From NCBI RefSeq assembly GCF_013409365.1, contig NZ_JACCBA010000001.1, positions 5,270,001 through 5,334,000 on the forward strand: a stretch of DNA of 64,000 nucleotides, read 5' to 3'. This DNA comes from Actinomadura luteofluorescens. Lineage in GTDB: Bacteria; Actinomycetota; Actinomycetes; Streptosporangiales; Streptosporangiaceae. This document shows positions 1-64,000 of this stretch, one piece after another. Numbering within the stretch: position 1 is the stretch's first letter; every line of letters begins with the position of its first letter. The translations under genes and the position numbers were made by a program. Below the pieces are notes generated by a model. That model saw nothing but the letters and a program-made list of their open reading frames with translations, did no database searches and was not told the origin of the DNA.

Positions 1-106
1 CACCGCCGAAAACGCCAAGTTCACCTTCAAGGGCGTGCCGAAGCCGTCGACCGTCCCCGACAGCCCGCCCCCCATCGAGGGCGCGGTGAACTTCAACAAG
101 GACTGA
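1..106 (+). CDS. C-terminal end of an unidentified protein (partial)
   Basis: An open frame enters from the left edge (first full codon at base 2) and stops at TGA 104-106, giving about 34 residues. The tail is rich in Pro, Lys and acidic residues and ends NFNKD. There is too little sequence to assign a family. It is followed 12 bases later by a strong hairpin with a T-rich tail, so this is the last gene of its transcription unit. Codon use is normal for the window. Confidence 0.6.
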   Translation, partial: TAENAKFTFKGVPKPSTVPDSPPPIEGAVNFNKD

Positions 107-118
107 GCAAGGCCCACG

Positions 119-161
119 ACACAGCGCTGCTCCTTCTGACCAAGAAGGAGCAGCGCTGTGT
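119..161 (+). terminator. Strong intrinsic terminator after the left-edge gene
   Basis: A perfect 18-bp inverted repeat (119-136 and 144-161, starting ACACAGCGCTGC) has a 7-base loop and is followed by the T-rich stretch TTGTTTGCATTTC. It is the best rho-independent terminator in the window and lies just downstream of the TGA at 104-106. Confidence 0.9.
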
Positions 162-171
162 TTGTTTGCAT

Positions 172-790
172 TTCTCTCCTCCTTCGGGCCTTGAAGGCCC
201 TCCATCGTCGAGAAACGCGGGCGATCGTTGGCATCGCTCCGGCTCGCCTGGCGGCTCGCTGCGCGATCAGGTTCTCGCTTCGCTTGAACCTGCCTTCGGA
301 CGCGATCGCGGCCATTGAGGTTGTTGCGTGGTTGCGGCGCCGGCTGAGGTGGGTGTTGAAGTGCTCTGCTGCCTCGGGCGCTGAGCGCCCCCTGCCGTCG
401 GCCACCACGGGCGATCGTTGGCATCGCTCCGGCTCGCCTGGCGGCTCGCTGCGCGATCAGGTTCTCGCTTCGCTCGAATCTGCCTTCGGACGTGATCGCG
501 GGTGTTGGGATCGTTGGGTGGTGCGGCGTCGTCGGCTGAGGTGGGCCTTGTAGTGCTCTCCTCCTTCGGACGTTGAGCGCTCTCTGTCGACGGTTCTGAG
601 GCGGTCGCTGGCATCGCTCCGGTTCGCTGCGCGATCTGGTTCTCGCAAGTTCGAAGCTGCCCTCGGACGCGATCGCGGTCCCCAGGCCGCCGCTGCGTGT
701 TGCTGCGGTGGCTGAGTTGGGTGCTGGTGGTCCCAGCATGGCCGCCGTGAAGCACAACGGGTCTCAGGTGTCGTCTTGGTGGGTCTTGTA
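172..790 (+). repeat. Imperfect 190-bp tandem repeat, three units
   Basis: The motif GCGATCGTTGGCATCGCTCC occurs at 221 and 411, and as GCGGTCGCTGGCATCGCTCC at 601, so the period is exactly 190 bases. Units 1 and 2 share long near-identical tracts (TCGCCTGGCGGCTCGCTGCG, GATCAGGTTCTCGCTTCGCT, TGCCTTCGGACG). Unit 3 is more diverged and lacks about 13 bases of the GCCTGGCGGCTC segment. The array begins with a small GGGCC-N5-GGCCC hairpin at 186-200. It starts right after the terminator of the left-edge gene. No coding role is visible. Confidence 0.85.
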
Positions 791-1383
791 GCCGGACGTC
801 AAAATTTGGATCTCCCTGGAGGCTGTGGGCCAACCGTTCCGCCTCTTCGAATGGCGGTGGTAACTAGGCTCGTCGTTTCCGGCAGAGTCGCTCTACAAGT
901 CCCGCCTGGCCTGCCGTTGGAGGTCGCAGGTGTAGATGACCTAGCTGGACTTGCAGGTGGCCGGCCTGGCTGCTGCCGTGAAGCGCGGCGAGGGCGCGGG
1001 CGTTGTCATGTTGGGCAGGCCCCGCCTTGCCCGCTATTGAGGAAGCCCAGGTGTGGAGCCCCTGGACTTTCGGGGAACGGCTTCGCTGCTGTCGTGGACT
1101 CGGTGGGGGCGTGGGTGCCGTTCTGGCTGGGCTTGTGGCCGGACGGCGACGTTCGGGGCCGCCTGGACGTTGTGGGCCGGCCTCTCGCTTCTTCAGGCCC
1201 AGACCGGAGGGGCCGATGGGGTTATCCACAGAACGTCGTTCGGCCTCTGATGTCCGCCGTCCTCGCGGACCCTGTAGGTGACTTCAGGGAGGCCCAGCGT
1301 GCAAGTGAACCGCCGCATCCGTCACTGTCCGAACATCACGTCCGCCCAACTCGGCGACATCCCGAACTGTCAGAGCCCGGCCC

Positions 1384-1389
1384 TATCAT
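1384..1389 (+). promoter_or_regulatory. -10 hexamer TATCAT, leaderless start
   Basis: TATCAT lies exactly six bases before the ATG at 1396, so transcription would begin at or next to the start codon. The start codon is flanked by the self-complementary sequences TTCGAA (1389-1394) and CATTCGAATG (1399-1408), a possible autoregulatory operator for the helix-turn-helix protein encoded here. Confidence 0.5.
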
Positions 1390-1395
1390 TCGAAC

Positions 1396-2028
1396 ATGCA
1401 TTCGAATGCGGCGGGCTTCAGGCGGCGTGGCCGGGCCGTCCTCGGCGACGCGCGGGCACGGTCACCGGCCCAGCCTCCGATCTTTCGCTCGCGCCTGCAG
1501 GGCGAACTGCTCGCCCGTCTCCTGCTCGGACCCGAGCGCGAGGCCTCGATGCTGGATCTTGCAGTGATGCTTCGGACCGATCTTGCGTCCGTCATGCGCG
1601 AGGTGGAGCGGCTGGCCCATGCCGACGTCCTCACCCTGCGCCGCACCCTGGCCGGACGCATCGTGAGCCGCAATGCCGAGAGCCCCCTCTACGAGCCGCT
1701 GGCCCGGCTCCTGATGCTCACGTTCGGTCCTGCCGCCGTGGTGGCCGAAGAGTTCGGCCGCCTGCCCGCAGTCCGCGAGCTCTACCTATTCGGCCCCTGG
1801 GCGGAACGCTACGAAGGGATCCCCGGCCCCCCACCCGTGGACGTCGAGGTCCTGGTGATCGGGGACCTCCCGCTGGACGCGGCCTTCGACACCGCCCAGG
1901 AGGCGGCAGCCCGCCTAGGCCTTCCGGTCCACGCGGTAGTCCGCCCCTTGGCCCAGTGGCGAGACGACACAGACCCCTTCCTGCGAGAGATCTGTGAAGG
2001 CGAGGTGCTGATTGGGGTGCTCTGTTAA
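1396..2028 (+). CDS. Winged-helix / nucleotidyltransferase-fold protein
   Basis: A 210-aa protein. Residues about 30-95 look like a winged helix-turn-helix of the ArsR/MarR kind (LARLLLGPEREASMLDLAVM followed by a recognition-helix-like stretch). Residues about 125-210 resemble a small nucleotidyltransferase (MNT-like) domain: a GPW-ER turn at 133-138 and the strand VDVEVLVIGD at 148-157, which would carry the metal-binding acids. The usual GSxARG signature is altered to GPWAERY, so catalysis is uncertain. Such HTH-NTase proteins are generally described as regulators or antitoxin-like proteins. No partner gene is adjacent. The start is chosen because a -10 hexamer sits six bases upstream. A diverged copy of the 190-bp repeat follows directly. 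Confidence 0.75.
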   Translation: MHSNAAGFRRRGRAVLGDARARSPAQPPIFRSRLQGELLARLLLGPEREASMLDLAVMLRTDLASVMREVERLAHADVLTLRRTLAGRIVSRNAESPLYEPLARLLMLTFGPAAVVAEEFGRLPAVRELYLFGPWAERYEGIPGPPPVDVEVLVIGDLPLDAAFDTAQEAAARLGLPVHAVVRPLAQWRDDTDPFLREICEGEVLIGVLC

Positions 2029-2663
2029 CGGCAGCGCTCCCCTACTTCGGGCCCTGACGGCCCTCCATAATCGAGCCCCGGTGTGATCGCTGGCCTCGTT
2101 TAAGCTCGCTTGGCGGCTCGCTGCGCGGTCAGGTTCTCGCGAGCCTGAACCTGCTTTCGGACTTGATCGAGGCCCGGAGGTTGCCGCGTGGTTGGTGCGG
2201 GGGCTGAGGTCGCCGGCCTAATGAACACGCCGCGGCCGTTGCGTTGTTCTGCCTCTCTGGCTGCCCAGGCGGCACGTGACTGAGGGCGCTTGCCTCCGCG
2301 ATCCGCGCTGCTTGATGGCGAGCGGTGGCGGCAGTCGCCGGTGGACGTCCAAGGCTTCTCAGAGTCGCATCTGGGGCCTGACGGGATTCGTCCTATGTGT
2401 GGCTTTGGGGTCGTTGTCAGCCCGGCTGGGGCAGTCACGGACGGGCCTCGAAGGCTGGCCCGTGTGGCGTGTGGGCTGAGTGTGTCGACTGTGTGTGGCT
2501 TGGTTGGCGGCGATGTTGGTGAGTTAGACAGTGTGGTGGTGGGCTTGGCCTGGTCAGAGGGCGGTGTCTTACATGAGGCCGTTTGGCGGGACGCGGTCAG
2601 CCGCGTAGTCGCACGCGAATAACCAGGCGACTTCGGTGGGTGCTCCCGAGATAGTGGTCGCCC
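2029..2663. other. Non-coding gap, G/T-skewed
   Basis: About 630 bases. The first 200 are the dispersed repeat copy. The rest (2231-2650) is strongly G/T-biased on the plus strand, with long GTGTG-TGG tracts around 2455-2560 and short frames on both strands that look random. I see no RNA gene or decayed gene that I can name. Confidence 0.6.
2034..2230 (+). repeat. Dispersed copy of the 190-bp repeat
   Basis: This copies the unit that starts at 172. It has the same GGGCC-N5-GGCCC hairpin (2049-2063), CCCTCCAT, a GATCGCTGGC stretch, TTGGCGGCTCGCTGCGC, GTCAGGTTCTCGC, CTGCTTTCGGAC and GGTTGCCGCGTGGTTG in the same order. It begins a few bases after the stop codon of the preceding gene, as the first array begins after a gene end. 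Identity is moderate, so the copies are old or drift freely. Confidence 0.8.
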
Positions 2664-3410
2664 ATGGATGAGGTCGAGGTCGTCGTCGCCCATTCCGAGC
2701 GTGCGACTCTGCGCGTGGGTGACGTGTTCCTGAAGGTGGACGCTGATCAGGCGCGCATCGACGTCGAGGTCGAGGCGATGTCCCTCGCGCCGGTCCCGAC
2801 GCCGGAGGTGCTGTGGCACAAGCCGCCCGCGCTCGCGATCGCCGCGCTTCCGGGGACGACGCTTGGGCGGCTCGGCGGGCCGTCGACCGGGTCGCCGGCG
2901 GCGTGGGCGGCGGCGGGCGCCACCATCCGGAAGCTGCACGACGCGCCGCTGCCGTCCAGGCCCGGCCGGGCGGGACGGAGCATCGCCGCGCTGACTGCGG
3001 AACTCGACGAGGAGTGCGAGCTGCTCGTGACCAGCGGCACTTTGCCCGCCGACCTGGTCACCCGCAACCGCCAAGTCGCCGAGGCCGCGCTCCGGCCCTG
3101 GACTCCGGCGTTCACGCACGGCGACCTGCAGATCGCGCATGTCTTCGTCGACGGCGACGAGGTCACGGGCATCATCGACTGGTCCGAGGCAGGCCAGGGT
3201 GATGCCCTGTACGACCTCGCGACCTTCACGCTCGGACACGAGGAGCACCTCGATGACGTCATCGCCGGCTATGGCATCGATGTCGACCTCGACGTGATCT
3301 ACGCGTGGTGGTCGTTGCGGAGCCTGCTGGCGGTTCGCTGGCTGATCGAGCACGGGTTCGACCCCTTCGCGCCAGGCTGTGAGGTCGATGTGCTGGAAGC
3401 CTGGATGTGA
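2664..3410 (+). CDS. Aminoglycoside phosphotransferase (APH/ChoK) family protein
   Basis: A 248-aa protein-kinase-like small-molecule phosphotransferase. The catalytic loop FTHGDLQIAHVFVDG (about 150-164; usual Brenner motif HGDLxxxN, here with H where Asn is common) and the metal-binding IIDWSEAGQGD (170-180) are clear. LKVD near 23-26 supplies the ATP lysine. The catalytic Asp154 and the DFG-equivalent Asp172 are present, but the Asn-to-His change at 159 is unusual. The family phosphorylates aminoglycosides, macrolides, homoserine or choline-like substrates; the substrate here cannot be read. It stands alone, preceded by the non-coding stretch. The ATG has no Shine-Dalgarno and may be leaderless. 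Confidence 0.85.
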   Translation: MDEVEVVVAHSERATLRVGDVFLKVDADQARIDVEVEAMSLAPVPTPEVLWHKPPALAIAALPGTTLGRLGGPSTGSPAAWAAAGATIRKLHDAPLPSRPGRAGRSIAALTAELDEECELLVTSGTLPADLVTRNRQVAEAALRPWTPAFTHGDLQIAHVFVDGDEVTGIIDWSEAGQGDALYDLATFTLGHEEHLDDVIAGYGIDVDLDVIYAWWSLRSLLAVRWLIEHGFDPFAPGCEVDVLEAWM

Positions 3411-3941
3411 GGCTGAGCGGGGGGGTGACTGCCACGTGTGCGTTTTGACGCCTCGAACGGGCCATTCCCTGGGGCGCTTCTGCCCTTGCCTTCAACAGAG
3501 TGCGGTGCGAAGTCGTCGCTCCAGATGACGGTGCAGCCTAGGGTGACGGGCGCGTGGTGGGGTCGTCGCGGATCTCCCAGTGGATACGCAGGCGGCGACC
3601 GCCGCGCGGCCACGAACGGCGGCGACAGGTGCCCGTTCTCCGGCTGAGGCGCCGGAAACACCACCGGAAAGCCTCCCTCGGGCTCGCCTAAGGCCGCGGC
3701 GGGGTCCTGGCCCGCGTCGCCGCGCTGGCCCGCGTCGCCGCGCGGGCGTGCGGCCTTGGCGGCGGGTGTCGCCGTCGGCGGGTCGCCGTGCGCGGTCGTT
3801 GGGACCGCGGCGGTGGCCGTTCGCCGTCGCCCTCTGCTCGGGCTGTGTGCGGTTGTTGTTCAGCGGAGGTGGGGGGCCGCTAGGGGGGTGTTGTGCGCCT
3901 TGATGAGCTGCTTGTTGGCGGGGGTGTTTCAGGTCGCCGGG
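3411..3941. other. Non-coding gap with an 18-bp duplication
   Basis: About 530 bases between the APH-family gene and the convergent deaminase gene. Frames on both strands are Arg/Pro-rich and unconvincing. The one clear structure is a perfect tandem duplication of TGGCCCGCGTCGCCGCGC at 3708-3725 and 3726-3743. I see no terminator with a U-tract. Confidence 0.55.
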
Positions 3942-4922
3942 CTACGGCGGTGGGGTTGTTAGCCAGGTTTGGATTGCGTCTTGGAGGGTCTTCTTTGTCT
4001 GGGGTGGGGCGAAGGAGGCGGTTACGGCGGCTTGGGCCAGGGCGGCCAGGGTGGGGTCGTCGTAAGCGAAGGTGGTGCGGACGTGGGCGTACTCGGTTGC
4101 TAGAGGGGTGTTGATCAGGGCGGGGATGTCGGTGTTGAGGGTGACCAGCAGCCCGGCTTCGCGGAGGCGGGGGAGGGGGTGCGCGTCCAGGGACGGGACG
4201 AAGCCCAGCGCGACGTTGGAGGACGGGCAGACCTCCAGGGGGATGCCGCGTTCGCGGACCTCGGCCACCAGGTCGGGGTCGTCCAGGATCCGGATGCCGT
4301 GGCCCAGGCGCTCGGTGCGGCCGGGGCCGAGAGCCTGCCGGATGCTGGCCGGGCCCTCGCCCTCGCCTGCGTGGTGGACGATGTGGAGTCCGGCGTCGTG
4401 GGCGGCGTCGAAGACCTCGGTGAACGGGTCGCCGGGGTGGGCCTCGTCGCCGGCGAGGCCGACGGCGACCACGCGGTCGTGGCGGCGGGCCAGGTCGAGG
4501 GTCCGCCAGGCGCGCTCGACGGAGCGGCGGCGGGAGTGGTCGAGGATCAGGCGGCACTCGATGCCGAAGGCTTCCTGGCCCGCCTCAAGGCCCTCCAGGA
4601 CGGCCGTCAGGGGCATGTCGAGGTCGCCGAGGCGCTCGCCGTGGGCGGCTGCCGTGAACGAGACCTCGGCGTACCGGACGCCTTGGGCCGACTCGTCCTG
4701 GCAGAACTCGTAGGCGATGCGGCGGAAGTCATCGGGCTTCTGAAGGCAGTCGCGGACGAGGCCGTTCTGCGCGAAGAAGGAGGCGAAGTCGCCGAACGCG
4801 CCGACGTCGTCGGGGACCTGCACGCCGTTGGCGGCGCCGATCTCGCGGAGGGTGGCTCGGCGAACGGTGCTTTCGAGGTGGACGTGCAGGTGTGCTTTGG
4901 GCAGGGTCAGGAGATCGCGCAC
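3942..4922 (-). CDS. Adenosine deaminase-like amidohydrolase, atypical active site
   Basis: A 326-aa member of the adenosine/AMP/aminofutalosine deaminase family. Zinc ligands: H13 and H15 (HVHLES), H184 (VHHAGE, with catalytic Glu187) and D265 (LNTDIP); GHG is at 207-209. Two positions differ from classical adenosine deaminase: HLEG is HLES, and the second Asp of the DD pair (Asp296 in mouse, which contacts the purine) is Ile266. Deaminase activity is likely, but the substrate may not be adenosine; aminodeoxyfutalosine or another purine are options. The GTG start is preceded by TACCGT exactly six bases away (leaderless). It is divergent from the NADAR gene across a short region with a palindrome. 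Confidence 0.85.
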   Translation of the reverse strand: MRDLLTLPKAHLHVHLESTVRRATLREIGAANGVQVPDDVGAFGDFASFFAQNGLVRDCLQKPDDFRRIAYEFCQDESAQGVRYAEVSFTAAAHGERLGDLDMPLTAVLEGLEAGQEAFGIECRLILDHSRRRSVERAWRTLDLARRHDRVVAVGLAGDEAHPGDPFTEVFDAAHDAGLHIVHHAGEGEGPASIRQALGPGRTERLGHGIRILDDPDLVAEVRERGIPLEVCPSSNVALGFVPSLDAHPLPRLREAGLLVTLNTDIPALINTPLATEYAHVRTTFAYDDPTLAALAQAAVTASFAPPQTKKTLQDAIQTWLTTPPP

Positions 4923-4950
4923 TGGCGTACGGTACGAGCCCGCGGCCTGA

Positions 4951-4976
4951 GTTGACGAACGAATTTTCGTTGACCG
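4951..4976. promoter_or_regulatory. Palindrome and direct repeat between divergent genes
   Basis: AACGAATTTTCGTT (4958-4971) is a perfect inverted repeat, 6-bp arms with a 2-base centre. GTTGAC occurs at 4951 and again at 4969. The element lies between the deaminase (leftward) and NADAR (rightward) genes and could be a shared operator. The bound protein is unknown. Confidence 0.4.
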
Positions 4977-5080
4977 GTGTGGGGAGATCGGCCCATGATC
5001 GGCCCGATGCGCGGTCGTGTCGCACCTGGGTGGGGCGGCGGTCGCTCGGCCGCGCTGGACGAGATTGAGGAGTTCTCGTA

Positions 5081-6199
5081 TTGCTACGGATCCACCGGAT
5101 CGAGGACGGGCGGCGCATCGAGGGAGTGGCGCGGCCCATCTTCATCCACAACGTCTCGTACCACCTCACGAACCTTCTGGTGTTCGCGGACGGCGCCATC
5201 AGCTGCTGGGAGTGGGTCGACCTGGAGGGCCTCCGCGAGAAGCTCGAATGCGGGTGGGTCGTGACGGAGGTACCCGACGGTGGTGAGATCAGCGCGTTCG
5301 AGCTGGGCCGGTGGAAGGCCGCCGAGCCGATGTTCGGCCTCACCCCGGAGATGCTGCTGGGGGAGGTGGCCGACGACATCGAGCGGCTGAACGAGCGTCC
5401 GGATTCCACCGACCGGTGCCTGGCGCTGCTGGACCGGTACCTGGAGTCGCGGGACGAGGCCGACCGGCTGGCGCTGCGCGAGGCGTACCTGGCGATCCCC
5501 GCCCACAAACGCCATTACTCGCTCGGCGACATGGACAACAAAGACCGCCCGCTGGTCTTCCTGTGCACCGATGTCGGGGAGCGCCCGATCGGTGGCTGGT
5601 TCGACGATGATGTGGTCACCGAAGCCATGCGGGAATGGGCGCTGGACTACTTCGCCGAGGAGAAGCGCGCTCGCGCGGAATACGAGTCGAAGCGGTCGGC
5701 GGACGATCCGCCGGAACCTTCGAGCGGGACGATTCACCTTGGCGGACGCGTGTTTCCGCGAGGGTGGCCGGAGGACCCGGGAATCGACGCGCTGCAGAAC
5801 GACTACCCGGCCCCGATCGAGGTCGGCGGCGTCCTCTACCCGTCGGTCACGCACGCCTACTGGGCTCTGTCCGCTGAGGATCCCGAGGTCCGGGAGCGGA
5901 TCCGCGCGTCCGAACGGCCCTACGACGCCCAGAAGATCGCAGAGGAGGCGTCCCGCGTCCAGGGATGGCCGCAGGCCAGGACGGCGGTGATGGCCGGACT
6001 CATGCGTGCGAAATACGCGCAGCATCCGGAATTGGCGGAGATCCTGCTCGGTACGGGCGACGCGCCGATCGGGTACGGCGGGATCGACTCCGACCACTGG
6101 ATCACGCGCGGAGATAGAGGCCGAAACTGGGTGGGGCGCCTGCTGGAGCTCGTCCGTTCTGACATTTGTGCCCAGAGGTCCGGCCTCCCGCTTTCCTGA
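5081..6199 (+). CDS. NADAR-domain protein with N-terminal DUF7638-like domain
   Basis: A 372-aa protein. The C-terminal part (about 236-362) is a NADAR/YbiA-type domain: LQNDYPAPIEVGGVLYPSVT, HAYWA, MRAKYAQHPELAEILLGTGD and RGRNWVGRLLELV. Members of this family cleave N-glycosidic bonds, either in riboflavin intermediates or on ADP-ribosylated guanine. The N-terminal part (1-80, RPIFIHNVSYHL, CWEWVDL) looks like the small domain often called DUF7638. A charged linker joins them (about 190-215). The TTG start has GAGGAG eight bases upstream. A deaminase gene is divergent on the left, and the DNA glycosylase gene mutY converges from the right. Confidence 0.8.
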   Translation: MLRIHRIEDGRRIEGVARPIFIHNVSYHLTNLLVFADGAISCWEWVDLEGLREKLECGWVVTEVPDGGEISAFELGRWKAAEPMFGLTPEMLLGEVADDIERLNERPDSTDRCLALLDRYLESRDEADRLALREAYLAIPAHKRHYSLGDMDNKDRPLVFLCTDVGERPIGGWFDDDVVTEAMREWALDYFAEEKRARAEYESKRSADDPPEPSSGTIHLGGRVFPRGWPEDPGIDALQNDYPAPIEVGGVLYPSVTHAYWALSAEDPEVRERIRASERPYDAQKIAEEASRVQGWPQARTAVMAGLMRAKYAQHPELAEILLGTGDAPIGYGGIDSDHWITRGDRGRNWVGRLLELVRSDICAQRSGLPLS

Positions 6200-6410
6200 A
6201 GGGGGGTATAGGTGCGCTCCGGTCGGACGGTAGCGTCCGGGGGCCCGCCCCTGTATCTCGTCTATGCGGATATTTGTGTGTTAGAGGGCTGTTGTTTGCG
6301 AGGGCAGGCACGGGTGCGATCGGCCTGTGGCTGCGCTCGGTCGTCAGCTCCTCTGAGTCCCTTGGGGGTGGTTCGATCGACCTGTCCATGGGGCCGTCCG
6401 GACCGGAGGG

Positions 6411-7289
6411 TCAGCCCGGGAGGGCGTAGCGGCCGTCTTCCAGGGGGTCGACCAGGCCGTCGGCGATGAGGGCGTCGAGGGCGCGTTCGCGTTGGACGGC
6501 GTCCGACCAGACGATGTCGAGGGCCGGTTTTTCGACGGGTTCGTCGGCGTCTCGCAGGACGGCCAGGAGGCGGCCCCGGCACTGCCGGTCGGTGCCGGCG
6601 TAGGTCTGGCCCCTTCGCGGTGGCCCGTCGTAGGCGGGTCGGCCGTTCAGTTGCCACGCGCACTTGTCGATGACGGGGCAGTCGACGCAGCGGGGTGAGC
6701 GGGCGGTGCAGACCAGCGCGCCCAGTTCCATGACGGCGACGGCCCAGCGGGCGGCGGTCGGCGGGTCGAGCGGGAGGAGGCTCTCGGCGAGCCTGACCTC
6801 GGCCTTGGTCTGCGTCTTCGGCGGGTACTCGGCGCCGGAGAGCAGCCGGGCCAGGACGCGGCGGACGTTGGTGTCGAGGACGGCGTGCCGCTGCCGGAAC
6901 GCGAAGCTGGCGACGGCGGCGGCGGTGTAGGCGCCGATTCCGGGGAGCGCCAGGAGGTCCTCGTGGGAGGAGGGGACGTCGCCGCCGTGCCGTTCGGTGA
7001 TCGCGCAAGCGGCCTGGTGGAGGCGCAGCGCGCGGCGCGGGTAGCCGAGCCGGCCCCATGCGCGGACGGCCTCGCCGGACGGTTCGGCGGCGAGCGCGGC
7101 GGGCGTCGGCCAGCGCGTCGTCCAGACGTCCCAGACGGGCAGGACGCGGGAGACCGGTGTCTGCTGAAGCATGATCTCGCTGACGAGGACGCCCCAGGGG
7201 GTCGTGTCCGGCGCCCGCCACGGGAGGTCCCGGGCGTTCGCGTCGTACCAGGCGAGGATCGGTGCGGTGTAGGCGGATTCGGTGTTCAT
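6411..7289 (-). CDS. mutY: A/G-specific adenine glycosylase MutY
   Basis: A 292-aa base-excision repair enzyme that removes adenine mispaired with 8-oxoguanine. It shows the N-terminal LPWR, catalytic Glu38 in SEIMLQQTPV, the helix-hairpin-helix LPGIGAYTA (115-123), catalytic Asp139 in VLDTN, and a four-cysteine 4Fe-4S site C194-x6-C201-x2-C204-x5-C210. The C-terminal part is short, so the NUDIX-like 8-oxoG recognition domain of longer MutY proteins is missing, as is common in actinobacteria. An in-frame ATG at 7301 and a longer frame exist; 7289 gives the usual family start. It is divergent from the small membrane-anchored protein at 7358. Confidence 0.92.
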   Translation of the reverse strand: MNTESAYTAPILAWYDANARDLPWRAPDTTPWGVLVSEIMLQQTPVSRVLPVWDVWTTRWPTPAALAAEPSGEAVRAWGRLGYPRRALRLHQAACAITERHGGDVPSSHEDLLALPGIGAYTAAAVASFAFRQRHAVLDTNVRRVLARLLSGAEYPPKTQTKAEVRLAESLLPLDPPTAARWAVAVMELGALVCTARSPRCVDCPVIDKCAWQLNGRPAYDGPPRRGQTYAGTDRQCRGRLLAVLRDADEPVEKPALDIVWSDAVQRERALDALIADGLVDPLEDGRYALPG

Positions 7290-7357
7290 GCGCGCCGCCA
7301 TTGTGGCATGCGGCGGGTCGCCCGCTCTTCCTGGTTCGCTGAATGCATACTGCCCGC

Positions 7358-7972
7358 ATGGGGGCGAACACTGAGCGCGACCGGGATGGCTCTGGGCTCG
7401 ATCGATACTGGCGGCGGCGCGTGTGGGCCCTGGGGGGCGTCCTTGGGGCCGTCGGCCTGCTGGCCTGGACATGCCAGGGAGGTGGCGGGGAGGCCGAGCC
7501 GCGCCGCGCCGCGGGTGCGGCCGAGGCCACGCGCCCTCCTCCGCCGCCGAGCGCGATGCCGACGGTCACCGTCACCACGACGACCACGCCCGCGCCGGAG
7601 CAGGCCGACGGCGGCCCCTGCGACCGCGGTGACCTCGTGGTCAACATGTCCGCCGCGAAGAACGTCTACGCCGGGGCCGAGCGGCCGGAGTTCCGGGTCA
7701 CGGTGGTCAGCACGGGTGAGGGCTCCTGCGCGTTCGACACGGGGGCGCTGGACGTCCGCATCACTTCCGGCGCGGACCGGGTCTGGTCGTCGACCAAGTG
7801 CCGCAGGGGCGACGCGCCCAAGGCGACGCTCCGGCGCGGCATCCCCTACGTCGACGACGTCGTCTGGGACCGCCGGCGCGACTGCAAGGGCGCCGTCCGT
7901 GCTCGTCCCGGCACCTACGTGGCGACCCTGAAAGGCGTGAAGGCCAAGAAGCTGGTCTTCAGCCTTCGCTGA
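7358..7972 (+). CDS. Membrane-anchored extracytoplasmic protein of unknown function
   Basis: About 204 aa with one N-terminal membrane segment (VWALGGVLGAVGLLAW), then a Pro/Thr-rich linker (PPPPPSAMP, TVTVTTTTTPAP) and an outside domain of about 120 residues. That domain has four Cys (CDRG, CAFD, CRRG, CKG) that could form two disulfides and a beta-rich pattern (PEFRVTVVSTGEGSCAF). The pattern resembles intracellular-proteinase-inhibitor or DUF4232-like Ig-type folds, but I do not recognise the family. The start is chosen because CATACT (7346-7351) sits six bases upstream; an in-frame ATG at 7343 would overlap that hexamer. Confidence 0.7.
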   Translation: MGANTERDRDGSGLDRYWRRRVWALGGVLGAVGLLAWTCQGGGGEAEPRRAAGAAEATRPPPPPSAMPTVTVTTTTTPAPEQADGGPCDRGDLVVNMSAAKNVYAGAERPEFRVTVVSTGEGSCAFDTGALDVRITSGADRVWSSTKCRRGDAPKATLRRGIPYVDDVVWDRRRDCKGAVRARPGTYVATLKGVKAKKLVFSLR

Positions 7973-7996
7973 CGCCTCCCGAGGGCCCGCACAGGG

Positions 7997-9079
7997 TCAG
8001 ACGTAGCGCTCCAGGATGGACGATTCGGCCAGGCGGGAGAGGCCCTCGCGGACGCTGCGGGCGCGGGATTCGCCCACGCCGCCGACGGCCTGGAGGTCGT
8101 CGATGCTGGCGGCGAGGAGTTTCTGCAGGCCGCCGAAGTGTTCGACGAGGCGCTCGACGACCATGCTCGGCAGCCGGGGGACCTTGGCGAGCAGCCGGAA
8201 GCCCTTGGGGCTGACGGGCAGGTCGAGGGCGTCGGGGCCGGCGAAGCCCATCACCTCGGCGACCGTGGACAGGTCGAGCAGCTCGTTGGCCGACAGGGTG
8301 TCGAGGGAGGACAGGATGGCGTCCACGCCGCGGGTGCGGGTGTCGTCGGACGGGTAGTCGCGGACGATCAGCTGCCGGTCGACGTCGACGCCGGAGACCA
8401 GCTCGTCGAGCTGCAGGGACAGCAGGCGGCCGTCGGTGCCGAGCTCGACGACGTAGCCCTCGATCTCGTCGGCGATGCGGCGCACCATCTCCAGGCGCTG
8501 GACGACGGCGCTGACGTCCCGGACGGTGACGAGGTCCTCGATCTCCAGTGCCGACAGCGTGCCGGACACCTCGTCGAGGCGCAGCTTGTAGCGTTCGAGG
8601 GTGGCCAGGGCCTGGTTGGCCTTGGAGAGGATGGCCGCCGAGTCTTCCAGGACGTAGCGGATGCCGTCGAGGTAGAGCGCGATGATGTGCATGGACTGGC
8701 TCACCGAGATGACCGGCAGGCCGGTCTGGCGGGCGACGCGCTCCGCGGTGCGGTGGCGGGTTCCCGACTCCTCGGTGGGGAGGGTGGAGTCCGGCACGAG
8801 GTGGACGGCGGCGCGGACGATGCGGGTGTGGCTGTCGTCGAGGACGATCGCGCCGTCCATCTTGGCGAGCTCGCGCAGCCGGGTGGCGGAGAACTCGACG
8901 TCGAGCTCGAAGCCGCCCGTGCACAGCTCCGCGACGGGCTTGTCGTAGCCGAGCACGATCAGGCCGCCGGTGTGGCCCCGCAGGATGCGCTCCAGTCCGT
9001 CCCGGATCTGGGTGCCGGGAGCCACCGCTGCCAGTGTGGCGCGGCGTCGTTCGTCATGACCCTTGTCGTGTGATGGCAC
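7997..9079 (-). CDS. disA: DNA integrity scanning protein DisA, diadenylate cyclase
   Basis: A 360-aa protein that makes cyclic di-AMP from two ATP and scans DNA for branched structures. The cyclase signatures are intact: DGA at 75-77 and [10 protein letters not shown] around 106-115 (RHR at 108-110). A helical linker follows, and the C-terminus has a RuvA-like helix-hairpin-helix ([20 protein letters not shown], then [16 protein letters not shown]). The GTG start gives the usual family length but lacks a clear Shine-Dalgarno. It lies just downstream of radA on the same strand, a conserved pairing in Gram-positives; in Bacillus RadA modulates DisA. Confidence 0.95.
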
Positions 9080-9193
9080 CTGGCCCCCGGAGGTCGCTGG
9101 ACGGGCGCCAGTTTACCGAGGCGGGCCGCGCACTGGTTCCTCCCCAGGTCGCAAGCGTGCGTTGTGTGGAGTAATACTCTGGCGGGACGCCCG

Positions 9194-10651
9194 TCAGGGC
9201 GCGGTAAACGCGACCTGCAGCGCTTGCTGGAGGCTGTCGACCTCCATCACTTTCATGCCTTCGTAGCTGCTGAGCTGCGGATCCGCGCGTTTGAGGGGCC
9301 CGTCGGCGAGTTCGAGGGAACCGCGTGGGATGACGGCGTACTTGAATCCGAGCCGGGCCGCCTCGGCCAGCCGCCGCTGGACGCCGGGCACGATGCGGAC
9401 CTCCCCGGCGAGGCCCACCTCGCCGAGCGCGATGAGGCTGGTGGACAGGGCCTGCTCGACGGTGGAGCCCGCGACGGCGAGGCCGAGGGCCAGGTCGACG
9501 GAGGTCTCGGCGAGCCGGACGCCGCCGACGGTGGAGACGTACACGTCCTGCTCGTGCATGGAGATCTTGCAGCGCTGCGCGAGGACGGCGAGGACCATCG
9601 CGACGCGGGAGGTGTCGAGGCCGGAGGTGGCGCGCCGCGGCGCGGGCAGGTGCGACTTGGCGACGAGCGACTGCACCTCGGCGACGAGGGGGCGGCGCCC
9701 TTCGAGGGTGACGGTGACGCAGGTACCGGGGACGGCCTCCTCGCGGCGGGTGAGGAACAGGCCGCTCGGGTCGGGCAGCCCGACGATGCCGACCTCGGAC
9801 AGGTCGAAGCAGCCGAGCTCGTCGGTGGGGCCGTACCGGTTCTTCATGGCGCGGATCATGCGGAGCCGGGAGTGCCGGTCGCCCTCGAAGTACAGGACGA
9901 CGTCGACCAGGTGCTCCAGCAGGCGCGGCCCGGCGATCGAGCCTTCCTTGGTGACGTGGCCGACCAGCACGACGGTCATGCCGCGCTCCTTGGCGACCCT
10001 GATCAGGTTGGCGGCGACCTCGCGGACCTGGGTGACGCCGCCGGGCGCGCCGTCGGCCTCGGAGGTGCCGATCGTCTGGATGGAGTCGACGACGAGCAGC
10101 CCGGGATCGACCGACTCGATGTGGCCGAGGATGGCCGACAGCTCCGTCTCGGCCGCCAGGTACAGCCGGTCGGTGATCGCGCCGACGCGGTCGGCGCGCA
10201 GCCGGACCTGCTCGGCCGACTCCTCGCCCGTCACGTACAGGACGTTCCCGCTCGGCGAGCCCTCGGAGCCCGCCGGGCCCCCGGAGCCTTCGGAGCCGCC
10301 GGACGCCGTCGAGGCCAGGGCGGCGACCTCCAGCAGCAGCGTCGACTTGCCGATGCCGGGCTCGCCCGCCAGCAGCAGGACGGCCCCGGGCACGATGCCG
10401 CCGCCGAGGACGCGGTCGAGCTCGTCGAGGCCGGTGGAACGGGTCTGCGCGGAGCGCACGTCGACCTGCCCGATCGGGCGGGCCGGCGAGCTGACCGGCC
10501 CGGCCGACACGACCCGGGCCGGGGTCGCCGACGCGGCCTCGGTGACCGTTCCCCATGTCTGGCACTCACCGCAGCGCCCGACCCACTTGGAGGTCTGCCA
10601 CCCGCACTCCGAGCACCGGTAGGCGGCCTTGGCCGTCTTCGCCTTCGCCAT
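9194..10651 (-). CDS. radA: DNA repair protein RadA (Sms)
   Basis: A 485-aa RecA-like branch-migration ATPase. In order: N-terminal C4 zinc finger (CSECGWQTSKWVGRCGEC, about 13-30), Walker A GEPGIGKST (96-104), a Gly/Ser-rich low-complexity insert just after it (GGSEGSGGPAGSEGSPSG), the RadA-specific KNRYG motif, and a Lon-protease-like C-terminal domain (VGGVRLAETSVDLALGLAVA). The insert after Walker A is longer than in most RadA proteins. The start at ATG 10651 begins MAKAKT, close to the zinc finger; an upstream ATG would add eight residues. disA follows about 115 bases downstream. Confidence 0.95.
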   Translation of the reverse strand: MAKAKTAKAAYRCSECGWQTSKWVGRCGECQTWGTVTEAASATPARVVSAGPVSSPARPIGQVDVRSAQTRSTGLDELDRVLGGGIVPGAVLLLAGEPGIGKSTLLLEVAALASTASGGSEGSGGPAGSEGSPSGNVLYVTGEESAEQVRLRADRVGAITDRLYLAAETELSAILGHIESVDPGLLVVDSIQTIGTSEADGAPGGVTQVREVAANLIRVAKERGMTVVLVGHVTKEGSIAGPRLLEHLVDVVLYFEGDRHSRLRMIRAMKNRYGPTDELGCFDLSEVGIVGLPDPSGLFLTRREEAVPGTCVTVTLEGRRPLVAEVQSLVAKSHLPAPRRATSGLDTSRVAMVLAVLAQRCKISMHEQDVYVSTVGGVRLAETSVDLALGLAVAGSTVEQALSTSLIALGEVGLAGEVRIVPGVQRRLAEAARLGFKYAVIPRGSLELADGPLKRADPQLSSYEGMKVMEVDSLQQALQVAFTAP

Positions 10652-10712
10652 GCGCGGAAGCGTAGGGCCGGGCACCGACAGTATTCACCCCGCGCCCGGG
10701 CGCGGCGGGGGG

Positions 10713-11789
10713 TCAGCTCTCCTTGCGGGCCCGTTCGATCAGGTCGCCGAGGTGGTCGGACACGACGCCGGGACGTTCGAGCATGGCCATGTGCCCGGCG
10801 CCGGGCACGACCTCCAGCCGCCCCGACGGCGCGCAGGAGGCGATCTTCAGGCTGTGCTCGACCGGGGTGAGCAGGTCGTTCTCCGCGCCGATGACCAGGG
10901 TGTCGGCGCCGCCGAGGGACGCGCACTCGCTGATCACCTCGGTGGTGATCATGGAGCGGAAGAAGTCGGCGAAGGCGTCCATGCGGGTGTCGGCCATCAT
11001 CTGCTCGGCGAAGGCGACGGCGGCGGGGCTGGCGTCCGGGCCGAAGGCGACCATGTCCTCGACGAGGGCGGCGGCGTCGCGGCCGAGGTGGCGGACGCGC
11101 TCGATGACGCCCGAGCCGGCGCCGAGCGCGCCGAGGGCGGCGGGCACGAGGCGGTGGGTGGTGCGCGCGATGAGCGCGGGCATGCCGAGCGTGACCTCGC
11201 CGAGGCCGCCGGACGAGGTGCACAGCAGCCCGGCCGCGAGGATCTTGCGTCCGACCAGGCCGGGGTTCTCGTCGGCGTACCGCATGATGGTCATGCCGCC
11301 CATCGAGTGGCCGACCAGGACGACGGGCGTCTCGGCGGGGACGGTCGCCTCGATGACGGCGCCGAGGTCGCGGGCCAGCCGGGGGACGGCGTAGCCGTCG
11401 CGGGCGCCGCCGTCGGAGCGGCCGTGGCCGCGGTGGTCCCAGAAGACGAGGCGGCCGAGGCCGCGCAGGGCCTTGCGCTGGAAGTGCCAGGAGTCCTGGG
11501 TGAGCGTCCAGCCGTGGCAGAACACGACCGCGAGGTCGGTGCGGTCCTCGCCGTCGATCTCGGCGTAGAGGCGGGTGCCGTCGTCGGCGCGGACGGGCAG
11601 GGGGCGGCCGCGCAGCGACCCGAACGGCTCGCCCGCGAACGGGTCGGGACGCAGTTGCAGGCGGCGCATGGCGCGGCGCTGGGCGACCAGCCCGGCGCCG
11701 GCGCCGGCCGCGCCGAGGGCGGTGGCGGCGAGGAGACCGCCGAGCGCCCTCCCGGCGGTGGCTCGGCTCGTGGCGGCGGCGCGACCCAT
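10713..11789 (-). CDS. Alpha/beta-fold hydrolase, N-terminally anchored
   Basis: About 358 aa. An Ala/Gly-rich hydrophobic segment near residues 10-35 (LLAATALGAAGAGAGLV) could anchor the protein in the membrane. The hydrolase core has the oxyanion strand VVFCHGWTLTQDSW, FWDHRGHGRSDGG and the nucleophile elbow GHSMGG. A late Asp (GAENDLLTPVE) and GAGHMAMLERP supply the acid and His, so the triad looks complete. The substrate is unknown. The start is at ATG 11789 because GGGAGGAA lies seven bases upstream. It is probably co-transcribed with the methyltransferase gene upstream, about 36 bases away. Confidence 0.85.
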   Translation of the reverse strand: MGRAAATSRATAGRALGGLLAATALGAAGAGAGLVAQRRAMRRLQLRPDPFAGEPFGSLRGRPLPVRADDGTRLYAEIDGEDRTDLAVVFCHGWTLTQDSWHFQRKALRGLGRLVFWDHRGHGRSDGGARDGYAVPRLARDLGAVIEATVPAETPVVLVGHSMGGMTIMRYADENPGLVGRKILAAGLLCTSSGGLGEVTLGMPALIARTTHRLVPAALGALGAGSGVIERVRHLGRDAAALVEDMVAFGPDASPAAVAFAEQMMADTRMDAFADFFRSMITTEVISECASLGGADTLVIGAENDLLTPVEHSLKIASCAPSGRLEVVPGAGHMAMLERPGVVSDHLGDLIERARKES

Positions 11790-11825
11790 GGTGCGTTCCT
11801 CCCGGATGGCCAACTGACTGGTAAC

Positions 11826-12590
11826 TCAGGGGCAACGCCACCACAAATTCACGGCATAGTCCACCTCAAGGCCGGGGTGTTCGCGCAGGCAGGCGTCGGC
11901 GAGATCGCGGGGGAACTCGATCCGCAGGACGGCGGCCAGGTCGTCGCGGCTCTGGAACGCCCACCGGATCGTCAGCGGCTCCCGGTGGAAGCCGCGCCGC
12001 GTCCAGAAACGCTCGACGGCGGCGGGGTCGTACTTCGGCAGGCTCCGCTGGAACCAGCGGCCGAACGTGGAGCGGGTGGCGTCGTTGTCGATGATGAGGA
12101 TCGCGCCGCCGCGCCGGACGACGCGGTCCAGCTCGGCGAGGCCCGGCTCGCATCCGGGGCCGAAGAAGTAGGCCCACCGCGCGTGGGCGACGTCGATGGA
12201 CGCGTCCGGGATCGGCAGTGCCTGCGCGGTGCCGGTGCGCACGGTGACGTTGGGAAGGTCCCGCGTCCGGCGCGCGGCGGCGGAGGCGAGCCCGGCGTGC
12301 GGCTCCACGCCGATCACGCGCCGCGCGTCCTCGGCGAAGAACGGCAGGTGGAAGCCGGTGCCGCAGCCGACGTCGAGGACGTCGGCGCCGTCCCAGGGAC
12401 GGATGGCGCGCATCGCGGCGGCCAGCACGCCGTCGGGGTCGACGGCGCGGTTCTCCAGTTCGTAGACCTGGGGGGAGTTCCAGATGTTGGGGCTGGGCAC
12501 GGCGCCCCGCGCGATCTCGGCCACGGAGACAGAGGGTAGCGGCGGCTCCGGCGGAGCAAGCGAGATCACTCCCGGCGAGTGTCTCATCAC
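11826..12590 (-). CDS. Class I SAM-dependent methyltransferase
   Basis: A 254-aa protein with a Rossmann methyltransferase core: [15 protein letters not shown] (motif I, about 71-85), VIGVEPHAG (motif II), [20 protein letters not shown] (motif III/IV) and [15 protein letters not shown] (post-motif). It belongs to the Methyltransf_11/ubiE-like group. The substrate is not evident. It is the first gene of the leftward pair with the alpha/beta hydrolase and divergent from the sugar-isomerase-like gene across about 60 bases. The initiation codon may be either of two adjacent in-frame ATG codons. Confidence 0.85.
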
Positions 12591-12653
12591 GCCCGTCGCG
12601 GCATAGGCTCTCTTCTACGACACAGCCGAGCGATCATTCATGGCGAGGAAGCC

Positions 12654-13541
12654 TTGGCACCGCAGCACAACGGCGCCCCTTCACCGGCGCTCCGCGTACC
12701 GGACGCGCCGATCACGCTGTCCACCGCGTCGGTGTACCCGGAGAAGGTCCCGAGCGCCTTCGAGATCGCCTCGCTGCTGGGCTACGACGGCATCGAGGTG
12801 ATGGTCTCGACGGACGCCTCGTCCCAGGACCTGAACGTCCTGCGCCGGCTGTCGGACTACCACCAGGTCCCCATCAAGTCGATCCACGCGCCGTGCCTGC
12901 TGCTCACCCAGCGGGTCTGGGGACGCGACCCTTGGGGCAAGTTGGTGCGCTCCAAGGACGTCGCGGAGGAACTGGGCGCGGAGGTCGTCGTCGTGCACCC
13001 GCCGTTCCGCTGGCAGCGCGACTACGCGAAGGAGTTCGTCGAGGGCCTCGCCCGCATGCAGGACGAGACGGACGTGCTGTTCGCGGTGGAGAACATGTTC
13101 CCGCTCAAGGCGCGCGGCGCCGAGGCGGGCATGTACCTGCCCGACTGGAATCCCGTCGACCAGGACTACCCGTACGTGACCCTCGACCTGTCGCACACCG
13201 CCGTCTCGGGTTCGGACGCCATCGACATGGCGGGGAGCCTGGGCGACCGCCTGCGCCACATCCACCTCGCCGACGGTGTCGGGATCACGAACAAGGACGA
13301 GCACCTCGTCCCGGGCCGGGGCAACCAGCCGTGCGGGGCGATGCTGGAGAACCTCGCCGAGGGCGGCTTCAAGGGCCACGTCGTCCTGGAGGTCAACACG
13401 CGGCGCGCGTCCAGCCGGATCGAGCGGATGGAGGACCTCGCCGAGGCCCTCGCGTTCGCGCGCCTGCACCTGGCCGCCGCCGCCCACACGTGGGAGGTCA
13501 CCTCGGCCGGGGAGATCACCCGCCGGGGCGTCCGCCGGTGA
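12654..13541 (+). CDS. Sugar phosphate isomerase/epimerase (xylose-isomerase-like TIM barrel)
   Basis: About 295 aa. The fold is indicated by [47 protein letters not shown] (metal-binding Glu), [10 protein letters not shown] (Asp and His), HIHLADGV and [10 protein letters not shown] (last metal Glu). This is the AP-endonuclease-2/IolE-like superfamily with an apparently complete metal site. The reaction is unknown. The TTG start at 12654 has GAGGAA just upstream and avoids overlap with the divergent methyltransferase gene; an ATG at 12579 is also in frame. The stop overlaps the GTG of the TetR gene, so the two are translationally coupled. Confidence 0.85.
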
Positions 13542-14137
13542 GCGAGGCGGGGGCCGGGACGCGCGGCCGGGGCCCGGGCCGCAGGCCGGGCCCGACCGAG
13601 ACGCGCGAGAAGATCCTGGCCGCCGCGCGGGACCTGTTCGCCGAGAAGGGCTACGACGGCGCGTCGCTGCGCGCCATCGCCCGCGCCGCGCAGGTCGACC
13701 CCGCGCTGGTGCACCACTTCTTCGGCAACAAGGAGGGCGTGTTCGTCGAGGCGATGCGCTTCCCGGTGGATCCGAGCGTGCTGCTGCCGCACATCATGTC
13801 GTTCCCCCGCGACCGCATCGGCGAGGCGATGGTCCGCACGTTCCTCCAGGTCTGGGGGGACGAGGACCGCCGCGCCCCGATGCTCGCGATGCTCCGCTCG
13901 GCGATGACGAACGAGCGGGCGGTGGTGCTGCTGCGCGAGTTCGTCACGTCGGCGCTGTTCGGGCGGGCCTCGCAGGCGACGGAGGCGGCGCCGCTGGCGA
14001 TCCAGGCGGCCGCCGGCCAGATGATCGGGCTGATGATCCTGCGCTACGTGCTGTGCGTCGAGCCCCTGGCCTCCGCCTCCGAGGACGAGCTGGTCGAGCT
14101 GGTGGCCCCCACCCTCCAGCGCTACCTCGCCTCCTGA
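13538..14137 (+). CDS. TetR family transcriptional regulator
   Basis: A 199-aa repressor. It has a basic N-terminal tail ([19 protein letters not shown]), then the Tet[24 protein letters not shown] and [20 protein letters not shown]. The C-terminal helical ligand domain resembles TetR_C_17-type proteins. The start GTG at 13538 overlaps the preceding stop as GTGA. It is followed by a promoter and an ABC exporter operon on the same strand; control of that exporter in response to its substrate is the simplest guess. Confidence 0.9.
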
Positions 14138-14224
14138 GCCCGCGCGCTCCGCCGCCCTTCGACGTTCCTTCCGCTCCTGACGGGCCTCTTTGGCGAGCCC
14201 CCTTCCGATGGGCCCTTCGGCCTC

Positions 14225-14253
14225 TTGACCGTGGCCCCGTGTCGGCCTAAATT
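14225..14253 (+). promoter_or_regulatory. Complete -35/-10 promoter for the ABC exporter operon
   Basis: TTGACC (14225-14230), a 17-base spacer and TAAATT (14248-14253) form a near-consensus vegetative promoter. The -10 ends six bases before the ATG at 14260, so the mRNA would be leaderless. This is the clearest promoter in the window. Confidence 0.75.
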
Positions 14254-14259
14254 CAACAC

Positions 14260-15009
14260 ATGATGAGTTCTAGTCCGGCGGATGCGTCCGCCCCCGCGGT
14301 GGAGGTGCGCGACCTGCGGATCGACCGCGGGGGCCGGGAGGTGCTGCACGGGCTCACCTTCGACGTCCCGCGCGGCTCGATCGTGGGCCTGCTCGGCCCG
14401 AGCGGCTGCGGGAAGACGACCCTGATGCGGGCCATCGTCGGCGTCCAGATCGTGCGGAGCGGCGCGGTGACCGTGCTCGGCGAGCCCGCCGGGTCGCCCG
14501 GCCTGCGGCGCCGCGTCGGGTACGCGACGCAGACGCCGGCCGTCTACGCCGACCTGACCGTCGCCGAGAACCTGCGCTACTTCGCCTCCGTCCTCCGCGC
14601 GCCGCGCTCGGACGTGGCCCGCGTCATCGACGAGGTCGGCCTCGGGCGCAGCCGCGACCAGACGGCGGCGACGCTGTCGGGCGGGCAGCTCAGCCGCGCC
14701 AACCTCGCCGTGGCCCTGCTCGGCGCGCCCGAGCTGCTCGTCCTGGACGAGCCGACCGTGGGGCTCGACCCGGTGCTGCGGCAGGAGCTGTGGGAGCTGT
14801 TCCGCGAGCTGGCCGAACGGGGCGCCACCCTGGTCGTGTCCAGCCACGTCATGGACGAGGCGGGACGCACCGACCGCCTGCTGCTGATGCGCGAGGGCGA
14901 CGTCCTCGCCGACGGCACGCCGGACGGCCTGCGCTCGCGCACCGGCGCCCCCGACCTCGAAGGGGCGTTCCTCCACCTGATCCACGAGAAGGCCGGGAGC
15001 CCCTCATGA
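14260..15009 (+). CDS. ABC transporter ATP-binding protein
   Basis: A 249-aa ATPase of the ABC-2 exporter class. Walker A GPSGCGKTT (about 47-55), Q-loop region GYATQTPAVYADLTVAENL, signature LSGGQ, Walker B LLVLDEPT, D-loop GLDP and H-loop SSH are all present. It is coupled to the permease gene by an ATGA overlap. It probably exports a drug or lipid under TetR control. A second in-frame ATG follows immediately. Confidence 0.93.
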   Translation: MMSSSPADASAPAVEVRDLRIDRGGREVLHGLTFDVPRGSIVGLLGPSGCGKTTLMRAIVGVQIVRSGAVTVLGEPAGSPGLRRRVGYATQTPAVYADLTVAENLRYFASVLRAPRSDVARVIDEVGLGRSRDQTAATLSGGQLSRANLAVALLGAPELLVLDEPTVGLDPVLRQELWELFRELAERGATLVVSSHVMDEAGRTDRLLLMREGDVLADGTPDGLRSRTGAPDLEGAFLHLIHEKAGSPS

Positions 15010-15740
15010 GCGCCGCCGTCACGTTCGCCACGATGCGGCGCATCCTGGCGCAGCTCAAGCACGACCACCGCACGCTCGCCCTGCTCATCGGCGTGCCGAC
15101 CCTGCTGATGATCCTGCTGCGGTACGTGTTCGACCAGCCGGCGGCCTTCGACCGGATCGGGCCCATGCTGCTCGGCCTGTTCCCGTTCACCGTCATGTTC
15201 GTGGTGGCCAGCGTCGCCACCCTCCGCGAGCGCACGAGCGGCACCCTCGAACGGCTGATGACGATGCCGCTCGGCAAGCTCGACCTGCTGCTCGGCTACG
15301 CGCTGGCCTTCGGCCTGCTCGCGCTCGTCCAGGTCGCCGTCGTGCTGGCCGTGTCGCTGACCTGGCTCGGCCTCGACCTGAACGGCTCGCTGGCGTCCCT
15401 CGTCCTGGTCTCGCTGCTGGACGCGCTGCTCGGCATGGCCCTCGGGCTGTTCGCCAGCGCGTTCGCCCGGACCGAGTTCCAGGCCGTCCAGTTCATGCCC
15501 GCGTTCGTCCTGCCGCAGCTGCTGCTCTGCGGCCTGATCATCCCGCGCGGGGAGATGGCGTCCTGGCTCCAGGCGATCGCGGACGTCCTGCCGCTGTCCT
15601 ACGCGGTCGAGGGCATGCAGGAGATCGGCGCCAGTCCGGACTTCACCGGCACCCTGGCCCTGGACGTCTCCGTGATAGCCGCGTTCGTGGTGGTCGCGCT
15701 CCTGCTGGGCGCGGTGACCCTGCGCCGCCGGAGCGGGTGA
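15006..15740 (+). CDS. ABC-2 type transporter permease
   Basis: A 244-aa membrane protein with about six hydrophobic segments: TLALLIGVPTLLMILL, FPFTVMFVVASVATL, YALAFGLLALVQVAVVLAVS, LVLVSLLDALLGMALGLF, FMPAFVLPQLLLCGLIIP and VSVIAAFVVVALLLGAV. The ABC-2 signature RERTSGTLERLMTMP is present between the second and third. It starts inside the stop codon of the ATPase gene (ATGA). Confidence 0.92.
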   Translation: MSAAVTFATMRRILAQLKHDHRTLALLIGVPTLLMILLRYVFDQPAAFDRIGPMLLGLFPFTVMFVVASVATLRERTSGTLERLMTMPLGKLDLLLGYALAFGLLALVQVAVVLAVSLTWLGLDLNGSLASLVLVSLLDALLGMALGLFASAFARTEFQAVQFMPAFVLPQLLLCGLIIPRGEMASWLQAIADVLPLSYAVEGMQEIGASPDFTGTLALDVSVIAAFVVVALLLGAVTLRRRSG

Positions 15741-15786
15741 GCGCCCGGCGAACGACCCGCGAACGGGGGGCCGGGTTTACACGGAC

Positions 15787-15809
15787 GTCCGGTTACGCCG
15801 CAACCGGAC
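15787..15809. terminator. Hairpin between ABC operon and LCP gene
   Basis: GTCCGGTT (15787-15794) and AACCGGAC (15802-15809) form a perfect 8-bp stem with a 7-base loop. It lies about 47 bases after the permease stop and about 40 bases before the next gene's -10. There is no U-tract, so it may be a terminator or an operator. Confidence 0.4.
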
Positions 15810-15861
15810 AGGTGGGCCGAAGTCGGCCATCCCTGCCCGGTGCTGCTGGTAGCTTCGCGCC

Positions 15862-17031
15862 ATGACCTCCCCTGATCTTCACGGCTCCCAGGTGCCGCCG
15901 AGGCCCGACGAGGGGGCGCCCGCGCCCGCGGGGCCCGAGGCTCCGGGCGCTCCGGGCGCCCCGGGAGGGGACGCCGACGCCGCGTTCTGGGGCGGCTCGG
16001 ACGGCGGCGGCGAGACGCGGCGCAAGCGGCGCTGGCCCCGCGTCCTGATCGCCGTGGGGGTGTTCGTGGCGCTGGTCGTGGCCGGTCTCGGCGGGCTGGC
16101 GTGGCAGCGGCAGTCGTCCTACAACGGCAACATCGACCGGATCAAGGGCGTGATGCCGGACGACGCCCAGAAGCGTCCGGGCGCCAACGTCGAGGGGACG
16201 GAGAACTGGCTGCTCGTCGGCTCGGACTCGCGGGCCGACGCGACGACCGGCGAGGGCAACCAGGTCTGGAAGCCGGGGCAGCAGCGCACCGACACGATCA
16301 TGCTGCTGCACCTGCCGGCGGACCGGAAGAAGGCCTACATCATCTCGTTCCCGCGCGACTCGTGGGTGGAGATCCCCGGCTACGGGCAGCAGAAGATCAA
16401 CGCGGCGTTCTCGTTCGGCGGGCCGAAGCTGCTGATCGAGACGTTGGAGAGCCTCACCGGCATCCGCATCGACCACTACGGCGCGATCGACTTCGAGGGC
16501 TTCAAGTCGATGACGGACGCGCTCGGCGGCGTCACGGTCAACATCAGGCAGGGCGTGTACGACCCGGCGCGCAAGAAGCGCTGGGAGGCGGGTCGGCAGA
16601 AGCTGAACGGCGAGGACGCCCTGCTGTTCGTCCGGCAGCGCTACAACCTGCCGAACGGCGACTTCGACCGGATCAAGCGGCAGCAGGCGTTCCTCGGCGC
16701 GCTCGCCAAGCAGGCCGCCGACCGGGGCACGCTCACCAACCCGCTCAAGCTCGACCGGTTCCTGTCGGCGCTCACCAAGTCGATCAGCGTGGACGAGGGG
16801 GTGTCGGCGGGCGACCTGCGCTCGCTGGCGCTCGGCATGCGCAGTGTCCGCCCGTCGGACGTGATGTTCATGACGCTGCCGCACAAGGGCACCGGCATGC
16901 GCAAGCGGCAGAGCGTCGTGTTCCTGGACGGCGGGAAGGCGAAGGCCCTCTTCGAGGCGGTCAAGACCGCGCGGATGAAGGAGTACGTCCAGCAGTACGG
17001 CGCCGGCAACAGCCTCGGCACCGTGTCGTGA
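15862..17031 (+). CDS. LCP family cell-wall glycopolymer ligase
   Basis: A 389-aa LytR-CpsA-Psr protein. It has a Pro/Gly-rich cytoplasmic N-terminus (1-50), one membrane segment (VLIAVGVFVALVVAGLGGLA, about 61-80) and the extracytoplasmic LCP domain: LLVGSDSRAD, QRTDTIMLLHLP, SFPRDSWVEIPGYGQQKINA, YGAIDFEGFKSMTDALGGV and LLFVRQRYN. These Arg and Asp residues bind the polyprenyl-pyrophosphate substrate in known LCPs, which transfer teichoic-acid-like or arabinogalactan polymers to peptidoglycan. TAGCTT sits six bases before the ATG (leaderless). Confidence 0.93.
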   Translation: MTSPDLHGSQVPPRPDEGAPAPAGPEAPGAPGAPGGDADAAFWGGSDGGGETRRKRRWPRVLIAVGVFVALVVAGLGGLAWQRQSSYNGNIDRIKGVMPDDAQKRPGANVEGTENWLLVGSDSRADATTGEGNQVWKPGQQRTDTIMLLHLPADRKKAYIISFPRDSWVEIPGYGQQKINAAFSFGGPKLLIETLESLTGIRIDHYGAIDFEGFKSMTDALGGVTVNIRQGVYDPARKKRWEAGRQKLNGEDALLFVRQRYNLPNGDFDRIKRQQAFLGALAKQAADRGTLTNPLKLDRFLSALTKSISVDEGVSAGDLRSLALGMRSVRPSDVMFMTLPHKGTGMRKRQSVVFLDGGKAKALFEAVKTARMKEYVQQYGAGNSLGTVS

Positions 17032-17091
17032 GCGCCCGGCCCCGGCGGCATAACCTGGGACGGTAGGCCCAGGGGACGAGGGGTTCGCACA

Positions 17092-18012
17092 GTGCTTCGT
17101 CAGGCATTGCTGGTCGCGTCGCGCAGCGGCGGCGCGCGCAGGGTGGTGGAGACCGCGCCGTTCACCGGTGACGTGGTCCGCCGCTTCGTGGCCGGGGAGA
17201 CGATCGACGACGCCCTGCGCGTCACCGGCGGGCTGACCGACGAGGGCCTGCTCGTCAGCCTGGACGTCCTGGGCGAGGACACCCACGACGAGGGCCGCGC
17301 AGAGGCGAACGCCGCCCACTATGTCGAGCTTCTGGGACGGCTGGGCGCCTCCGGGCTCGGGAGGCGCGCCGAGGTGTCCCTCAAGCTGTCGGCCATCGGC
17401 CAGACCTTCGACGAAGACCTCGCTCTGGAGAACGCGCGACGCGTGTGCGCCGCCGCCCGCTCGGCCAGCACGACGGTCACCATCGACATGGAAGAGCACA
17501 CGACGGTCGACTCGACGCTGGCTACCGTCCACGAACTGCGGCGTGACTACCCGGACGTGGGTGCGGTCGTCCAGGCGTACCTGCGTCGCGCAGAGGAGCA
17601 CTGCGCGGACCTGGCCTACGAGGGTTCGCGGGTGAGGCTGTGCAAGGGCGCCTATGGGGCGCCTGCGGCGGTCGCCTTCACCGACAAGGAGGAGGTCGAC
17701 AGGTCGTACGTGCGGTGCATGAAAGTGCTGATGGCAGGCAAGGGCTACCCGATGCTCGCCACGCACGACCCCCGGCTGATAGAGATCGCCGGCGCGCTGT
17801 CGGTGCTGAACGAGCGCGACGACGACACCTTCGAGTACCAGATGCTCTACGGGATCCGCCCGCAGGAGCAGCGCCGCCTCGCCGCGGAGGGCGCGCAGGT
17901 CCGCGTCTACGTCGCCTACGGGCGCGAGTGGTACCAGTACTTCATGCGCCGGCTCGCCGAGCGGCCCGCCAACCTGCGCTTCTTCATGCGCTCCCTCGTC
18001 GGGCGCTCTTAG
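17092..18012 (+). CDS. Proline dehydrogenase
   Basis: A 306-aa single-domain PRODH: FAD-dependent oxidation of proline to pyrroline-5-carboxylate. Characteristic parts of the TIM barrel are SLKLSAIG, VTIDMEEH, VVQAYLRRAEEH, RLCKGAY (FAD/substrate region), YPMLATHDPRLI, EYQMLYGIRP, VRVYVAYGREWYQYFMRR and LAERPANL. Length is as for monofunctional enzymes; no dehydrogenase (PutA-type) domain is attached. The GTG start has GACGAGGGG upstream. The P5C-reducing gene proC lies about 100 bases downstream, so enzymes of opposite direction in proline metabolism are neighbours. Confidence 0.93.
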   Translation: MLRQALLVASRSGGARRVVETAPFTGDVVRRFVAGETIDDALRVTGGLTDEGLLVSLDVLGEDTHDEGRAEANAAHYVELLGRLGASGLGRRAEVSLKLSAIGQTFDEDLALENARRVCAAARSASTTVTIDMEEHTTVDSTLATVHELRRDYPDVGAVVQAYLRRAEEHCADLAYEGSRVRLCKGAYGAPAAVAFTDKEEVDRSYVRCMKVLMAGKGYPMLATHDPRLIEIAGALSVLNERDDDTFEYQMLYGIRPQEQRRLAAEGAQVRVYVAYGREWYQYFMRRLAERPANLRFFMRSLVGRS

Positions 18013-18108
18013 GGCTCCGAGGGCGGTCCGAGCGCCGGTCGCCGGACGGCGCCGCCCGGCCCGGCCCGGCGATAGGCTGGACGGGTCTTTGGAACCCCAC
18101 GTCAAGGT

Positions 18109-18909
18109 ATGTCGATGATCGCGATTCTGGGTGCCGGGAAGATGGGCGAGGCGCTGCTGTCCGGGGTGCTCCGGGCCGGCCGCCGTCCGTCCGAGCTGAT
18201 CGCCACCGCGCGCCGGGAGGAGCGGGGCGCGCTGCTGCGGGAGCGCTACGGCGTGCAGATCGTGTCGAACGCGGAGGCCGCCGCGACCGCCGAGACGCTC
18301 GTCCTCGCGGTGAAGCCGCAGGACATGGGGGCCCTGCTGGAGGAGGTCGGCCCGCACGTGCCGGCCGGCCGGCTGGTGATCTCGATGGCGGCGGGCATCA
18401 CGACGGGGTTCGTCGAGGAGCGGCTGCCGGACGGGGTGCCCGTCGTCCGCGTCATGTCGAACACGCCCGTCCACGTGGACGAGGCGATGAGCGTCATCTC
18501 GCCCGGGTCGCACGCCGGCGAGGAGCACCTGAAGCTGGCCGAGGAGCTGCTGTCGCCGGTCGGCAAGGTGCTGCGCATCCCCGAGTCGCTTCAGGACGGC
18601 GCCACGGCCCTGTCCGGCAGCGGGCCGGCGTACTTCTACTACCTCGTCGAGGCGATGGTGGACGCGGGCATCCTGCTCGGGATGCCGCGCGCCGCCGCGC
18701 TGGAGATGGTCATCCAGTCGGCCGTCGGCGCCGCCGTCATGCTCCGCGACTCCGGGGAGCATCCGGTGCTGCTGCGCGAGGCCGTGACGTCCCCGGGCGG
18801 GACGACGATCTCGGCGATCCGCGAGCTGGAGCGGCACGGCGTCAGGGCCGCCGTCCTGGAGGCGATCGAGGCGGCCCGCAACCGGGGGCGCGAGCTCGCG
18901 AGCGGCTGA
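18109..18909 (+). CDS. proC: Pyrroline-5-carboxylate reductase
   Basis: A 266-aa NADPH-dependent enzyme for the last step of proline synthesis. It has the N-terminal Rossmann loop ILGAGKMGEALLSG, LAVKPQDM, VRVMSNTP, and the P5CR signature around SGSGPAYFYYLVEAMVDAG together with REAVTSPGGTTISAI. A TAGGCT at 18073-18078 gives a short leader. In streptomycetes, as I recall, proC lies in the same conserved neighbourhood as the acuC, bS22 and hem genes further along. Confidence 0.94.
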   Translation: MSMIAILGAGKMGEALLSGVLRAGRRPSELIATARREERGALLRERYGVQIVSNAEAAATAETLVLAVKPQDMGALLEEVGPHVPAGRLVISMAAGITTGFVEERLPDGVPVVRVMSNTPVHVDEAMSVISPGSHAGEEHLKLAEELLSPVGKVLRIPESLQDGATALSGSGPAYFYYLVEAMVDAGILLGMPRAAALEMVIQSAVGAAVMLRDSGEHPVLLREAVTSPGGTTISAIRELERHGVRAAVLEAIEAARNRGRELASG

Positions 18910-18984
18910 CCCGGGACGGGCGCGCCCCGGGGATGTCCGTCTCCGACCATTGAGCCGGGCCGGGGCCGCGTCCGTGTAGTAGGT

Positions 18985-19419
18985 ATGGGACTCATACTCC
19001 GCCTGATCGTCGCCGCCGGGCTGGCGGCCGATGCGATCGTGCACTGGAAGTTCGCGCCCGACATGGCCTTCGTGCAGGGCGGCTCCATTGACGGAGACCT
19101 GCTGTTCCGCGTCCAGGCCGCGGTCGCCGGGGTGGTCGCGGTGATCGTCCTCACCTACGCGACGCGCTGGGCGTACGCGCTCGCCTTCGTCGTCGCGGCC
19201 AGTGCGGCGGGCGCCGTCGTGCTCTACTACTACGTCGACGTGGGCGCGCTCGGCCCGCTGCCGGACATGCACGAACCCGTCTGGTACGCCGAGAAGACGA
19301 TCAGCCTCGCCGGCGAGGGCGGCGCCGCGCTGGCCGCTCTGGTCGGCCTCTTCGCCGCCGGACGCGGCCGCCGCGCGAGCGACGAGATCCCCGACCCCGA
19401 ACCCGCCGGCCGCTTCTGA
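18985..19419 (+). CDS. Small four-helix membrane protein of unknown function
   Basis: 144 aa with four predicted membrane segments: LILRLIVAAGLAADAIVHW, VQAAVAGVVAVIVLTYATRW, AYALAFVVAASAAGAVVLYYYV and ISLAGEGGAALAALVGLFAAG. The loop between segments 3 and 4 (GPLPDMHEPVWYAEK) is conserved-looking, and the C-terminus is hydrophilic. It resembles small DoxX-like or hypothetical actinobacterial membrane proteins, but I cannot name it. The first ATG of the frame is taken; no Shine-Dalgarno is visible. Confidence 0.7.
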   Translation: MGLILRLIVAAGLAADAIVHWKFAPDMAFVQGGSIDGDLLFRVQAAVAGVVAVIVLTYATRWAYALAFVVAASAAGAVVLYYYVDVGALGPLPDMHEPVWYAEKTISLAGEGGAALAALVGLFAAGRGRRASDEIPDPEPAGRF

Positions 19420-19420
19420 C

Positions 19421-19440
19421 CCGGGCCGCCGCCGGCCCGG
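19421..19440. terminator. GC-rich hairpin after the small membrane protein
   Basis: CCGGGCCG-CCGC-CGGCCCGG, a perfect 8-bp stem with a 4-base loop, begins right after the TGA at 19417-19419. It has no U-tract, as is usual in high-GC actinobacteria. Confidence 0.5.
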
Positions 19441-19651
19441 CCGGGCCGCTGCGGCGATCATCCGACGGTCCCCTCCCAAGGCGCGGGAGGCGAAACGGCG
19501 CGCGGAGCGAAAGCCCGTGGGGTGACGCCCCGCGATGGGGACCGAGCGTGACGAGGTCCGTGCGGGGCGTAGGAGAAGATCACGATTTCGGCGGTGTGAC
19601 CGGGTCCGCCGGGCTACCATCGAATTGATCTTGGAAGTCTGGGGGCCCCGG

Positions 19652-19807
19652 ATGGAAGAACGGCGCGAGCGTCCGACCGGCATGCCGTTCCCGGCGTCCG
19701 CCCTGCACAGGGCGTTGCTCAAGGCGCGGGTCCCGCGGTTCATGGCCGACCACGCGGCCGCCCTTCTGGCCGGGCTTTTGGAGAAACGGACGGATCGCCG
19801 GGACTAG
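19652..19807 (+). CDS. Short conserved-looking ORF, 51 aa, unknown
   Basis: The frame MEERRERPTGMPFPASALHR continues for 51 residues with ALLKARVPRFMADHAAALLA, an amphipathic pattern unlike random frames here. It could extend upstream to a TTG or ATG. It converges on the hydrolase gene, with stop codons overlapping by 4 bases (19804-19807). There is no recognised domain and no clear Shine-Dalgarno. It may be a real small protein; confidence is moderate. Confidence 0.45.
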   Translation: MEERRERPTGMPFPASALHRALLKARVPRFMADHAAALLAGLLEKRTDRRD

Positions 19808-20802
19808 GCGGCCTTCGAGCGCTTCCTCGCCCTGGGGTGCTTGCCCGTCCCGCCCGTCACGGTCCGGACGAAGTGGGCGGCGTCGCGCATGGCGGCGTTC
19901 GCCTCAGGGAGCACGCGGTTCAGGATCTGGAAGACGTGCATCTGCCCCTTCCAGATCTGCAGGTCGCAGTGGGCCCCGGTGCGGCGCAGGGCGTCGGCGA
20001 ACGCCTCGGCCTCGGTGCGCAGCACCTCGGCGCCGCCCACCTGGATGAGGATGGGCGGCATGTCGTTCCAGGCGCACGTGAGCAGGGCCAGCCGCGGGTC
20101 CTCGAACCCGGTCGGCCCCACGACGAGGCGGGCGATCCGGCGCGCCGAGGACGCGCTGATGTAGGGGTCGCGGGCTCGGCTCTGCGCGTCCATGGACAGC
20201 TCGCAGGTCAGGTCGACCCACGGGGAGAACAGCATGAGCCCGGCCGGGCCCGGCAGGCCCTGGCGGCACAGTTCGCCGGTCAGCGCGGCGGACAGGTGCC
20301 CGCCCGCCGAGTCGCCCGCGAGGACGATGCCGGACGCCGGAACGCCCCGATCGAGCAGCCAGCGGTAGGCGGCGACGGCGTCCTCCAGCGGGGCCGGGAA
20401 CGGGTGCTCGGGCGCGAGCCGGTACCGCGGGGCGAGGATCGGCAGGCCCGTGTCGAGCGCGAGCCGCGAGGTGATGGGGCGGTGGGTGCGCGGCGAGCAG
20501 AAGACGTAGCCGCCGCCGTGCAGGTAGAGGACGGCGCCGGGGGCGTTCTCCTCGACCGCGTCGCGCGGAACGATCCACTCGCCCCTGACCGGGAGGCCGC
20601 CGTCGCCCCCGGGCGCCGGGTCGTTCAGCGACTCGACCCGCACGTGGGGGCTGTGCCGCAGCAGCAGGGACGCGGCGTCCACCGTCGAGCGCGCGGTGCG
20701 GATGCTGGTCGCGTGGCCAGGAAGGTAGTGCAGGAACGGACGGACGCCCAGACGGAGCGCGTTGCTGATCGCTCGGCTGCGAACGCTGGGGTCGCCGTCC
20801 AA
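19804..20802 (-). CDS. Alpha/beta hydrolase, hormone-sensitive lipase family
   Basis: A 332-aa esterase/lipase-like protein. HGGGYVFCSPRTHRP is the oxyanion motif HGGG of the HSL family. GDSAGGHLSAAL is the nucleophile elbow GDSAGG, and LAPEHPFPAPLEDA is the typical loop between them. The late acid and His lie near VGGAEVLRTEAEAF and KGQMHVFQI. The triad is complete. The substrate is unknown; short-chain esters are usual for the family. The TTG start follows a G-rich Shine-Dalgarno-like run. It is divergent from acuC. Confidence 0.88.
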   Translation of the reverse strand: MDGDPSVRSRAISNALRLGVRPFLHYLPGHATSIRTARSTVDAASLLLRHSPHVRVESLNDPAPGGDGGLPVRGEWIVPRDAVEENAPGAVLYLHGGGYVFCSPRTHRPITSRLALDTGLPILAPRYRLAPEHPFPAPLEDAVAAYRWLLDRGVPASGIVLAGDSAGGHLSAALTGELCRQGLPGPAGLMLFSPWVDLTCELSMDAQSRARDPYISASSARRIARLVVGPTGFEDPRLALLTCAWNDMPPILIQVGGAEVLRTEAEAFADALRRTGAHCDLQIWKGQMHVFQILNRVLPEANAAMRDAAHFVRTVTGGTGKHPRARKRSKAA

Positions 20803-20971
20803 TTTGCACCCCCCGTAGGAGATATCTGCCTGACGGATGTATGCCCGTTTCCGGCATGTAACTCACGTCACAAGTGTGTTGCGGGCGGCGGCCTCCGGGC
20901 GGGTGCCCCGCCGCGTCCGCGTGCCGGGAGCTGTGGGCCAGGTCACGTGCCCTGCGCGATACCGTGAGGTC

Positions 20972-22186
20972 ATGAGCAGTCCCGATTCGTCCCAGTCCGC
21001 CGGTCCCGAGAACTGCGAACTGGAGATCTTCTGGGACGAGCGGCTCATCTCCTACGACTTCGGTCCCGGCCACCCCATGAACCCGGTGCGGGTCGAGCTG
21101 ACGATGGCGCTCGCCCGCGGGCTCGGCGTCCTGGACCGCCCGAACGTGCGGGTCTCGGCGTTCGAGGCCGCCGGCGACAAGCTGCTCCGGCTCGTCCACG
21201 AGGAGTCCTACATCGCGGCGGTCAAGCACTCCGGCGCCACCGGGCTGCCCGAGCCCGGGCACGGCCTCGGTACCCCCGACAACCCGGTCTTCCTCGGCAT
21301 GCACGAGGCGTCCGCCCTGGTCACGGGGGCGTCGGTGGCCGCCGCCGAGGCGGTGTGGACGGGCCGCGCCGAGCACGCCGCGAACATCTCCGGCGGCCTG
21401 CACCACGCGCTGAGCGACGCCGCCAGCGGGTTCTGCGTCTACAACGACCCGGCCGTCGCGATCGCGTGGCTCCTGGAGAACGGCGCCGAGCGCGTCGCCT
21501 ACGTCGACATCGACGTCCACCACGGCGACGGCGTCCAGGCGGCCTTCTACGACGACCCGCGCGTGCTGACGATCAGCCTGCATGAGTCCCCGCGGACGCT
21601 GTTCCCCGGCACCGGCTTCCCGGACGAGACCGGCGCGGACGGCACCTCGGTCAACATCTCGCTGCCGCCCGGCACCGGCGACCGGCCGTGGCTGCGCGCG
21701 TTCGAGGCGATCGTCCCGCCGCTGCTGCGCCGGTTCCGCCCGGACGTCCTCGTCACCCAGCAGGGCGCCGACGGCCACGCGCTCGACCCGCTCGCCCACC
21801 TGATCCTCAGCGTGGACGGCCAGCGGACGGCGTACGCGTTGCTGCACCGGCTGGCGCACGAGACCGCGGGCGGCCGGTGGGTCCTCACCGGCGGCGGCGG
21901 ATACGAGCTGGTCCAGGTCGTCCCGCGCGCGTGGACGCACCTGCTCGCCGAGGCGGCGGGCGGCCCCGTCCCGCCGGAAACGGCGACCCCGGACGACTGG
22001 CGCGAGTTCGTCCGGCAGCGGACCGAGGAGATCGCCCCGCGCCGCATGACGGACGGGACGGAGACGGTGGAGGTCAGCAGGTGGGGGGACGGCTACGACC
22101 CGGGCAGCCCCGTGGACCAGGCGGTGCTGGCGACGCGCCGCGCGGTGTTCCCCGAGCACGGCCTCGACCCGATGACCGACGAGTGA
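20972..22186 (+). CDS. acuC: AcuC-like histone deacetylase family protein
   Basis: A 404-aa class I-type deacetylase fold. ISYDFGPGHPMNPVR marks the N-terminus. NISGGLHHALSDAASGFCVY has the active-site His pair, VDIDVHHGDGVQ gives zinc ligands Asp and His, and QQGADGHALDPLAHL gives the second zinc Asp. LTGGGGYE near the end contributes the GGGGY loop. AcuC in Bacillus deacetylates acetyl-CoA synthetase; the role here is inferred from homology. TACCGT lies six bases before the ATG (leaderless). A conserved actinobacterial gene of unknown function follows 36 bases later, probably in one operon. Confidence 0.92.
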   Translation: MSSPDSSQSAGPENCELEIFWDERLISYDFGPGHPMNPVRVELTMALARGLGVLDRPNVRVSAFEAAGDKLLRLVHEESYIAAVKHSGATGLPEPGHGLGTPDNPVFLGMHEASALVTGASVAAAEAVWTGRAEHAANISGGLHHALSDAASGFCVYNDPAVAIAWLLENGAERVAYVDIDVHHGDGVQAAFYDDPRVLTISLHESPRTLFPGTGFPDETGADGTSVNISLPPGTGDRPWLRAFEAIVPPLLRRFRPDVLVTQQGADGHALDPLAHLILSVDGQRTAYALLHRLAHETAGGRWVLTGGGGYELVQVVPRAWTHLLAEAAGGPVPPETATPDDWREFVRQRTEEIAPRRMTDGTETVEVSRWGDGYDPGSPVDQAVLATRRAVFPEHGLDPMTDE

Positions 22187-22222
22187 AGCCTCCGGAGACC
22201 CCTCGCCCATGAAGACCCGCCC

Positions 22223-23092
22223 ATGAACCAGACGACCCCCGCGTCCGGAGGCCCCGTGCCCACCAGGGACGAGCTGCGCGCCCACCTCGTGCGAACGATG
22301 ATCGCCGGCGACGTGGCCACGCCGCGGCAGAACAACCTGCTGCACTTCCGGCGCATGGCGGGCGGCGACCCGTACTACCAGTTCGGCCTGGATCTGAAGC
22401 CGTCGTGGTCGGAGCGGTCGGTGCTGGAGATGATGGTCGAGCGGTGCGGCGTCGACCCCGATCCGATGCATCTGTACGGGGACGACACCATCGATCCCGA
22501 GATCACGCTCGACACGCTGGAGGCGATGGGGGAGCGCATCGGCCTCGCGGCGCGGCGCCGGGAGCGCGTGGTCCTCGCGACCGGGCATCCGTCCACGCTG
22601 ACGCCGCTGTACCAGGCGGTCGCGGGGGCGCTGCGGGAGGCGGGCTGCCGGGTGCTGACGCCCGCGGCCGGCTGGACCTACGAGGTCGACGCCGGGTACG
22701 GCGGCTCGGAGCTGCGCCGCATCGTCTACGCCGCTCCGGGCGTCGCGATGCTGGAGGGCGAGGATCTCCGCACGCACCACACGCACGACCCGCATCCGAT
22801 GGAGGCCATGCTCAGGGAGCTCGCCGCTAGCGGGTCCGGCGAAAATTCGGAAGCTAAACCAGATATCTGGCCGGATCTGGCCATCGCCGACCACGGGTGG
22901 GCCGGAGCCGCCGGGCAGGCGGGCATCGACACCGTGGGGTTCGCGGACTGTAACGACCCGGCGCTGTTCGCCGGGGCCGCCGAGGGCAAGATCGACGTGG
23001 TCGTCCCGCTCGACGACGGCGTCTCCGCGCACCACTACGCGCCCCTGACCGCGTACATCCTTGATCGCGCGGGCCTGCGGCCGGCCGGCTGA
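22223..23092 (+). CDS. Conserved actinobacterial phosphatase-like protein
   Basis: 289 aa. Proteins of this type sit next to acuC in actinobacteria and are usually labelled phosphatase, but no textbook motif is obvious. Visible features: LLHFRRMAGGDPYYQFGLDL, VLATGHPSTLTPLYQAVAGA, a His/Asp-rich stretch EDLRTHHTHDPHPMEAML, and IADHGWAGAAGQAGIDTVGF, then VVPLDDGVSAHHYAPLTAYI. The His and Asp clusters could bind metal. A short A/T-richer patch at 22848-22880 with the palindrome CCAGATATCTGG lies within the coding region. Function is uncertain. Confidence 0.75.
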   Translation: MNQTTPASGGPVPTRDELRAHLVRTMIAGDVATPRQNNLLHFRRMAGGDPYYQFGLDLKPSWSERSVLEMMVERCGVDPDPMHLYGDDTIDPEITLDTLEAMGERIGLAARRRERVVLATGHPSTLTPLYQAVAGALREAGCRVLTPAAGWTYEVDAGYGGSELRRIVYAAPGVAMLEGEDLRTHHTHDPHPMEAMLRELAASGSGENSEAKPDIWPDLAIADHGWAGAAGQAGIDTVGFADCNDPALFAGAAEGKIDVVVPLDDGVSAHHYAPLTAYILDRAGLRPAG

Positions 23093-23465
23093 GAGGCCGG
23101 CCGGGCCGCCCGTCCGGAGGCTTACTCCGGGGGGACTCCTGGGTGGCGGCTTCTCGCCTGTCACGCCCTGTGACAGGGCTGCCGTAACGAGGCGCATGAG
23201 CGTGCGGAGAGGCGTCTGGCGCAGCGGAACCGCCGGTCATCTCGGGGTTCTGGTTAACAAATGTTCGTCGGGACACGCGCGGTACCGTCGCGTCCACCCT
23301 CCGTAGGGAATCAGCACTGTATCCCCACGGTCAGGTCGGATACGGAAATGTGCGGAACTCCCCTCTTGCGACTGCCGGTACGCGATTTACGCTGGAGGAA
23401 GTACACGTGCGTGATCAAAGTCACCCGAAGGGCCGGTGCGCGGCACGTGTGGAAGAGGGCGTCCG
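23093..23465. other. Intergenic region with mutually exclusive hairpins
   Basis: About 370 bases without a gene. Two overlapping inverted repeats occupy 23157-23179. GCCCTG-TGA-CAGGGC (23165-23179) and CCTGTCA-CGCCCTG-TGACAGG (23157-23177) cannot form at once. Either could end the acuC transcript. A GGTACCGTCGCG near 23281-23292 may be a -10 for the HTH gene, which would then have a leader of about 175 bases. Confidence 0.5.
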
Positions 23466-23669
23466 ATGACCTCAGGCGAGCGACCTCTGAGCGAGGTCAG
23501 GTTCCTGACCGTCGCCGAAGTGGCGGCGGTGATGCGGGTGTCCAAGATGACCGTCTACCGCCTCGTCCACTCGGGCGAACTGCCCGCGATCCGCGTGGGC
23601 CGCTCGTTCCGGGTTCCCGAGCAGGCCGTCCACGATTACCTGCGCGACGCGTACATCGAAGCCGGATAA
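23466..23669 (+). CDS. Small excisionase-type (MerR-like) HTH DNA-binding protein
   Basis: 67 aa. The helix-turn-helix FLTVAEVAAVMRVSKMTVYR, LVHSGELPAIRVGRSFRVPE is the HTH_17/excisionase form with a wing ending in PEQAVHDYL. This gene directly upstream of bS22 matches, from memory, the streptomycete gene SCO3328/bdtA and is conserved across spore-forming actinobacteria. It is distinct from BldC, which is encoded at 60.1 kb. The ATG has GAGGGCG upstream. Confidence 0.88.
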   Translation: MTSGERPLSEVRFLTVAEVAAVMRVSKMTVYRLVHSGELPAIRVGRSFRVPEQAVHDYLRDAYIEAG

Positions 23670-24040
23670 CGGGTAGGGGCGGGGCATGACCCCGCCGCGA
23701 ACTCAGTACCCGGCCGTGCAGGGGGCGTCGGGAAGGTCCCGAGGGGCCGTCCCGAAGCTGGGGAAGCAGGACGAGGACCGGCAGAACGGTCCGGACACCG
23801 GACGGACGGGCGATGGCCGCAGGCCACGCCCGCCCGGAAGGGACGGTGCCCGGCGCCGTGCGACGCGCGGTGCCGGCCGCCGTCCGTGCCGGCCGTCCCC
23901 GGGCCGCGGGGCAGGCCGCGGCATGATCTCCACCCACGCAGCGGTACCCTGGGGCCTCGGACCGTGCGCGCTTGCCGAGACTCGCTCTCCAGCGGCACGC
24001 CCGTCTCCTGCACATCACCCGAGACTCCGAGCGAGGTTCC

Positions 24041-24139
24041 GTGGGCTCTGTCATCAAGAAGCGCCGCAAGAGGATGGCCAAGAAGAAGCACCGCAAGCTT
24101 CTGAAGAAGACGCGCATCCAGCGCCGCAACAAGAAGTAG
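24041..24139 (+). CDS. Small ribosomal subunit protein bS22 (COX24/AURKAIP1 type)
   Basis: 32 aa, GTG start with GAGCGAGG upstream, MGSVIKKRRKRMAKKKHRK then LLKKTRIQRRNKK. More than half of the residues are Lys or Arg. This is the tiny ribosome-associated protein known from mycobacterial and streptomycete ribosomes. It lies between the small HTH gene and the epimerase gene in the conserved order. It is too short for many gene finders. Confidence 0.93.
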   Translation: MGSVIKKRRKRMAKKKHRKLLKKTRIQRRNKK

Positions 24140-24179
24140 CGACCACACCGGCCGTCCAGCCGTGAAGGGGTAGGGCCCA

Positions 24180-25184
24180 GTGTCGTCCATGCCCGCCGCC
24201 GCGGCCCGTGTCGTCCTCGTCACGGGCGTCTCCCGTTTCCTGGGGGCGCGGGTCGCGAACACCCTGCAAGCCGACCCGGGCATCGAGCGTGTCATCGGGG
24301 TGGACACGGTGCCGCCGGACGCGTCGCTCGGCCGCACCGAGTTCGTCCGGGTCGACATCCGCACGCCCGGCATCGCGAAGATCATCGCGTCGGCGGCGGT
24401 GGACACGGTGGTGCACCTCAACCTGGTGACGTCCTCCTCGGTTCCGCGGGCGAAGGTCAAGGAGCTGAACGTCATCGGGACGATGCAGCTGCTCGCGGCC
24501 TGCCAGCGCTCGCCCGACATGCGCAAGCTGGTCGTACGGTCGTCGGCGGCCGTGTACGGCTCCTCCCCGATGGACCCGGCCGTGTTCACCGAGCGGGACG
24601 AGCCCGTCGAGGCGCCCAGGTCCGGCTATGCCAAGGACGCCGTCGAGGTCGAGGGATACGTCCGCGGGCTGATGCGGCGGCGCTCCGACCTGGCCGTGTC
24701 GGTGCTGCGGTTCGCGAACTTCCTCGGCCCGGGCGTCGACTCGCCCCTCACCCGGTACCTGCGCCTGCCGGTCGTCCCGACCGTGCTCGGGTTCGACCCT
24801 CGGTTGCAGTTCGTCCACGAGGACGACGGCGTCGAGGTGCTGCGGCGCATGACGGTCGAGGACCACCCCGGCTGCTACAACGTCGCCGGCGACGGCGTGC
24901 TGCTGCTGTCGCAGGCCCTCCGGCGCGCCGGGCGGCCCTACCTGCCCGTCCCGTCGCCGTCCATCTCGGTGCTCGGCGACATGGGGCGCCGCTTCGCGGG
25001 CCTGTCGGGGTTCTCGCCGGAGCTGCTGCGCTGGCTGACCTATGGCCGGGTCCTCGACACCACCGCGCTGGAACGCGAGCTGGCGTGGCACCCGAAGTAC
25101 AGCTCCGAGGCCGCCTTCGCCGACTTCGCCGCCGCCCGGGGCTTCGTCCGCGGCGGCCTGGCGTCCCTGCTGGGACGGGCCTGA
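24180..25184 (+). CDS. NAD-dependent epimerase/dehydratase
   Basis: A 334-aa extended short-chain dehydrogenase. The N-terminal nucleotide loop reads VVLVTGVSRFLGARVANTL, where the usual GxxGxxG is TGVSRFLG, with Ser and Arg in variable positions. VDIRTPG, VVHLNLV, VRSSAAVYGS (catalytic Ser) and GYAKDAVEVEGYV (Tyr-x3-Lys) follow. The substrate is probably a nucleotide sugar, or this is a structural homologue. It lies 40 bases after bS22 and is followed by the acyltransferase gene 32 bases later: one operon. Confidence 0.9.
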   Translation: MSSMPAAAARVVLVTGVSRFLGARVANTLQADPGIERVIGVDTVPPDASLGRTEFVRVDIRTPGIAKIIASAAVDTVVHLNLVTSSSVPRAKVKELNVIGTMQLLAACQRSPDMRKLVVRSSAAVYGSSPMDPAVFTERDEPVEAPRSGYAKDAVEVEGYVRGLMRRRSDLAVSVLRFANFLGPGVDSPLTRYLRLPVVPTVLGFDPRLQFVHEDDGVEVLRRMTVEDHPGCYNVAGDGVLLLSQALRRAGRPYLPVPSPSISVLGDMGRRFAGLSGFSPELLRWLTYGRVLDTTALERELAWHPKYSSEAAFADFAAARGFVRGGLASLLGRA

Positions 25185-25216
25185 GCCGTTTGGACCCGCC
25201 TGAGAGGAGAGCCGAG

Positions 25217-26164
<948 letters not shown>

Positions 26165-26194
26165 CCGGCCGTGAGCGGCCCTAGAGTGTGCGCC

Positions 26195-27376
26195 ATGGCG
26201 CCGCTCCGCACCCCCATGGTCGCTCGCGACCTGGGTGAACCCCACCGCGTCTCCAGCCCCCTGGAGCTGCTGTTCGACCTGACGTTCGTCGCCGCGGTGT
26301 CCCAGGTCGCCGGGCGGTTCGCCCACGCCATCGAGGGCGGCCACGTGGAGGGCTCGCTCGCGCCGTTCCTCATGACGTTCTTCGCGATCTGGTGGGCGTG
26401 GATGAACTTCACGTGGTTCGCCTCCGCCTACGACACCGACGACGTCCCGTACCGGCTCATGACGTTCGTGCAGATGGCGGGCGTCCTCATCCTCGCGGCC
26501 GGGGTGCCCGACGCGTTCGACGGCGACTTCACCACCGTGACGATCGGCTACCTCGTCATGCGCGTCGGCCTGGTCGCCCTCTGGCTGCGGGCGGCCGCCG
26601 CGCATCCCGAGGGCCGCGCCACGGCCCTGCGGTACGCGGTCGGGCTGTCGGTCGTCCAGGTGTTCTGGGTGGCGCGGCTCGCCCTGCCGGACCAGGGCCC
26701 GATGTGGGTGTTCTTCGTCTGCGCGGCGCTCGACCTGGCCGTCCCGCCGATCGCGGAGCGGCCCGGCATGACGACCTGGCACCCGCACCACATCGCCGAA
26801 CGATACGGGCTGTTCACGATCATCCTGCTGGGGGAGAGCGTGCTCGCCTCCACGAACGCGGTGCAGGACGCCGTGGAGCACGGGATCGGCGGCGCCCTCG
26901 TCACGATCGCCCTCGCCGGGCTCGCCATCCTGTTCGCGCTCTGGTGGATCTACTTCTCCGAGCCGGCGGGCGAGGGCCTGGAGCGCCGCCGCGACCGGTC
27001 CTTCCTCTGGGGGTACGGCCACTACTTCGTGTTCGCCGCGCTCGCCGCCATCGGCGCCGGCCTGGAGACGGCGGTGGCCTCCTCCGGCCGCCACATCGAG
27101 GCGGGGACGCTGCTGGTGGCCGGCTCCGTCACCGTGCCGGTCGCCGTCGTCCTGGTCATGCTGTGGGTGCTGCACACCCCGATGCGGCGCATGAACGCGT
27201 ATCCGGGGTTCCTCGTCGCCGCGGCCGTCCTGGTCCTCCTCGCGACCTTCGCCGCCCCCGCCATCGGCATCCCGGGGACCCTCCTCCTCACGGCCGCGCT
27301 CCTGGCGCTCCTCCTCACGACCACGCTCACCCGCCCGGCGCCGAGGCCCCGGACCGCCGACCTGCCGCCCGCCTGA
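26195..27376 (+). CDS. Low temperature requirement protein A (LtrA) family membrane protein
   Basis: About 393 aa, mostly membrane helices (about ten to twelve). The family hallmark is at the N-terminus: RVSSPLELLFDLTFVAAVSQ. Further features are FFAIWWAWMNFTWFASAYDT, HHIAERYGLFTIILLGESVL and ALWWIYFSEPA. The function of LtrA is unknown beyond growth at low temperature in Listeria. TAGAGT lies seven bases before the ATG at 26195; an upstream GTG at 26171 is also in frame. Confidence 0.9.
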   Translation: MAPLRTPMVARDLGEPHRVSSPLELLFDLTFVAAVSQVAGRFAHAIEGGHVEGSLAPFLMTFFAIWWAWMNFTWFASAYDTDDVPYRLMTFVQMAGVLILAAGVPDAFDGDFTTVTIGYLVMRVGLVALWLRAAAAHPEGRATALRYAVGLSVVQVFWVARLALPDQGPMWVFFVCAALDLAVPPIAERPGMTTWHPHHIAERYGLFTIILLGESVLASTNAVQDAVEHGIGGALVTIALAGLAILFALWWIYFSEPAGEGLERRRDRSFLWGYGHYFVFAALAAIGAGLETAVASSGRHIEAGTLLVAGSVTVPVAVVLVMLWVLHTPMRRMNAYPGFLVAAAVLVLLATFAAPAIGIPGTLLLTAALLALLLTTTLTRPAPRPRTADLPPA

Positions 27377-27442
27377 GGGCGGACGTCCCGGACGGCTCGT
27401 GTCATCCTGGCCAACGGAACACACCCTGTGAGGGGAGGCCGC

Positions 27443-28630
27443 GTGGAGGACGGGACGGAACGCAGCGAGGCAGGCGGACCGCGGGTGGGCTTCGATCCGT
27501 TCGCCGGACCGAGGCCCGCCGGGACGGCCCATGAGCGGATGGACGAGTTACGCGAGACGCATCCGGCGTTCCGCAGCACCGCGGGGCCCGGCTTCTGGGT
27601 GCTGACGCGGTACGACGACATCCTCGCCGCCTTCCAGGACCCGGAGACGTTCTCCAGCCGCGCGATCGCCGTCATCGACCCCGACCCGGCGCACCAGTGG
27701 ATCCCGGTCATGCTCGACCCGCCACTGCACACGACGTGGCGGCGGTTGCTCCGGCCGTTCTTCACCCCCGTGGCCGCCGCCGTCCTCCAGGACCGGGTCA
27801 CCCGGCACTGCGCCGCCCTGATCGACGGTTTCGCCTCCCGCGGCTCGTGCGACTTCGTCGCCGACTTCGCCCGCCTGTACCCCACCGCCATCTTCCTGGA
27901 GCTGGTCGGCCTGCCCACCGAGAGGCTGGAGGAGTTCCTCAGGTGGGAGCGCGCCATCCTGCACTCGCAGCCCTCCACCGGCGGACGGGCCGAGGCCATG
28001 GCGGCGCTGACGGCCTGCCTCACCGAACTCATCCGGGACCGCCGCGCCCGTCCGCGCGAAGACCTGGTCAGCGCCGCGACCAGGTTCGCCGTCGACGGGC
28101 GGCCCGTCACCGACGACGAGCTGCTCCAGCTGTGCGTCCTGCTCTTCCTCGCCGGTCTCGACACCGTCGCCGCCCAGCTCTCCTACACGTTCTGGCACCT
28201 GGCGAGGCAGGACGCCGACCGTGCCCGCATCGCCGCCGACCCCGACGTCATCCCGGACGCGATCGAGGAGTTCCTCCGCGTCTACGCGCCCGTCCTGCCC
28301 GCCCGCAAGCTCACCCGCGACGTCGAGCTGCGCGGCTGCCCGATGAAGGCGGGGGAGATGGTGATGCTCCCGACCGCCATGGCGAACCGCGACCCACGGG
28401 CCGTCCCCGCCGCCTCCACCGTCGACATCGACCGCCCGCCGGCCCGCCACCTGGCCTTCGGCGCGGGGCCGCACCGCTGCCTCGGCGCGCACCTGGCCCG
28501 GCTCGAACTCCAGATCGCGCTCCGCGAATGGCACGCCCGCATCCCGGACTACCGCATCGCCCCCGGCGCCGCGCCCGTGGAGCACGCAAGCCTCGTCCTG
28601 GGCCTGGACGCATTGCCCCTGACCTGGTGA
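27443..28630 (+). CDS. Cytochrome P450
   Basis: About 395 aa. I-helix LFLAGLDTVAAQ (acid/Thr pair as D-T), K-helix ExxR in EEFLR, the meander region, and the heme loop FGAGPHRCLGAHLARLE with the axial Cys are present. It lacks a membrane anchor, as bacterial P450s do. The substrate is unknown. The GTG at 27443 has GGGGAGG five bases upstream; a GTG at 27428 is also in frame. It is not clustered with ferredoxin or biosynthetic genes, though an ABC exporter and a SARP regulator lie next door. Confidence 0.92.
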   Translation: MEDGTERSEAGGPRVGFDPFAGPRPAGTAHERMDELRETHPAFRSTAGPGFWVLTRYDDILAAFQDPETFSSRAIAVIDPDPAHQWIPVMLDPPLHTTWRRLLRPFFTPVAAAVLQDRVTRHCAALIDGFASRGSCDFVADFARLYPTAIFLELVGLPTERLEEFLRWERAILHSQPSTGGRAEAMAALTACLTELIRDRRARPREDLVSAATRFAVDGRPVTDDELLQLCVLLFLAGLDTVAAQLSYTFWHLARQDADRARIAADPDVIPDAIEEFLRVYAPVLPARKLTRDVELRGCPMKAGEMVMLPTAMANRDPRAVPAASTVDIDRPPARHLAFGAGPHRCLGAHLARLELQIALREWHARIPDYRIAPGAAPVEHASLVLGLDALPLTW

Positions 28631-28651
28631 CTTTCAGGCGCGCGGGCTGGT

Positions 28652-28695
28652 TGAAGCCGGTGTGAAAGCGGGCTGAAGGCGGGGGCGCGCATGCT
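28652..28695 (+). promoter_or_regulatory. 11-bp triple direct repeat before the exporter operon, SARP-type site
   Basis: TGAAGCC (28652), TGAAAGC (28663) and TGAAGGC (28674) repeat with an exact 11-base period, one helical turn. CATGCT (28690-28695) can serve as a -10, about nine bases after the last heptamer. SARP/AfsR regulators bind heptamer direct repeats at 11-bp spacing that stand in for the -35. A SARP gene lies convergently downstream. Confidence 0.6.
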
Positions 28696-28702
28696 TCGGG
28701 AC

Positions 28703-29686
28703 ATGAACATCGAGGCACGGCAGACGGCCATCAAGGTGGTCGGCCTGCGCAAGGCGTTCGGGGACAAGACCGTCCTGGACGGGATCGACTTCGAGGTGTC
28801 GCGCGGCACCGTCTTCTCGCTGCTCGGGCCCAACGGGGCGGGGAAGACGACGGCGGTGCGCATCCTGTCCACGCTGATCCGCGCGGACGGCGGCGAGATC
28901 AGCGTCGCGGGGCGGGACCTGCGCGCGGACCCCGACGGGGTGCGCCGGACGATCGGCGTGACCGGGCAGTACTCGGCGGTGGACGGGCTGCTGACCGGGC
29001 GGGAGAACCTGATCCTCATGGCGGACCTGCACCGGCTCGGCAAGGCCGCCGGGCGCCGGGCCGCCGACGCGATGCTGGAGCGGTTCGACCTGGTGGAGGC
29101 GGCGAGCAAGAAGGCCGCCGACTACTCGGGCGGGATGCGGCGGCGGCTCGACATCGCGATGACGCTGATCGGCGGCCCGCAGATCATCTTCCTGGACGAG
29201 CCGACGACCGGGCTCGACCCGCGCAGCCGCCGGACCATGTGGGAGATCATCCGGGGCCTGGTCAGGGACGGTGTGACCATCTTCCTGACGACGCAGTACC
29301 TGGAGGAGGCCGACCGGCTCGCCGACCGGATCGCGGTGCTGGACGGCGGCCGGCTGGTCGCCGAGGGCGCCCCGGACGAGCTGAAGCGGCTCGTCCCGGG
29401 CGGGCACGTCCGGCTGCGGTTCGCCGACCTGGCGGCGCTCGACGCGGCGGCGCGCACGCTCGGCTCGGTGACGCGGGACGACGACGCGCTCGCCCTCCAG
29501 GTGCCCGGGCACGGCGGCGTCGCCTCCCTGCGGACGCTGCTCGGACGGCTGGAGGCGGCGTCGGTCGAGGTCGCCGAGCTGTCGCTGCACACCCCCGATC
29601 TGGACGACGTCTTCCTCGCCCTCACCGCCAAGCCCGGCGAGTCCGGCGAGTCCGGCACGACCCACGAGAAGGTGACCTCGCGATGA
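28703..29686 (+). CDS. ABC transporter ATPase, DrrA-like
   Basis: About 327 aa, the daunorubicin-resistance DrrA type. Walker A GPNGAGKTT, the following AVRILSTLIRADGGEI, Q-loop TGQYSAVDGLLTGRENL, signature YSGGMRRRLDIA, Walker B IIFLDEPTTGLDP, TTQYLEEADRLADRI, and a C-terminal regulatory extension ending in LSLHTPDLDDVFLALT. It exports amphipathic drugs together with its permease. An in-frame ATG at 28691 is possible; 28703 is preferred because CATGCT lies seven bases before it. It is coupled to the permease gene by ATGA. Confidence 0.93.
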   Translation: MNIEARQTAIKVVGLRKAFGDKTVLDGIDFEVSRGTVFSLLGPNGAGKTTAVRILSTLIRADGGEISVAGRDLRADPDGVRRTIGVTGQYSAVDGLLTGRENLILMADLHRLGKAAGRRAADAMLERFDLVEAASKKAADYSGGMRRRLDIAMTLIGGPQIIFLDEPTTGLDPRSRRTMWEIIRGLVRDGVTIFLTTQYLEEADRLADRIAVLDGGRLVAEGAPDELKRLVPGGHVRLRFADLAALDAAARTLGSVTRDDDALALQVPGHGGVASLRTLLGRLEAASVEVAELSLHTPDLDDVFLALTAKPGESGESGTTHEKVTSR

Positions 29687-30468
29687 CCACGCTCACGCAC
29701 GCGGCGGCCGACTCCGCGACGATGCTGCGCCGCAACCTGCGGCACGCGCTGCGCTACCCGTCGCTGACGATGGCCGGGATGATGATGCCGATCATGATCA
29801 TGCTGCTGTTCGTCGGCGTGTTCGGCAACGCGCTCGGCGACGGCGTCGGCGGCGCGGCCAAGGGCGACTACATCCAGTACGTCGCGCCGGGGATCATCAT
29901 GATGGCGGTCGCGTCCGGCTGCATGGCGACGTCGGTGTCGGTCTGCGTGGACATGACCGAGGGCATCGTCGACCGGTTCCGGACGATGTCGATCTCACGG
30001 TCGTCGCTGCTCACCGGGCACGTCGCGGGCAGCATGATCCAGACGCTGCTGAGCACCGCCGCGGTCGTCGCCGTCGCGGCCGCGATGGGCTTCCGGACGA
30101 GCGGCGGCGCGCTGGACTGGCTCGCGGCCGGCGGCCTGCTGGTGCTGCTCACGTTCGCGCTGACCTGGCTCGCGGTCATGCTCGGGCTGCTGGCCAAGAA
30201 CCCGGAGGGCGCGAGCAACACGCCGATGATCATCCAGTTCCTGCCGTTCGTCGGCAGCACGATCGTGCCGCCGGAGTCGATGCCGGCCGGGGTGCGGTGG
30301 TTCGCGCAGTACCAGCCGTTCACCCCGATGATCGAGACGCTGCGGGGGCTGCTGGCCGGGACGCCGAGCGGGCGGGACGCGGCCGTGTCCGTCGCCTGGT
30401 GCGTCGGCCTCGCCGTCGTCGGCTACGCGTTCTCCAAGGTGCTGTTCGACCGGAAGGCGCCCCGCTAG
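29683..30468 (+). CDS. ABC-2 permease, DrrB-like
   Basis: 261 aa with six membrane segments, for example SLTMAGMMMPIMIMLLFVGV, YVAPGIIMMAVASGCMATSV and LVLLTFALTWLAVMLGLL. The typical DrrB stretch is DMTEGIVDRFRTMSISRSSL, followed later by FVGSTIVPPESMPAGVRWFA and QYQPFTPMIETLRGLL. It begins within the stop of the ATPase gene. The stop codon overlaps the end of the convergent SARP gene by 4 bases (30465-30468), so there is no room for a terminator between them. Confidence 0.93.
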   Translation: MTTLTHAAADSATMLRRNLRHALRYPSLTMAGMMMPIMIMLLFVGVFGNALGDGVGGAAKGDYIQYVAPGIIMMAVASGCMATSVSVCVDMTEGIVDRFRTMSISRSSLLTGHVAGSMIQTLLSTAAVVAVAAAMGFRTSGGALDWLAAGGLLVLLTFALTWLAVMLGLLAKNPEGASNTPMIIQFLPFVGSTIVPPESMPAGVRWFAQYQPFTPMIETLRGLLAGTPSGRDAAVSVAWCVGLAVVGYAFSKVLFDRKAPR

Positions 30469-33400
30469 CCCCGTCCGAACTCGCGCGCGAGCCCCGCGGC
30501 GGCGGCCCGCAGCTCCTCCCGGCCCAGGCCGGCGTACTCCGACACCGCGCCGGAGTACGCCGGCCGGTCGGCGTCCTCGGCGGCGCGGGTGATCGCCGCC
30601 GTGGACATGGTCGGCCGGAACGACCGGACGTGGTGGAGGCGCTGCGCCAGCGCGATGGCCCGGGCCGCCCGCGCCCGCACGTCCGGCGCGGCGCCGGGAT
30701 CGGCGAGGTCGACCATGGCGAGCGCGAGCAGCAGCCCGCCGCCGACGGGCAGGTCCATGTAGAAGGAGGGCATCGGGAACGGCGGGCCGTCGACCAGCGC
30801 CGCCAGCTTGGCGGGGAGCCCGGCGACGATGTCCTCGACGAGCGCCGTGCGCCCGTGCCGGGCGTGCGCGACCACGGTGACGCAGTGGGCCTCCACCGTC
30901 CACGGATCGAGGCCGGTGAGCGGCATCGGGCCGTCCTCGGTGGCGAGCCGCGCCACCGCCTCCCGCCAGAGGCGCAGGCCGGTGTCGACGTCACCGCGGC
31001 CGAGAGCGATCTCCGCGCGCGCTCCGAGGTTGAAGGCGGCCGTGCCGAAGGACTCGTCCGGCCCGTCGACCAGCGACTGGTCGAGCCGCCGCTCGGCCTC
31101 GTCGTACTCGCCGACCGCCATGTGGCCCGACGCGAGCGCCCACATCAGCCCGAACATGTCGGGCCACTCGTACCGCTCCAGCAGCTCCAGCGATATCCGC
31201 AGGTGGTGCAGGGCCCTCTCGGCCTGGTCGAGCTGCATCAGCAGTTCGCTGAGGCGCGAGTGGGCGAGCAGGCGGCACCACGGGATGTCCGGCGCGCCGG
31301 ACATCCCGATCATCGCCTCGGTCGCCGCGAGCGCCCCCGCCACGTCGCCGTCGCGCTCGCGCAGGTATCCCGCGGCGCAGTTCGCGATGGCGGCGACGAG
31401 CGGCTCGTCCCGGGCGCACATCTCGTCCAGGGCGGAGCCGCCGGGGGCGAGGATCTCCGGCAGGGCGGCCAGCACCGTCGCGATCGCGGGGATGAGACCG
31501 TCCGGCGGCGGGGGCGGGAGGCGGCGCAGCGCGACGAGCGTGCGGGTCGCCTGCGGTCCCTTGAACAGGCTCGTGGCGAGCACGCTCACGGTGAGCGCCG
31601 TCCGCGTGGTCTCGACGTCCTCGGGGACGGGACGGTAGCGGCTGAGGAGCCCGGCGGTCTCCTCGGCCAGGACGAGCAGCCGGCCGTAGGCCGCCTCCAG
31701 CGTCCACACCCCGCCGAGGGCGGCGGTCACCGCAGCGACGGCCGGGCCGTCCCGGCGGGCCAGGCCCTGGCGGAGGGCCTGCTGGAGGTTGTCCTGCTCG
31801 ACCCGCACGCGCTCCACGGGCCCGAACGGCTCGGCGCCGAACAGCGCCTCGTGGCGCGCCGCGCCGAACTCCCGCGCCCAGGCGAGCATGCCGCCGACCG
31901 CGAGGTCCGTCTCGCCTGCGGCCTCCCGGTGGGCCGCGCTGAACTCGCGGACGCTCTCCAGCATCCGGAAGCGGGTCTCGGGGCCGCCCTCCACGGGTTC
32001 CAGTAGGGACTGGCCGACGAGGTCCTCCAGGACCTCCAGCGCCCCGCCGCCCGGGAGGCCGCCGCCGAGGACGTGCCGTGCCGCGTCCGCGGTGAAACCC
32101 GCAGGGAAGATCGACAGTGACCGCATGGCGGCCCGGCCGGACGGGGAGAGCAGGTTCCAGCTCCAGTCCACGACCGCGTGCATGGTCCGGTGCCGGGACG
32201 GCGCGTCGCGGGCGTGGCCGCGCAGCAGGGCGAACCGGTCGTCCAGGCCGCGGGCGATCTCGGCCACGGACATGACGCGGACGCGCGCCGCCGCCAGCTC
32301 GATCGCCAGCGGCAGCCCGTCCAGGTGGCGGCACAGCTCCTCCACCGCGCCGGAGGGCAGGGCCGCGCCGGGACGCGCCGCGTGCGCCCGCTGCCGGAAC
32401 AGCTCCGCCGACGTCGGCGGGTCCAGCGCGGGCAGCGGGTACACCGACTCCGACGACAGCCCGAGCGGCGCGCGGCTCGTGGTCAGGATCCGCAGGTCCC
32501 GGGTCATCGACACGAGCGCTCCGGCGAGGCCGGCGGCGCCCTCGACGACGTGCTCGCAGTTGTCCAGGACGAGCAGGCCGGAGCCGGCCCCGAGCACCTC
32601 GGCGATCGCCGAGACGAGGTCGGCGGGCCCGCCGGCGCGCCCGCGGACCCGCGGCGACTCGCCGACCCCGAGGACGGACGCGACCTCGCCCGCCACGTCC
32701 TCGTCCCGGGCGACGCCGGCGAGGGAGACGTAGTGCACCGCCCGCTGCGGCGCCTCCCGCGCGACGGTGTTCGCCAGCCGCGTCTTGCCCAGCCCGCCCG
32801 CACCGACGATCGAGGTGACGCGGGACGCGCGCAGCAGATCCAGGACGGCGGTGAGGTCCCCGGCCCGGCCGAGCAGCGGGTTCGGCTCGTGCGCCACGCC
32901 GCGCCGCACGGCGGGAGCCTCGTCCTGGAGCAGCTCCTGCTGGACGCGCTGGAGCGCGCCTCCCGGATCGGTGCCCAGCTCGTCGCGCAGGGAGCGACGG
33001 TAGGACTCGTACCGTGCCAGCGCCGCGGACGGCCCGGCCGTCGCGGCCTCGCACCGCAGCAGCTCCGCGAGCACCTCCTCGTCGCGCGGATACCTCCGGG
33101 CGACGTCGCTCAGCGCCTCGAAGCCCTCCGTGTGCCGCGCGACGCGCGCCAGGGCCAGGGCACGGGCCCGGCTCAGCGTCCAGTAGGTCGGGGCCCGGTT
33201 CGCGCGCAGGACGGGCAGCGGATCGTCCCCGTCGTCCGGCTCGGGCGGCCCGTCCCAGAGCGCCAGCCCGTCCTCGGCGTGGGCGAGCGCACCTGTGTGG
33301 TCGCCGTCGCGTGAACTCCGCGCGCTCGCCGACGCGGCGAGCAGCACGGCGGAGGCGTCCACCGCGGACTCGTCCAAGCCGAGGCGGTACCCGGTCGGCA

Positions 33401-33671
33401 TGCTGACGATGACGTCCGTGCCCAGCTGCGACCTCGCCCGGGAGACCACGACCTGGAGCGCCTTCACCGGGTTGTCCGGGCGCTCCTCCGGCCACAGCCC
33501 CTCCACCAGCCGGACGACGGAGACGCCCGCCCGCGGCTCGCCCGCGAGGAGCGCGAGCAGCCCGCGCAGGCGCGGGCTGGTGACGTCCCGCCCCCGGCAC
33601 GCGACCCCGGACAGCAGCCGTAGCTCGACCGAGCCGCTGGGGACGGAGCCGCGGGGGAGGGAGTCAACCAC
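30465..33671 (-). CDS. AfsR/SARP family transcriptional regulator with NB-ARC ATPase
   Basis: A 1068-aa large SARP. Order: OmpR-type winged helix (about 15-100, LRGLLALLAGEPRAGVSVVR, LWPEERPDNPVKALQVVVSR), BTAD helical domain (about 105-250), and an AAA/NB-ARC ATPase with Walker A GAGGLGKTRLA (about 290) and LLVLDNCEHV. Then comes a helical region with GLPLAIELAAARV, and a long C-terminal TPR-like part (about 600-1068). Family members activate antibiotic or export genes at 11-bp direct repeats. TAGTCT lies six bases before the GTG (leaderless). The target may be the adjacent drrAB-like operon. Confidence 0.92.
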   Translation of the reverse strand: MVDSLPRGSVPSGSVELRLLSGVACRGRDVTSPRLRGLLALLAGEPRAGVSVVRLVEGLWPEERPDNPVKALQVVVSRARSQLGTDVIVSMPTGYRLGLDESAVDASAVLLAASASARSSRDGDHTGALAHAEDGLALWDGPPEPDDGDDPLPVLRANRAPTYWTLSRARALALARVARHTEGFEALSDVARRYPRDEEVLAELLRCEAATAGPSAALARYESYRRSLRDELGTDPGGALQRVQQELLQDEAPAVRRGVAHEPNPLLGRAGDLTAVLDLLRASRVTSIVGAGGLGKTRLANTVAREAPQRAVHYVSLAGVARDEDVAGEVASVLGVGESPRVRGRAGGPADLVSAIAEVLGAGSGLLVLDNCEHVVEGAAGLAGALVSMTRDLRILTTSRAPLGLSSESVYPLPALDPPTSAELFRQRAHAARPGAALPSGAVEELCRHLDGLPLAIELAAARVRVMSVAEIARGLDDRFALLRGHARDAPSRHRTMHAVVDWSWNLLSPSGRAAMRSLSIFPAGFTADAARHVLGGGLPGGGALEVLEDLVGQSLLEPVEGGPETRFRMLESVREFSAAHREAAGETDLAVGGMLAWAREFGAARHEALFGAEPFGPVERVRVEQDNLQQALRQGLARRDGPAVAAVTAALGGVWTLEAAYGRLLVLAEETAGLLSRYRPVPEDVETTRTALTVSVLATSLFKGPQATRTLVALRRLPPPPPDGLIPAIATVLAALPEILAPGGSALDEMCARDEPLVAAIANCAAGYLRERDGDVAGALAATEAMIGMSGAPDIPWCRLLAHSRLSELLMQLDQAERALHHLRISLELLERYEWPDMFGLMWALASGHMAVGEYDEAERRLDQSLVDGPDESFGTAAFNLGARAEIALGRGDVDTGLRLWREAVARLATEDGPMPLTGLDPWTVEAHCVTVVAHARHGRTALVEDIVAGLPAKLAALVDGPPFPMPSFYMDLPVGGGLLLALAMVDLADPGAAPDVRARAARAIALAQRLHHVRSFRPTMSTAAITRAAEDADRPAYSGAVSEYAGLGREELRAAAAGLAREFGRG

Positions 33672-33741
33672 GGGGACAGACTAGGACGCGTTCGACAGAA
33701 CACGACAGGATGCGTCGGCGGCGCGCCGCCGAGTGAGGCCG

Positions 33742-34116
33742 TCACCAGGTGGAGGGGAAGAGGCGGTGTTTGAGGAGGCGGTCGATCTGCGCGGCCGCCT
33801 TCTTGACGTCGCTGCACAGGCACAGGTAGCCGTGCCGCCCCCGCTGCGCGTCGTGGTAGGCCCAGGTGCCTCCCGGGGTGGCGAGGACGCTCACCACGAT
33901 GCCGATGTCCTTGGTCCCCCTCGCGTGGATCCACAGCAGCGAAAGCGGGACGGGGAACTCCTCACGCCGGTAGAACCTCACGAACCGCCAGCCCTGCGGA
34001 GCCAGGGCCGCGGCCAGCTCTTCCAGGTGCCGCGCGGCCGTCTCCTGGCCCCGGCGGGTGCGCCACCGCAGCAGGTGGCGTTCGGCAAGGGCGGCTACAG
34101 CCCGCACTTCGCCCAC
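33742..34116 (-). CDS. Small protein of unknown function in the Scr1/ATPase module
   Basis: About 124 aa from GTG 34116 (GAGGGAAG upstream). It contains YRREEFPVPLSLLWIHARGT, TWAYHDAQRGRHGYLCLCSD and KKAAAQIDRLLKHR. A Cys-Leu-Cys and several aromatic residues stand out. I do not recognise a family. It overlaps the end of the ATPase gene by 22 bases, so the two are co-translated. The context suggests an accessory to the anti-sigma-like ATPase. The reading frame is also open upstream, but that part is Arg/Gly-rich shadow. Confidence 0.6.
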   Translation of the reverse strand: MGEVRAVAALAERHLLRWRTRRGQETAARHLEELAAALAPQGWRFVRFYRREEFPVPLSLLWIHARGTKDIGIVVSVLATPGGTWAYHDAQRGRHGYLCLCSDVKKAAAQIDRLLKHRLFPSTW

Positions 34117-34508
34117 GTGAGCTTCCCTCCCTCCACCAGCGGCCGGGTCCCCCAGTCGAGTGCGAGAGCGGCCACCATCAGCAGCCCTCGCCCGCCGATG
34201 GACGTGAGGTTCTCCTGCCGGAGGACCGGCCGCCCTGCGCCGCCGTCCCAGACCTCGACCGTGGGCAGGCCGTCGCGCTCGTCCCGGAACACCCGCAGGA
34301 CGATCGGCCCCTCCCCGTGGAGCAGCGCGTTCGTGACCAGCTCGGAGACGATGGTTCGCCCGGTGTGGTCGTCGGCGCAGCCCCAAGCGGCGAAACGCTC
34401 GGCGACGAACCGCCGCGCCCTGGCCGGCGCCTGCTCGTCCGGTTCGAGGACGAGCGTCGAAACGTCCTCGCCGCATATCCCTGCGAGGTCCTTTGTGAAT
34501 GGATGCAT
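34095..34508 (-). CDS. ATP-binding anti-sigma-like protein (RsbW/HATPase_c_2)
   Basis: A 137-aa GHKL-fold protein. SELVTNALLHGEGPIVLRVF carries the N-box Asn and the ATP-binding helix. VEVWDGGAGRP is the G1 box (DxGxG altered to DGGAG), and IGGRGLLMVAALALDWG is the G2 box. Such small ATPases act as serine kinases/anti-sigma factors or as partners of DUF397/Scr1 proteins in actinobacteria. It is divergent from the XRE gene (start 34760). An ATG start is used; no clear Shine-Dalgarno is present. Confidence 0.85.
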   Translation of the reverse strand: MHPFTKDLAGICGEDVSTLVLEPDEQAPARARRFVAERFAAWGCADDHTGRTIVSELVTNALLHGEGPIVLRVFRDERDGLPTVEVWDGGAGRPVLRQENLTSIGGRGLLMVAALALDWGTRPLVEGGKLTWAKCGL

Positions 34509-34714
34509 ACGACGAGCCGCTCCGTCCTGTCCGATTCGCCGGGCAGATTGCGAAAATGCATTCCGCTATGACCGTTTCGCGGGGAACTGTCAAAACGTTC
34601 GCGTCGAACATTCCGACCTTCGTTCTCGGTATCCCGTGGCCGAGCATCGCGCAAAGTGCCATGCTGGGAAATGCGAAAAGCAATGCCACAGGGCAACCTC
34701 GGACCATGGCCCCC

Positions 34715-34747
34715 GACCACTGGTCATCGCTGGTCATGGCAGGTCAT
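34715..34747 (+). promoter_or_regulatory. Triple GGTCAT direct repeat (10-bp period) before the XRE gene
   Basis: GGTCAT occurs at 34722, 34732 and 34742, exactly 10 bases apart, ending 13 bases before the ATG. The first copy is also half of the inverted repeat GACCA-C-TGGTC (34715-34725). It is a likely operator, plausibly for the XRE protein encoded immediately downstream. Confidence 0.5.
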
Positions 34748-34759
34748 AGGGAGACCGCA

Positions 34760-35608
34760 ATGCCGCAGCCCCCGAAGCGCCTCACCCCGTCGAACAGCCC
34801 CCTCGACCTGTTCGGATCAGAAGTCCGCCGGTACCGCGCGCTCGTGGACCACAGCATCAAGCAGCTCGCGGACAAGATCCCCTACAGCGCGTCCTTCATC
34901 GGCGCCGTCGAACGCGCCGAATGCCACTGCGAACGGAACTTCGCCGAACACTGCGACGCCGTCCTCGACACCAAGCAGGCCCTGTCCCACCTCCACGACG
35001 GCCTGTTCGGCGACAAGAAGGACGGCTTCCCCGAGTGGTTCCGCAAGTGGCCAGCCGTGGAAGAGCAAGCTGGCACCCTCAAGGTCTACGAGCCCACCGT
35101 GATCTATGGCCTGCTTCAGCGGGAGGAGTACGCGAGCAGCCTCCTCTTCGGCGACCGCGAAGCAACCGATGCTCGACTGGCTCGGCAGTCCGTCCTCACT
35201 AGGACGGACCCTGTGGCTCCTCGTCTGATCTACGTCCTGCCCGAGCTCGTACTCTGGTACGACGTTGGAGGGCCAGATGTGATGCGAGCCCAACTCCAGC
35301 ACCTCGTGGACGCCATCGGACCTCGCTTAAGCGTTCAGGTCATACCGAATGGCGTGCCGCATCCTGGCAACGAAGGAGCGTTCGTTTTGGCGACGCTTCC
35401 AGATGGTAAGGAGATCGCTCTCGCCGAGACCGCTGCGCGTGGGATCATGATGGACACGCGAGAGGACATCTCCAGACTTAAGGACAGGTTCGATGCGATC
35501 TGCACGCAGGCCCTACCTACGAGTATGAGCGCCGACCTGATCACTCGCACCATCGGAGAGAAGTGGAACCATGAACCGAGAACTCGTCTGGCGCAAGTCG
35601 AGCCGTAG
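34760..35608 (+). CDS. Scr1-family XRE helix-turn-helix regulator (DUF5753)
   Basis: 282 aa. N-terminal XRE HTH: DLFGSEVRRYRALVDHSIKQ, LADKIPYSASFIGAVERAE, followed by the family segment ERNFAEHCDAVLDT. The C-terminal DUF5753 part has FPEWFRKWPAVEEQAGTLKV, YEPTVIYGLLQREEYASSLL, RQSVLTRTDPVAPRLIYVLP and NEGAFVLATLPDGKEIALAE. Paired with DUF397 downstream, this is the streptomycete Scr1-Scr2-like arrangement, described as regulatory and toxin-antitoxin-like. The start at ATG 34760 (GGGAG upstream) fits the HTH; a longer frame exists upstream. The DUF397 gene overlaps its 3' end by 38 bases. Confidence 0.9.
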   Translation: MPQPPKRLTPSNSPLDLFGSEVRRYRALVDHSIKQLADKIPYSASFIGAVERAECHCERNFAEHCDAVLDTKQALSHLHDGLFGDKKDGFPEWFRKWPAVEEQAGTLKVYEPTVIYGLLQREEYASSLLFGDREATDARLARQSVLTRTDPVAPRLIYVLPELVLWYDVGGPDVMRAQLQHLVDAIGPRLSVQVIPNGVPHPGNEGAFVLATLPDGKEIALAETAARGIMMDTREDISRLKDRFDAICTQALPTSMSADLITRTIGEKWNHEPRTRLAQVEP

Positions 35609-35753
35609 CGGCAGTTCTGGTGGCAACTGCGTCGAGTTGGCTGGACTGGCAGGTGGCGTGGCCATTCGGGACTCGAAGGAGCCGGAGGGGCCGGTCCTGC
35701 TCGTTCCGCGCGCTGTCCTGCGTGCGGCGCTTCGCGGCCTGACCGATCGCTAG
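35571..35753 (+). CDS. DUF397 domain protein
   Basis: 60 aa: LVWRKSSRSGSSGGNCVELA, then GGVAIRDSKEPEGPVLLVP, which is the full DUF397 consensus (WrKSSyS-GNCVEVA-vaVRDSkdP-Gp-L-f). Function is not settled; it is the usual partner of Scr1-type XRE regulators. The ATG has GGAG upstream, inside the XRE gene. Confidence 0.93.
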   Translation: MNRELVWRKSSRSGSSGGNCVELAGLAGGVAIRDSKEPEGPVLLVPRAVLRAALRGLTDR

Positions 35754-35913
35754 TTCCAATCCCGCCGGGGGGGTGATCCAGACCGCGAGAGCGAATCCAC
35801 TTCACAACCGGGGAGTCGCTTCCGGCGCGTCCATCCGCCTGGCCTCCCGTGCGTTGTCGCCGGTCAGGCGGCTCATCGCCGGTCGGTGCACGGCCGGTGG
35901 GCGGGTCCGCCGG

Positions 35914-36237
35914 CTAGCGCCCGCGCGTGCGGCGGTAGACGATCAAGCCGGCGATCGGGGCCATCACCAGGTAGTACACCCCCCAGAGGGGCAGTTGGGG
36001 GCCCGGCCAGCCGACTTCTCGGCGCTCCCCGCGGGGGCCTGCGCAGTACATCGTGTGGTTGGTGCCCTTGTTCACTCGGTCGGCGACGACGAAGAGATCC
36101 GAGTAGGGCGCGTCGCAGAGCCACGGGGCCGCCAGTTGGGCCTGAATCGGGAACAGGATGATGCTGATGTACGCGATGAACGCGGTGATCGGCACCATCA
36201 CGAGGAGTGCGATGAGCACACTGCGCCGAGGCCTCAT
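35914..36237 (-). CDS. Small membrane protein with two helices
   Basis: 107 aa with membrane segments near both ends: VLIALLVMVPITAFIAYISI and LPLWGVYYLVMAPIAGLIVY. The loop between them is extracytoplasmic and has two Cys (LCDAP, MYCAGP) that could pair. The family is not recognised. The ATG overlaps the TGA of the preceding lipoprotein gene (ATGA at 36234-36237), so the pair forms an operon. GAAGGTGAA lies upstream of the start. Confidence 0.7.
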   Translation of the reverse strand: MRPRRSVLIALLVMVPITAFIAYISIILFPIQAQLAAPWLCDAPYSDLFVVADRVNKGTNHTMYCAGPRGERREVGWPGPQLPLWGVYYLVMAPIAGLIVYRRTRGR

Positions 36238-36815
36238 GCGCGGTTCACCTTCGTGAATCGTCCGTCTGCCGTGAAGGCGACCACGGCGTCCGCGCGGGGA
36301 CGAGACGGCGACGTTGATCTCGGGGGCGGAGACGCCGCGGGTGACTGTGATCGATTCGACGTAGCCGTCTTCGTAGCGCGTCCTGGCCATGGCCGTGTCG
36401 ACGAGTTCCTCCACGTCGCGGAGTCCGGCCACCTCCTGGACGGTGAAGGCCGCGGCGGGGTCGTCGGCGCCGACCTTCACGGGCGACGGGTCGCCCAGAC
36501 CGTCCGCCGTGTAGGTCAGCTCATCGAGCCGGTCGGCCTCCTGGGGCCGCGCACGCGAGCGGTCACACCGGCGTCCCGGGAGTCGAGGGTGAGCTTGACG
36601 AAGCTGAGGGTCCTCGTCCGGTAATGGACGGTCATGGCGCCCATCGCGCCCCGGACCAGCGCCGTGGTGAGGCCGCCGCCGCGGTGCCGCATCTCCGAGA
36701 CGAACTCTTCCCTGGGCGTGGCACCGCAACCGGCGAGCGCGGCGGCCAGTGCCAGCGCTGACGCCGCGCGGGCGACCCGGTGGGCGCGGGTCCGCGGATG
36801 ATCTAGGTGTGGCAC
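36234..36815 (-). pseudogene. Lipoprotein gene with two compensating frameshifts
   Basis: The GTG start at 36815 (TACGAT six bases upstream) opens a signal peptide with lipobox ALAGC, so the product would be a lipoprotein. The first frame runs to about 36545 (SFVKLTLDSRDAGVTARVRG), after which the sensible protein continues in another frame (QEADRLDELTYTADGLGDPS, TMARTRYEDGYVESITVTRG). Near 36296 it returns to the first frame (DAVVAFTADGRFTKVNRA) and stops at 36234. The switches coincide with G4 runs on the plus strand at 36543-36546 (one base short) and 36296-36299 (one base extra). The total is about 193 aa. Whether it is a real mutation or a sequence error is unresolved. Confidence 0.7.
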
Positions 36816-36876
36816 CAGGTGATCGTAGCGATTCCGGCATATCCGACGGACTGGAGGTTCGGCCTGTTGGGGCAGC

Positions 36877-37767
36877 TCAGTTCGTCCGGTAGTGGCGGCG
36901 CAGCGCGATGCCCGCCGCGACGCCGCCCGCGAGGGCCCCGGCGCCCGCGGCGGCGGGCAGCGCGACCATCGTGACCTTGCGGCCCGTGCGGAAGTCGTGG
37001 ATCGGCCAGCCGTGGTCCCGGGCGTGGGCGCGCAGCTCGGCGTCGGGGTTCACGGCGTGCGGGTGGCCGACGGCGGTCAGCATCGGCAGGTCGTTGATCG
37101 AGTCGCTGTAGGCGGAGCAGCGCGCGAGGTCGAGCCCCTCGCGCTGCGCCAGGGCCCGCACGGCCTCCGCCTTCGCCGGCCCGTGCAGCAGGTTCCCGAC
37201 GAGCCTGCCGGTGTAGACGCCCTCGCGGGTCTCGGCGACCGTGCCGAGCGCGCCGGTGAGGCCGAGCCGGTGCGCGATCGTCCGGGCGACCTCGACGGGC
37301 GTGGCGGTGACGAGCCACACCTGCTGCCCGGAGTCGAGGTGCTGGAGGGCGAGGGTGCGGGTGCCGTGCCAGATGCGGTCGGCCATCACCTCGTCGTAGA
37401 TCTCCTCGCTCAGCTTGACGATCCCGCTGACCTTCTGCCCGGCGACGAACGTGAGCGCGGCCTCCTTGGCGCTGCCGATGTGCTCGGAGTTCTCGCTGCC
37501 GCGCAGCCGGAAGGCGGCCTGCCCCCAGGCGAACATGGCGAGGTCGCGCATGGTGAACAGCTTGCGGGCGGCGAGGCCGCGCGCGAAGTAGTAGATGGAC
37601 GCGCCGCGCATCATCGTGTTGTCGACGTCGAAGAACGCCGCCGCGGCGGGGTCGGGAGCGGGGAGCGGGGCGAACTCGGCCGCCGCGGCGGCGGCCACCT
37701 GACCCGCGCTCTTGTGGTCCTCGTCCCTGCCGCGTCCCCAGAAACCGGGCTGCCAGAATCGCCGCAT
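36877..37767 (-). CDS. HAD-IB family phosphatase
   Basis: About 296 aa. Motif I is FFDVDNTMMRGASI (DxDNT), motif II is WLVTATP, and motif IV is SAYSDSINDLPMLTAVG. It belongs to the SerB/IB group with a C-terminal hydrophobic tail (VTMVALPAAAGAGALAGGVA) that could anchor it. In streptomycetes a HAD hydrolase of this type lies next to bldN/rsbN. The start at ATG 37767 is chosen because TAGGCT lies seven bases upstream; an upstream in-frame ATG at 37833 would overlap the preceding ORF. Confidence 0.9.
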   Translation of the reverse strand: MRRFWQPGFWGRGRDEDHKSAGQVAAAAAAEFAPLPAPDPAAAAFFDVDNTMMRGASIYYFARGLAARKLFTMRDLAMFAWGQAAFRLRGSENSEHIGSAKEAALTFVAGQKVSGIVKLSEEIYDEVMADRIWHGTRTLALQHLDSGQQVWLVTATPVEVARTIAHRLGLTGALGTVAETREGVYTGRLVGNLLHGPAKAEAVRALAQREGLDLARCSAYSDSINDLPMLTAVGHPHAVNPDAELRAHARDHGWPIHDFRTGRKVTMVALPAAAGAGALAGGVAAGIALRRHYRTN

Positions 37768-37777
37768 GAGGCGAAGC

Positions 37778-38065
37778 CTAGTCAACCGCCTCCCCGCGGC
37801 CGTCCCCGCGGCCGTGATTGCGACAGTCCTCACTCCTGTCGCTCGCGGCCTCCATCAACCGCTCGCGCAGCACGGCGCGGAACCGCGGGTCCGGTCCCGC
37901 GGCGCTCTCCCGCAGCCGGGCCAGCGCGTTCCCCTGCTCTGCGATCTTTTCCCGCCTCGTCAACACCGGGCTCTCACTGGCCGCTCCCTTGCGGACTCGT
38001 GGCGCGAACGCTCCTGTCCGCTTGAACGATCGGAAGGTGGGCCGGGTTACGGCCCGAAAGTTCAT
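37778..38065 (-). CDS. Short RsbN/DUF5667-like ORF, possible truncated anti-sigma factor
   Basis: A 95-aa frame between bldN and the HAD gene. Its middle (EKIAEQGNALARLRESAAGP, then DPRFRAVLRERLMEAA) resembles the start of DUF5667/RsbN-type anti-sigma proteins (ALxxL, DPxFRxxLRxRL). It then stops after a short charged tail with no membrane segment, whereas RsbN has one. The ATG lies in an unusually A/T-rich patch (TTTATTAATGAAC). In Streptomyces the gene in this place is rsbN, encoding the BldN anti-sigma factor. It could be a truncated or degenerate rsbN. Confidence 0.45.
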   Translation of the reverse strand: MNFRAVTRPTFRSFKRTGAFAPRVRKGAASESPVLTRREKIAEQGNALARLRESAAGPDPRFRAVLRERLMEAASDRSEDCRNHGRGDGRGEAVD

Positions 38066-38149
38066 TAATAAACTATCTAACGGGCCGGAAGCACCGCCCG
38101 CCGGTACGGCGGTCCGGGGTTCCAGCAGGTCGGTGGTCCGGCGGATCGG

Positions 38150-38827
38150 TCAGCCGCGCAGGTCGTCCGGGAGCATACGGGCCAGCGAGCGGACCGCGCG
38201 ATACTGCAGCGCCTTGATCGCGCCGGGCTTCTTGTCCATGATCAGCGCGGTCTCGGCGACCGACAGCCCGTGCAGGAAGCGCAGCACGACGCACTCCTGC
38301 TGTTCGGAGTTCAGCCGCTGGACGGCCCGCAGCAGGGTCCGGTTGGTCATCGCGTCCAGGACGGCCCGCTCCGGCCCCTCCTGCGGGCGGTCCGGCTCGA
38401 CCAGCTCGGCGGTGCAGACCTCCAGCCGGTAGCGGCCGGACTTGAAGTGGTCGGCGACCAGGTTGCGGGCGATCGTCACCAGCCAGGCGCCGAAGTCCTT
38501 GCCCTGCCAGTGGAAGTCGCAAATGCGGCGCAGGGCCCGCAGGAACGTCTCGCTGGTGAGGTCCTCGGTGAGCGCGTGCGTCCCGACGCGGTAGTAGACG
38601 TACCGGTAGACGAGCTCGACGTAGTGGTCGTAGAGGGAGCCGAACGCCTCGGCGTCGCCGTCCCGCGCCCGCAGGACCAGGGCCTTGAGCATCTCGGCCC
38701 GCTCGGCGGCCTGGTCGGCGGCGCGGTCGGAGGCACGGTCCCCGGCCCGGCCGGCCGGACGCGCGAGAGGGCCGCGGGAATGGCGAGGAAGCGGGATGAC
38801 CCCGGCATCGAGGGTCAAGCTGCTCAT
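38150..38827 (-). CDS. bldN: ECF sigma factor BldN (SigN) homologue
   Basis: 225 aa. An N-terminal tail rich in Arg/Ala (about 1-55) precedes sigma region 2 (DAEAFGSLYDHYVELVYRYV, YYRVGTHALTEDLTSETFLR, WLVTIARNLVADHFKSGRYR) and region 4 (RLNSEQQECVVLRFLHGLSV, KPGAIKALQYRAVRSLARML). The wording is close to Streptomyces BldN, the ECF sigma for aerial mycelium and chaplin genes, which is made as a pro-protein. The ATG at 38827 has GAGGAGAA five bases upstream. It is divergent from the 7TM-ABM gene. Confidence 0.88.
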   Translation of the reverse strand: MSSLTLDAGVIPLPRHSRGPLARPAGRAGDRASDRAADQAAERAEMLKALVLRARDGDAEAFGSLYDHYVELVYRYVYYRVGTHALTEDLTSETFLRALRRICDFHWQGKDFGAWLVTIARNLVADHFKSGRYRLEVCTAELVEPDRPQEGPERAVLDAMTNRTLLRAVQRLNSEQQECVVLRFLHGLSVAETALIMDKKPGAIKALQYRAVRSLARMLPDDLRG

Positions 38828-38961
38828 GCAGTTCTCCTCGGGGCTTACGCGACCTCCGGCGTGAAGTGCCACTCTAGATACCGAAAGGTACGCGAGGCAA
38901 TGGTGCGTTCCTTGGCCGCGGTTACCCGTCAACCCCCCGGATCGGGCACCATGGGTGCGCG

Positions 38962-40308
38962 ATGGTCGATGCTCTTCTCGCGTTGCTGGCGACCCTTGGT
39001 GCCCTGGCGGCCACCGGGTTGCTGGTTCAGCGCGCCTACAAGGACCGGCTGCTCTATCTGATCGCCTGGTCGTTCACGCAGGTCGGGCTCACGCTCGCGC
39101 TGCTGTCCATGAGCCTCGGCTTCATGATGGGGTTCAACGGCGCGTTCTTTCGCGTCATGGAACTCGGCGCCGCGCTGGTCGGCCCGGTGTGGCTCGCGCT
39201 CGGCATGATCGAACTGATCGCGCGGTACGTGCAGGTCCGGTTCGGCGCCTGGCTCTTCACGATCTCCTACACGGTCGTCGCGATCGTGATCCTGATCCTG
39301 GACCCGCTCAAGGGCTCGCTCGGCAAGAGCCTGCCGAAGCCGAGCGCCACCTACGACGCGCTGCCGCTGCTGCTGATCGACGGCTCGCACGTCGTCGCCG
39401 TGCTCGCGCTGGCCGGGTGCACCGGGGTGACCGCCTGGCTCGCCAGCAAGCGCGACCAGGAGGCCGCCGAGCTGCTCATCCCGGTGGCGCTGGTCGCCCT
39501 CGCGGGCGTCCTGGTGGTCAGCGGCACCCGCGGGTTCCTGCCCGCGCCGCTCGCGGTGATCGCGCTCGGCGCCGCCGCCGGGCTGGTCTGGTACGGCGCG
39601 ATGCGCACGATCCCCGTGTACGACGAGGACGCCGAGGGCTACGACGAGTACGGGGACGAGCCCGCGACCGGGTACGAGGAGCAGGGCTACAGCAAGGCGG
39701 CCAAGGCGGCCAAGGCGGCCAAGGCCGAGCCCGTCCCGGCGCCGACCCCGCCGCCCGACCCCCGGCGCGAACTGCGCTTCCCCGAGCCGGCCTCCGAGGA
39801 ACTGCGTTACCCCGAGAACACCAGCATCCCGGAGCAGCCCGCCTACCCGGCGCACGGCGACCCCGCCGGGCCCACGACGGTGGACGGCCCGCTCGCCGGT
39901 CCGCTCGACCGGTCCCCGCTCGACCGGTCCCCGCTCGCCGGGCTCGCCAAGCCGGGCGCGCTCGGCGGCGACCTGGCGAACGCGTGCGGCCAGATCACCG
40001 TCTACACGCTGCTGGACGGGCGTGAGGACGCCTTCGACCGGCTCGCCGCCGACCTGGTGAAGGCCGCGCTGGCGACCGAGCCCGAGACGCTGGTCTTCGC
40101 CTGCCACGAGGTGGTCGGCGGCCCCACGCAGCGGATCTTCTACCAGCTGTTCCGGGACCAGGCCGCGTTCGCCGCGCACCGCCGCCAGCCGCACCTGCAG
40201 CGCTTCCTGGGCGAGTCGCGCACCCACGTGATCGCCACGAACGTGATCGAGCTGAAGCTCGGTCCCGCCAAGGTGCCGCTCCCGGCGCCGGAGTTCCCCG
40301 GGAGGTGA
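38962..40308 (+). CDS. Seven-helix membrane protein fused to an ABM-like domain
   Basis: 448 aa. Residues about 1-215 hold seven hydrophobic segments (for example LLALLATLGALAATGLL, FTQVGLTLALLSMSLGFMMG, LFTISYTVVAIVILIL). Residues 216-335 are low-complexity and acidic, then Lys/Ala and Pro-rich, with KAAKAAKAAKA and LDRSPLDRSPLAG repeats. Residues about 345-440 resemble the antibiotic-biosynthesis-monooxygenase fold (ITVYTLLDGREDAFDRLAAD, then TQRIFYQLFRDQAAFAAHRR). The function is unknown. It is followed one base later by the glutaredoxin gene and then rex, so a redox or electron-transfer role is possible. Confidence 0.75.
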   Translation: MVDALLALLATLGALAATGLLVQRAYKDRLLYLIAWSFTQVGLTLALLSMSLGFMMGFNGAFFRVMELGAALVGPVWLALGMIELIARYVQVRFGAWLFTISYTVVAIVILILDPLKGSLGKSLPKPSATYDALPLLLIDGSHVVAVLALAGCTGVTAWLASKRDQEAAELLIPVALVALAGVLVVSGTRGFLPAPLAVIALGAAAGLVWYGAMRTIPVYDEDAEGYDEYGDEPATGYEEQGYSKAAKAAKAAKAEPVPAPTPPPDPRRELRFPEPASEELRYPENTSIPEQPAYPAHGDPAGPTTVDGPLAGPLDRSPLDRSPLAGLAKPGALGGDLANACGQITVYTLLDGREDAFDRLAADLVKAALATEPETLVFACHEVVGGPTQRIFYQLFRDQAAFAAHRRQPHLQRFLGESRTHVIATNVIELKLGPAKVPLPAPEFPGR

Positions 40309-40309
40309 C

Positions 40310-40561
40310 ATGGCGCGCGACATCATGATCACGCTGCTCGGCAAGCCCGGCTGCCACCTGTGCGAGGACGCCCGCGCGGTGGTCGAGCGCGTCGCCCGCG
40401 ACCTGGACGTGCCGTGGGAGGAGCGCGACATCACGCGGTCCGAGCAGGACACCGAGCAGTACTGGGAGCAGATCCCCGTCACGCTGATCAACGGCGTCCA
40501 GCACGACTTCTGGCGCGTCGACGAGGCCCGCCTGCGCGCGGCGATCGCGAACCTGCGCTAA
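40310..40561 (+). CDS. Glutaredoxin-like thioredoxin-fold protein
   Basis: 83 aa, DUF836/glutaredoxin type. The active site is CHLC in LLGKPGCHLCEDARAVVERV, followed by WEERDIT, cis-Pro IPVTLING and the C-terminal helix LRAAIANLR. It is directly downstream of the 7TM-ABM gene and upstream of rex, an arrangement also found in streptomycetes. An in-frame ATG five codons later is possible. Confidence 0.9.
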   Translation: MARDIMITLLGKPGCHLCEDARAVVERVARDLDVPWEERDITRSEQDTEQYWEQIPVTLINGVQHDFWRVDEARLRAAIANLR

Positions 40562-40729
40562 GCCCCTGCCCCGGGCGCCCGTGCTGGACCGGCCGCCTGC
40601 CAGGGCATGTCTGGTCGGTCACACCCGTCCGCTTCGTGGTACTTCGCCCGTATGCTGAAAAGGCCCTGATGGCCGCCCTTTCCGGGGCGCCGTCCGGTGC
40701 GCGCGCCGTCCGCCGAACCGGGGGCGACT

Positions 40730-40757
40730 TTGTGCGCGTATTCACAAGGGCTTAACC
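40730..40757 (+). promoter_or_regulatory. Rex operator overlapping the rex promoter
   Basis: TTGTGCGCGTATTCACAA (40730-40747) has the Rex operator outline TTGTG-N8-CACAA. TTGTGC can also act as the -35 and TTAACC (40752-40757) as the -10, 16 bases apart, so binding of Rex would block its own promoter. rex starts at 40791. Confidence 0.85.
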
Positions 40758-40790
40758 TGGGGGACACACCGTCGAGCCGAAGAGCAGGCC

Positions 40791-41531
40791 GTGACACCTC
40801 GACAGAACCGCCACCGCGACCGCGCGGGCCGCGGCATCCCCGAAGCCACCGTGGCGCGGCTCCCGGTCTACCTGCGGGCCCTCACCGGGCTCCAGGAGCG
40901 CGACGTCGCGACCGTCTCCTCCGAGGAGCTCGCGGCCGCGGCCGGCGTCAACTCGGCCAAGCTCCGCAAGGACCTGTCCCACCTCGGCTCCTACGGCACC
41001 CGCGGCGTCGGCTACGAGGTGGAGTACCTCGTCTACCAGATCTCCCGCGAGCTCGGCCTCACCCAGGACTGGGTCGTCGCCATCATCGGCGTCGGCAACC
41101 TCGGCCGGGCCCTGGCCGGCTACGGCGGTTTCGCGTCCCGCGGCTTCCGCGTGGCGGGCCTGCTCGACGCCGACGAGTCCATCGTCGGGCAGGAGATCTC
41201 CGGCATGACGGTGGAGCACACCGACCGGCTGGAGGACATGATCGCCGGGCACGGGGTGTCCATCGCCGTGATCGCGACCCCGGCCGGGGCCGCCCAGGGG
41301 GTGTGCGACCGCGTGGTCGCCGCCGGCGTGACGAGCGTTCTGAACTTCGCCCCCGTGGTGCTGTCGGTGCCCGACGGGGTGGACGTGCGCAAGGTCGATC
41401 TGTCCATCGAGCTGCAGATTCTCGCGTTCCACGAGCAGCGCAAGGCGGGCGGGCCCGACGGCTTCGCCCCGCTGGCGCCCGCGGAGGCGCCGGCCGGCGC
41501 TGCGCAGTACGTGGAAACGGTGGAAGCATGA
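40791..41531 (+). CDS. rex: Redox-sensing transcriptional repressor Rex
   Basis: 246 aa. N-terminal winged helix (GIPEATVARLPVYLRALTGL, VSSEELAAAAGVNSAKLRKD, LSHLGSYGTRGVGY) and a C-terminal Rossmann NAD(H) domain (VAIIGVGNLGRALAGYGGFA, AGLLDADESIVGQEI, VIATPAGAAQGV, VLNFAPVVLSVPDGV). The C-terminal swap helix is present. Rex senses NADH/NAD+ and represses respiratory and heme genes. It has its own operator just upstream. The GTG start with AGCAGG upstream is plausible. hemA follows after about 145 bases. Confidence 0.97.
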   Translation: MTPRQNRHRDRAGRGIPEATVARLPVYLRALTGLQERDVATVSSEELAAAAGVNSAKLRKDLSHLGSYGTRGVGYEVEYLVYQISRELGLTQDWVVAIIGVGNLGRALAGYGGFASRGFRVAGLLDADESIVGQEISGMTVEHTDRLEDMIAGHGVSIAVIATPAGAAQGVCDRVVAAGVTSVLNFAPVVLSVPDGVDVRKVDLSIELQILAFHEQRKAGGPDGFAPLAPAEAPAGAAQYVETVEA

Positions 41532-41676
41532 GGGGGACAAATCGGGGGGCGTGGAGGATCGCCCCCTCATCGACACGTCTGAGCGGAGCGGTTCAGGGGG
41601 CGGCGGACGGCCCCTTCTCACCAGGAGCTCGCACGGCGCGGGTGGGCGGAGACTCGGAAGATGCTGGAGACGGCGA

Positions 41677-43221
41677 ATGAGCATTCTGGTCGTAGGCCTC
41701 AGCCACCGAAGCGCGCCCGTGGCGGTGCTGGAGCGGGCCGCGGTCGCCGGTGACGATCTCGTCAAGTTGTTGCACGCCGTGCACGCCTCCCCGAACGTCG
41801 CGGAGGCCGCCATCGTCTCGACCTGCAACCGGGTCGAGATCTACGCGGTCGTCGGCAAGTTCCACGGCGGCGTCTCGGCGATCTCGGAGCTGCTGGCCCT
41901 GCACTCCGGCGTCCCGATGGACGACCTGTCGCGGCACCTGTACGTCCACTACGAGGAGCGGGCCGTCCAGCACGCGTTCGCCGTGGCGTGCGGGCTGGAG
42001 TCGATGGTCGTCGGCGAGGGGCAGATCCTCGGGCAGATCCGGCAGGCGTTCCGGCTGGCCCAGGAGGAGGGCACGCTCGGCCGCGACCTGTACGACGTCC
42101 TGCAGCAGTCGCTGCGGGTCGGCAAGCGCGCCCACCACGAGACGGGGATCGACAAGGCCGGCGCGTCGCTGGTCAGCGTGGGCCTGGACGTCGCCGCCCG
42201 GCACCTCGGCCCCCTCGGGGGCGTCCGCGCGCTGGTGGTCGGCGCCGGCTCGATGAGCTCGCTGGCCGCCGCCACCCTGAGCCGCGCCGGGGCGCGCGAG
42301 ATCGTGGTCGCCAACCGGACCCCCGCGCGGGCCGCGCGCCTCGCCGAGTCGCTGGACGTCCCGTCCCGCGCGATCGAGCTGGCGGAGCTGGACGCGGCCC
42401 TCGCCGAGGCCGACCTCGTGGTGTCGTGCACCGGCGCCGCCGGCCTGGTGATCACCGCCGGGCAGCTCGCGGCCCGCGGGATCGGGGCGGACGGGCGGCG
42501 CCGCTTCCTGCTCGACCTGGCGCTCCCGCACGACGTGGACCGCTCCGTCCGGGACCTGCCGGGCGTCGAGCTGGCCGGCCTGGACGACCTGCGCACCGCG
42601 CAGGAGGCCACGCAGGCCATCGGCCCGGAGGCGGTCGAGGCCGTGCGGCGGATCGTGTGCACGGAGGTCGAGGCGTTCCTCAGCGCCGCCCGCGCCGCCG
42701 CGGTCGCGCCCACCGTCGTCGCGCTGCGCAGCAAGGCGGCCGAGGTGGTGGAGGCCGAGCTGACCCGGCTGACCGGGCGGGTTCCGGAGATGGACGTCCG
42801 GGCCCGCAAGGAGATCGAGCAGACCGTGCGGCGCGTGGTGGACAAGCTGCTCCACGCGCCGACCGTCAAGGTCAAGGAGCTGGCGGCGGCGCCGGGCGGC
42901 GACTCCTACGCCGACGCGCTGCGCGAGCTGTTCGACCTGGACCCGAAGGCCCCCGAGGCGGTGGCCCGGGCGGACATGGGCGACGCCGAGGTCGGCGCCG
43001 CCTGGGATCCGAACCCCGACTGCGCGGATGCCGACTGCGTCAGCCCAGCGTCCTTGCCGGGGCAGGAGGCCATGTCAGAGGCGATGTCAGAGGCGATGTC
43101 CGACGCCATGTCCGAGCCGCCGGACGGTGTGAACGTCGAGACGGTGAACGCGCAGGCCGCGAGCGTGCGGGCGGTCAGCGCCCGCGACGCCGTCCCGGCG
43201 CACGAAGGAGAAGAAGCGTGA
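41677..43221 (+). CDS. hemA: Glutamyl-tRNA reductase
   Basis: 514 aa, first enzyme of C5 tetrapyrrole synthesis. Catalytic Cys50 is in STCNRVEIY. Further features are GLESMVVGEGQILGQIRQAF, the NADPH loop VVGAGSMSSLAAATLSRAGA, and the helical dimerisation domain with ARKEIEQTVRRVVDKLLHAP. Beyond the family's usual end there is an extra acidic tail of about 85 residues carrying the four-fold repeat (A)MSEAMSEAMSDAMSEP. The start MSILVVGLSHRSAP is the family start; longer frames upstream are spurious. The stop overlaps hemC as GTGA. Confidence 0.96.
   Translation: MSILVVGLSHRSAPVAVLERAAVAGDDLVKLLHAVHASPNVAEAAIVSTCNRVEIYAVVGKFHGGVSAISELLALHSGVPMDDLSRHLYVHYEERAVQHAFAVACGLESMVVGEGQILGQIRQAFRLAQEEGTLGRDLYDVLQQSLRVGKRAHHETGIDKAGASLVSVGLDVAARHLGPLGGVRALVVGAGSMSSLAAATLSRAGAREIVVANRTPARAARLAESLDVPSRAIELAELDAALAEADLVVSCTGAAGLVITAGQLAARGIGADGRRRFLLDLALPHDVDRSVRDLPGVELAGLDDLRTAQEATQAIGPEAVEAVRRIVCTEVEAFLSAARAAAVAPTVVALRSKAAEVVEAELTRLTGRVPEMDVRARKEIEQTVRRVVDKLLHAPTVKVKELAAAPGGDSYADALRELFDLDPKAPEAVARADMGDAEVGAAWDPNPDCADADCVSPASLPGQEAMSEAMSEAMSDAMSEPPDGVNVETVNAQAASVRAVSARDAVPAHEGEEA
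43069..43116 (+). repeat. Four 12-bp tandem repeats in the hemA tail
   Basis: Four units of the form GC(C/G)ATGTC(A/C)GA(G/C) at 43069, 43081, 43093 and 43105 encode AMSE-type repeats. The period is a multiple of three, so copy-number change would keep the frame. Confidence 0.85.
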
Positions 43222-44138
43222 GTACCGGGAGCAGGGGCCCGCTCCGGCTGGGCACCCGCAAGAGCCTGATGGCGACGACCCAGTCGCAGGGCGTCGCCGA
43301 CGCGTTGTCGCGGCTCACGGGGCATGCGGTGGAGCTTGTCGGGGTAACGACGCAGGGTGACGTCTCCAAGGCACTGCTCGCCCAGATCGGCGGCACGGGC
43401 GTGTTCGTCAACGCGCTCCGCGACAAGGTGCTGTCCGGCGAGGTGGACTTCGCGGTGCACTCGCTGAAGGACCTGCCGACGTCCGAGACGCCCGGGATCG
43501 CCCTCGCCGCCACCCCGGCCCGCGACGACGCCCGCGACGCCCTGTGCGGCCCCGCCAAGCTCGCCGACCTGCCGCGCGGCGCCCGGATCGGCACCGGCTC
43601 GCCGCGCCGCGTCGCGCAGCTGCGCGCGCTCCGCCCGGACCTGGAGATCGTCCCGATCCGCGGCAACGCCGACACCCGGCTGCGCAAGGTCACCGACGGC
43701 GAGCTGGACGCCGTGGTGCTGGCGCACGCGGGCCTGAAGAGGATCGGCCGGCTGGACGCGGTGAGCGAGGTCTTCGACCCCGACCAGATGCTGCCCGCCC
43801 CGGGGCAGGGTTCGCTCGCGCTCGAATGCCGCGCCGACCGGGACGACCTGCGCGCCCTGCTCGGGACGATCGACGACGCCCCGACCCGGCGCGCCGTCAC
43901 CGCCGAGCGGACGGTCCTGGCGGTGCTGGAGGCGGGCTGCTCCGCGCCCGTGGGAACATACGCTGCCGAAGTAGATGAAAGGCTGCATCTGACGGCGACC
44001 GTCGCGGCGTACGACGGCAGCAGGCAGGTGCGGCTGTCCGCAAGCGGCCACCCGGACGCCGCGGAGCAGCTCGGACGCGATCTCGCGGACCGGCTGCTCG
44101 CGCAGGGGGCCGACCAGTTGATGGGGGAACGCGAGTGA
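43218..44138 (+). CDS. hemC: Hydroxymethylbilane synthase (porphobilinogen deaminase)
   Basis: 306 aa. The N-terminus is LRLGTRKSLMATTQSQGVAD. Catalytic Asp and substrate loop: EVDFAVHSLKDLPTSE. RIGTGSPRRVAQL, IRGNADTRLRKV and LPAPGQGSLALECR follow. The dipyrromethane-cofactor Cys lies in LEAGCSAPVGTYA. The GTG start overlaps the stop of hemA, and its own stop overlaps the start of the fused cobA-hemD gene, so hemA, hemC and cobA-hemD are translationally coupled. Confidence 0.97.
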   Translation: MSTGSRGPLRLGTRKSLMATTQSQGVADALSRLTGHAVELVGVTTQGDVSKALLAQIGGTGVFVNALRDKVLSGEVDFAVHSLKDLPTSETPGIALAATPARDDARDALCGPAKLADLPRGARIGTGSPRRVAQLRALRPDLEIVPIRGNADTRLRKVTDGELDAVVLAHAGLKRIGRLDAVSEVFDPDQMLPAPGQGSLALECRADRDDLRALLGTIDDAPTRRAVTAERTVLAVLEAGCSAPVGTYAAEVDERLHLTATVAAYDGSRQVRLSASGHPDAAEQLGRDLADRLLAQGADQLMGERE

Positions 44139-45871
44139 GCCCCGCCGCGAAGAGCGCCACGGACCAGAGCACCGCCGCCGACCAGAGCACGATCGACCCG
44201 GCCGCCTCCGGCGAGGCCGCCGCCGACAAGACCGCCGCCGACAAGACCGCCCAGACCGCGAAGGCCGCGAAGGCCGGCAGGCCCGCGAAGAGCGAGGCTC
44301 CGGCCGCACCGCGCCGGACGGCCGGACCGGGGACGGTCGCGATCGTCGGGATGGGGCCGGGCGACCCCGGCCTGCTGACCCTGCGCGCCGCCGCCGAGCT
44401 GGAGCGCGCCGACACCGTCGTGGTGAGCCGCGCCCACTGCCCGGCCGAGATCCTGACCCACTGCCGCCCGGACGCCGAGATCCTCGACACGGCGGACGGC
44501 GACCCGGTGAAGCTCGCCGCGCGGGCCGCCAAGGCGGGGCGCCGCGTCGTCCGGCTGTTCCGCGGCGACCCGGGGGTGGCCTGCAACTACGCCGCCGAGG
44601 GCGGTGCGCTGGCCAAGGCGGGCGTCCCGTTCGAGGTGGTGCCCGGCGTGTCCTCGGTGACCGCCGTGCCCGGGTACGCGGGCATCCCGCTGACCGACGC
44701 CGCGAACCGCGAGATCCGCGTCGTCGACGCCTCCGAGGGCGGCGTGGACTGGGAGCGGTTCGCCGCCCCGGACGCCACGCTGGTCGTTCTCGGCGCCGAG
44801 GGCGCGGTCGCCGAGGTGTGCAAGGGCCTGGTCGCGGCGGGACGGCCCGACTCCACCCCGGCCGCGATGACGAGCCTCGGCACCACCACCGAGCAGGAGA
44901 CCGTCGTCTCCACGCTGGCCAGGCTGGCGCCCGACACCAAGGGCATGGAGACGCCCGCCCTGATCATCGTCGGCGACGTCGTGAACTGGCGCGACAAGCT
45001 GTCCTGGTTCGAGACCAAGGCGCTGTTCGGCTGGCGGGTCCTCGTGCCGCGCACCAAGGAGCAGGCCGCGTCCCTGTCGGACCAGCTCCGCGGGTACGGG
45101 GCCGTCCCGGACGAGGTTCCGACGATCTCCGTCGAGCCGCCGCGCACGCCCCAGCAGATGGAGCGGGCCGTGAAGGGCCTCGTCACGGGCCGCTACGAGT
45201 GGGTGGTGTTCACCTCCACGAACGCGGTCAAGGCGATCCGGGAGAAGTTCACCGACTACGGCCTGGACGCCCGCGCGTTCGCCGGGCTGAAGGTCGCCGC
45301 CGTCGGCGAGCAGACCGCCGCCGCGCTGGTGGAGTTCGGCGTCCACCCTGACCTGACCCCGTCCGGGGAGCAGTCCGGCGAGGGCCTGGCCCGGGAGTGG
45401 CCGCCCTACGACGAGGACCTCGACCCCATCAACCGGGTGCTGCTGCCGCGCGCCGACATCGCCACCGACGTGCTCATCGCCCGGCTCACCGAGCTCGGCT
45501 GGGAGTGCGAGGACGTGACCGCCTACCGGACGGTCCGGGCCGCGCCGCCGCCCGCGCCGATCCGCGAGGCGATCAAGGGCGGCGGGTTCGACGCCGTGCT
45601 GTTCACCTCGTCCTCCACGGTGAAGAACCTGATCGGGATCGCGGGCAAGCCCCACAACGTCACGGTGATCGCCGTGATCGGGCCGCAGACCGCCAAGACG
45701 GCCGAGGAGTACGGGCTGCGCGTCGACGTCATGGCCGACAAGCCGTCGGTGTCGGCCCTCGCGGAGGCGCTCGCGGAGTACGGTGCCAAGCGGAGGGCGG
45801 CCCAGATCGAGGCGGGCGACCCGCTCCGCAAGCCCAGCCAGATGCGCCGGGGCGCCCGGCGCCGGAAGTAG
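44135..45871 (+). CDS. hemD: Fused uroporphyrinogen-III C-methyltransferase / synthase
   Basis: 578 aa. Residues 1-65 are a disordered Ala/Lys/Asp tail with short repeats ([18 protein letters not shown]). About 66-315 is a CobA-like tetrapyrrole methylase domain ([69 protein letters not shown]). About 325-550 is HemD ([79 protein letters not shown]). In the methylase half the usual DRLV stretch after motif one reads SRAHCP and GGDPF is RGDPG, so its methylase activity may be weak or altered. The fused layout is typical of actinobacteria. Confidence 0.94.
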
Positions 45872-45899
45872 ACCCGGCAAGCAGAGACACAGAGGGATC

Positions 45900-46883
45900 A
45901 TGTCTGCACAGTTCCCCGTCGCACGCCCGCGGCGGTTGCGGCGCACGCCCGCGATGCGCCGGCTCGTCGCCGAGACCCGGCTCAGCCCCGCGGACCTGGT
46001 GCTGCCCGTGTTCGTCAAGGAGGGCATCTCCGAGGCGCAGCCGGTCGCGTCCATGCCGGGCGTGTTCCAGCACACCCGCGACAGCCTGCGCAAGGCCGCC
46101 CACGAGGCGGCCGAGGCCGGCGTCGGCGGCCTCATCCTGTTCGGCATTCCTGCCGAGAAGGACGGCGCGGGGTCCGCCGCCGACGACCCGGACGGCATCG
46201 TCCAGCAGGCGCTGCGCGACCTGAGGTCCGACCTCGGCGACGCGATCGTGGTCATGACCGACCTGTGCCTGGACGAGTACACCGACCACGGGCACTGCGG
46301 CATCCTCACCGCGTCGGGCGAGATCGACAACGACGCCACGCTGGAGCGGTACGCCTCGATCGCCCTGGCCCAGGCCGAGGCGGGCGCGGCGGTCGTCGGC
46401 CCGTCCGGGATGATGGACGGCCAGGTCGGCGCGATCCGCGAGGCCCTGGACGGCGCCGGCCACTCCGACATCGCGATCATGGGCTACTCGGTGAAGTACG
46501 CCTCCGCGTACTACGGCCCGTTCCGCGAGGCCGCCGAGTGCGCCCCGCGGTTCGGCGACCGGGCCACCCACCAGCAGGACCCGGCCAACGCCGACGAGTC
46601 GCTCCGCGAGGTCTTCCTCGACCTCGACGAGGGCGCCGACATGGTCATGGTCAAGCCCGCGGGCGCCTACCTCGACATCGTGCGGCGCGTCCGCGACGCC
46701 GTCGACGTCCCGGTGGTCGCCTACCAGGTGAGCGGCGAGTACGCGATGATCGAGGCCGCCGCGGAGAAGGGCTGGATCGACCGCGAGCGCACGATCATGG
46801 AGTCGCTGGTGTCGATCCGCCGCGCCGGGGCCGACATCGTCCTCACCTACTGGGCCACCGAGGTCGCCCGCCGCCTGGCCTGA
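45900..46883 (+). CDS. hemB: Porphobilinogen synthase (ALA dehydratase)
   Basis: 327 aa. The active-site lysines are in [17 protein letters not shown] and [14 protein letters not shown]. The metal loop is [19 protein letters not shown]: the first and third Cys of the zinc type are present but the middle one is Asp, a mixed site. [17 protein letters not shown] and [17 protein letters not shown] are also family features. It follows cobA-hemD by 28 bases, completing the hem operon. Its ATG has GAGGGA upstream. Confidence 0.97.
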
Positions 46884-47017
46884 GACGCCGTTCGACCATC
46901 CCGGCCTCTAGTCACTTAGGGTCGTTTTCCCGGGGTTGCCGTGTCCGGAGTTCATCCCGGCGGGCATCATCGTTAACCAGGAACCCACGTGCGACCTTGG
47001 GGTATTGGGGGGCGGAG

Positions 47018-47668
47018 ATGCTGGCGGTCTCGGGGAGCAGACGGCAGCGGGCGGCGCGCGACCGGATGGCCGCGGCGGCCCGGGAGTACGCCGATCTGGG
47101 GTGGCCCTGCTATCCCGGAGCCCACCCCCCGGCGGGCGGCGACCGGGCGTGTTCGTGCGACCGGATCGGCTGTCCCGACCCGGGCGCGCATCCGGTGTCG
47201 GCCGCCTGGGCGCACCAGGCGAGCGTCGACGCGGGCGCGATCAAACGCTGGTGGGACGAGCGGCCGCAGGCCAACATCATCCTTCCGACGGGCCGGGTGT
47301 TCGACGTGTTCGACGTACCGGCCGCGGCCGGGACCATCGCCCTCGACCGGATCGAACGGGACGACATCCCCGTCGGTCCGGTCGCGTCTTTCGGGGGCGA
47401 ACGGCACCTGTTCTTCGTCGCCACGCGCGGCGCGCCCGTCGACGAGGACGAGTGGTGGTCCTGCCAGCTCGACTGCTCCCCGGAGGACGTCGCGGAGACG
47501 CCGGGGATGCGGTGGCACTGCCGCGACAGCTACGTCGTCGCGCCGCCGTCCGTCCTGCCGAACGGCCGCGAGGCGGCCTGGCTGCGCCCGCCGTCCCGCG
47601 GCCCGCTGCCCGACCCGCTGCGTCTCCTGGAGGTCCTCTCGGACGCCTGTGAGGACGCTGTTTCATAG
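47018..47668 (+). CDS. Prim-Pol-domain (bifunctional primase/polymerase N-terminal) protein
   Basis: 216 aa. ARDRMAAAAREYADLGWPCY, PGAHP, DRACSCDRIGCPDPGAHPVS and WWDERPQANIILPTG match the N-terminal domain named bifunctional DNA primase/polymerase. The Cys cluster C-x-C-x4-C is typical of short actinobacterial versions. The catalytic acidic motif of active Prim-Pol reads FDVFDVP here, and no helicase or phage gene is near, so it may be a non-replicative relative. It follows hemB, as in streptomycetes. The ATG has GGCGGAG just upstream. Confidence 0.8.
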   Translation: MLAVSGSRRQRAARDRMAAAAREYADLGWPCYPGAHPPAGGDRACSCDRIGCPDPGAHPVSAAWAHQASVDAGAIKRWWDERPQANIILPTGRVFDVFDVPAAAGTIALDRIERDDIPVGPVASFGGERHLFFVATRGAPVDEDEWWSCQLDCSPEDVAETPGMRWHCRDSYVVAPPSVLPNGREAAWLRPPSRGPLPDPLRLLEVLSDACEDAVS

Positions 47669-47682
47669 TCCCCGCCCACTTC

Positions 47683-47701
47683 GCTCGCCTGGCGGCTCGC
47701 T
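47683..47701 (+). repeat. 19-base fragment of the 190-bp repeat
   Basis: GCTCGCCTGGCGGCTCGCT here is identical to the core of units 1 and 2 of the left-end array and is followed by a diverged continuation. It again lies directly after a gene's stop codon. Confidence 0.5.
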
Positions 47702-47741
47702 ACGTGACCGGGTCTGGGAGAACGCGGCATCGCTTCGCGAT

Positions 47742-47871
47742 CTGCCGGGTGCGGCTCGCCTCCGGCTTCGCCGCACCCGGGCAGGTCACGCGTTCGCGCG
47801 TGGCCGAGGCGACAGGCCCTGGCCACGCATGCGGCTCACCGCGGTCCCCGCGGCTCGCGCGGGGACCGCGG
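47742..47871. terminator. Three consecutive hairpins between convergent genes
   Basis: 47742-47784: CTGCC-GGGTGCGGC pairs with GCCGCACCC-GGGCAG across a 14-base loop, with a one-base bulge. Around 47786-47801: CACGCG-TTCG-CGCGTG with a UUCG loop. 47839-47871: CCGCGGTCCCCGCG pairs perfectly with CGCGGGGACCGCGG across 5 bases. Together they can end transcripts from both the Prim-Pol gene and the convergent pseudokinase gene. Confidence 0.7.
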
Positions 47872-47876
47872 CGACC

Positions 47877-49625
47877 TCAGCGGGGCGCCTTGATGGGGGC
47901 CTTGCGGCCCCAGCCGCTGTAGGAGCCGCGCTGCATCTGGTTGCGGCCCTTCTCGGGCCCGGCGCGCACCCAGAACTTCACGGGACGGTAGGCGGCGTCG
48001 AGCTTGACGGCGAACTCGATCTGCTGCGCGCCCGTCGCCTGTGACATCTGCGCGTACAGCGGGCCCACGCCGGGCGCCTGCGCCAATTTCGCGGCGGGCG
48101 CCTCACCCTCGTAGACCGCTCCAGACTTGCCGAGCTTCGTCGCCGACCGCAGCAGCGCCGTCAGGTTCGCGACCGAGCCACCCTGGCGCACCTGGTCGCC
48201 GGCGGCGGGGTAGCCGCGGCCGCCGAGCGGCGACTGCCGCCACTTCTTGCCGGCGCGGACGTACAGCCGGTCCTGGACGATGACGGCGCGGACCGGCTTG
48301 CGGGCGGCGCCCGTCCCGGCCAGCGTCAGGGTGTAGGACGGAGTCCCGCCCTGCACCAGCCCGATCGTCCCCTGGCCGCTGACGGGGAAGCCGCAGCAGC
48401 CGGTCTGGCGGTAGCTGAACGCGGCGCCGGGCGTCCTGGCGACGGCCTGGTCGATGCGGGCGACGAGAGGTGCGGGGTCGACGCCGCCGACGGGCAGCGT
48501 CGGCTGCGGGCTGCTGCTCTGCGCGGGCGTCGGCTCGGGAGGCTCCTTGTCACCGCCCAGCGTGCCGCCCTTGAGCAGGACCGCCGCGCCCGCCCCGGCG
48601 GCGACGAGCACGACGGCGACGGCGGCGACCACCCAGCGCGTCCGGGACCGGCGGCCGCCCTCCGGGCCGGCGACGACCGGGCTGCGGCCGCTGCTGCGGG
48701 ACGGCCTCGGCTTCGGCCTCGGCTTCGGCGGCTCGGGCTGCTGCGCGGCCTGCGCGGCGAGCTCGGTGAGGCGGCCGCGGCCCTGCGCCTCCCAGGACGG
48801 CCCGTAGGCGGAGACGGCCGCGTCCTCCAGCGCGCCGAGGAAGTCGGCGGCGGACTTCGGGCGCTTCTCCGGATCCTTGGCCAGACCCTGGTGGATCAGG
48901 TCGCGCAGCGGCCCCGGGACCTCCTCGGCGGGGATCGGCGCCTCGCGGTGCTGCCGCGCCATGTTGCGGCCCGCGTACGGGGGCCGCCCGGTGAGGCACT
49001 CGTAGAAGATCGCGGTGGCGGCGTACAGGTCGGTCGCGACCGTGGCGGGCGCGCCGTCCCACAGCTCGGGCGCCGCGTAGGGCGGGCCGTGCTGCGCCTC
49101 GGTGCCCTCGGGCGCCGTCGCGAAGTCGGTGAGCCGGGCGTTGCCCTCGGCGTCGACCAGGACGTTCGCCGGCCGCATGGAGCCGTGGACGATGTCGTGG
49201 TCGTGCGCCGCGGCGAGGCCGAGGAGCGTCCCTCCCAGCATCGACAGGGCGGCGAGCGGGCCGCTCGGGCCCTGCGCGGCGAGCATCCGCCGCAGGCTCA
49301 CGCCCTCGACGTGCTGCGTCACGATCGCGGCGCCGTCGGCGGCCTCCACGAAGTCGTACAGGTCGACCACGTTGGGGTCTTCCAGCTGGGACAGGTCCCG
49401 TGCCGCCACGCGGTAGCGCGCGAGAAACGCCTCGTCGGCGCCGAGCGCCGTGTCGAGGTATCTGATCGCGACCCGCGTGCCGGTCATGTCGTCGACCGCC
49501 AGCACCACCCGGCCCGAGGCTCCGCCGCCCAGTTCGCGTTCATGGGTGAAGCCCGGCACCGTCCAGCCGTTGACCACGGTGAAAGCCATCCCTCCGATGT
49601 CGTACTTGGTGGAATATCGGCCCAT
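47877..49625 (-). CDS. Transmembrane pseudokinase with extracytoplasmic LppX/LprG-like domain
   Basis: About 582 aa. The Ser/Thr-kinase fold (about 25-270) keeps the Gly loop GGGASG (33-38), YAAPELWD, DLYAATAIFYECLTGRPPY and a C-lobe ending with RPKSAADFLGAL. But the ATP Lys is Arg (VAIRYL, 55), the HRD loop is HGSMRPAN (147-154, no catalytic Asp), and DFG is DFA (167-169). Phosphotransfer is therefore unlikely. A Pro/Lys linker, one membrane segment (WVVAAVAVVLVAAGAGAAVL, 331-350) and an outside domain with a CC pair follow. The repeated pattern LTLAGTGAARKPVRAVIVQD, RLYVRAGKKW recalls LppX/LprG lipid carriers. An alternative start is ATG 49589. It is divergent from hemL. Confidence 0.85.
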   Translation of the reverse strand: MGRYSTKYDIGGMAFTVVNGWTVPGFTHERELGGGASGRVVLAVDDMTGTRVAIRYLDTALGADEAFLARYRVAARDLSQLEDPNVVDLYDFVEAADGAAIVTQHVEGVSLRRMLAAQGPSGPLAALSMLGGTLLGLAAAHDHDIVHGSMRPANVLVDAEGNARLTDFATAPEGTEAQHGPPYAAPELWDGAPATVATDLYAATAIFYECLTGRPPYAGRNMARQHREAPIPAEEVPGPLRDLIHQGLAKDPEKRPKSAADFLGALEDAAVSAYGPSWEAQGRGRLTELAAQAAQQPEPPKPRPKPRPSRSSGRSPVVAGPEGGRRSRTRWVVAAVAVVLVAAGAGAAVLLKGGTLGGDKEPPEPTPAQSSSPQPTLPVGGVDPAPLVARIDQAVARTPGAAFSYRQTGCCGFPVSGQGTIGLVQGGTPSYTLTLAGTGAARKPVRAVIVQDRLYVRAGKKWRQSPLGGRGYPAAGDQVRQGGSVANLTALLRSATKLGKSGAVYEGEAPAAKLAQAPGVGPLYAQMSQATGAQQIEFAVKLDAAYRPVKFWVRAGPEKGRNQMQRGSYSGWGRKAPIKAPR

Positions 49626-49676
49626 ACGCCACCGGGTCAAGGCAAGTCGCCGAACTGCAACTGAGAGACTGCAACC

Positions 49677-50975
49677 GTGACTGACTTCGATCGCTCCCGG
49701 CAGTTGTTCGACCGTTCCGCCGCCGTTGTCCCAGGTGGCGTCAACTCCCCGGTGCGGGCCTTCGGTGCCGTTGGCGGAACGCCCCGTTTCATGGCGTCCG
49801 GGCGTGGTCCGTACCTTACCGACGCCGACGGCAACACCTATGTCGATCTGGTGTGTTCGTGGGGACCGATGATCCTCGGGCACGCGCATCCGGCCGTCGT
49901 GGAGGCCGTGCGGGACGCCGCCGGACGCGGCACGTCCTACGGCGCGCCGACCCAGGGCGAGGTGGAACTCGCCGAGGAGATCGTGTCCCGGACGCCGGCG
50001 GCGAAGGTCCGCCTGGTCAACTCCGGGACCGAGGCGACGATGTCGGCGATCCGGCTGGCCCGCGGGTTCACCGGCCGCACCAAGATCATGAAGTTCGCGG
50101 GCTGCTACCACGGGCACGTGGACTCGCTGCTCGCCGCGGCGGGCTCCGGCGTCGCCACGTTCGGGCTCCCAGACACGCCGGGCGTGACCGGCGCGACCAC
50201 CGCCGACACGCTGATCCTCCCCTACAACGACGTCGCCGCCGTGGAGACGGCCTTCCACGACCACGGCAACGACATCGCCTGCGTGATCACCGAGGCGGTG
50301 CCGTGCAACATGGGCGTGGTCCCCCCGCTGGCCGGGTTCAACGCGCTGCTCAAGCGGCTGTGCGAGCGGTACGGCGCGCTGCTGGTGATCGACGAGGTGC
50401 TCACCGGCTTCCGGGCGTCGCGGTCCGGATGGTTCGGGATCGAGGGCGTGGCGGGCGACCTGATGACCTTCGGCAAGGTGATGGGCGGCGGGCTGCCCGC
50501 CGCCGCGTTCGGCGGGCGCGCCGACGTCATGGACCACCTCGCCCCCGCCGGGCCCGTCTACCAGGCCGGGACCCTGTCGGGGAACCCGCTGGCCACCGCC
50601 GCCGGGCTCGCCACCCTGAACGCCGCCACGGACGAGGTGTACGCCGCGATCGACCGCTCGGCGCAGATCGTGTCGAAGGCCGCCTCCGAGGCGCTGGAGC
50701 GCGAGGGCGTCCCGCACTCGCTGCAGAACGCGGGCAACCTGTTCTCGATCTTCTTCACCGACGGCGCGGTGGGCGACTTCGCCGCGGCGCAGCGGCAGGA
50801 CCCCAAGGCGTACGCGGCCTTCTTCCACGCCGCGCTGGAGCGCGGCGTCTACCTGCCGCCCTCGGCGTACGAGGTGTGGTTCCTGTCGTCCGCGCACGAC
50901 GACGAGGCTCTGGGACGCGTCCTGGAGGCCCTCCCGCACGCCGCCCGCGCCGCCGCCCGAGCGGTGGCGGCCTAG
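49677..50975 (+). CDS. hemL: Glutamate-1-semialdehyde 2,1-aminomutase
   Basis: 432 aa, PLP-dependent second step of the C5 pathway after HemA. The N-terminus is [65 protein letters not shown] and [10 protein letters not shown] follow; the PLP lysine is in [18 protein letters not shown]. The C-terminus is [26 protein letters not shown] lies six bases before the GTG (leaderless). CTGCAAC occurs twice just upstream. It lies about 3 kb from the hemACDB cluster. Confidence 0.97.
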
Positions 50976-51000
50976 AACGGCAGCGTCCTAGAACGGCAGG
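50971..51000. repeat. Tandem duplication at the hemL/dapA-like 3' ends
   Basis: CCTAGAACGGCAG occurs at 50971 and again at 50988 (17-base period). Each copy contains a CTAG that provides one stop codon: TAG of hemL in the first, and TAG of the convergent gene, on the other strand, in the second. Confidence 0.7.
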
Positions 51001-51860
51001 GCGCGGAACGCCTTCAAGGCGGCGACGACCGATTCGAGGTGCGGTGCGTGCAGGGGAGCGCGCACCGCGGGGTCGTCGATCAGCCCCTCGTCGGCCAGGC
51101 ACGCCTTGAGGACGGCAGGGGACGGCTCGCCGAACAGGGCCTCCGTCATCGGCAGCAAGGCGTTGTGGAACGTCAGCCCCCGCGCCGCGTTCCCCTCCCG
51201 TGCGGCTCGCGCCATGGCGGCGTAGGCGGCGGGGGCGAGGCACGCGCACGCGGCGACGCCGCCCGCGGCGCCGAGCTGGAGCATGGGATAGATGTAGGCG
51301 TCGTCCCCGGACAGGATCGCCTTGCCGGGGTTGGACCTCAGCAGGGCGAGGGTGTCCTGGTCGATGGCGCCCGCGCAGTGCTTCATGCCGGCGACGCAGT
51401 CGAGCGCGAGGATCGCCAGGAGCGCGTCGGCGGACAGGGGCCTCGCCGTCCGGTAGGGGACGTTGTACGGGATCAGCGGGACGTCCACGGCCGCGCCGAC
51501 GGCGGCGAAGTGGTCGACGACGCCCTCTTCCGACGGACGCAGGTAGTACGGGACGACGACCAGCAGCGCGTCGGCGAGCGGGGCGCGTTCGCGGGCCTGG
51601 CGGATCGAGTCCTCGGTGCCCATCGTCCCGGCGCCCACCGTCAGCGGCGTCCCGTACTCGATCGAGACGGCCCGGCACACCTCCAGGACCGTCCGCTGCT
51701 CGGCGGCGCTCAGCAGCGGGGCCTCGCCGGTGGTGCCGAGCGCGACCAGGCCGTCCGCGCCGTTCTCCAGGCAGTGGCGGGCAAGGCGTTCGAGGGACTT
51801 GGCGTCCACCTCGCCGGAGCCGGTGAAGGGCGTGACGAGCGCCGCGTGGATTCCGTGCAT
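50988..51860 (-). CDS. DapA/NAL-family aldolase (DHDPS-like)
   Basis: 290 aa TIM-barrel class I aldolase. ALVTPFTGSGEVDAKSLERL and GALGTTGE-like LVALGTTGEAPLL (Thr pair) are family features. Tyr of YNVPYRTARPLSA and the Schiff-base Lys of VAGMKHCAGAIDQD complete the catalytic set. The usual DapA sequence YNVPGRTG is changed to YNVPYRTA, and the FSGDD-type loop reads LSGDDAYIYPM. It is encoded with an EamA exporter and a LysR regulator, not with lysine genes. A keto-acid lyase or dehydratase of a catabolic route is therefore as likely as true dihydrodipicolinate synthase. Confidence 0.85.
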   Translation of the reverse strand: MHGIHAALVTPFTGSGEVDAKSLERLARHCLENGADGLVALGTTGEAPLLSAAEQRTVLEVCRAVSIEYGTPLTVGAGTMGTEDSIRQARERAPLADALLVVVPYYLRPSEEGVVDHFAAVGAAVDVPLIPYNVPYRTARPLSADALLAILALDCVAGMKHCAGAIDQDTLALLRSNPGKAILSGDDAYIYPMLQLGAAGGVAACACLAPAAYAAMARAAREGNAARGLTFHNALLPMTEALFGEPSPAVLKACLADEGLIDDPAVRAPLHAPHLESVVAALKAFRALPF

Positions 51861-51865
51861 GCATC

Positions 51866-52798
51866 TCACCTCGTCGGGGCGGCCGGCGCGGCGGGTGCCG
51901 GCTCTACGGGAAGGCCTCGGACGCGGGAGCGCGGCCGGACGCTGCCGGCGGCGACCCCCGCGATGATCAGTGCGGCGCCGGCGAGCCGGACCGCGTCCAC
52001 GTGCTCGCCGAGCAGCAGGGCCGCCGAGACGAGCCCGAACGGCGGGACGAGCAGCGAGTACATGGCGACCGTGCCGACCTCGTACCGGCGGATCAGCCAG
52101 GCCCATCCGCCGAAGCAGAACAGCGTGGCGACGTAGGCGATGAACGCCAGCGAGGCCGCCCCGGCGAGCGTGAGGTGGCGCGCCGCCTCCGGCACGGCCC
52201 CGGGCCCTTCGAAGATCAGCGACAGGGCGAGCAGGGGGAGCGGCGGCACGAGCGACATCCACACCATGAACGCGAACCCGTCGACCGGCTCCTCGGTGGA
52301 CCGGCTCATCGCCCGCATCGCGACGTTCGCCAGCCCCCAGGCGGCCGCGCCGCCGAGGCAGACCAGGAACGCCGCCACCGGGCTTCCGCCCTCGCCCTGC
52401 GCCACGCCGAGCAGCGTGATCCCGGCGAACGCGACGACCATCCCGGCGATCTGGCGGCTCCCGACGCGCTCGCCGAGCAGCAGGCCGGCGAACAGCGCGG
52501 TGAAGACCGCCTGCACCTGGAGCACGACCGACGCCAGGCCGGCGGGCATGCCCATGCTCATGCCGATGAACAGCAGGCCGAACTGCCCCACGCCGAGCGG
52601 GACGCCGACCAGGACGAGCCAGCGCGCGGCGACCGGAGGGCGGCGGACGAGGAAGACCGCGGGCACCGCGGCGGCCGTGAACCGCAGCGCGGCCATCAGC
52701 AGCGGCGGGAAGTCGTCCAGGGCCACCTTGATCGGCACGAAGTTGAAGCCCCACAGCGCGGCGATCAGGGTGGCCAGCAGGACGTGGCGCGATGTCAT
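51866..52798 (-). CDS. EamA/DMT family transporter
   Basis: 310 aa with ten membrane segments in two EamA repeats. The first starts LLATLIAALWGFNFVPIKVA and the second AAFLVCLGGAAAWGLANVAM; LFAGLLLGERVGSRQIAGMV and SAALLLGEHVDAVRLAGAAL mark the end of each repeat. The family exports amino acids and metabolites. The downstream aldolase gene starts 5 bases after its stop, so both are in one operon. It is divergent from the LysR gene. Confidence 0.92.
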   Translation of the reverse strand: MTSRHVLLATLIAALWGFNFVPIKVALDDFPPLLMAALRFTAAAVPAVFLVRRPPVAARWLVLVGVPLGVGQFGLLFIGMSMGMPAGLASVVLQVQAVFTALFAGLLLGERVGSRQIAGMVVAFAGITLLGVAQGEGGSPVAAFLVCLGGAAAWGLANVAMRAMSRSTEEPVDGFAFMVWMSLVPPLPLLALSLIFEGPGAVPEAARHLTLAGAASLAFIAYVATLFCFGGWAWLIRRYEVGTVAMYSLLVPPFGLVSAALLLGEHVDAVRLAGAALIIAGVAAGSVRPRSRVRGLPVEPAPAAPAAPTR

Positions 52799-52819
52799 GC
52801 CTCGATCGTGAGGAAACAG

Positions 52820-52837
52820 TCGCTTTAGGACAAGCGA
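52820..52837. promoter_or_regulatory. LysR-type palindrome TCGCTT-N6-AAGCGA
   Basis: A perfect 6-bp inverted repeat (52820-52825 and 52832-52837) lies between the divergent eamA and lysR genes. LysR regulators bind such dyads with an internal T-N11-A in the region they share with their target. It is the natural site for the LysR protein encoded next to it. Confidence 0.6.
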
Positions 52838-52870
52838 GAACTTCTTGACACCTCGTTTTAGTATTGCTTC

Positions 52871-53800
52871 ATGCTTGATCTGGAACGGCTGCGCGCCCTG
52901 CATTCGGTCGCGACGTACGGCTCGGTCAGCGCCGCCGCGGACGTCCTGCACGTCACCACGTCCGCCGTGTCCCAGCAGCTCGCGAAGCTGGAGCGCGAGA
53001 CGGGGCAGAAGCTCCTGGAGCGCAACGGCCGCGGCGTCCGCCTCACCGACGCCGCCGAGCTGCTCGTCGCGCACGCCGAGCGGATCCTGTCGCTCGTCGA
53101 GCAGGCGCAGGCCGACCTGGAGGCGCACCGCGGCTCCGTCGTCGGCCAGCTCACCGTCGCCTCGTTCCCGACCGCGATCCGCGGGCTGATGCCCGCCGCG
53201 CTGCGCTCCCTGCGCGCCGACCACCCCGACCTGCGCGTCCTGCTCCGTGAGGAGGACCCCATGCGCAGCATGCCGCTCGTGCTGCGCGGGGACTTCGACA
53301 TGGCCGTCGTCCAGGACTGGAACAACGAGCCGCTCCCGCTGACCGAGGGCCTGCACAAGGGCGTCATCTGCGAAGACGTCGCGGACGTGGCGCTGCCCGC
53401 GGGCCACGACCTGGCCGGGCGCGACACGATCGACCTCAAGGAGCTCGCCGGGGACCCGTGGATCAGCTCCTCGTCCGACAGCATCTGCTGCGACTGGCTG
53501 CTGCGCACGCTGCGCGCCATCGACAGCGAACCCAGGATCGACCACCAGGCCTACGAGTTCGCCACCCAGCTCTCGCTGGTCGCCGCCGGGCTCGGCAACA
53601 TCATCCTGCCCCGCCTCGGCCGCTGCGACGTCCCGCCGGGTGTCGCGATCGTCCCGCTCTCGGCCCCTCTGTCGCGCCGTGTCTACGCCGTCTGGCGCGA
53701 GGAGGCGGCCCGCCGCCCCGCGATCCGCGCCGCCGTGACGGCCCTGCGCGCCGCCATCCCGGCCGGTGGCGGGGAGGAGGTGGCGGCGCGGGTAATCTGA
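52871..53800 (+). CDS. LysR family transcriptional regulator
   Basis: 309 aa. N-terminal winged HTH: LERLRALHSVATYGSVSAAA, DVLHVTTSAVSQQLAKLERE, TGQKLLERNGRGVRLT. A periplasmic-binding-protein-like effector domain follows from about residue 90 (TVASFPTAIRGLMPAALRSL, FDMAVVQDW, VAAGLGNIILPRLG). It is divergent from the eamA/aldolase operon, which it likely controls. Confidence 0.93.
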   Translation: MLDLERLRALHSVATYGSVSAAADVLHVTTSAVSQQLAKLERETGQKLLERNGRGVRLTDAAELLVAHAERILSLVEQAQADLEAHRGSVVGQLTVASFPTAIRGLMPAALRSLRADHPDLRVLLREEDPMRSMPLVLRGDFDMAVVQDWNNEPLPLTEGLHKGVICEDVADVALPAGHDLAGRDTIDLKELAGDPWISSSSDSICCDWLLRTLRAIDSEPRIDHQAYEFATQLSLVAAGLGNIILPRLGRCDVPPGVAIVPLSAPLSRRVYAVWREEAARRPAIRAAVTALRAAIPAGGGEEVAARVI

Positions 53801-53807
53801 CGACGCC

Positions 53808-54446
53808 ATGACTGACACGACGATCGTTCACCTCCTGCGGCACGGCGAGGTGCACAACCCCGAGGGCGTCCTCTACGGACGGCTGCCCGGTTACCGCCTC
53901 AGCGAGGACGGCGTCCTCATGGCGAAGGCCGCCTCCCGGTGGTTCGCCGACAGGGACGTCACCGCGCTGTTCTCCTCGCCGATGCAGCGGGCGCTGGAGA
54001 CGGCCGCGCCGCTGGCCGACTCCCTCGGCCTGCCCGTCACCGTGGACGACCGCCTGATCGAGGCCGGCAACCACTTCGAGGGGCTCACGTTCGGGGTGGG
54101 GACCGGCTCGCTGCGCCGCCCCGAGCACTGGCGCCACCTCGTCAATCCGTTCCGGCCGTCCTGGGGCGAGCCGTACAAGCTGCTCGCCGCCCGGATGCGC
54201 GCCGTCGTCATCCGGGCCAGGGAGACGGCGCGCGGCCACGAGGCCGTCTGCGTCAGCCACCAGCTGCCGATCTGGATCCTGCGGCTGCACGCCGAGCGCC
54301 GCCGGCTCTGGCACCACCCGGCGCGCCGGGAGTGCTCGCTCGCCAGCCTCACGAGCCTGACGTTCGAGGGCAGCCGGCTGGTGGAGGTCGCCTACTGCGA
54401 GCCCGCCGCCGGGATCGCGCAGGGCCCCAGTGTCGCGGGCGCCTGA
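53808..54446 (+). CDS. Histidine phosphatase (phosphoglycerate mutase) family protein
   Basis: 212 aa. LLRHGEVHNPEGVLYGRLPG contains the catalytic RHG; FSSPMQRALETAAPLADSLG and DRLIEAGNHFEGLTFG carry the second Arg and the acid. VCVSHQLPIWILRLH has the second His. It lies at the head of the cytochrome c maturation genes, as in streptomycetes. Its substrate is unknown. It follows lysR after only 7 bases, but a palindrome separates it from resA. Confidence 0.9.
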   Translation: MTDTTIVHLLRHGEVHNPEGVLYGRLPGYRLSEDGVLMAKAASRWFADRDVTALFSSPMQRALETAAPLADSLGLPVTVDDRLIEAGNHFEGLTFGVGTGSLRRPEHWRHLVNPFRPSWGEPYKLLAARMRAVVIRARETARGHEAVCVSHQLPIWILRLHAERRRLWHHPARRECSLASLTSLTFEGSRLVEVAYCEPAAGIAQGPSVAGA

Positions 54447-54462
54447 CCGCACCGCTAAGTTT

Positions 54463-54481
54463 GTACTACATCCTGTAGTAC
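54463..54481. promoter_or_regulatory. 19-bp palindrome before resA, BlaI/CopY-like
   Basis: GTACTACATCCTGTAGTAC is a perfect dyad, 8-bp arms with a 3-base centre. The TACTACA...TGTAGTA outline resembles operators of BlaI/MecI/CopY-type repressors. It lies 45 bases before the GTG of resA. The regulator is not encoded in this window. Confidence 0.6.
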
Positions 54482-54525
54482 TCCGCGCCTGGACCGAACG
54501 CATCGTCGTACCGAGGAGGGGCCAC

Positions 54526-55128
54526 GTGAACCCCCGCCGCATCGCGCCTTCGCGCGCGCCTTTCCGCGCCGCGGCCGCCGTCGCGCTCTGCGGCCTGCTC
54601 GCGGGCTGCGCCGGCACCGGCGCCGCCGACGGCGGGCCCGACGGCGGCGACAACCGCTTCATCTCCGGCGACGGCAACGTGACCGAGTACAAGGCCGCGC
54701 AGCGCAAGAGCCTCGCGGACGTCACCGGGGAGCGCCTCGACGGCGGGTCCGTCAAGCTGGCCGACCTCAGGGGCAAGGTCGTCGTCGTCAACTTCTGGGC
54801 GTCGTGGTGCGCGCCCTGCCGGGGCGAGGCGCCGTCCCTCCAGCACGTCTACGACGGGAAGAAGGCGCAGGGGGTGGAGTTCCTCGGCGTCAACTTCAAG
54901 GACTCCAAGCCCAACGCGCAGGCGTTCGAGCGCAAGTTCAAGGTCACCTACCCCAGCCTCTTCGACGCCGACGGCCGGGTCACGCTGGCGTTCCGGGAGG
55001 TCCCGCCGAGCGCGATCCCGAGCACGCTCGTCCTGGACCGGCAGGGCCGCGTCGCCGCCCGCATCATCGGCGCGACCACGTACACCAAGCTGGACCCCCT
55101 GGTCGGCAAGGTCCTCGCGGAGAAGTGA
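54526..55128 (+). CDS. resA: ResA/TlpA-type thiol-disulfide lipoprotein
   Basis: 200 aa. A Tat/Sec-like signal (PRRIAPSRAPFR, AAAAVALCGLLAGC) ends in the lipobox LAGC (Cys28), so it is a lipoprotein. The thioredoxin-like domain has FWASWCAPCRGEAPSLQ (WCAPC 94-98), LGVNFKDSKPNAQAF and the cis-Pro in AIPSTLVLD. It keeps the heme-binding cysteines of apocytochrome c reduced. GTG start with GAGGAGGGG upstream. The stop overlaps the start of ccdA. Confidence 0.93.
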   Translation: MNPRRIAPSRAPFRAAAAVALCGLLAGCAGTGAADGGPDGGDNRFISGDGNVTEYKAAQRKSLADVTGERLDGGSVKLADLRGKVVVVNFWASWCAPCRGEAPSLQHVYDGKKAQGVEFLGVNFKDSKPNAQAFERKFKVTYPSLFDADGRVTLAFREVPPSAIPSTLVLDRQGRVAARIIGATTYTKLDPLVGKVLAEK

Positions 55129-55868
55129 GCTCCCTCGGCGAGACGGTCGTGAGCGGGTCGTTGGTGGCGGCGGCGCCGCTGGCGGCCCTCGCCGGGCTCG
55201 TCTCGTTCGCCTCGCCGTGCGTGCTGCCGCTCGTGCCGGGCTACCTGTCCTACGTCACGGGCATGACCGGCGCCGACCTCGCCGAGCAGCGGCGGGGGCG
55301 GCTGCTCGCCGGGGTCCTGCTGTTCGTCGGCGGCTTCAGCGTCGTCTTCGTCAGCTACGGCGCGGTCTTCGGCGGGCTCGGACGGTGGCTGCTGGAGTAC
55401 CAGGACACGATCACCCGCGTCCTCGGCGTCATCACGATCGTGTTCGGCCTCGCGTTCATGGGCCTGGTCCCCGGGCTCCAGCGGACGGTCAAGTCGGGGC
55501 GCCTCCCGGCGGCCGGGCTCGCCGGGGCGCCGCTCCTCGGCGTCCTGTTCGGACTGGGCTGGACGCCGTGCATCGGGCCGACCCTCGGCGCGGTGCAGGG
55601 CCTGGCGATCACCGAGGCCAGCGCCGGGCGGGGCGCGCTGCTGTCGCTGGCGTACTGCGCGGGACTCGGGCTGCCGTTCGTGGCCACCGCGATCGCCTAC
55701 CGTAGGGCACTCGGCGCGTTCGGCGCCGTGAAGCGCCACTACCCCCTGGTCATGCGGATCGGCGGGGGGATGCTCGTCCTCATCGGGGTGCTGCTCGTGA
55801 GCGGCCTGTGGGGTGACCTGACGATCGAGCTGAGGTCGTGGATCAGCGGCTTCGAACCGGTGATTTGA
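55125..55868 (+). CDS. ccdA: CcdA cytochrome c biogenesis thiol-disulfide transporter
   Basis: 247 aa, six to seven membrane segments. The two redox Cys lie in FASPCVLPLVPGYLSYVTGM and GWTPCIGPTLGAVQGLA. It transfers electrons from cytoplasmic thioredoxin to ResA. GTG start overlapping the resA stop. ResB starts one base after its stop. Confidence 0.94.
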   Translation: MSSLGETVVSGSLVAAAPLAALAGLVSFASPCVLPLVPGYLSYVTGMTGADLAEQRRGRLLAGVLLFVGGFSVVFVSYGAVFGGLGRWLLEYQDTITRVLGVITIVFGLAFMGLVPGLQRTVKSGRLPAAGLAGAPLLGVLFGLGWTPCIGPTLGAVQGLAITEASAGRGALLSLAYCAGLGLPFVATAIAYRRALGAFGAVKRHYPLVMRIGGGMLVLIGVLLVSGLWGDLTIELRSWISGFEPVI

Positions 55869-55869
55869 G

Positions 55870-57564
55870 ATGACTGACACCAACACCGACCACGCCGGCA
55901 CGGACCACACCGAGGACCGGGCCGAGGGCGAGACCGGCACCGAGGCGCCCGCCGCGCGGCAGGCGCCGGCGGAGGTGCCGCGCCCCTCCGGCATCGGCCC
56001 GTTCGGCTGGCTGCGGTGGGGCTGGCGGCAGCTCACCACCATGCGGACCGCGCTGATCCTGCTGTTCCTGGTGGCGCTCGGCGCGGTGCCGGGCTCGATC
56101 CTGCCGCAGCGGGGCCAAGCGCCCGAGAAGGTCGCCGCCTATCTGGACGAGCACGAGACGCTCGGGCCCTGGCTCGACCGGTTCTCCATGTTCGACGTGT
56201 TCGCGGCCCCCTGGTTCGCGGCCATCTACCTGCTGCTGTTCGTCTCGCTCGCCGGCTGCGTGATCCCGCGCGCCGGCAAGCACTACAGGTCGATGCGGGC
56301 GCGCCCTCCGGCGGCCCCCCGCAACCTGGCGAGGCTGCCCCGGTCGGCGACGTACGAGACCGACGCCTCCCCGGAGGACGTCATCGCCGAGGCCCGCACG
56401 GCGCTGCGCTCCCGCCGCTTCCGCGTGGACGTGGCCGGCGGGGCGGCGTCCGCAGAGAAGGGCTACCTGGGCGAGACGGGCAACCTGCTCTTCCACCTCG
56501 CGCTGCTGGCGCTGCTGTTCGCGCTCGGCCTCGGCAACCTTTTCGGCTACCGGGGCAACGTCCTGCTGACCGAGGGCAAGTCGTTCGCCAACTCGCTCGG
56601 GCTCTACGACCAGTTCCAGCCCGGCCGCGCGTTCAGCGGCGGCGAGCTCGCCCCCTTCACGATCACGCTGGACGACTTCAAGGCCGAGTACGAGGCCAAG
56701 GGCGCCAAGCGGGGCCAGGCCACCGCGTTCAACGCCAAGATCCACTACCGGTCGAGCCCGGACGCCCGGGCCAAGCCCTACGACCTGCGGATCAACCATC
56801 CGCTCAAGGTCGGCGGCGCGAAGGTGTACCTGCTGGGGCACGGGTACGCGCCGGTGTTCACCGTCCGGGACGCCAAGGGGAACGTCGCCTTCCAGGACTC
56901 GGTGCCGTTCCTGGAGATGGAGCCGCGGAACCTGACGTCCGAGGGCGTCATCAAGGTCCCCGACGCCGAACCCGACCAGCTCGCCTTCTACGCCATCCTG
57001 TGGCCGACCGCGGTGGCGAGCGAGGACGGCAAGCAGATCGTCTCGGCGTTCCCCGCGCCGCTGCGCCCGGTCGTCACGATCACCGCCTTCAAGGGCGACC
57101 TCGGCCTGGACTCCGGCAGCCCCCAGTCGGTCTACAAGCTGGAGGGCATCGGCCGGACGATCCAGCCGATCAAGGGCGGGCAGAAGCTGCTGGAGCCCGG
57201 GGAGTCCTTCAAGCTGCCCGGCGACGCCGGCACGGTCACCTTCGACGGGCTCAAGGAGTGGACGAGCCTGTCGGTCAACCGCGACCCCGGGCGCATCCCC
57301 GCGCTGATCGCCGCCGTCCTCGCGGTGCTCGGCGTGGCGACCTCGTTCATGGTCCGCCGGCGCAGGGTGTGGGTCCGTGCGAGCGCCGGAGAGGGCGGGC
57401 GTACGGTGGTGGAGGTCGGCGGTCTCACGCTGGGGAACCCGACCTCGGAGTTCGACGACATCGTGACCGCGCTGCGCGGTCCGCAGGACGGGCCCGCATC
57501 CGAGCCCGGCGAGACCCCCTCCGCCGACGGCCCCCCGGGTGCGGCGACCGAATCGAAGGAGTGA
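55870..57564 (+). CDS. resB: Cytochrome c biogenesis protein ResB
   Basis: 564 aa, part of the ResBC heme-delivery and ligation complex (System II). The cytoplasmic N-terminus is acidic (1-40), then WRQLTTMRTALILLFLVALG, AVPGSILPQ is the family's first helix, followed by WFAAIYLLLFVSLAGCVIPR and GNLLFHLALLALLFALGLGN. A large extracytoplasmic domain (about 230-475) precedes the last helix (PALIAAVLAVLGVATSFMV). The tail is charged. In operon with ccdA and ccsB (4-base gap to the next start). Confidence 0.94.
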   Translation: MTDTNTDHAGTDHTEDRAEGETGTEAPAARQAPAEVPRPSGIGPFGWLRWGWRQLTTMRTALILLFLVALGAVPGSILPQRGQAPEKVAAYLDEHETLGPWLDRFSMFDVFAAPWFAAIYLLLFVSLAGCVIPRAGKHYRSMRARPPAAPRNLARLPRSATYETDASPEDVIAEARTALRSRRFRVDVAGGAASAEKGYLGETGNLLFHLALLALLFALGLGNLFGYRGNVLLTEGKSFANSLGLYDQFQPGRAFSGGELAPFTITLDDFKAEYEAKGAKRGQATAFNAKIHYRSSPDARAKPYDLRINHPLKVGGAKVYLLGHGYAPVFTVRDAKGNVAFQDSVPFLEMEPRNLTSEGVIKVPDAEPDQLAFYAILWPTAVASEDGKQIVSAFPAPLRPVVTITAFKGDLGLDSGSPQSVYKLEGIGRTIQPIKGGQKLLEPGESFKLPGDAGTVTFDGLKEWTSLSVNRDPGRIPALIAAVLAVLGVATSFMVRRRRVWVRASAGEGGRTVVEVGGLTLGNPTSEFDDIVTALRGPQDGPASEPGETPSADGPPGAATESKE

Positions 57565-57568
57565 CGAG

Positions 57569-58579
57569 GTGAGCAACGCCGACCTCGCGAACCTGAGCGA
57601 CAAGCTCATGCTGACCACCGTCGTGATGTACATCATCGCGCTGGTGGCCTACGCCGCCGACATGGGCTTCGGCCGCCGCCGCGCGGTGGAGGCCGTCCCG
57701 GCCGCCGAGGCCGAACTGAAGAGCGGGGCGAAGGTGCTGGTGGGCGCCGCCGGGGCCGAGTCCGCGGCCGACACCTCGGACCCGGCCGGTGCTGCGGGCT
57801 CCGCCGGGGCCGCGGGCGAGGGGTCCGAGCGCTCCCGGGTCGACTGGATCCGGCTCGCCGTCCTGCTGAACGTGCTCGGCTGGGGCGCGCAGCTCGGGGT
57901 GCTCATCACCCGCGGGCTCGCCGCGAACCGGTGGCCGTGGGGGAACATGTACGAGTTCCTCACCGCCATCTCGTTCGCCGCCGTCACCGCGTTCATGGTC
58001 GTCATGTTCCGCTACAAGGCGCGGTTCCTCGGCGCGTTCGTCATGGCCGCCGCGGTCGTCGCCCTCGGCGTCGCCAACATCTGGCTGTACGACTCGGTGG
58101 GCCCGGTCAGCCCGGCGCTGAACTCCTACTGGATCGCCATCCACGTGACCGCCGCGATCATCGCGACCGGCGCGTTCACCGTCGCGGGCGCCGCGACGAT
58201 CCTGTACCTGCTGAAGGAGCGGGCCGAGTCGCGCGGCGGCGTCGCGGCGGGCGGCGTGCTGTCGCGCGTCCCGTCGGTGGAGGCCCTGGACCGCCTCTCG
58301 ATGCGGGTCACGATGTTCGCCTTCCCGATCTGGACGGCCGCGATCATCATGGGCGCCATCTGGGCCGACCAGGCATGGGGCCGCTACTGGGGCTGGGACC
58401 CCAAGGAGATCTGGTCCTTCGTGACCTGGATCATCTACGCCGCCTACCTGCACGCCCGCGCCACCGCCGGGTGGAAGGGCCGCAAGGCCGCGATCCTCTC
58501 GCTGGTCGCGTTCGCGGCGCTGCTGTTCAACTTCTTCGGCGTGAACTACATGTTCTCCGGCCTGCACTCTTACGCCTGA
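57569..58579 (+). CDS. ccsB: Cytochrome c biogenesis protein CcsB/ResC
   Basis: 336 aa, eight membrane segments. The tryptophan-rich heme-handling motif is WGRYWGWDPKEIWSFVTWII, and heme-ligand His residues lie in the YAAYLHARAT and GLHSYA parts. WPWGNMYEFLTAISF is the other family signature. A Gly/Ala/Ser-rich hydrophilic insert (about 45-90) follows the first helix. GTG start with GGAGTGACGAG upstream. It completes the resA-ccdA-resB-ccsB operon. Confidence 0.95.
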   Translation: MSNADLANLSDKLMLTTVVMYIIALVAYAADMGFGRRRAVEAVPAAEAELKSGAKVLVGAAGAESAADTSDPAGAAGSAGAAGEGSERSRVDWIRLAVLLNVLGWGAQLGVLITRGLAANRWPWGNMYEFLTAISFAAVTAFMVVMFRYKARFLGAFVMAAAVVALGVANIWLYDSVGPVSPALNSYWIAIHVTAAIIATGAFTVAGAATILYLLKERAESRGGVAAGGVLSRVPSVEALDRLSMRVTMFAFPIWTAAIIMGAIWADQAWGRYWGWDPKEIWSFVTWIIYAAYLHARATAGWKGRKAAILSLVAFAALLFNFFGVNYMFSGLHSYA

Positions 58580-58717
58580 CGCGCGCCGCGCCGCCGCGCG
58601 TCGCGTGACTCCATGGGATGACGGAGAGTCGGCTTCCGGCTTACCCTTCCTCAGGGACCCGGTCTGGCGGCGGACGCCGCTCGACACCCCCGCGGGTCCG
58701 GCTGACAGAGGAGCCCG

Positions 58718-59693
58718 ATGCGCTTCAAAGGCGTCCACCGCAAGCCCCGGGAGACGTTCCGCGGCGGGCGGTTCCGCGCGGACGCGGCCGGCGACGAGAT
58801 CCCCTACGCGCCGTCCCCGCCCGACTCGGGGGCAGGTGCGGCCGCGCAGCAACCAGCCGCGCGACCGGTTCGGCCGGTTCCGCAAGGCGGGCCGCGACGA
58901 CGACTACGCGCTCGGGCCCGAACGCCCGGAGACCGGCCCCGTCGACACGGCGGGCGGCCTGCGCGGGATGACGGGCCGGCTCGGGCGGCGGGGGCTCGGC
59001 CGGCCGCGCGCCGGCGACTACTCCTGGAGCGACTTCGAGCTGGAGGACGACCGGCCGCGCGTGGAGCCCCACCCGCCGGGCACGCCGCACGCCGCCGACG
59101 GCCGCCGCGACTGCGGCGTGCTGGAGGCCGTCCTGCACCGGCAGTGGGACGTCCGGGAGGGGCCGCCGCCGGACGCCGTGATCGGGGCTGTGGAGAGCCT
59201 GGCGTCGCTGCCGGAGCCGCTGAAGGAGAAGCTGGCGGGCGGTCTCGACGGCATCTACGTCGGCCCCGGCGGCGTCCCCCAGCTCGACGACATGGGCCAC
59301 CTGCGCGACCGGCCGCTGCCGTCGGGCCGCGCCACCTGGGACATCTGCGCCGGCGCCTACGGCGACCGCAAGATCGTCGTGGGGGACCGGCCGTCCCCGA
59401 CGCCGGACGTGATGCTGCACGAGGTCGGGCACGCGCTCGACGACATCGACGGCGGCGACGGCGAGTGGACCTCCGACAGCCCCGCCTTCCGGCAGCTCTA
59501 CGAGGAGTGCCTGCCGTACCTGGCGAGCGAGTTCCACAAGCAGCCGAACGCGCTCGGGCGCCGCGAGTTCTTCGCCGACGCGTTCGCCGCGATCTCTTCC
59601 CGGCAGCGCCCGGCCCTGGTGGATATGCTCGCCGGCAACATCCGCACGGCCCTCGAGGTCATGCTCTTCTTCAACCGCAGGTACGGGATCTAG
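58718..59693 (+). pseudogene. HExxH metallopeptidase (anthrax lethal factor-like), frameshifted
   Basis: The ATG at 58718 has GAGGAG upstream and opens MRFKGVHRKPRETFRGGRFR. After PPDSG the sensible protein continues one frame over: RPRSNQPRDRFGRFRKAGRD. The switch coincides with a run of five G at 58828-58832; with four G the frame is restored. The rest (about 325 aa in all) ends in a gluzincin-like domain: PDVMLHEVGHALDDIDGG (HEVGH zinc site) and GRREFFADAFAAISS (third ligand Glu). This matches what is called an ATLF-like domain. A small acidic protein gene follows. Error or true mutation is unresolved. Confidence 0.7.
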
Positions 59694-59743
59694 GACACCG
59701 AAGTGACAGGCCGCGCGACGACAGACGGCGAAGGTGATCGACG

Positions 59744-60013
59744 ATGTACGTGATCCGGCTTCCCGACGGCACGCTCCGGGTCCCCCACAGCGTCCTCGCC
59801 GACGGCGGCGAGCCCGGGCCCGAGGCGAGCGAGGGACGGATCATCGCGGACGCCTACGTCGAGATCGGCCCGGACGATCCCGACTACGACCGGTTGCTGG
59901 GCGAGTCGCTCACCGAGGAGGAGCTGGCGGAGCGGCGGCGCCGCTGGCGGGACGAGGACGCGGACCTGCTCCGCCGTTTCGAGGAATGGAAGGCGGGCGG
60001 CGCCGAAGACTGA
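59744..60013 (+). CDS. Small acidic protein next to the metallopeptidase
   Basis: 89 aa: YVIRLPDGTLRVPHSVLADG, then ADAYVEIGPDDPDYDRLLGE and a charged helix EEELAERRRRWRDEDADLLR. No family is recognised. It starts 50 bases after the peptidase stop, so it is probably co-transcribed. It could be an inhibitor, a partner or unrelated. An ATG start is used; a weak Shine-Dalgarno (GAAGGTG) is about 10 bases upstream. Confidence 0.65.
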   Translation: MYVIRLPDGTLRVPHSVLADGGEPGPEASEGRIIADAYVEIGPDDPDYDRLLGESLTEEELAERRRRWRDEDADLLRRFEEWKAGGAED

Positions 60014-60137
60014 TTGCCGAATGGTGAGCGGGGGGCGGGGCGGGGAGCGCCCCGGCCGCCCGGCGAGGACTGCCTTCGGCCAAAGACTGTTTCGGCGGGC
60101 GGTCCGGGCGGCTCAGGACCGGGGCGGGTGGCCCGGG

Positions 60138-60341
60138 TCAGTGGGCCGAGTGCTCGGCGACGGGCTCCTCGCCGCGCAGCAGCGCGTGCACCTCGGACTC
60201 GCGGAAGCGCCGGTGGCCTCCCGGAGTGCGGATGCTGCTGATCCGGCCCGCGGCGGCCCACCGGGTGACCGTCTTCGGGTCGACCCGGAAGAGGGCGGCG
60301 ACCTCTCCTGGAGTCAGCAGGCGCTCGCTCGTGCTTTCCAC
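60138..60341 (-). CDS. bldC: Developmental regulator BldC
   Basis: 67 aa MerR-like winged helix: RLLTPGEVAALFRVDPKTVT, RWAAAGRISSIRTPGGHRRF, RESEVHALLRGE. The VDPKTVTRWA-AG--SSIRT-GGHRR pattern is the BldC signature. In Streptomyces BldC binds direct repeats cooperatively and holds back sporulation. GTG start with GGGGGAGAG upstream. Confidence 0.95.
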   Translation of the reverse strand: MESTSERLLTPGEVAALFRVDPKTVTRWAAAGRISSIRTPGGHRRFRESEVHALLRGEEPVAEHSAH

Positions 60342-60565
60342 GTTTTCTCTCCCCCTTTGTCCCGCCTTCGGCGCGGGTGGACTGTTTAACAGTGTGGCGG
60401 GTCAAGACCGATTTCTCCCTTGTTTTCGGAAAAGATCACCGACCGTAGTGCCCCGAACAGCGGCGATCACGGACGGTGATTCCGGCATGGGTCACAGTGA
60501 TCACCCTGACCCCCGCTGACCTGCCATGTCACGCCGCCGAGGCCCCTCCGGCCACCCCGGAGAAG

Positions 60566-60571
60566 TAGTCT
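60566..60571 (+). promoter_or_regulatory. -10 hexamer TAGTCT, leaderless start
   Basis: TAGTCT lies exactly six bases before the ATG at 60578. The same spacing occurs before many other genes in the window (see the finding on leaderless starts). Confidence 0.5.
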
Positions 60572-60577
60572 CCGGGC

Positions 60578-61592
60578 ATGTCCGACCTCGTATCGCTGCC
60601 GGAGATCGAACGGGCCGCCGAGCGCATCGCGGGCGTCGCCGTCCGGACGCCGCTCGTCCCGTTCTCCCGCGACCCCGCCCCGTCCGCCTCCGGCGCGCCC
60701 GCGCTGCTGGTGAAGGCCGAGTCGCTGCAGCCGATCGGCGCCTTCAAGCTGCGCGGCGCCTACTCCGCCATCTCCTCCCTCGACCCGCAGGAGCGCGAGC
60801 GCGGCGTCGTCACGCACTCCAGCGGCAACCACGCGCAGGCCGTCGCCTACGCGGCCCCGCGCGCTCGGCACCAGGGCCGTGCTGGTCATGCCGCACACCA
60901 CCCCGGGCGTGAAGGTCGACGCGTGCATCGCGCTCGGCGCCGAGGTCGTCTACGTCGAGCCGACCTCCCGGGCCCGCGCCGAGACCGCGGGCAAGCTCGC
61001 CGCCGCGCACGGCTTCACCCTGGTCCCGCCCTACGACGACGCGCGGATCATCGCCGGTCAGGGCACCGTCGGGCTGGAGATCGTCCAGGATCGCCCGGAC
61101 GTGGACGTGGTGCTCGTCCCGGTCGGCGGCGGCGGCCTGATCTCCGGCGTGTCCGCCGCGGTCAGGGCGCTGCGCCCGGAGGCGAGGATCGTCGGCGTCG
61201 AGCCGGAGCTCGCCGCGGACGCCCGCGACTCGATGGCGGCGGGGCGTCCGGTCGAGTGGGCGGCGGAGGAGACCGGCCGCACCGTCGCCGACGCGCTGCG
61301 CGTCCAGCGGGTCGGCGACCTGCCGTACGCGCACATGCGCGCCCACGTGGACGGCGTCATCACGGTCACCGAGGACGAGATCCGGCAGGCGATGCGCCGC
61401 CTCGCCCGCGAGACCCGCCTCGTCGCCGAGCCGGGGGGCGCCGTCGCCACCGCCGCCTTCCTCTACCACCGCGCGGAACTGCCCGAAGGCCGCACCTTCG
61501 TGTCGATCCTGTCCGGCGGCAATGTCGACCCTGCCCTGTTCCTGGACGTGCTGGGCCCACCCCGGGGGGAGGACGGTCAGGACCGGGGATAA
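60578..61592 (+). pseudogene. ilvA: Threonine ammonia-lyase gene with a frameshift
   Basis: PLP-dependent deaminase of threonine to 2-oxobutyrate. The first part has the PLP lysine ([16 protein letters not shown]) and [13 protein letters not shown]. It should go on [20 protein letters not shown], but this lies one frame over; the continuing frame runs to the TAA at 61590-61592 with [29 protein letters not shown] and [10 protein letters not shown]. The switch is at the C4 run 60855-60858; three C would restore one frame. Restored, about 337 aa without a regulatory ACT domain, so the catabolic/TdcB-like short form. Confidence 0.8.
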
Positions 61593-61604
61593 CCTCGAAG
61601 GGCC

Positions 61605-61862
61605 ATGCGTTCCGTCATCCTCTACACCCTGGCCCGGGCCGCGATCTTCGCGGTCACCGCGGGGGTGCTCGCGCTGTTCGGGGCCCGCGGGTTCCTGCTC
61701 CTGCTGCTGGCGCTGCTGATCAGCGGCGTCGTCAGCTACGTCCTGCTGTCCGCGCAGCGCGACCGGATGTCCGCCGTCGTCACGCGGGGCGTGCGCTCGC
61801 AGCGCGAGAAGTTCGAGAAGTCGGTCGCCAAGGAGGACGCCCCGCGCGGCCGCGCGGAGTGA
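61605..61862 (+). CDS. DUF4229 small membrane protein
   Basis: 85 aa with two membrane segments: [20 protein letters not shown] and [21 protein letters not shown] charged C-terminus follows ([19 protein letters not shown]). Matches DUF4229, found across actinobacteria. The ATG is 13 bases after the threonine ammonia-lyase stop. Its stop codon lies in a 23-bp tandem repeat. Confidence 0.85.
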
Positions 61863-61916
61863 CCGAGTGCGGCCGCGCGGAGTGACCGAGTGGGGCCGCG
61901 CGGAATGACCGTCGCG
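61848..61916 (+). repeat. Three 23-bp tandem repeats spanning the DUF4229 stop
   Basis: GGCCGCGCGGAGTGACCGAG-type units begin at 61848, 61871 and 61894; the third is diverged at its end. The stop codon of DUF4229 lies in the first unit. The period is not a multiple of three, so unit loss would change the C-terminus. Confidence 0.8.
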
Positions 61917-61955
61917 GAGTGCCCCCCGCCCCCGCGTGCAGGGCCTTGCGCGGCC

Positions 61956-61961
61956 TAGGCT
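61956..61961 (+). promoter_or_regulatory. -10 hexamer TAGGCT before menG
   Basis: TAGGCT lies exactly six bases before the ATG at 61968, so the menG transcript is probably leaderless. No Shine-Dalgarno is present. Confidence 0.5.
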
Positions 61962-61967
61962 GGGGTC

Positions 61968-62681
61968 ATGACCCGCGCTTCACTCGACAAGCAGCCCGCC
62001 GACGTGGCGGCGATGTTCGACGGCACCGCCGAGCGGTACGACCTGATGAACTCGCTGATGACCGGCGGCCAGGACCGGCGGTGGCGGCGGGAGGTCGTCC
62101 GGGCGCTGGAGGCGCGGCCGGGTGAGCGTGTCCTCGACCTCGCGGCCGGCACGGGGACCTCGTCCGTCCCGTTCGCCGAGGCCGGGGCCGACACGGTCGC
62201 GTGCGACTTCTCGCTCGGCATGCTGCGCGTCGGGGTGCGCCGCCAGGCGAACGTCACGGGCCTGCGGTTCGTGGCCGGCGACGCGCTGCGGCTGCCCTTC
62301 GCGGACGGCTCCTTCGACGCCGTCACGATCTCCTTCGGGCTCCGCAACGTCGCCGACACCGGGCTGGCGCTGCGCGAGCTGCGCCGGGTCGCCAGGCCCG
62401 GCGGGCGGCTGGTGATCTGCGAGGTGAGCCACCCCCCGAACGCGCTGCTGGCGCTCGGCCACAAGGCGCACCTGCGCTACGGGCTGCCGCTGCTGGCGCG
62501 GGTCAGCTCCAACCCCGACTCCTACCGCTACCTTGCCGAGTCGACGCTCGCCTGGCCCGACCAGGCGGGGCTGGCACGGCTCATCCAGGACGCGGGATGG
62601 GGCGAGGTGCGCTGGCGCGACCTCACGTTCGGCGTGGTGGCCCTGCACCATGCCGTCAACCCGTCCGTCAAGCCTGCTTGA
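61968..62681 (+). CDS. menG: Demethylmenaquinone methyltransferase
   Basis: 237 aa, UbiE/MenG family: C-methylation of demethylmenaquinone. [20 protein letters not shown] is the family N-terminus, [20 protein letters not shown] is the SAM site, and [50 protein letters not shown], the latter two as family motifs, follow. In streptomycetes menG sits near the geranylgeranyl reductase and the nuo operon, as seems to be the case here. Confidence 0.96.
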
Positions 62682-62756
62682 CAGACCGCGGCCGGTGGTT
62701 CGGACCGGTCCAAACTTGGACCGGCCCAGAAGTACCCACCAGTCGTGATAAAGGAA

Positions 62757-62794
62757 TAGACTCCCCACCGGATCCTTGTGAAGTACTTCACAAG
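62757..62794 (+). promoter_or_regulatory. Promoter -10 and perfect Rex operator before the reductase gene
   Basis: TAGACT (62757-62762) can be a -10. CTTGTGAAGTACTTCACAAG (62775-62794) is a perfect 20-bp palindrome and contains the full Rex consensus TTGTGAA-N4-TTCACAA (62776-62793). It ends 22 bases before the GTG at 62817, so bound Rex would block transcription just after initiation. Confidence 0.9.
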
Positions 62795-62816
62795 CGAACG
62801 AGCGAAGAGGACCATC

Positions 62817-64000
62817 GTGACCGACTCCACCCGACACGCGGATGTCATCGTCGTCGGGGCGGGCCCCGCCGGATCGTCGACCGCCTATTGGCTCGCGCAG
62901 GCCGGCCTGGACGTCTTCCTGCTGGAGAAGGCCACCTTCCCGCGCGACAAGATCTGCGGCGACGGCCTCACCCCGCGGGCCGTCCGGGCGCTCATCGGCA
63001 TGGGCGTCGACATCAACGACCCCGGCTGGGGACGCAACAAGGGCCTGCGCATCTACGGCGGCGGCGTCAAGGTCGAGCTGCCCTGGCCCGAGCTCGCGTC
63101 CTTCCCCGACTTCGGCCTCGTCCGCAAGCGCACCGACCTCGACCAGCTCCTCGCCGAGCACGCCGCCAAGGCCGGCGCTCAGCTCCTGCAGGGCTGCAAC
63201 GTGACGGGCCCGATCGTCGACGAGCGCACCGACCGCATCACCGGGGTCACCGCCGAGTACGAGGGCGAGGAGCTGGAGTTCCACGCGCCCCTGGTCGTCG
63301 CCGCCGACGGCAACTCGACCCGGCTGTCGCTCGCCATGGGGCTGCGGCGCCGCGAGGACCGGCCCATGGGCGTCGCGGTCCGCCGCTACTTCCAGACCCC
63401 CCGCCACGACGACGACTACATGGAGGCGTGGCTGGAGCTGTGGGACGGCCAGCGCCTCCTGCCCGGCTACGGCTGGGTGTTCGGCGTCGGCGACGGCACC
63501 TCCAACGTCGGCCTCGGCCTGCTCAACACCAGCAAGGCGTTCCAGAGCGTCGACTACCGCGGCATGCTCAAGAGCTGGTGCGCGCAGATGCCGGAGGACT
63601 GGCAGTTCGACGAGGAGCACGCGACCTCCAAGATCCGCGGCGCGGCGCTGCCGATGGGCTTCAACCGGCAGCCGCACTACACCCGCGGGATGCTGCTCGT
63701 CGGCGACGCCGGCGGCATGATCAACCCGTTCAACGGCGAGGGCATCGACTACGCCCTGGAGTCCGGCCGGCTGGCCGCCGACATCATGGTCCAGGCGCTC
63801 GCCCGCCGCACCCCCGCGCAGCGCGAGCGGACCCTCTACGAGTACCCGCGCATCCTCAAGGACGACCACGGCGGCTACTTCACCCTCGCCCGCGTGTTCG
63901 TCCAGGCGATCGGCGACCCGCGGGTCATGAAGTTCCTGACCGCGCACGGCCTGCCGCACCCGACGCTGATGCGCTTCACGCTGAAGCTCCTCGCGAACCT
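62817..64000 (+). CDS. Geranylgeranyl reductase family / menaquinone reductase (partial)
   Basis: Runs off the right edge after about 394 codons. FAD Rossmann loop VIVVGAGPAGSSTAYWLAQA, then FPRDKICGDGLTPRAVRAL, AADGNSTRLSLAMGL and the second FAD motif LLVGDAGGMINPFNGEGIDY, ALESGRLAADIM. Family members saturate isoprenoid tails; in mycobacteria the relative MenJ reduces one double bond of menaquinone. GTG start with GAAGAGG upstream. Neighbour menG and the Rex operator both support a menaquinone/respiration role. Confidence 0.92.
   Translation, partial: MTDSTRHADVIVVGAGPAGSSTAYWLAQAGLDVFLLEKATFPRDKICGDGLTPRAVRALIGMGVDINDPGWGRNKGLRIYGGGVKVELPWPELASFPDFGLVRKRTDLDQLLAEHAAKAGAQLLQGCNVTGPIVDERTDRITGVTAEYEGEELEFHAPLVVAADGNSTRLSLAMGLRRREDRPMGVAVRRYFQTPRHDDDYMEAWLELWDGQRLLPGYGWVFGVGDGTSNVGLGLLNTSKAFQSVDYRGMLKSWCAQMPEDWQFDEEHATSKIRGAALPMGFNRQPHYTRGMLLVGDAGGMINPFNGEGIDYALESGRLAADIMVQALARRTPAQRERTLYEYPRILKDDHGGYFTLARVFVQAIGDPRVMKFLTAHGLPHPTLMRFTLKLLAN

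Follow-up and report, generated by a model that had tools for sequence, protein, structure and literature searches.

A conserved palindrome before a geranylgeranyl-reductase-family gene and the complex I genes of Actinomadura luteofluorescens is very probably a Rex operator

Analysis of a 64-kb window of Actinomadura luteofluorescens DNA (throughout, the whole stretch of 64,000 nucleotides) identified a perfect 20-bp palindrome, CTTGTGAAGTACTTCACAAG, at positions 62775–62794, to which, judged from sequence, the redox-sensing repressor Rex very probably binds, ahead of a reductase gene and the genes for complex I. We hold it highly likely that this palindrome is the operator by which Rex would keep the reductase gene, and nuoA-N at least in part, switched off until NADH builds up. 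The reading draws on the site itself, on its conservation, on its co-occurrence with rex and with nuoA, and on the order of the genes.

The palindrome, whose core TTGTGAAGTACTTCACAA occupies 62776–62793, matches the Rex operator (ROP) consensus TTGTGAAN4TTCACAA with 0 mismatches and is the sole perfect match in the window, so that the uninterrupted 20-bp Rex-consensus palindrome that the initial annotation had placed before the GTG start of the reductase gene is confirmed. When up to 3 mismatches were allowed, the window contained 3 matches, compared with 0.10 expected from shuffled sequences. The 9.62-Mb genome has 2 perfect sites against an expectation of 0.0004, an independent-base estimate that uses the GC content of the window; at ≤3 mismatches the pattern occurs at 45 places against 17 for a reversed control pattern, so that a large share of the weakest matches is due to chance. 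The core of the palindrome was conserved in 59 of the 59 nearest relatives (L016–L074), with nuoA following in all of them.

The rex gene lies in the same window, at 40791–41531 on the forward strand, as had been proposed together with an operator of its own. Its product scored 376 bits against NF003992 (cut-off 226) and matches solved Rex structures, for example 3ikv, 3ikt and 5zz5/7wb3, and the operator-like site TTGTGCGCGTATTCACAA, with 2 mismatches, precedes the gene at 40730–40747. Such a site, with 1–2 mismatches, was borne by 30 of 30 rex loci (L142–L171), which are the best-scoring ones of a class-wide rex search and come mostly from two families; in 17 of the 30 the sequence before rex is TTGTGCACGCGTTCACAA, which equals the footprinted rex operator given in the accessible part of PMC5355995. 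The rex operator starts with TTGTGC, not TTGTGA, in 29 of the 30 loci and in the window, an asymmetry of the autoregulatory operator that appears to be conserved.

Ten places in the genome match the consensus with ≤2 mismatches, and five of them precede genes for the reductase, an NDH-2-like protein, a WhiB-family protein, Rex and an AtpI-like protein. Upstream of the NDH-2-like gene, a name given by interpretation where Pfam yields only Pyr_redox_2, the other perfect consensus site stands about 34 bp away (L098:1501–1518; genome 7262012–7262029). The WhiB-family gene, whose small product is WhiB by Pfam and has no NCBIfam name, is preceded at about 41 bp by ATGTGAACCCGTTCACAA with 1 mismatch (L099:1501–1518; genome 2470700–2470717), and the AtpI-like gene, of the ATP-synthase-associated NCBIfam Cg1360 family, by a site with 2 mismatches. 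Excerpts of PMC5355995 name rex, ndh2, wblE, atpI, nuoA1 and cydA1 among the Rex targets of Streptomyces avermitilis. The five remaining places do not fit; one, for instance, lies between a glycosyl hydrolase gene and an NlpC/P60 gene, and another is 160 bp from the site of the WhiB-family gene, a distance at which a second palindrome, TTGAGAATCCTTTCTCAA, is found. A Rex/Crp-like palindrome with 2 mismatches is found at L103:1501–1518 (genome 4623842–4623859), about 37 bp past the HTH_Crp_2 match, at 4623635–4623805, of a Crp-type gene.

Because TTGTGAAN4TTCACAA is a special case of TGTGAN6TCACA, the motif alone cannot separate Rex from regulators of the cAMP receptor family (Crp/GlxR). The palindrome fits TGTGAN6TCACA and GTG(N)8CAC, as a perfect Rex consensus always does; the Crp pattern is moreover enriched in the genome (99 places for TGTGAN6TCACA with ≤1 mismatch, against 20 for the control), which has 6 HTH_Crp_2 matches. 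Since Rex sites also fit the Crp pattern, the two regulators were compared by co-occurrence and by motif detail.

For co-occurrence, the same set of 196 genomes of the class served for the reductase and the rex searches. After 10 partial or paralogous rows had been dropped, 118 reductase loci at ≥53% identity were examined, that of the window included, and linked nuoA genes were sought within 1.5 to 2.5 kb; nuoA follows in 96 of the 118. Twelve contrast loci of 34–38% identity had neither a site nor a linked nuoA. Among the nuoA-linked loci, the site was present in 92 of 93 for which rex was detected and in 1 of 3 for which it was not, the exceptions being G069, which has rex and a linked nuoA and lacks the site, and G059, which has the site and in which rex was not found; the G059 assembly is 94% complete, and rex was found in its congeners G012 and G031. 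The sites number 93 and are spread over 92 genomes, 22 families and 49 genera. Control scans covered 117 upstream regions, all of the 118 except L257, which was below the cut-off; the real pattern was found in 93, the reversed pattern in 0, and each of 199 shuffled palindromes in at most 3.

A second sample comprised 21 more distant public loci (L075–L095), 17 of them with a linked nuoA. At ≤3 mismatches the site was found in 8 of 10 with rex and in 0 of 7 without (Fisher p 0.002), and at ≤2 mismatches in 4 of 10 and 0 of 7 (p = 0.10), p-values that overstate independence because the loci are related, 3 of the 7 rex-negative ones being Georgenia and two of these of one species. Of the 8 positives, the four from Cellulomonas have 3 mismatches; L085 and L093 lack the site although both rex and a linked nuoA are present, and the site was also missing from L076, L078, L086 and L090, which have no linked nuoA. 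We further scanned 16 genomes in which rex was not detected, G006 and G169 included; none of their 17 nuoA loci had a site with ≤3 mismatches within up to 1450 bp upstream, one of the loci offering 509 bp. Outside this count are G059, which has the site, G069, which has rex and lacks the site, and four weak nuoA-like loci, which had none. Rex may have been missed through an assembly gap in G019 (93% complete), in G169 (94%) and in the metagenome-assembled genomes of the second sample. A search of the orders to which G006 and G019 belong yielded no genomes beyond these two.

A Crp-type HTH match was found in all 10 genomes checked, including G006, G019, G169 and G059. G006 and G169, with nuoA linked, and G019, whose contig ends soon past the reductase gene, have a Crp-type gene and neither detected rex nor the site, and only G059 offers the opposite case, a Crp-type gene with the site present. 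Motif detail points the same way. Rex, unlike Crp, needs an N6 spacer that begins with A and ends with T, and such a spacer was present in 59 of the 59 near-relative TGTGAN6TCACA sites. The strong Crp motif of Streptomyces coelicolor, quoted as GTG(N)6GNCAC in the portion of PMC10033298 at hand, fits 0 of these 59 sites and 0 of the 93 class-wide ones. As the 93 had been chosen by the Rex consensus, the count was redone with regulator-neutral patterns: GTGAN6TCAC gave 95 matches, from 93 of the 96 nuoA-linked upstream regions, and A/T at the N6 ends was present in 92 of the 95. On motif detail and co-occurrence with rex, Crp/GlxR was rejected as the binder, and we regard a site of that family as very unlikely.

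The site follows nuo rather than the reductase gene. Across the class it was found at 93 of 96 reductase loci with a linked nuoA and at 0 of 22 without one. The reductase gene and nuoA are separated in 18 genomes of family f16, inferred to be Streptomyces, and all 18 have the site 65–125 bp before nuoA, as TTGTGACCTGCTTCACAT in 12 and as TTGTGAACTGCCTCACAT in 6; TTGTGACCTGCTTCACAT is identical, letter for letter, to the operator that lies within the nuoA1 footprint of S. avermitilis Rex as given in excerpts of PMC5355995. In two genomes with rex and without a nuoA match (G002 and G111), the reductase gene lacks the site and has a prenyl-synthase-like gene directly behind it, and in G026 the first reductase copy has the site while the second copy, without nuoA, lacks it. 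The 0 of 22 unlinked loci and the 18 of 18 separated nuoA genes indicate that selection ties the site to nuo and, together with the co-occurrence with rex, that the operator is very probably that of Rex and follows nuo. The original Rex assignment is thus supported: it survives the comparison with Crp/GlxR, the site goes with rex and nuoA, and 12 of the 18 f16 operators equal that of S. avermitilis.

We next consider the surroundings of the palindrome. A candidate −10 element of the reductase promoter, TAGACT, lies at 62757–62762 on the forward strand; in an alignment of 60 sequences, 5 of its 6 columns are invariant and one is ≥90% conserved. From TAGACT it is 12 bp to the palindrome, and from there 22 bp to the GTG start at 62817, with GAGGA at 62807–62811 in between. 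A scan for consensus sigma-70 promoters gave no match at the reductase promoter or at a promoter-like block before nuoA, and the −10 and promoter assignments accordingly draw on conservation. The positions in the initial proposal, with the palindrome between a TAGACT −10 and the GTG, were confirmed. With the reductase–nuo order and the conserved TAGACT 12 bp upstream, the palindrome lies at the probable promoter of genes of a type that Rex is known to target. Further upstream, on the forward strand at 61968–62681, is a demethylmenaquinone methyltransferase gene of the menG/ubiE type (NF001241, 344 bits, cut-off 327), the upstream neighbor of the operator. Just after it, at 62702–62727, comes an inverted repeat with 12-bp arms, GGACCGGTCCAA and TTGGACCGGCCC, which is conserved in part among relatives and may be a terminator without a T-run; a terminator scan gave no match there.

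This arrangement suggests how the switch might work. The direction of regulation is taken, by analogy, from papers on Streptomyces and Staphylococcus. NADH-free (or NAD+-bound) Rex would bind immediately past the probable transcription start, blocking transcription of the reductase gene and, by presumed read-through, of at least part of nuoA-N; as NADH builds up, Rex would be released, and complex I and the reductase would be made. Such a position has a precedent at S. avermitilis cydA1, where excerpts of PMC5355995 describe a Rex footprint from −3 to +25; the operator there likewise lies just downstream of the transcription start, but its target differs, and the three cydA-containing loci scanned in the present genome have no Rex-like site with ≤3 mismatches. 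A perfect inverted repeat within a probable 5′ leader could also be read as an RNA hairpin rather than a protein site. That is extremely improbable: almost all sites share GTGAA and TTCAC but differ in the four letters at the center, their spacing from the extrapolated start codon ranges from 4 to 255 bp, and the S. avermitilis nuoA1 operator, in the extracts of PMC5355995, lies between −35 and −10 and so outside any leader.

Beyond the palindrome, the gene on the forward strand from 62817 runs past the right edge of the window at 64000, with its stop at 64071–64073, and encodes an FAD protein of the geranylgeranyl reductase family (TIGR02032, 270 bits, cut-off 158.8). The initial name, geranylgeranyl/menaquinone reductase, holds for the family; the protein scored 252 bits against the MenJ menaquinone reductase model NF045655, for which the cut-off is 700, and with a score below that cut-off menaquinone is only a presumed substrate. 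The nearest solved relative by sequence is 3oz2, an archaeal-type digeranylgeranylglycerophospholipid reductase. The guess that nuo would follow beyond the edge proved right: nuoA starts at window coordinate 64231 (L096:332), 157 bp past the reductase stop, and NuoF, NuoI, NuoL and NuoN were identified downstream of it. A prenyl-diphosphate-synthase-like gene (NF042417, 373 bits, below the cut-off of 600) begins 10 bp past nuoN, at L096:16192–17232 (genome 5350091–5351131), and with the methyltransferase and reductase genes on the other side, quinone-type genes thus flank nuo. L294 and L295, from two genomes in which nuoA had no match, have a similar prenyl-synthase-like gene directly 3′ of the reductase gene.

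A second promoter-like block precedes nuoA. Just past the right edge, at window coordinates 64148–64168, lies the conserved sequence ATTGATCACCTTGGCTAGGGT, part of a conserved region at L096:249–332 (64148–64231); with its TAGGGT it was found in 46 of the 59 near relatives at ≤2 errors. With this conserved block of its own before nuoA, the share of nuo that is read from the predicted Rex-controlled promoter may be large or small. In a narrower version of our reading, whose probability overlaps with it, the Rex operator would serve mainly the reductase gene, and nuo would run largely independently here on its own promoter, as the block and the 157-bp reductase–nuoA gap of this genome, which has no Rex-like site at ≤3 mismatches, would allow. 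We consider this unlikely, given that the site accompanied none of the 22 reductase loci without linked nuoA and all 18 of the separated nuoA genes.

In 22 of the 59 relatives, a perfect YGTGAN6TCACR palindrome stands at one fixed offset past the nuoA block; 16 of the 22 fit the Crp motif, and the A/T of Rex sites was found in 0 of the 22. The core of this palindrome begins 13 bp past TAGGGT, and the Rex core TGTGAA 14 bp past TAGACT. The present genome lacks this second palindrome. Among the 96 class-wide reductase–nuoA gaps, 11 match YGTGAN6TCACR with ≤1 mismatch in an uncontrolled count, and 2 of these 11 have A/T at the N6 ends as in Rex sites. The pattern CGTGACN4GTCACG (≤1 mismatch) occurs at 72, 86, 105 and 110 places in four genomes against 21–24 for the reversed control, an excess that leaves its regulator unnamed. 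A tentative and somewhat unlikely scenario is that Actinomadura relatives have two tandem promoters of nearly the same geometry, with Rex acting before the reductase gene and a Crp-type regulator before nuoA, and that the lineage of the window dropped the second operator and kept Rex alone. If so, NADH state and a cAMP-type signal would be read separately on one respiratory and quinone unit consisting of the reductase gene, nuoA-N and the prenyl diphosphate synthase gene.

The predicted Rex operator has close relatives in known systems. With the Rex operator of S. avermitilis nuoA1-N1 it shares the repressor family, the motif and the complex I genes, but it differs in its perfect symmetry, in standing before the reductase gene and in its position past the probable −10, the nuoA1-N1 operator being placed between −35 and −10 (excerpts of PMC5355995). 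Its half-sites are identical to those of the Staphylococcus aureus consensus TTGTGAAW4TTCACAA, although the center is GTAC, not W4, and the target genes differ; mismatch-free sites were those bound most strongly by S. aureus Rex (PMC2883068, in part). Rex represses nuoA-N in S. coelicolor according to the accessible part of PMC8981147, in agreement with the initial statement that nuo is a Rex target in Streptomyces. Literature searches that combined geranylgeranyl reductase with Rex or with nuo found no paper, and the words menaquinone and geranylgeranyl are absent from PMC5355995.

As Rex control of nuo is already known in Streptomyces, the present site is a further, well-conserved case of a known respiratory switch. 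What it adds is its position upstream of a quinone-tail-type reductase gene, the breadth across families and the way in which the site follows nuo. The split arrangement in the presumed Streptomyces and the genomes without nuo provide natural experiments on which genes keep the operator. Together, these observations widen the range of a redox switch of complex I, known from experiments, to many families of actinobacteria, and the usual inclusion of a quinone-tail-type reductase within it suggests that quinone chemistry and the amount of complex I may be set jointly by NADH.
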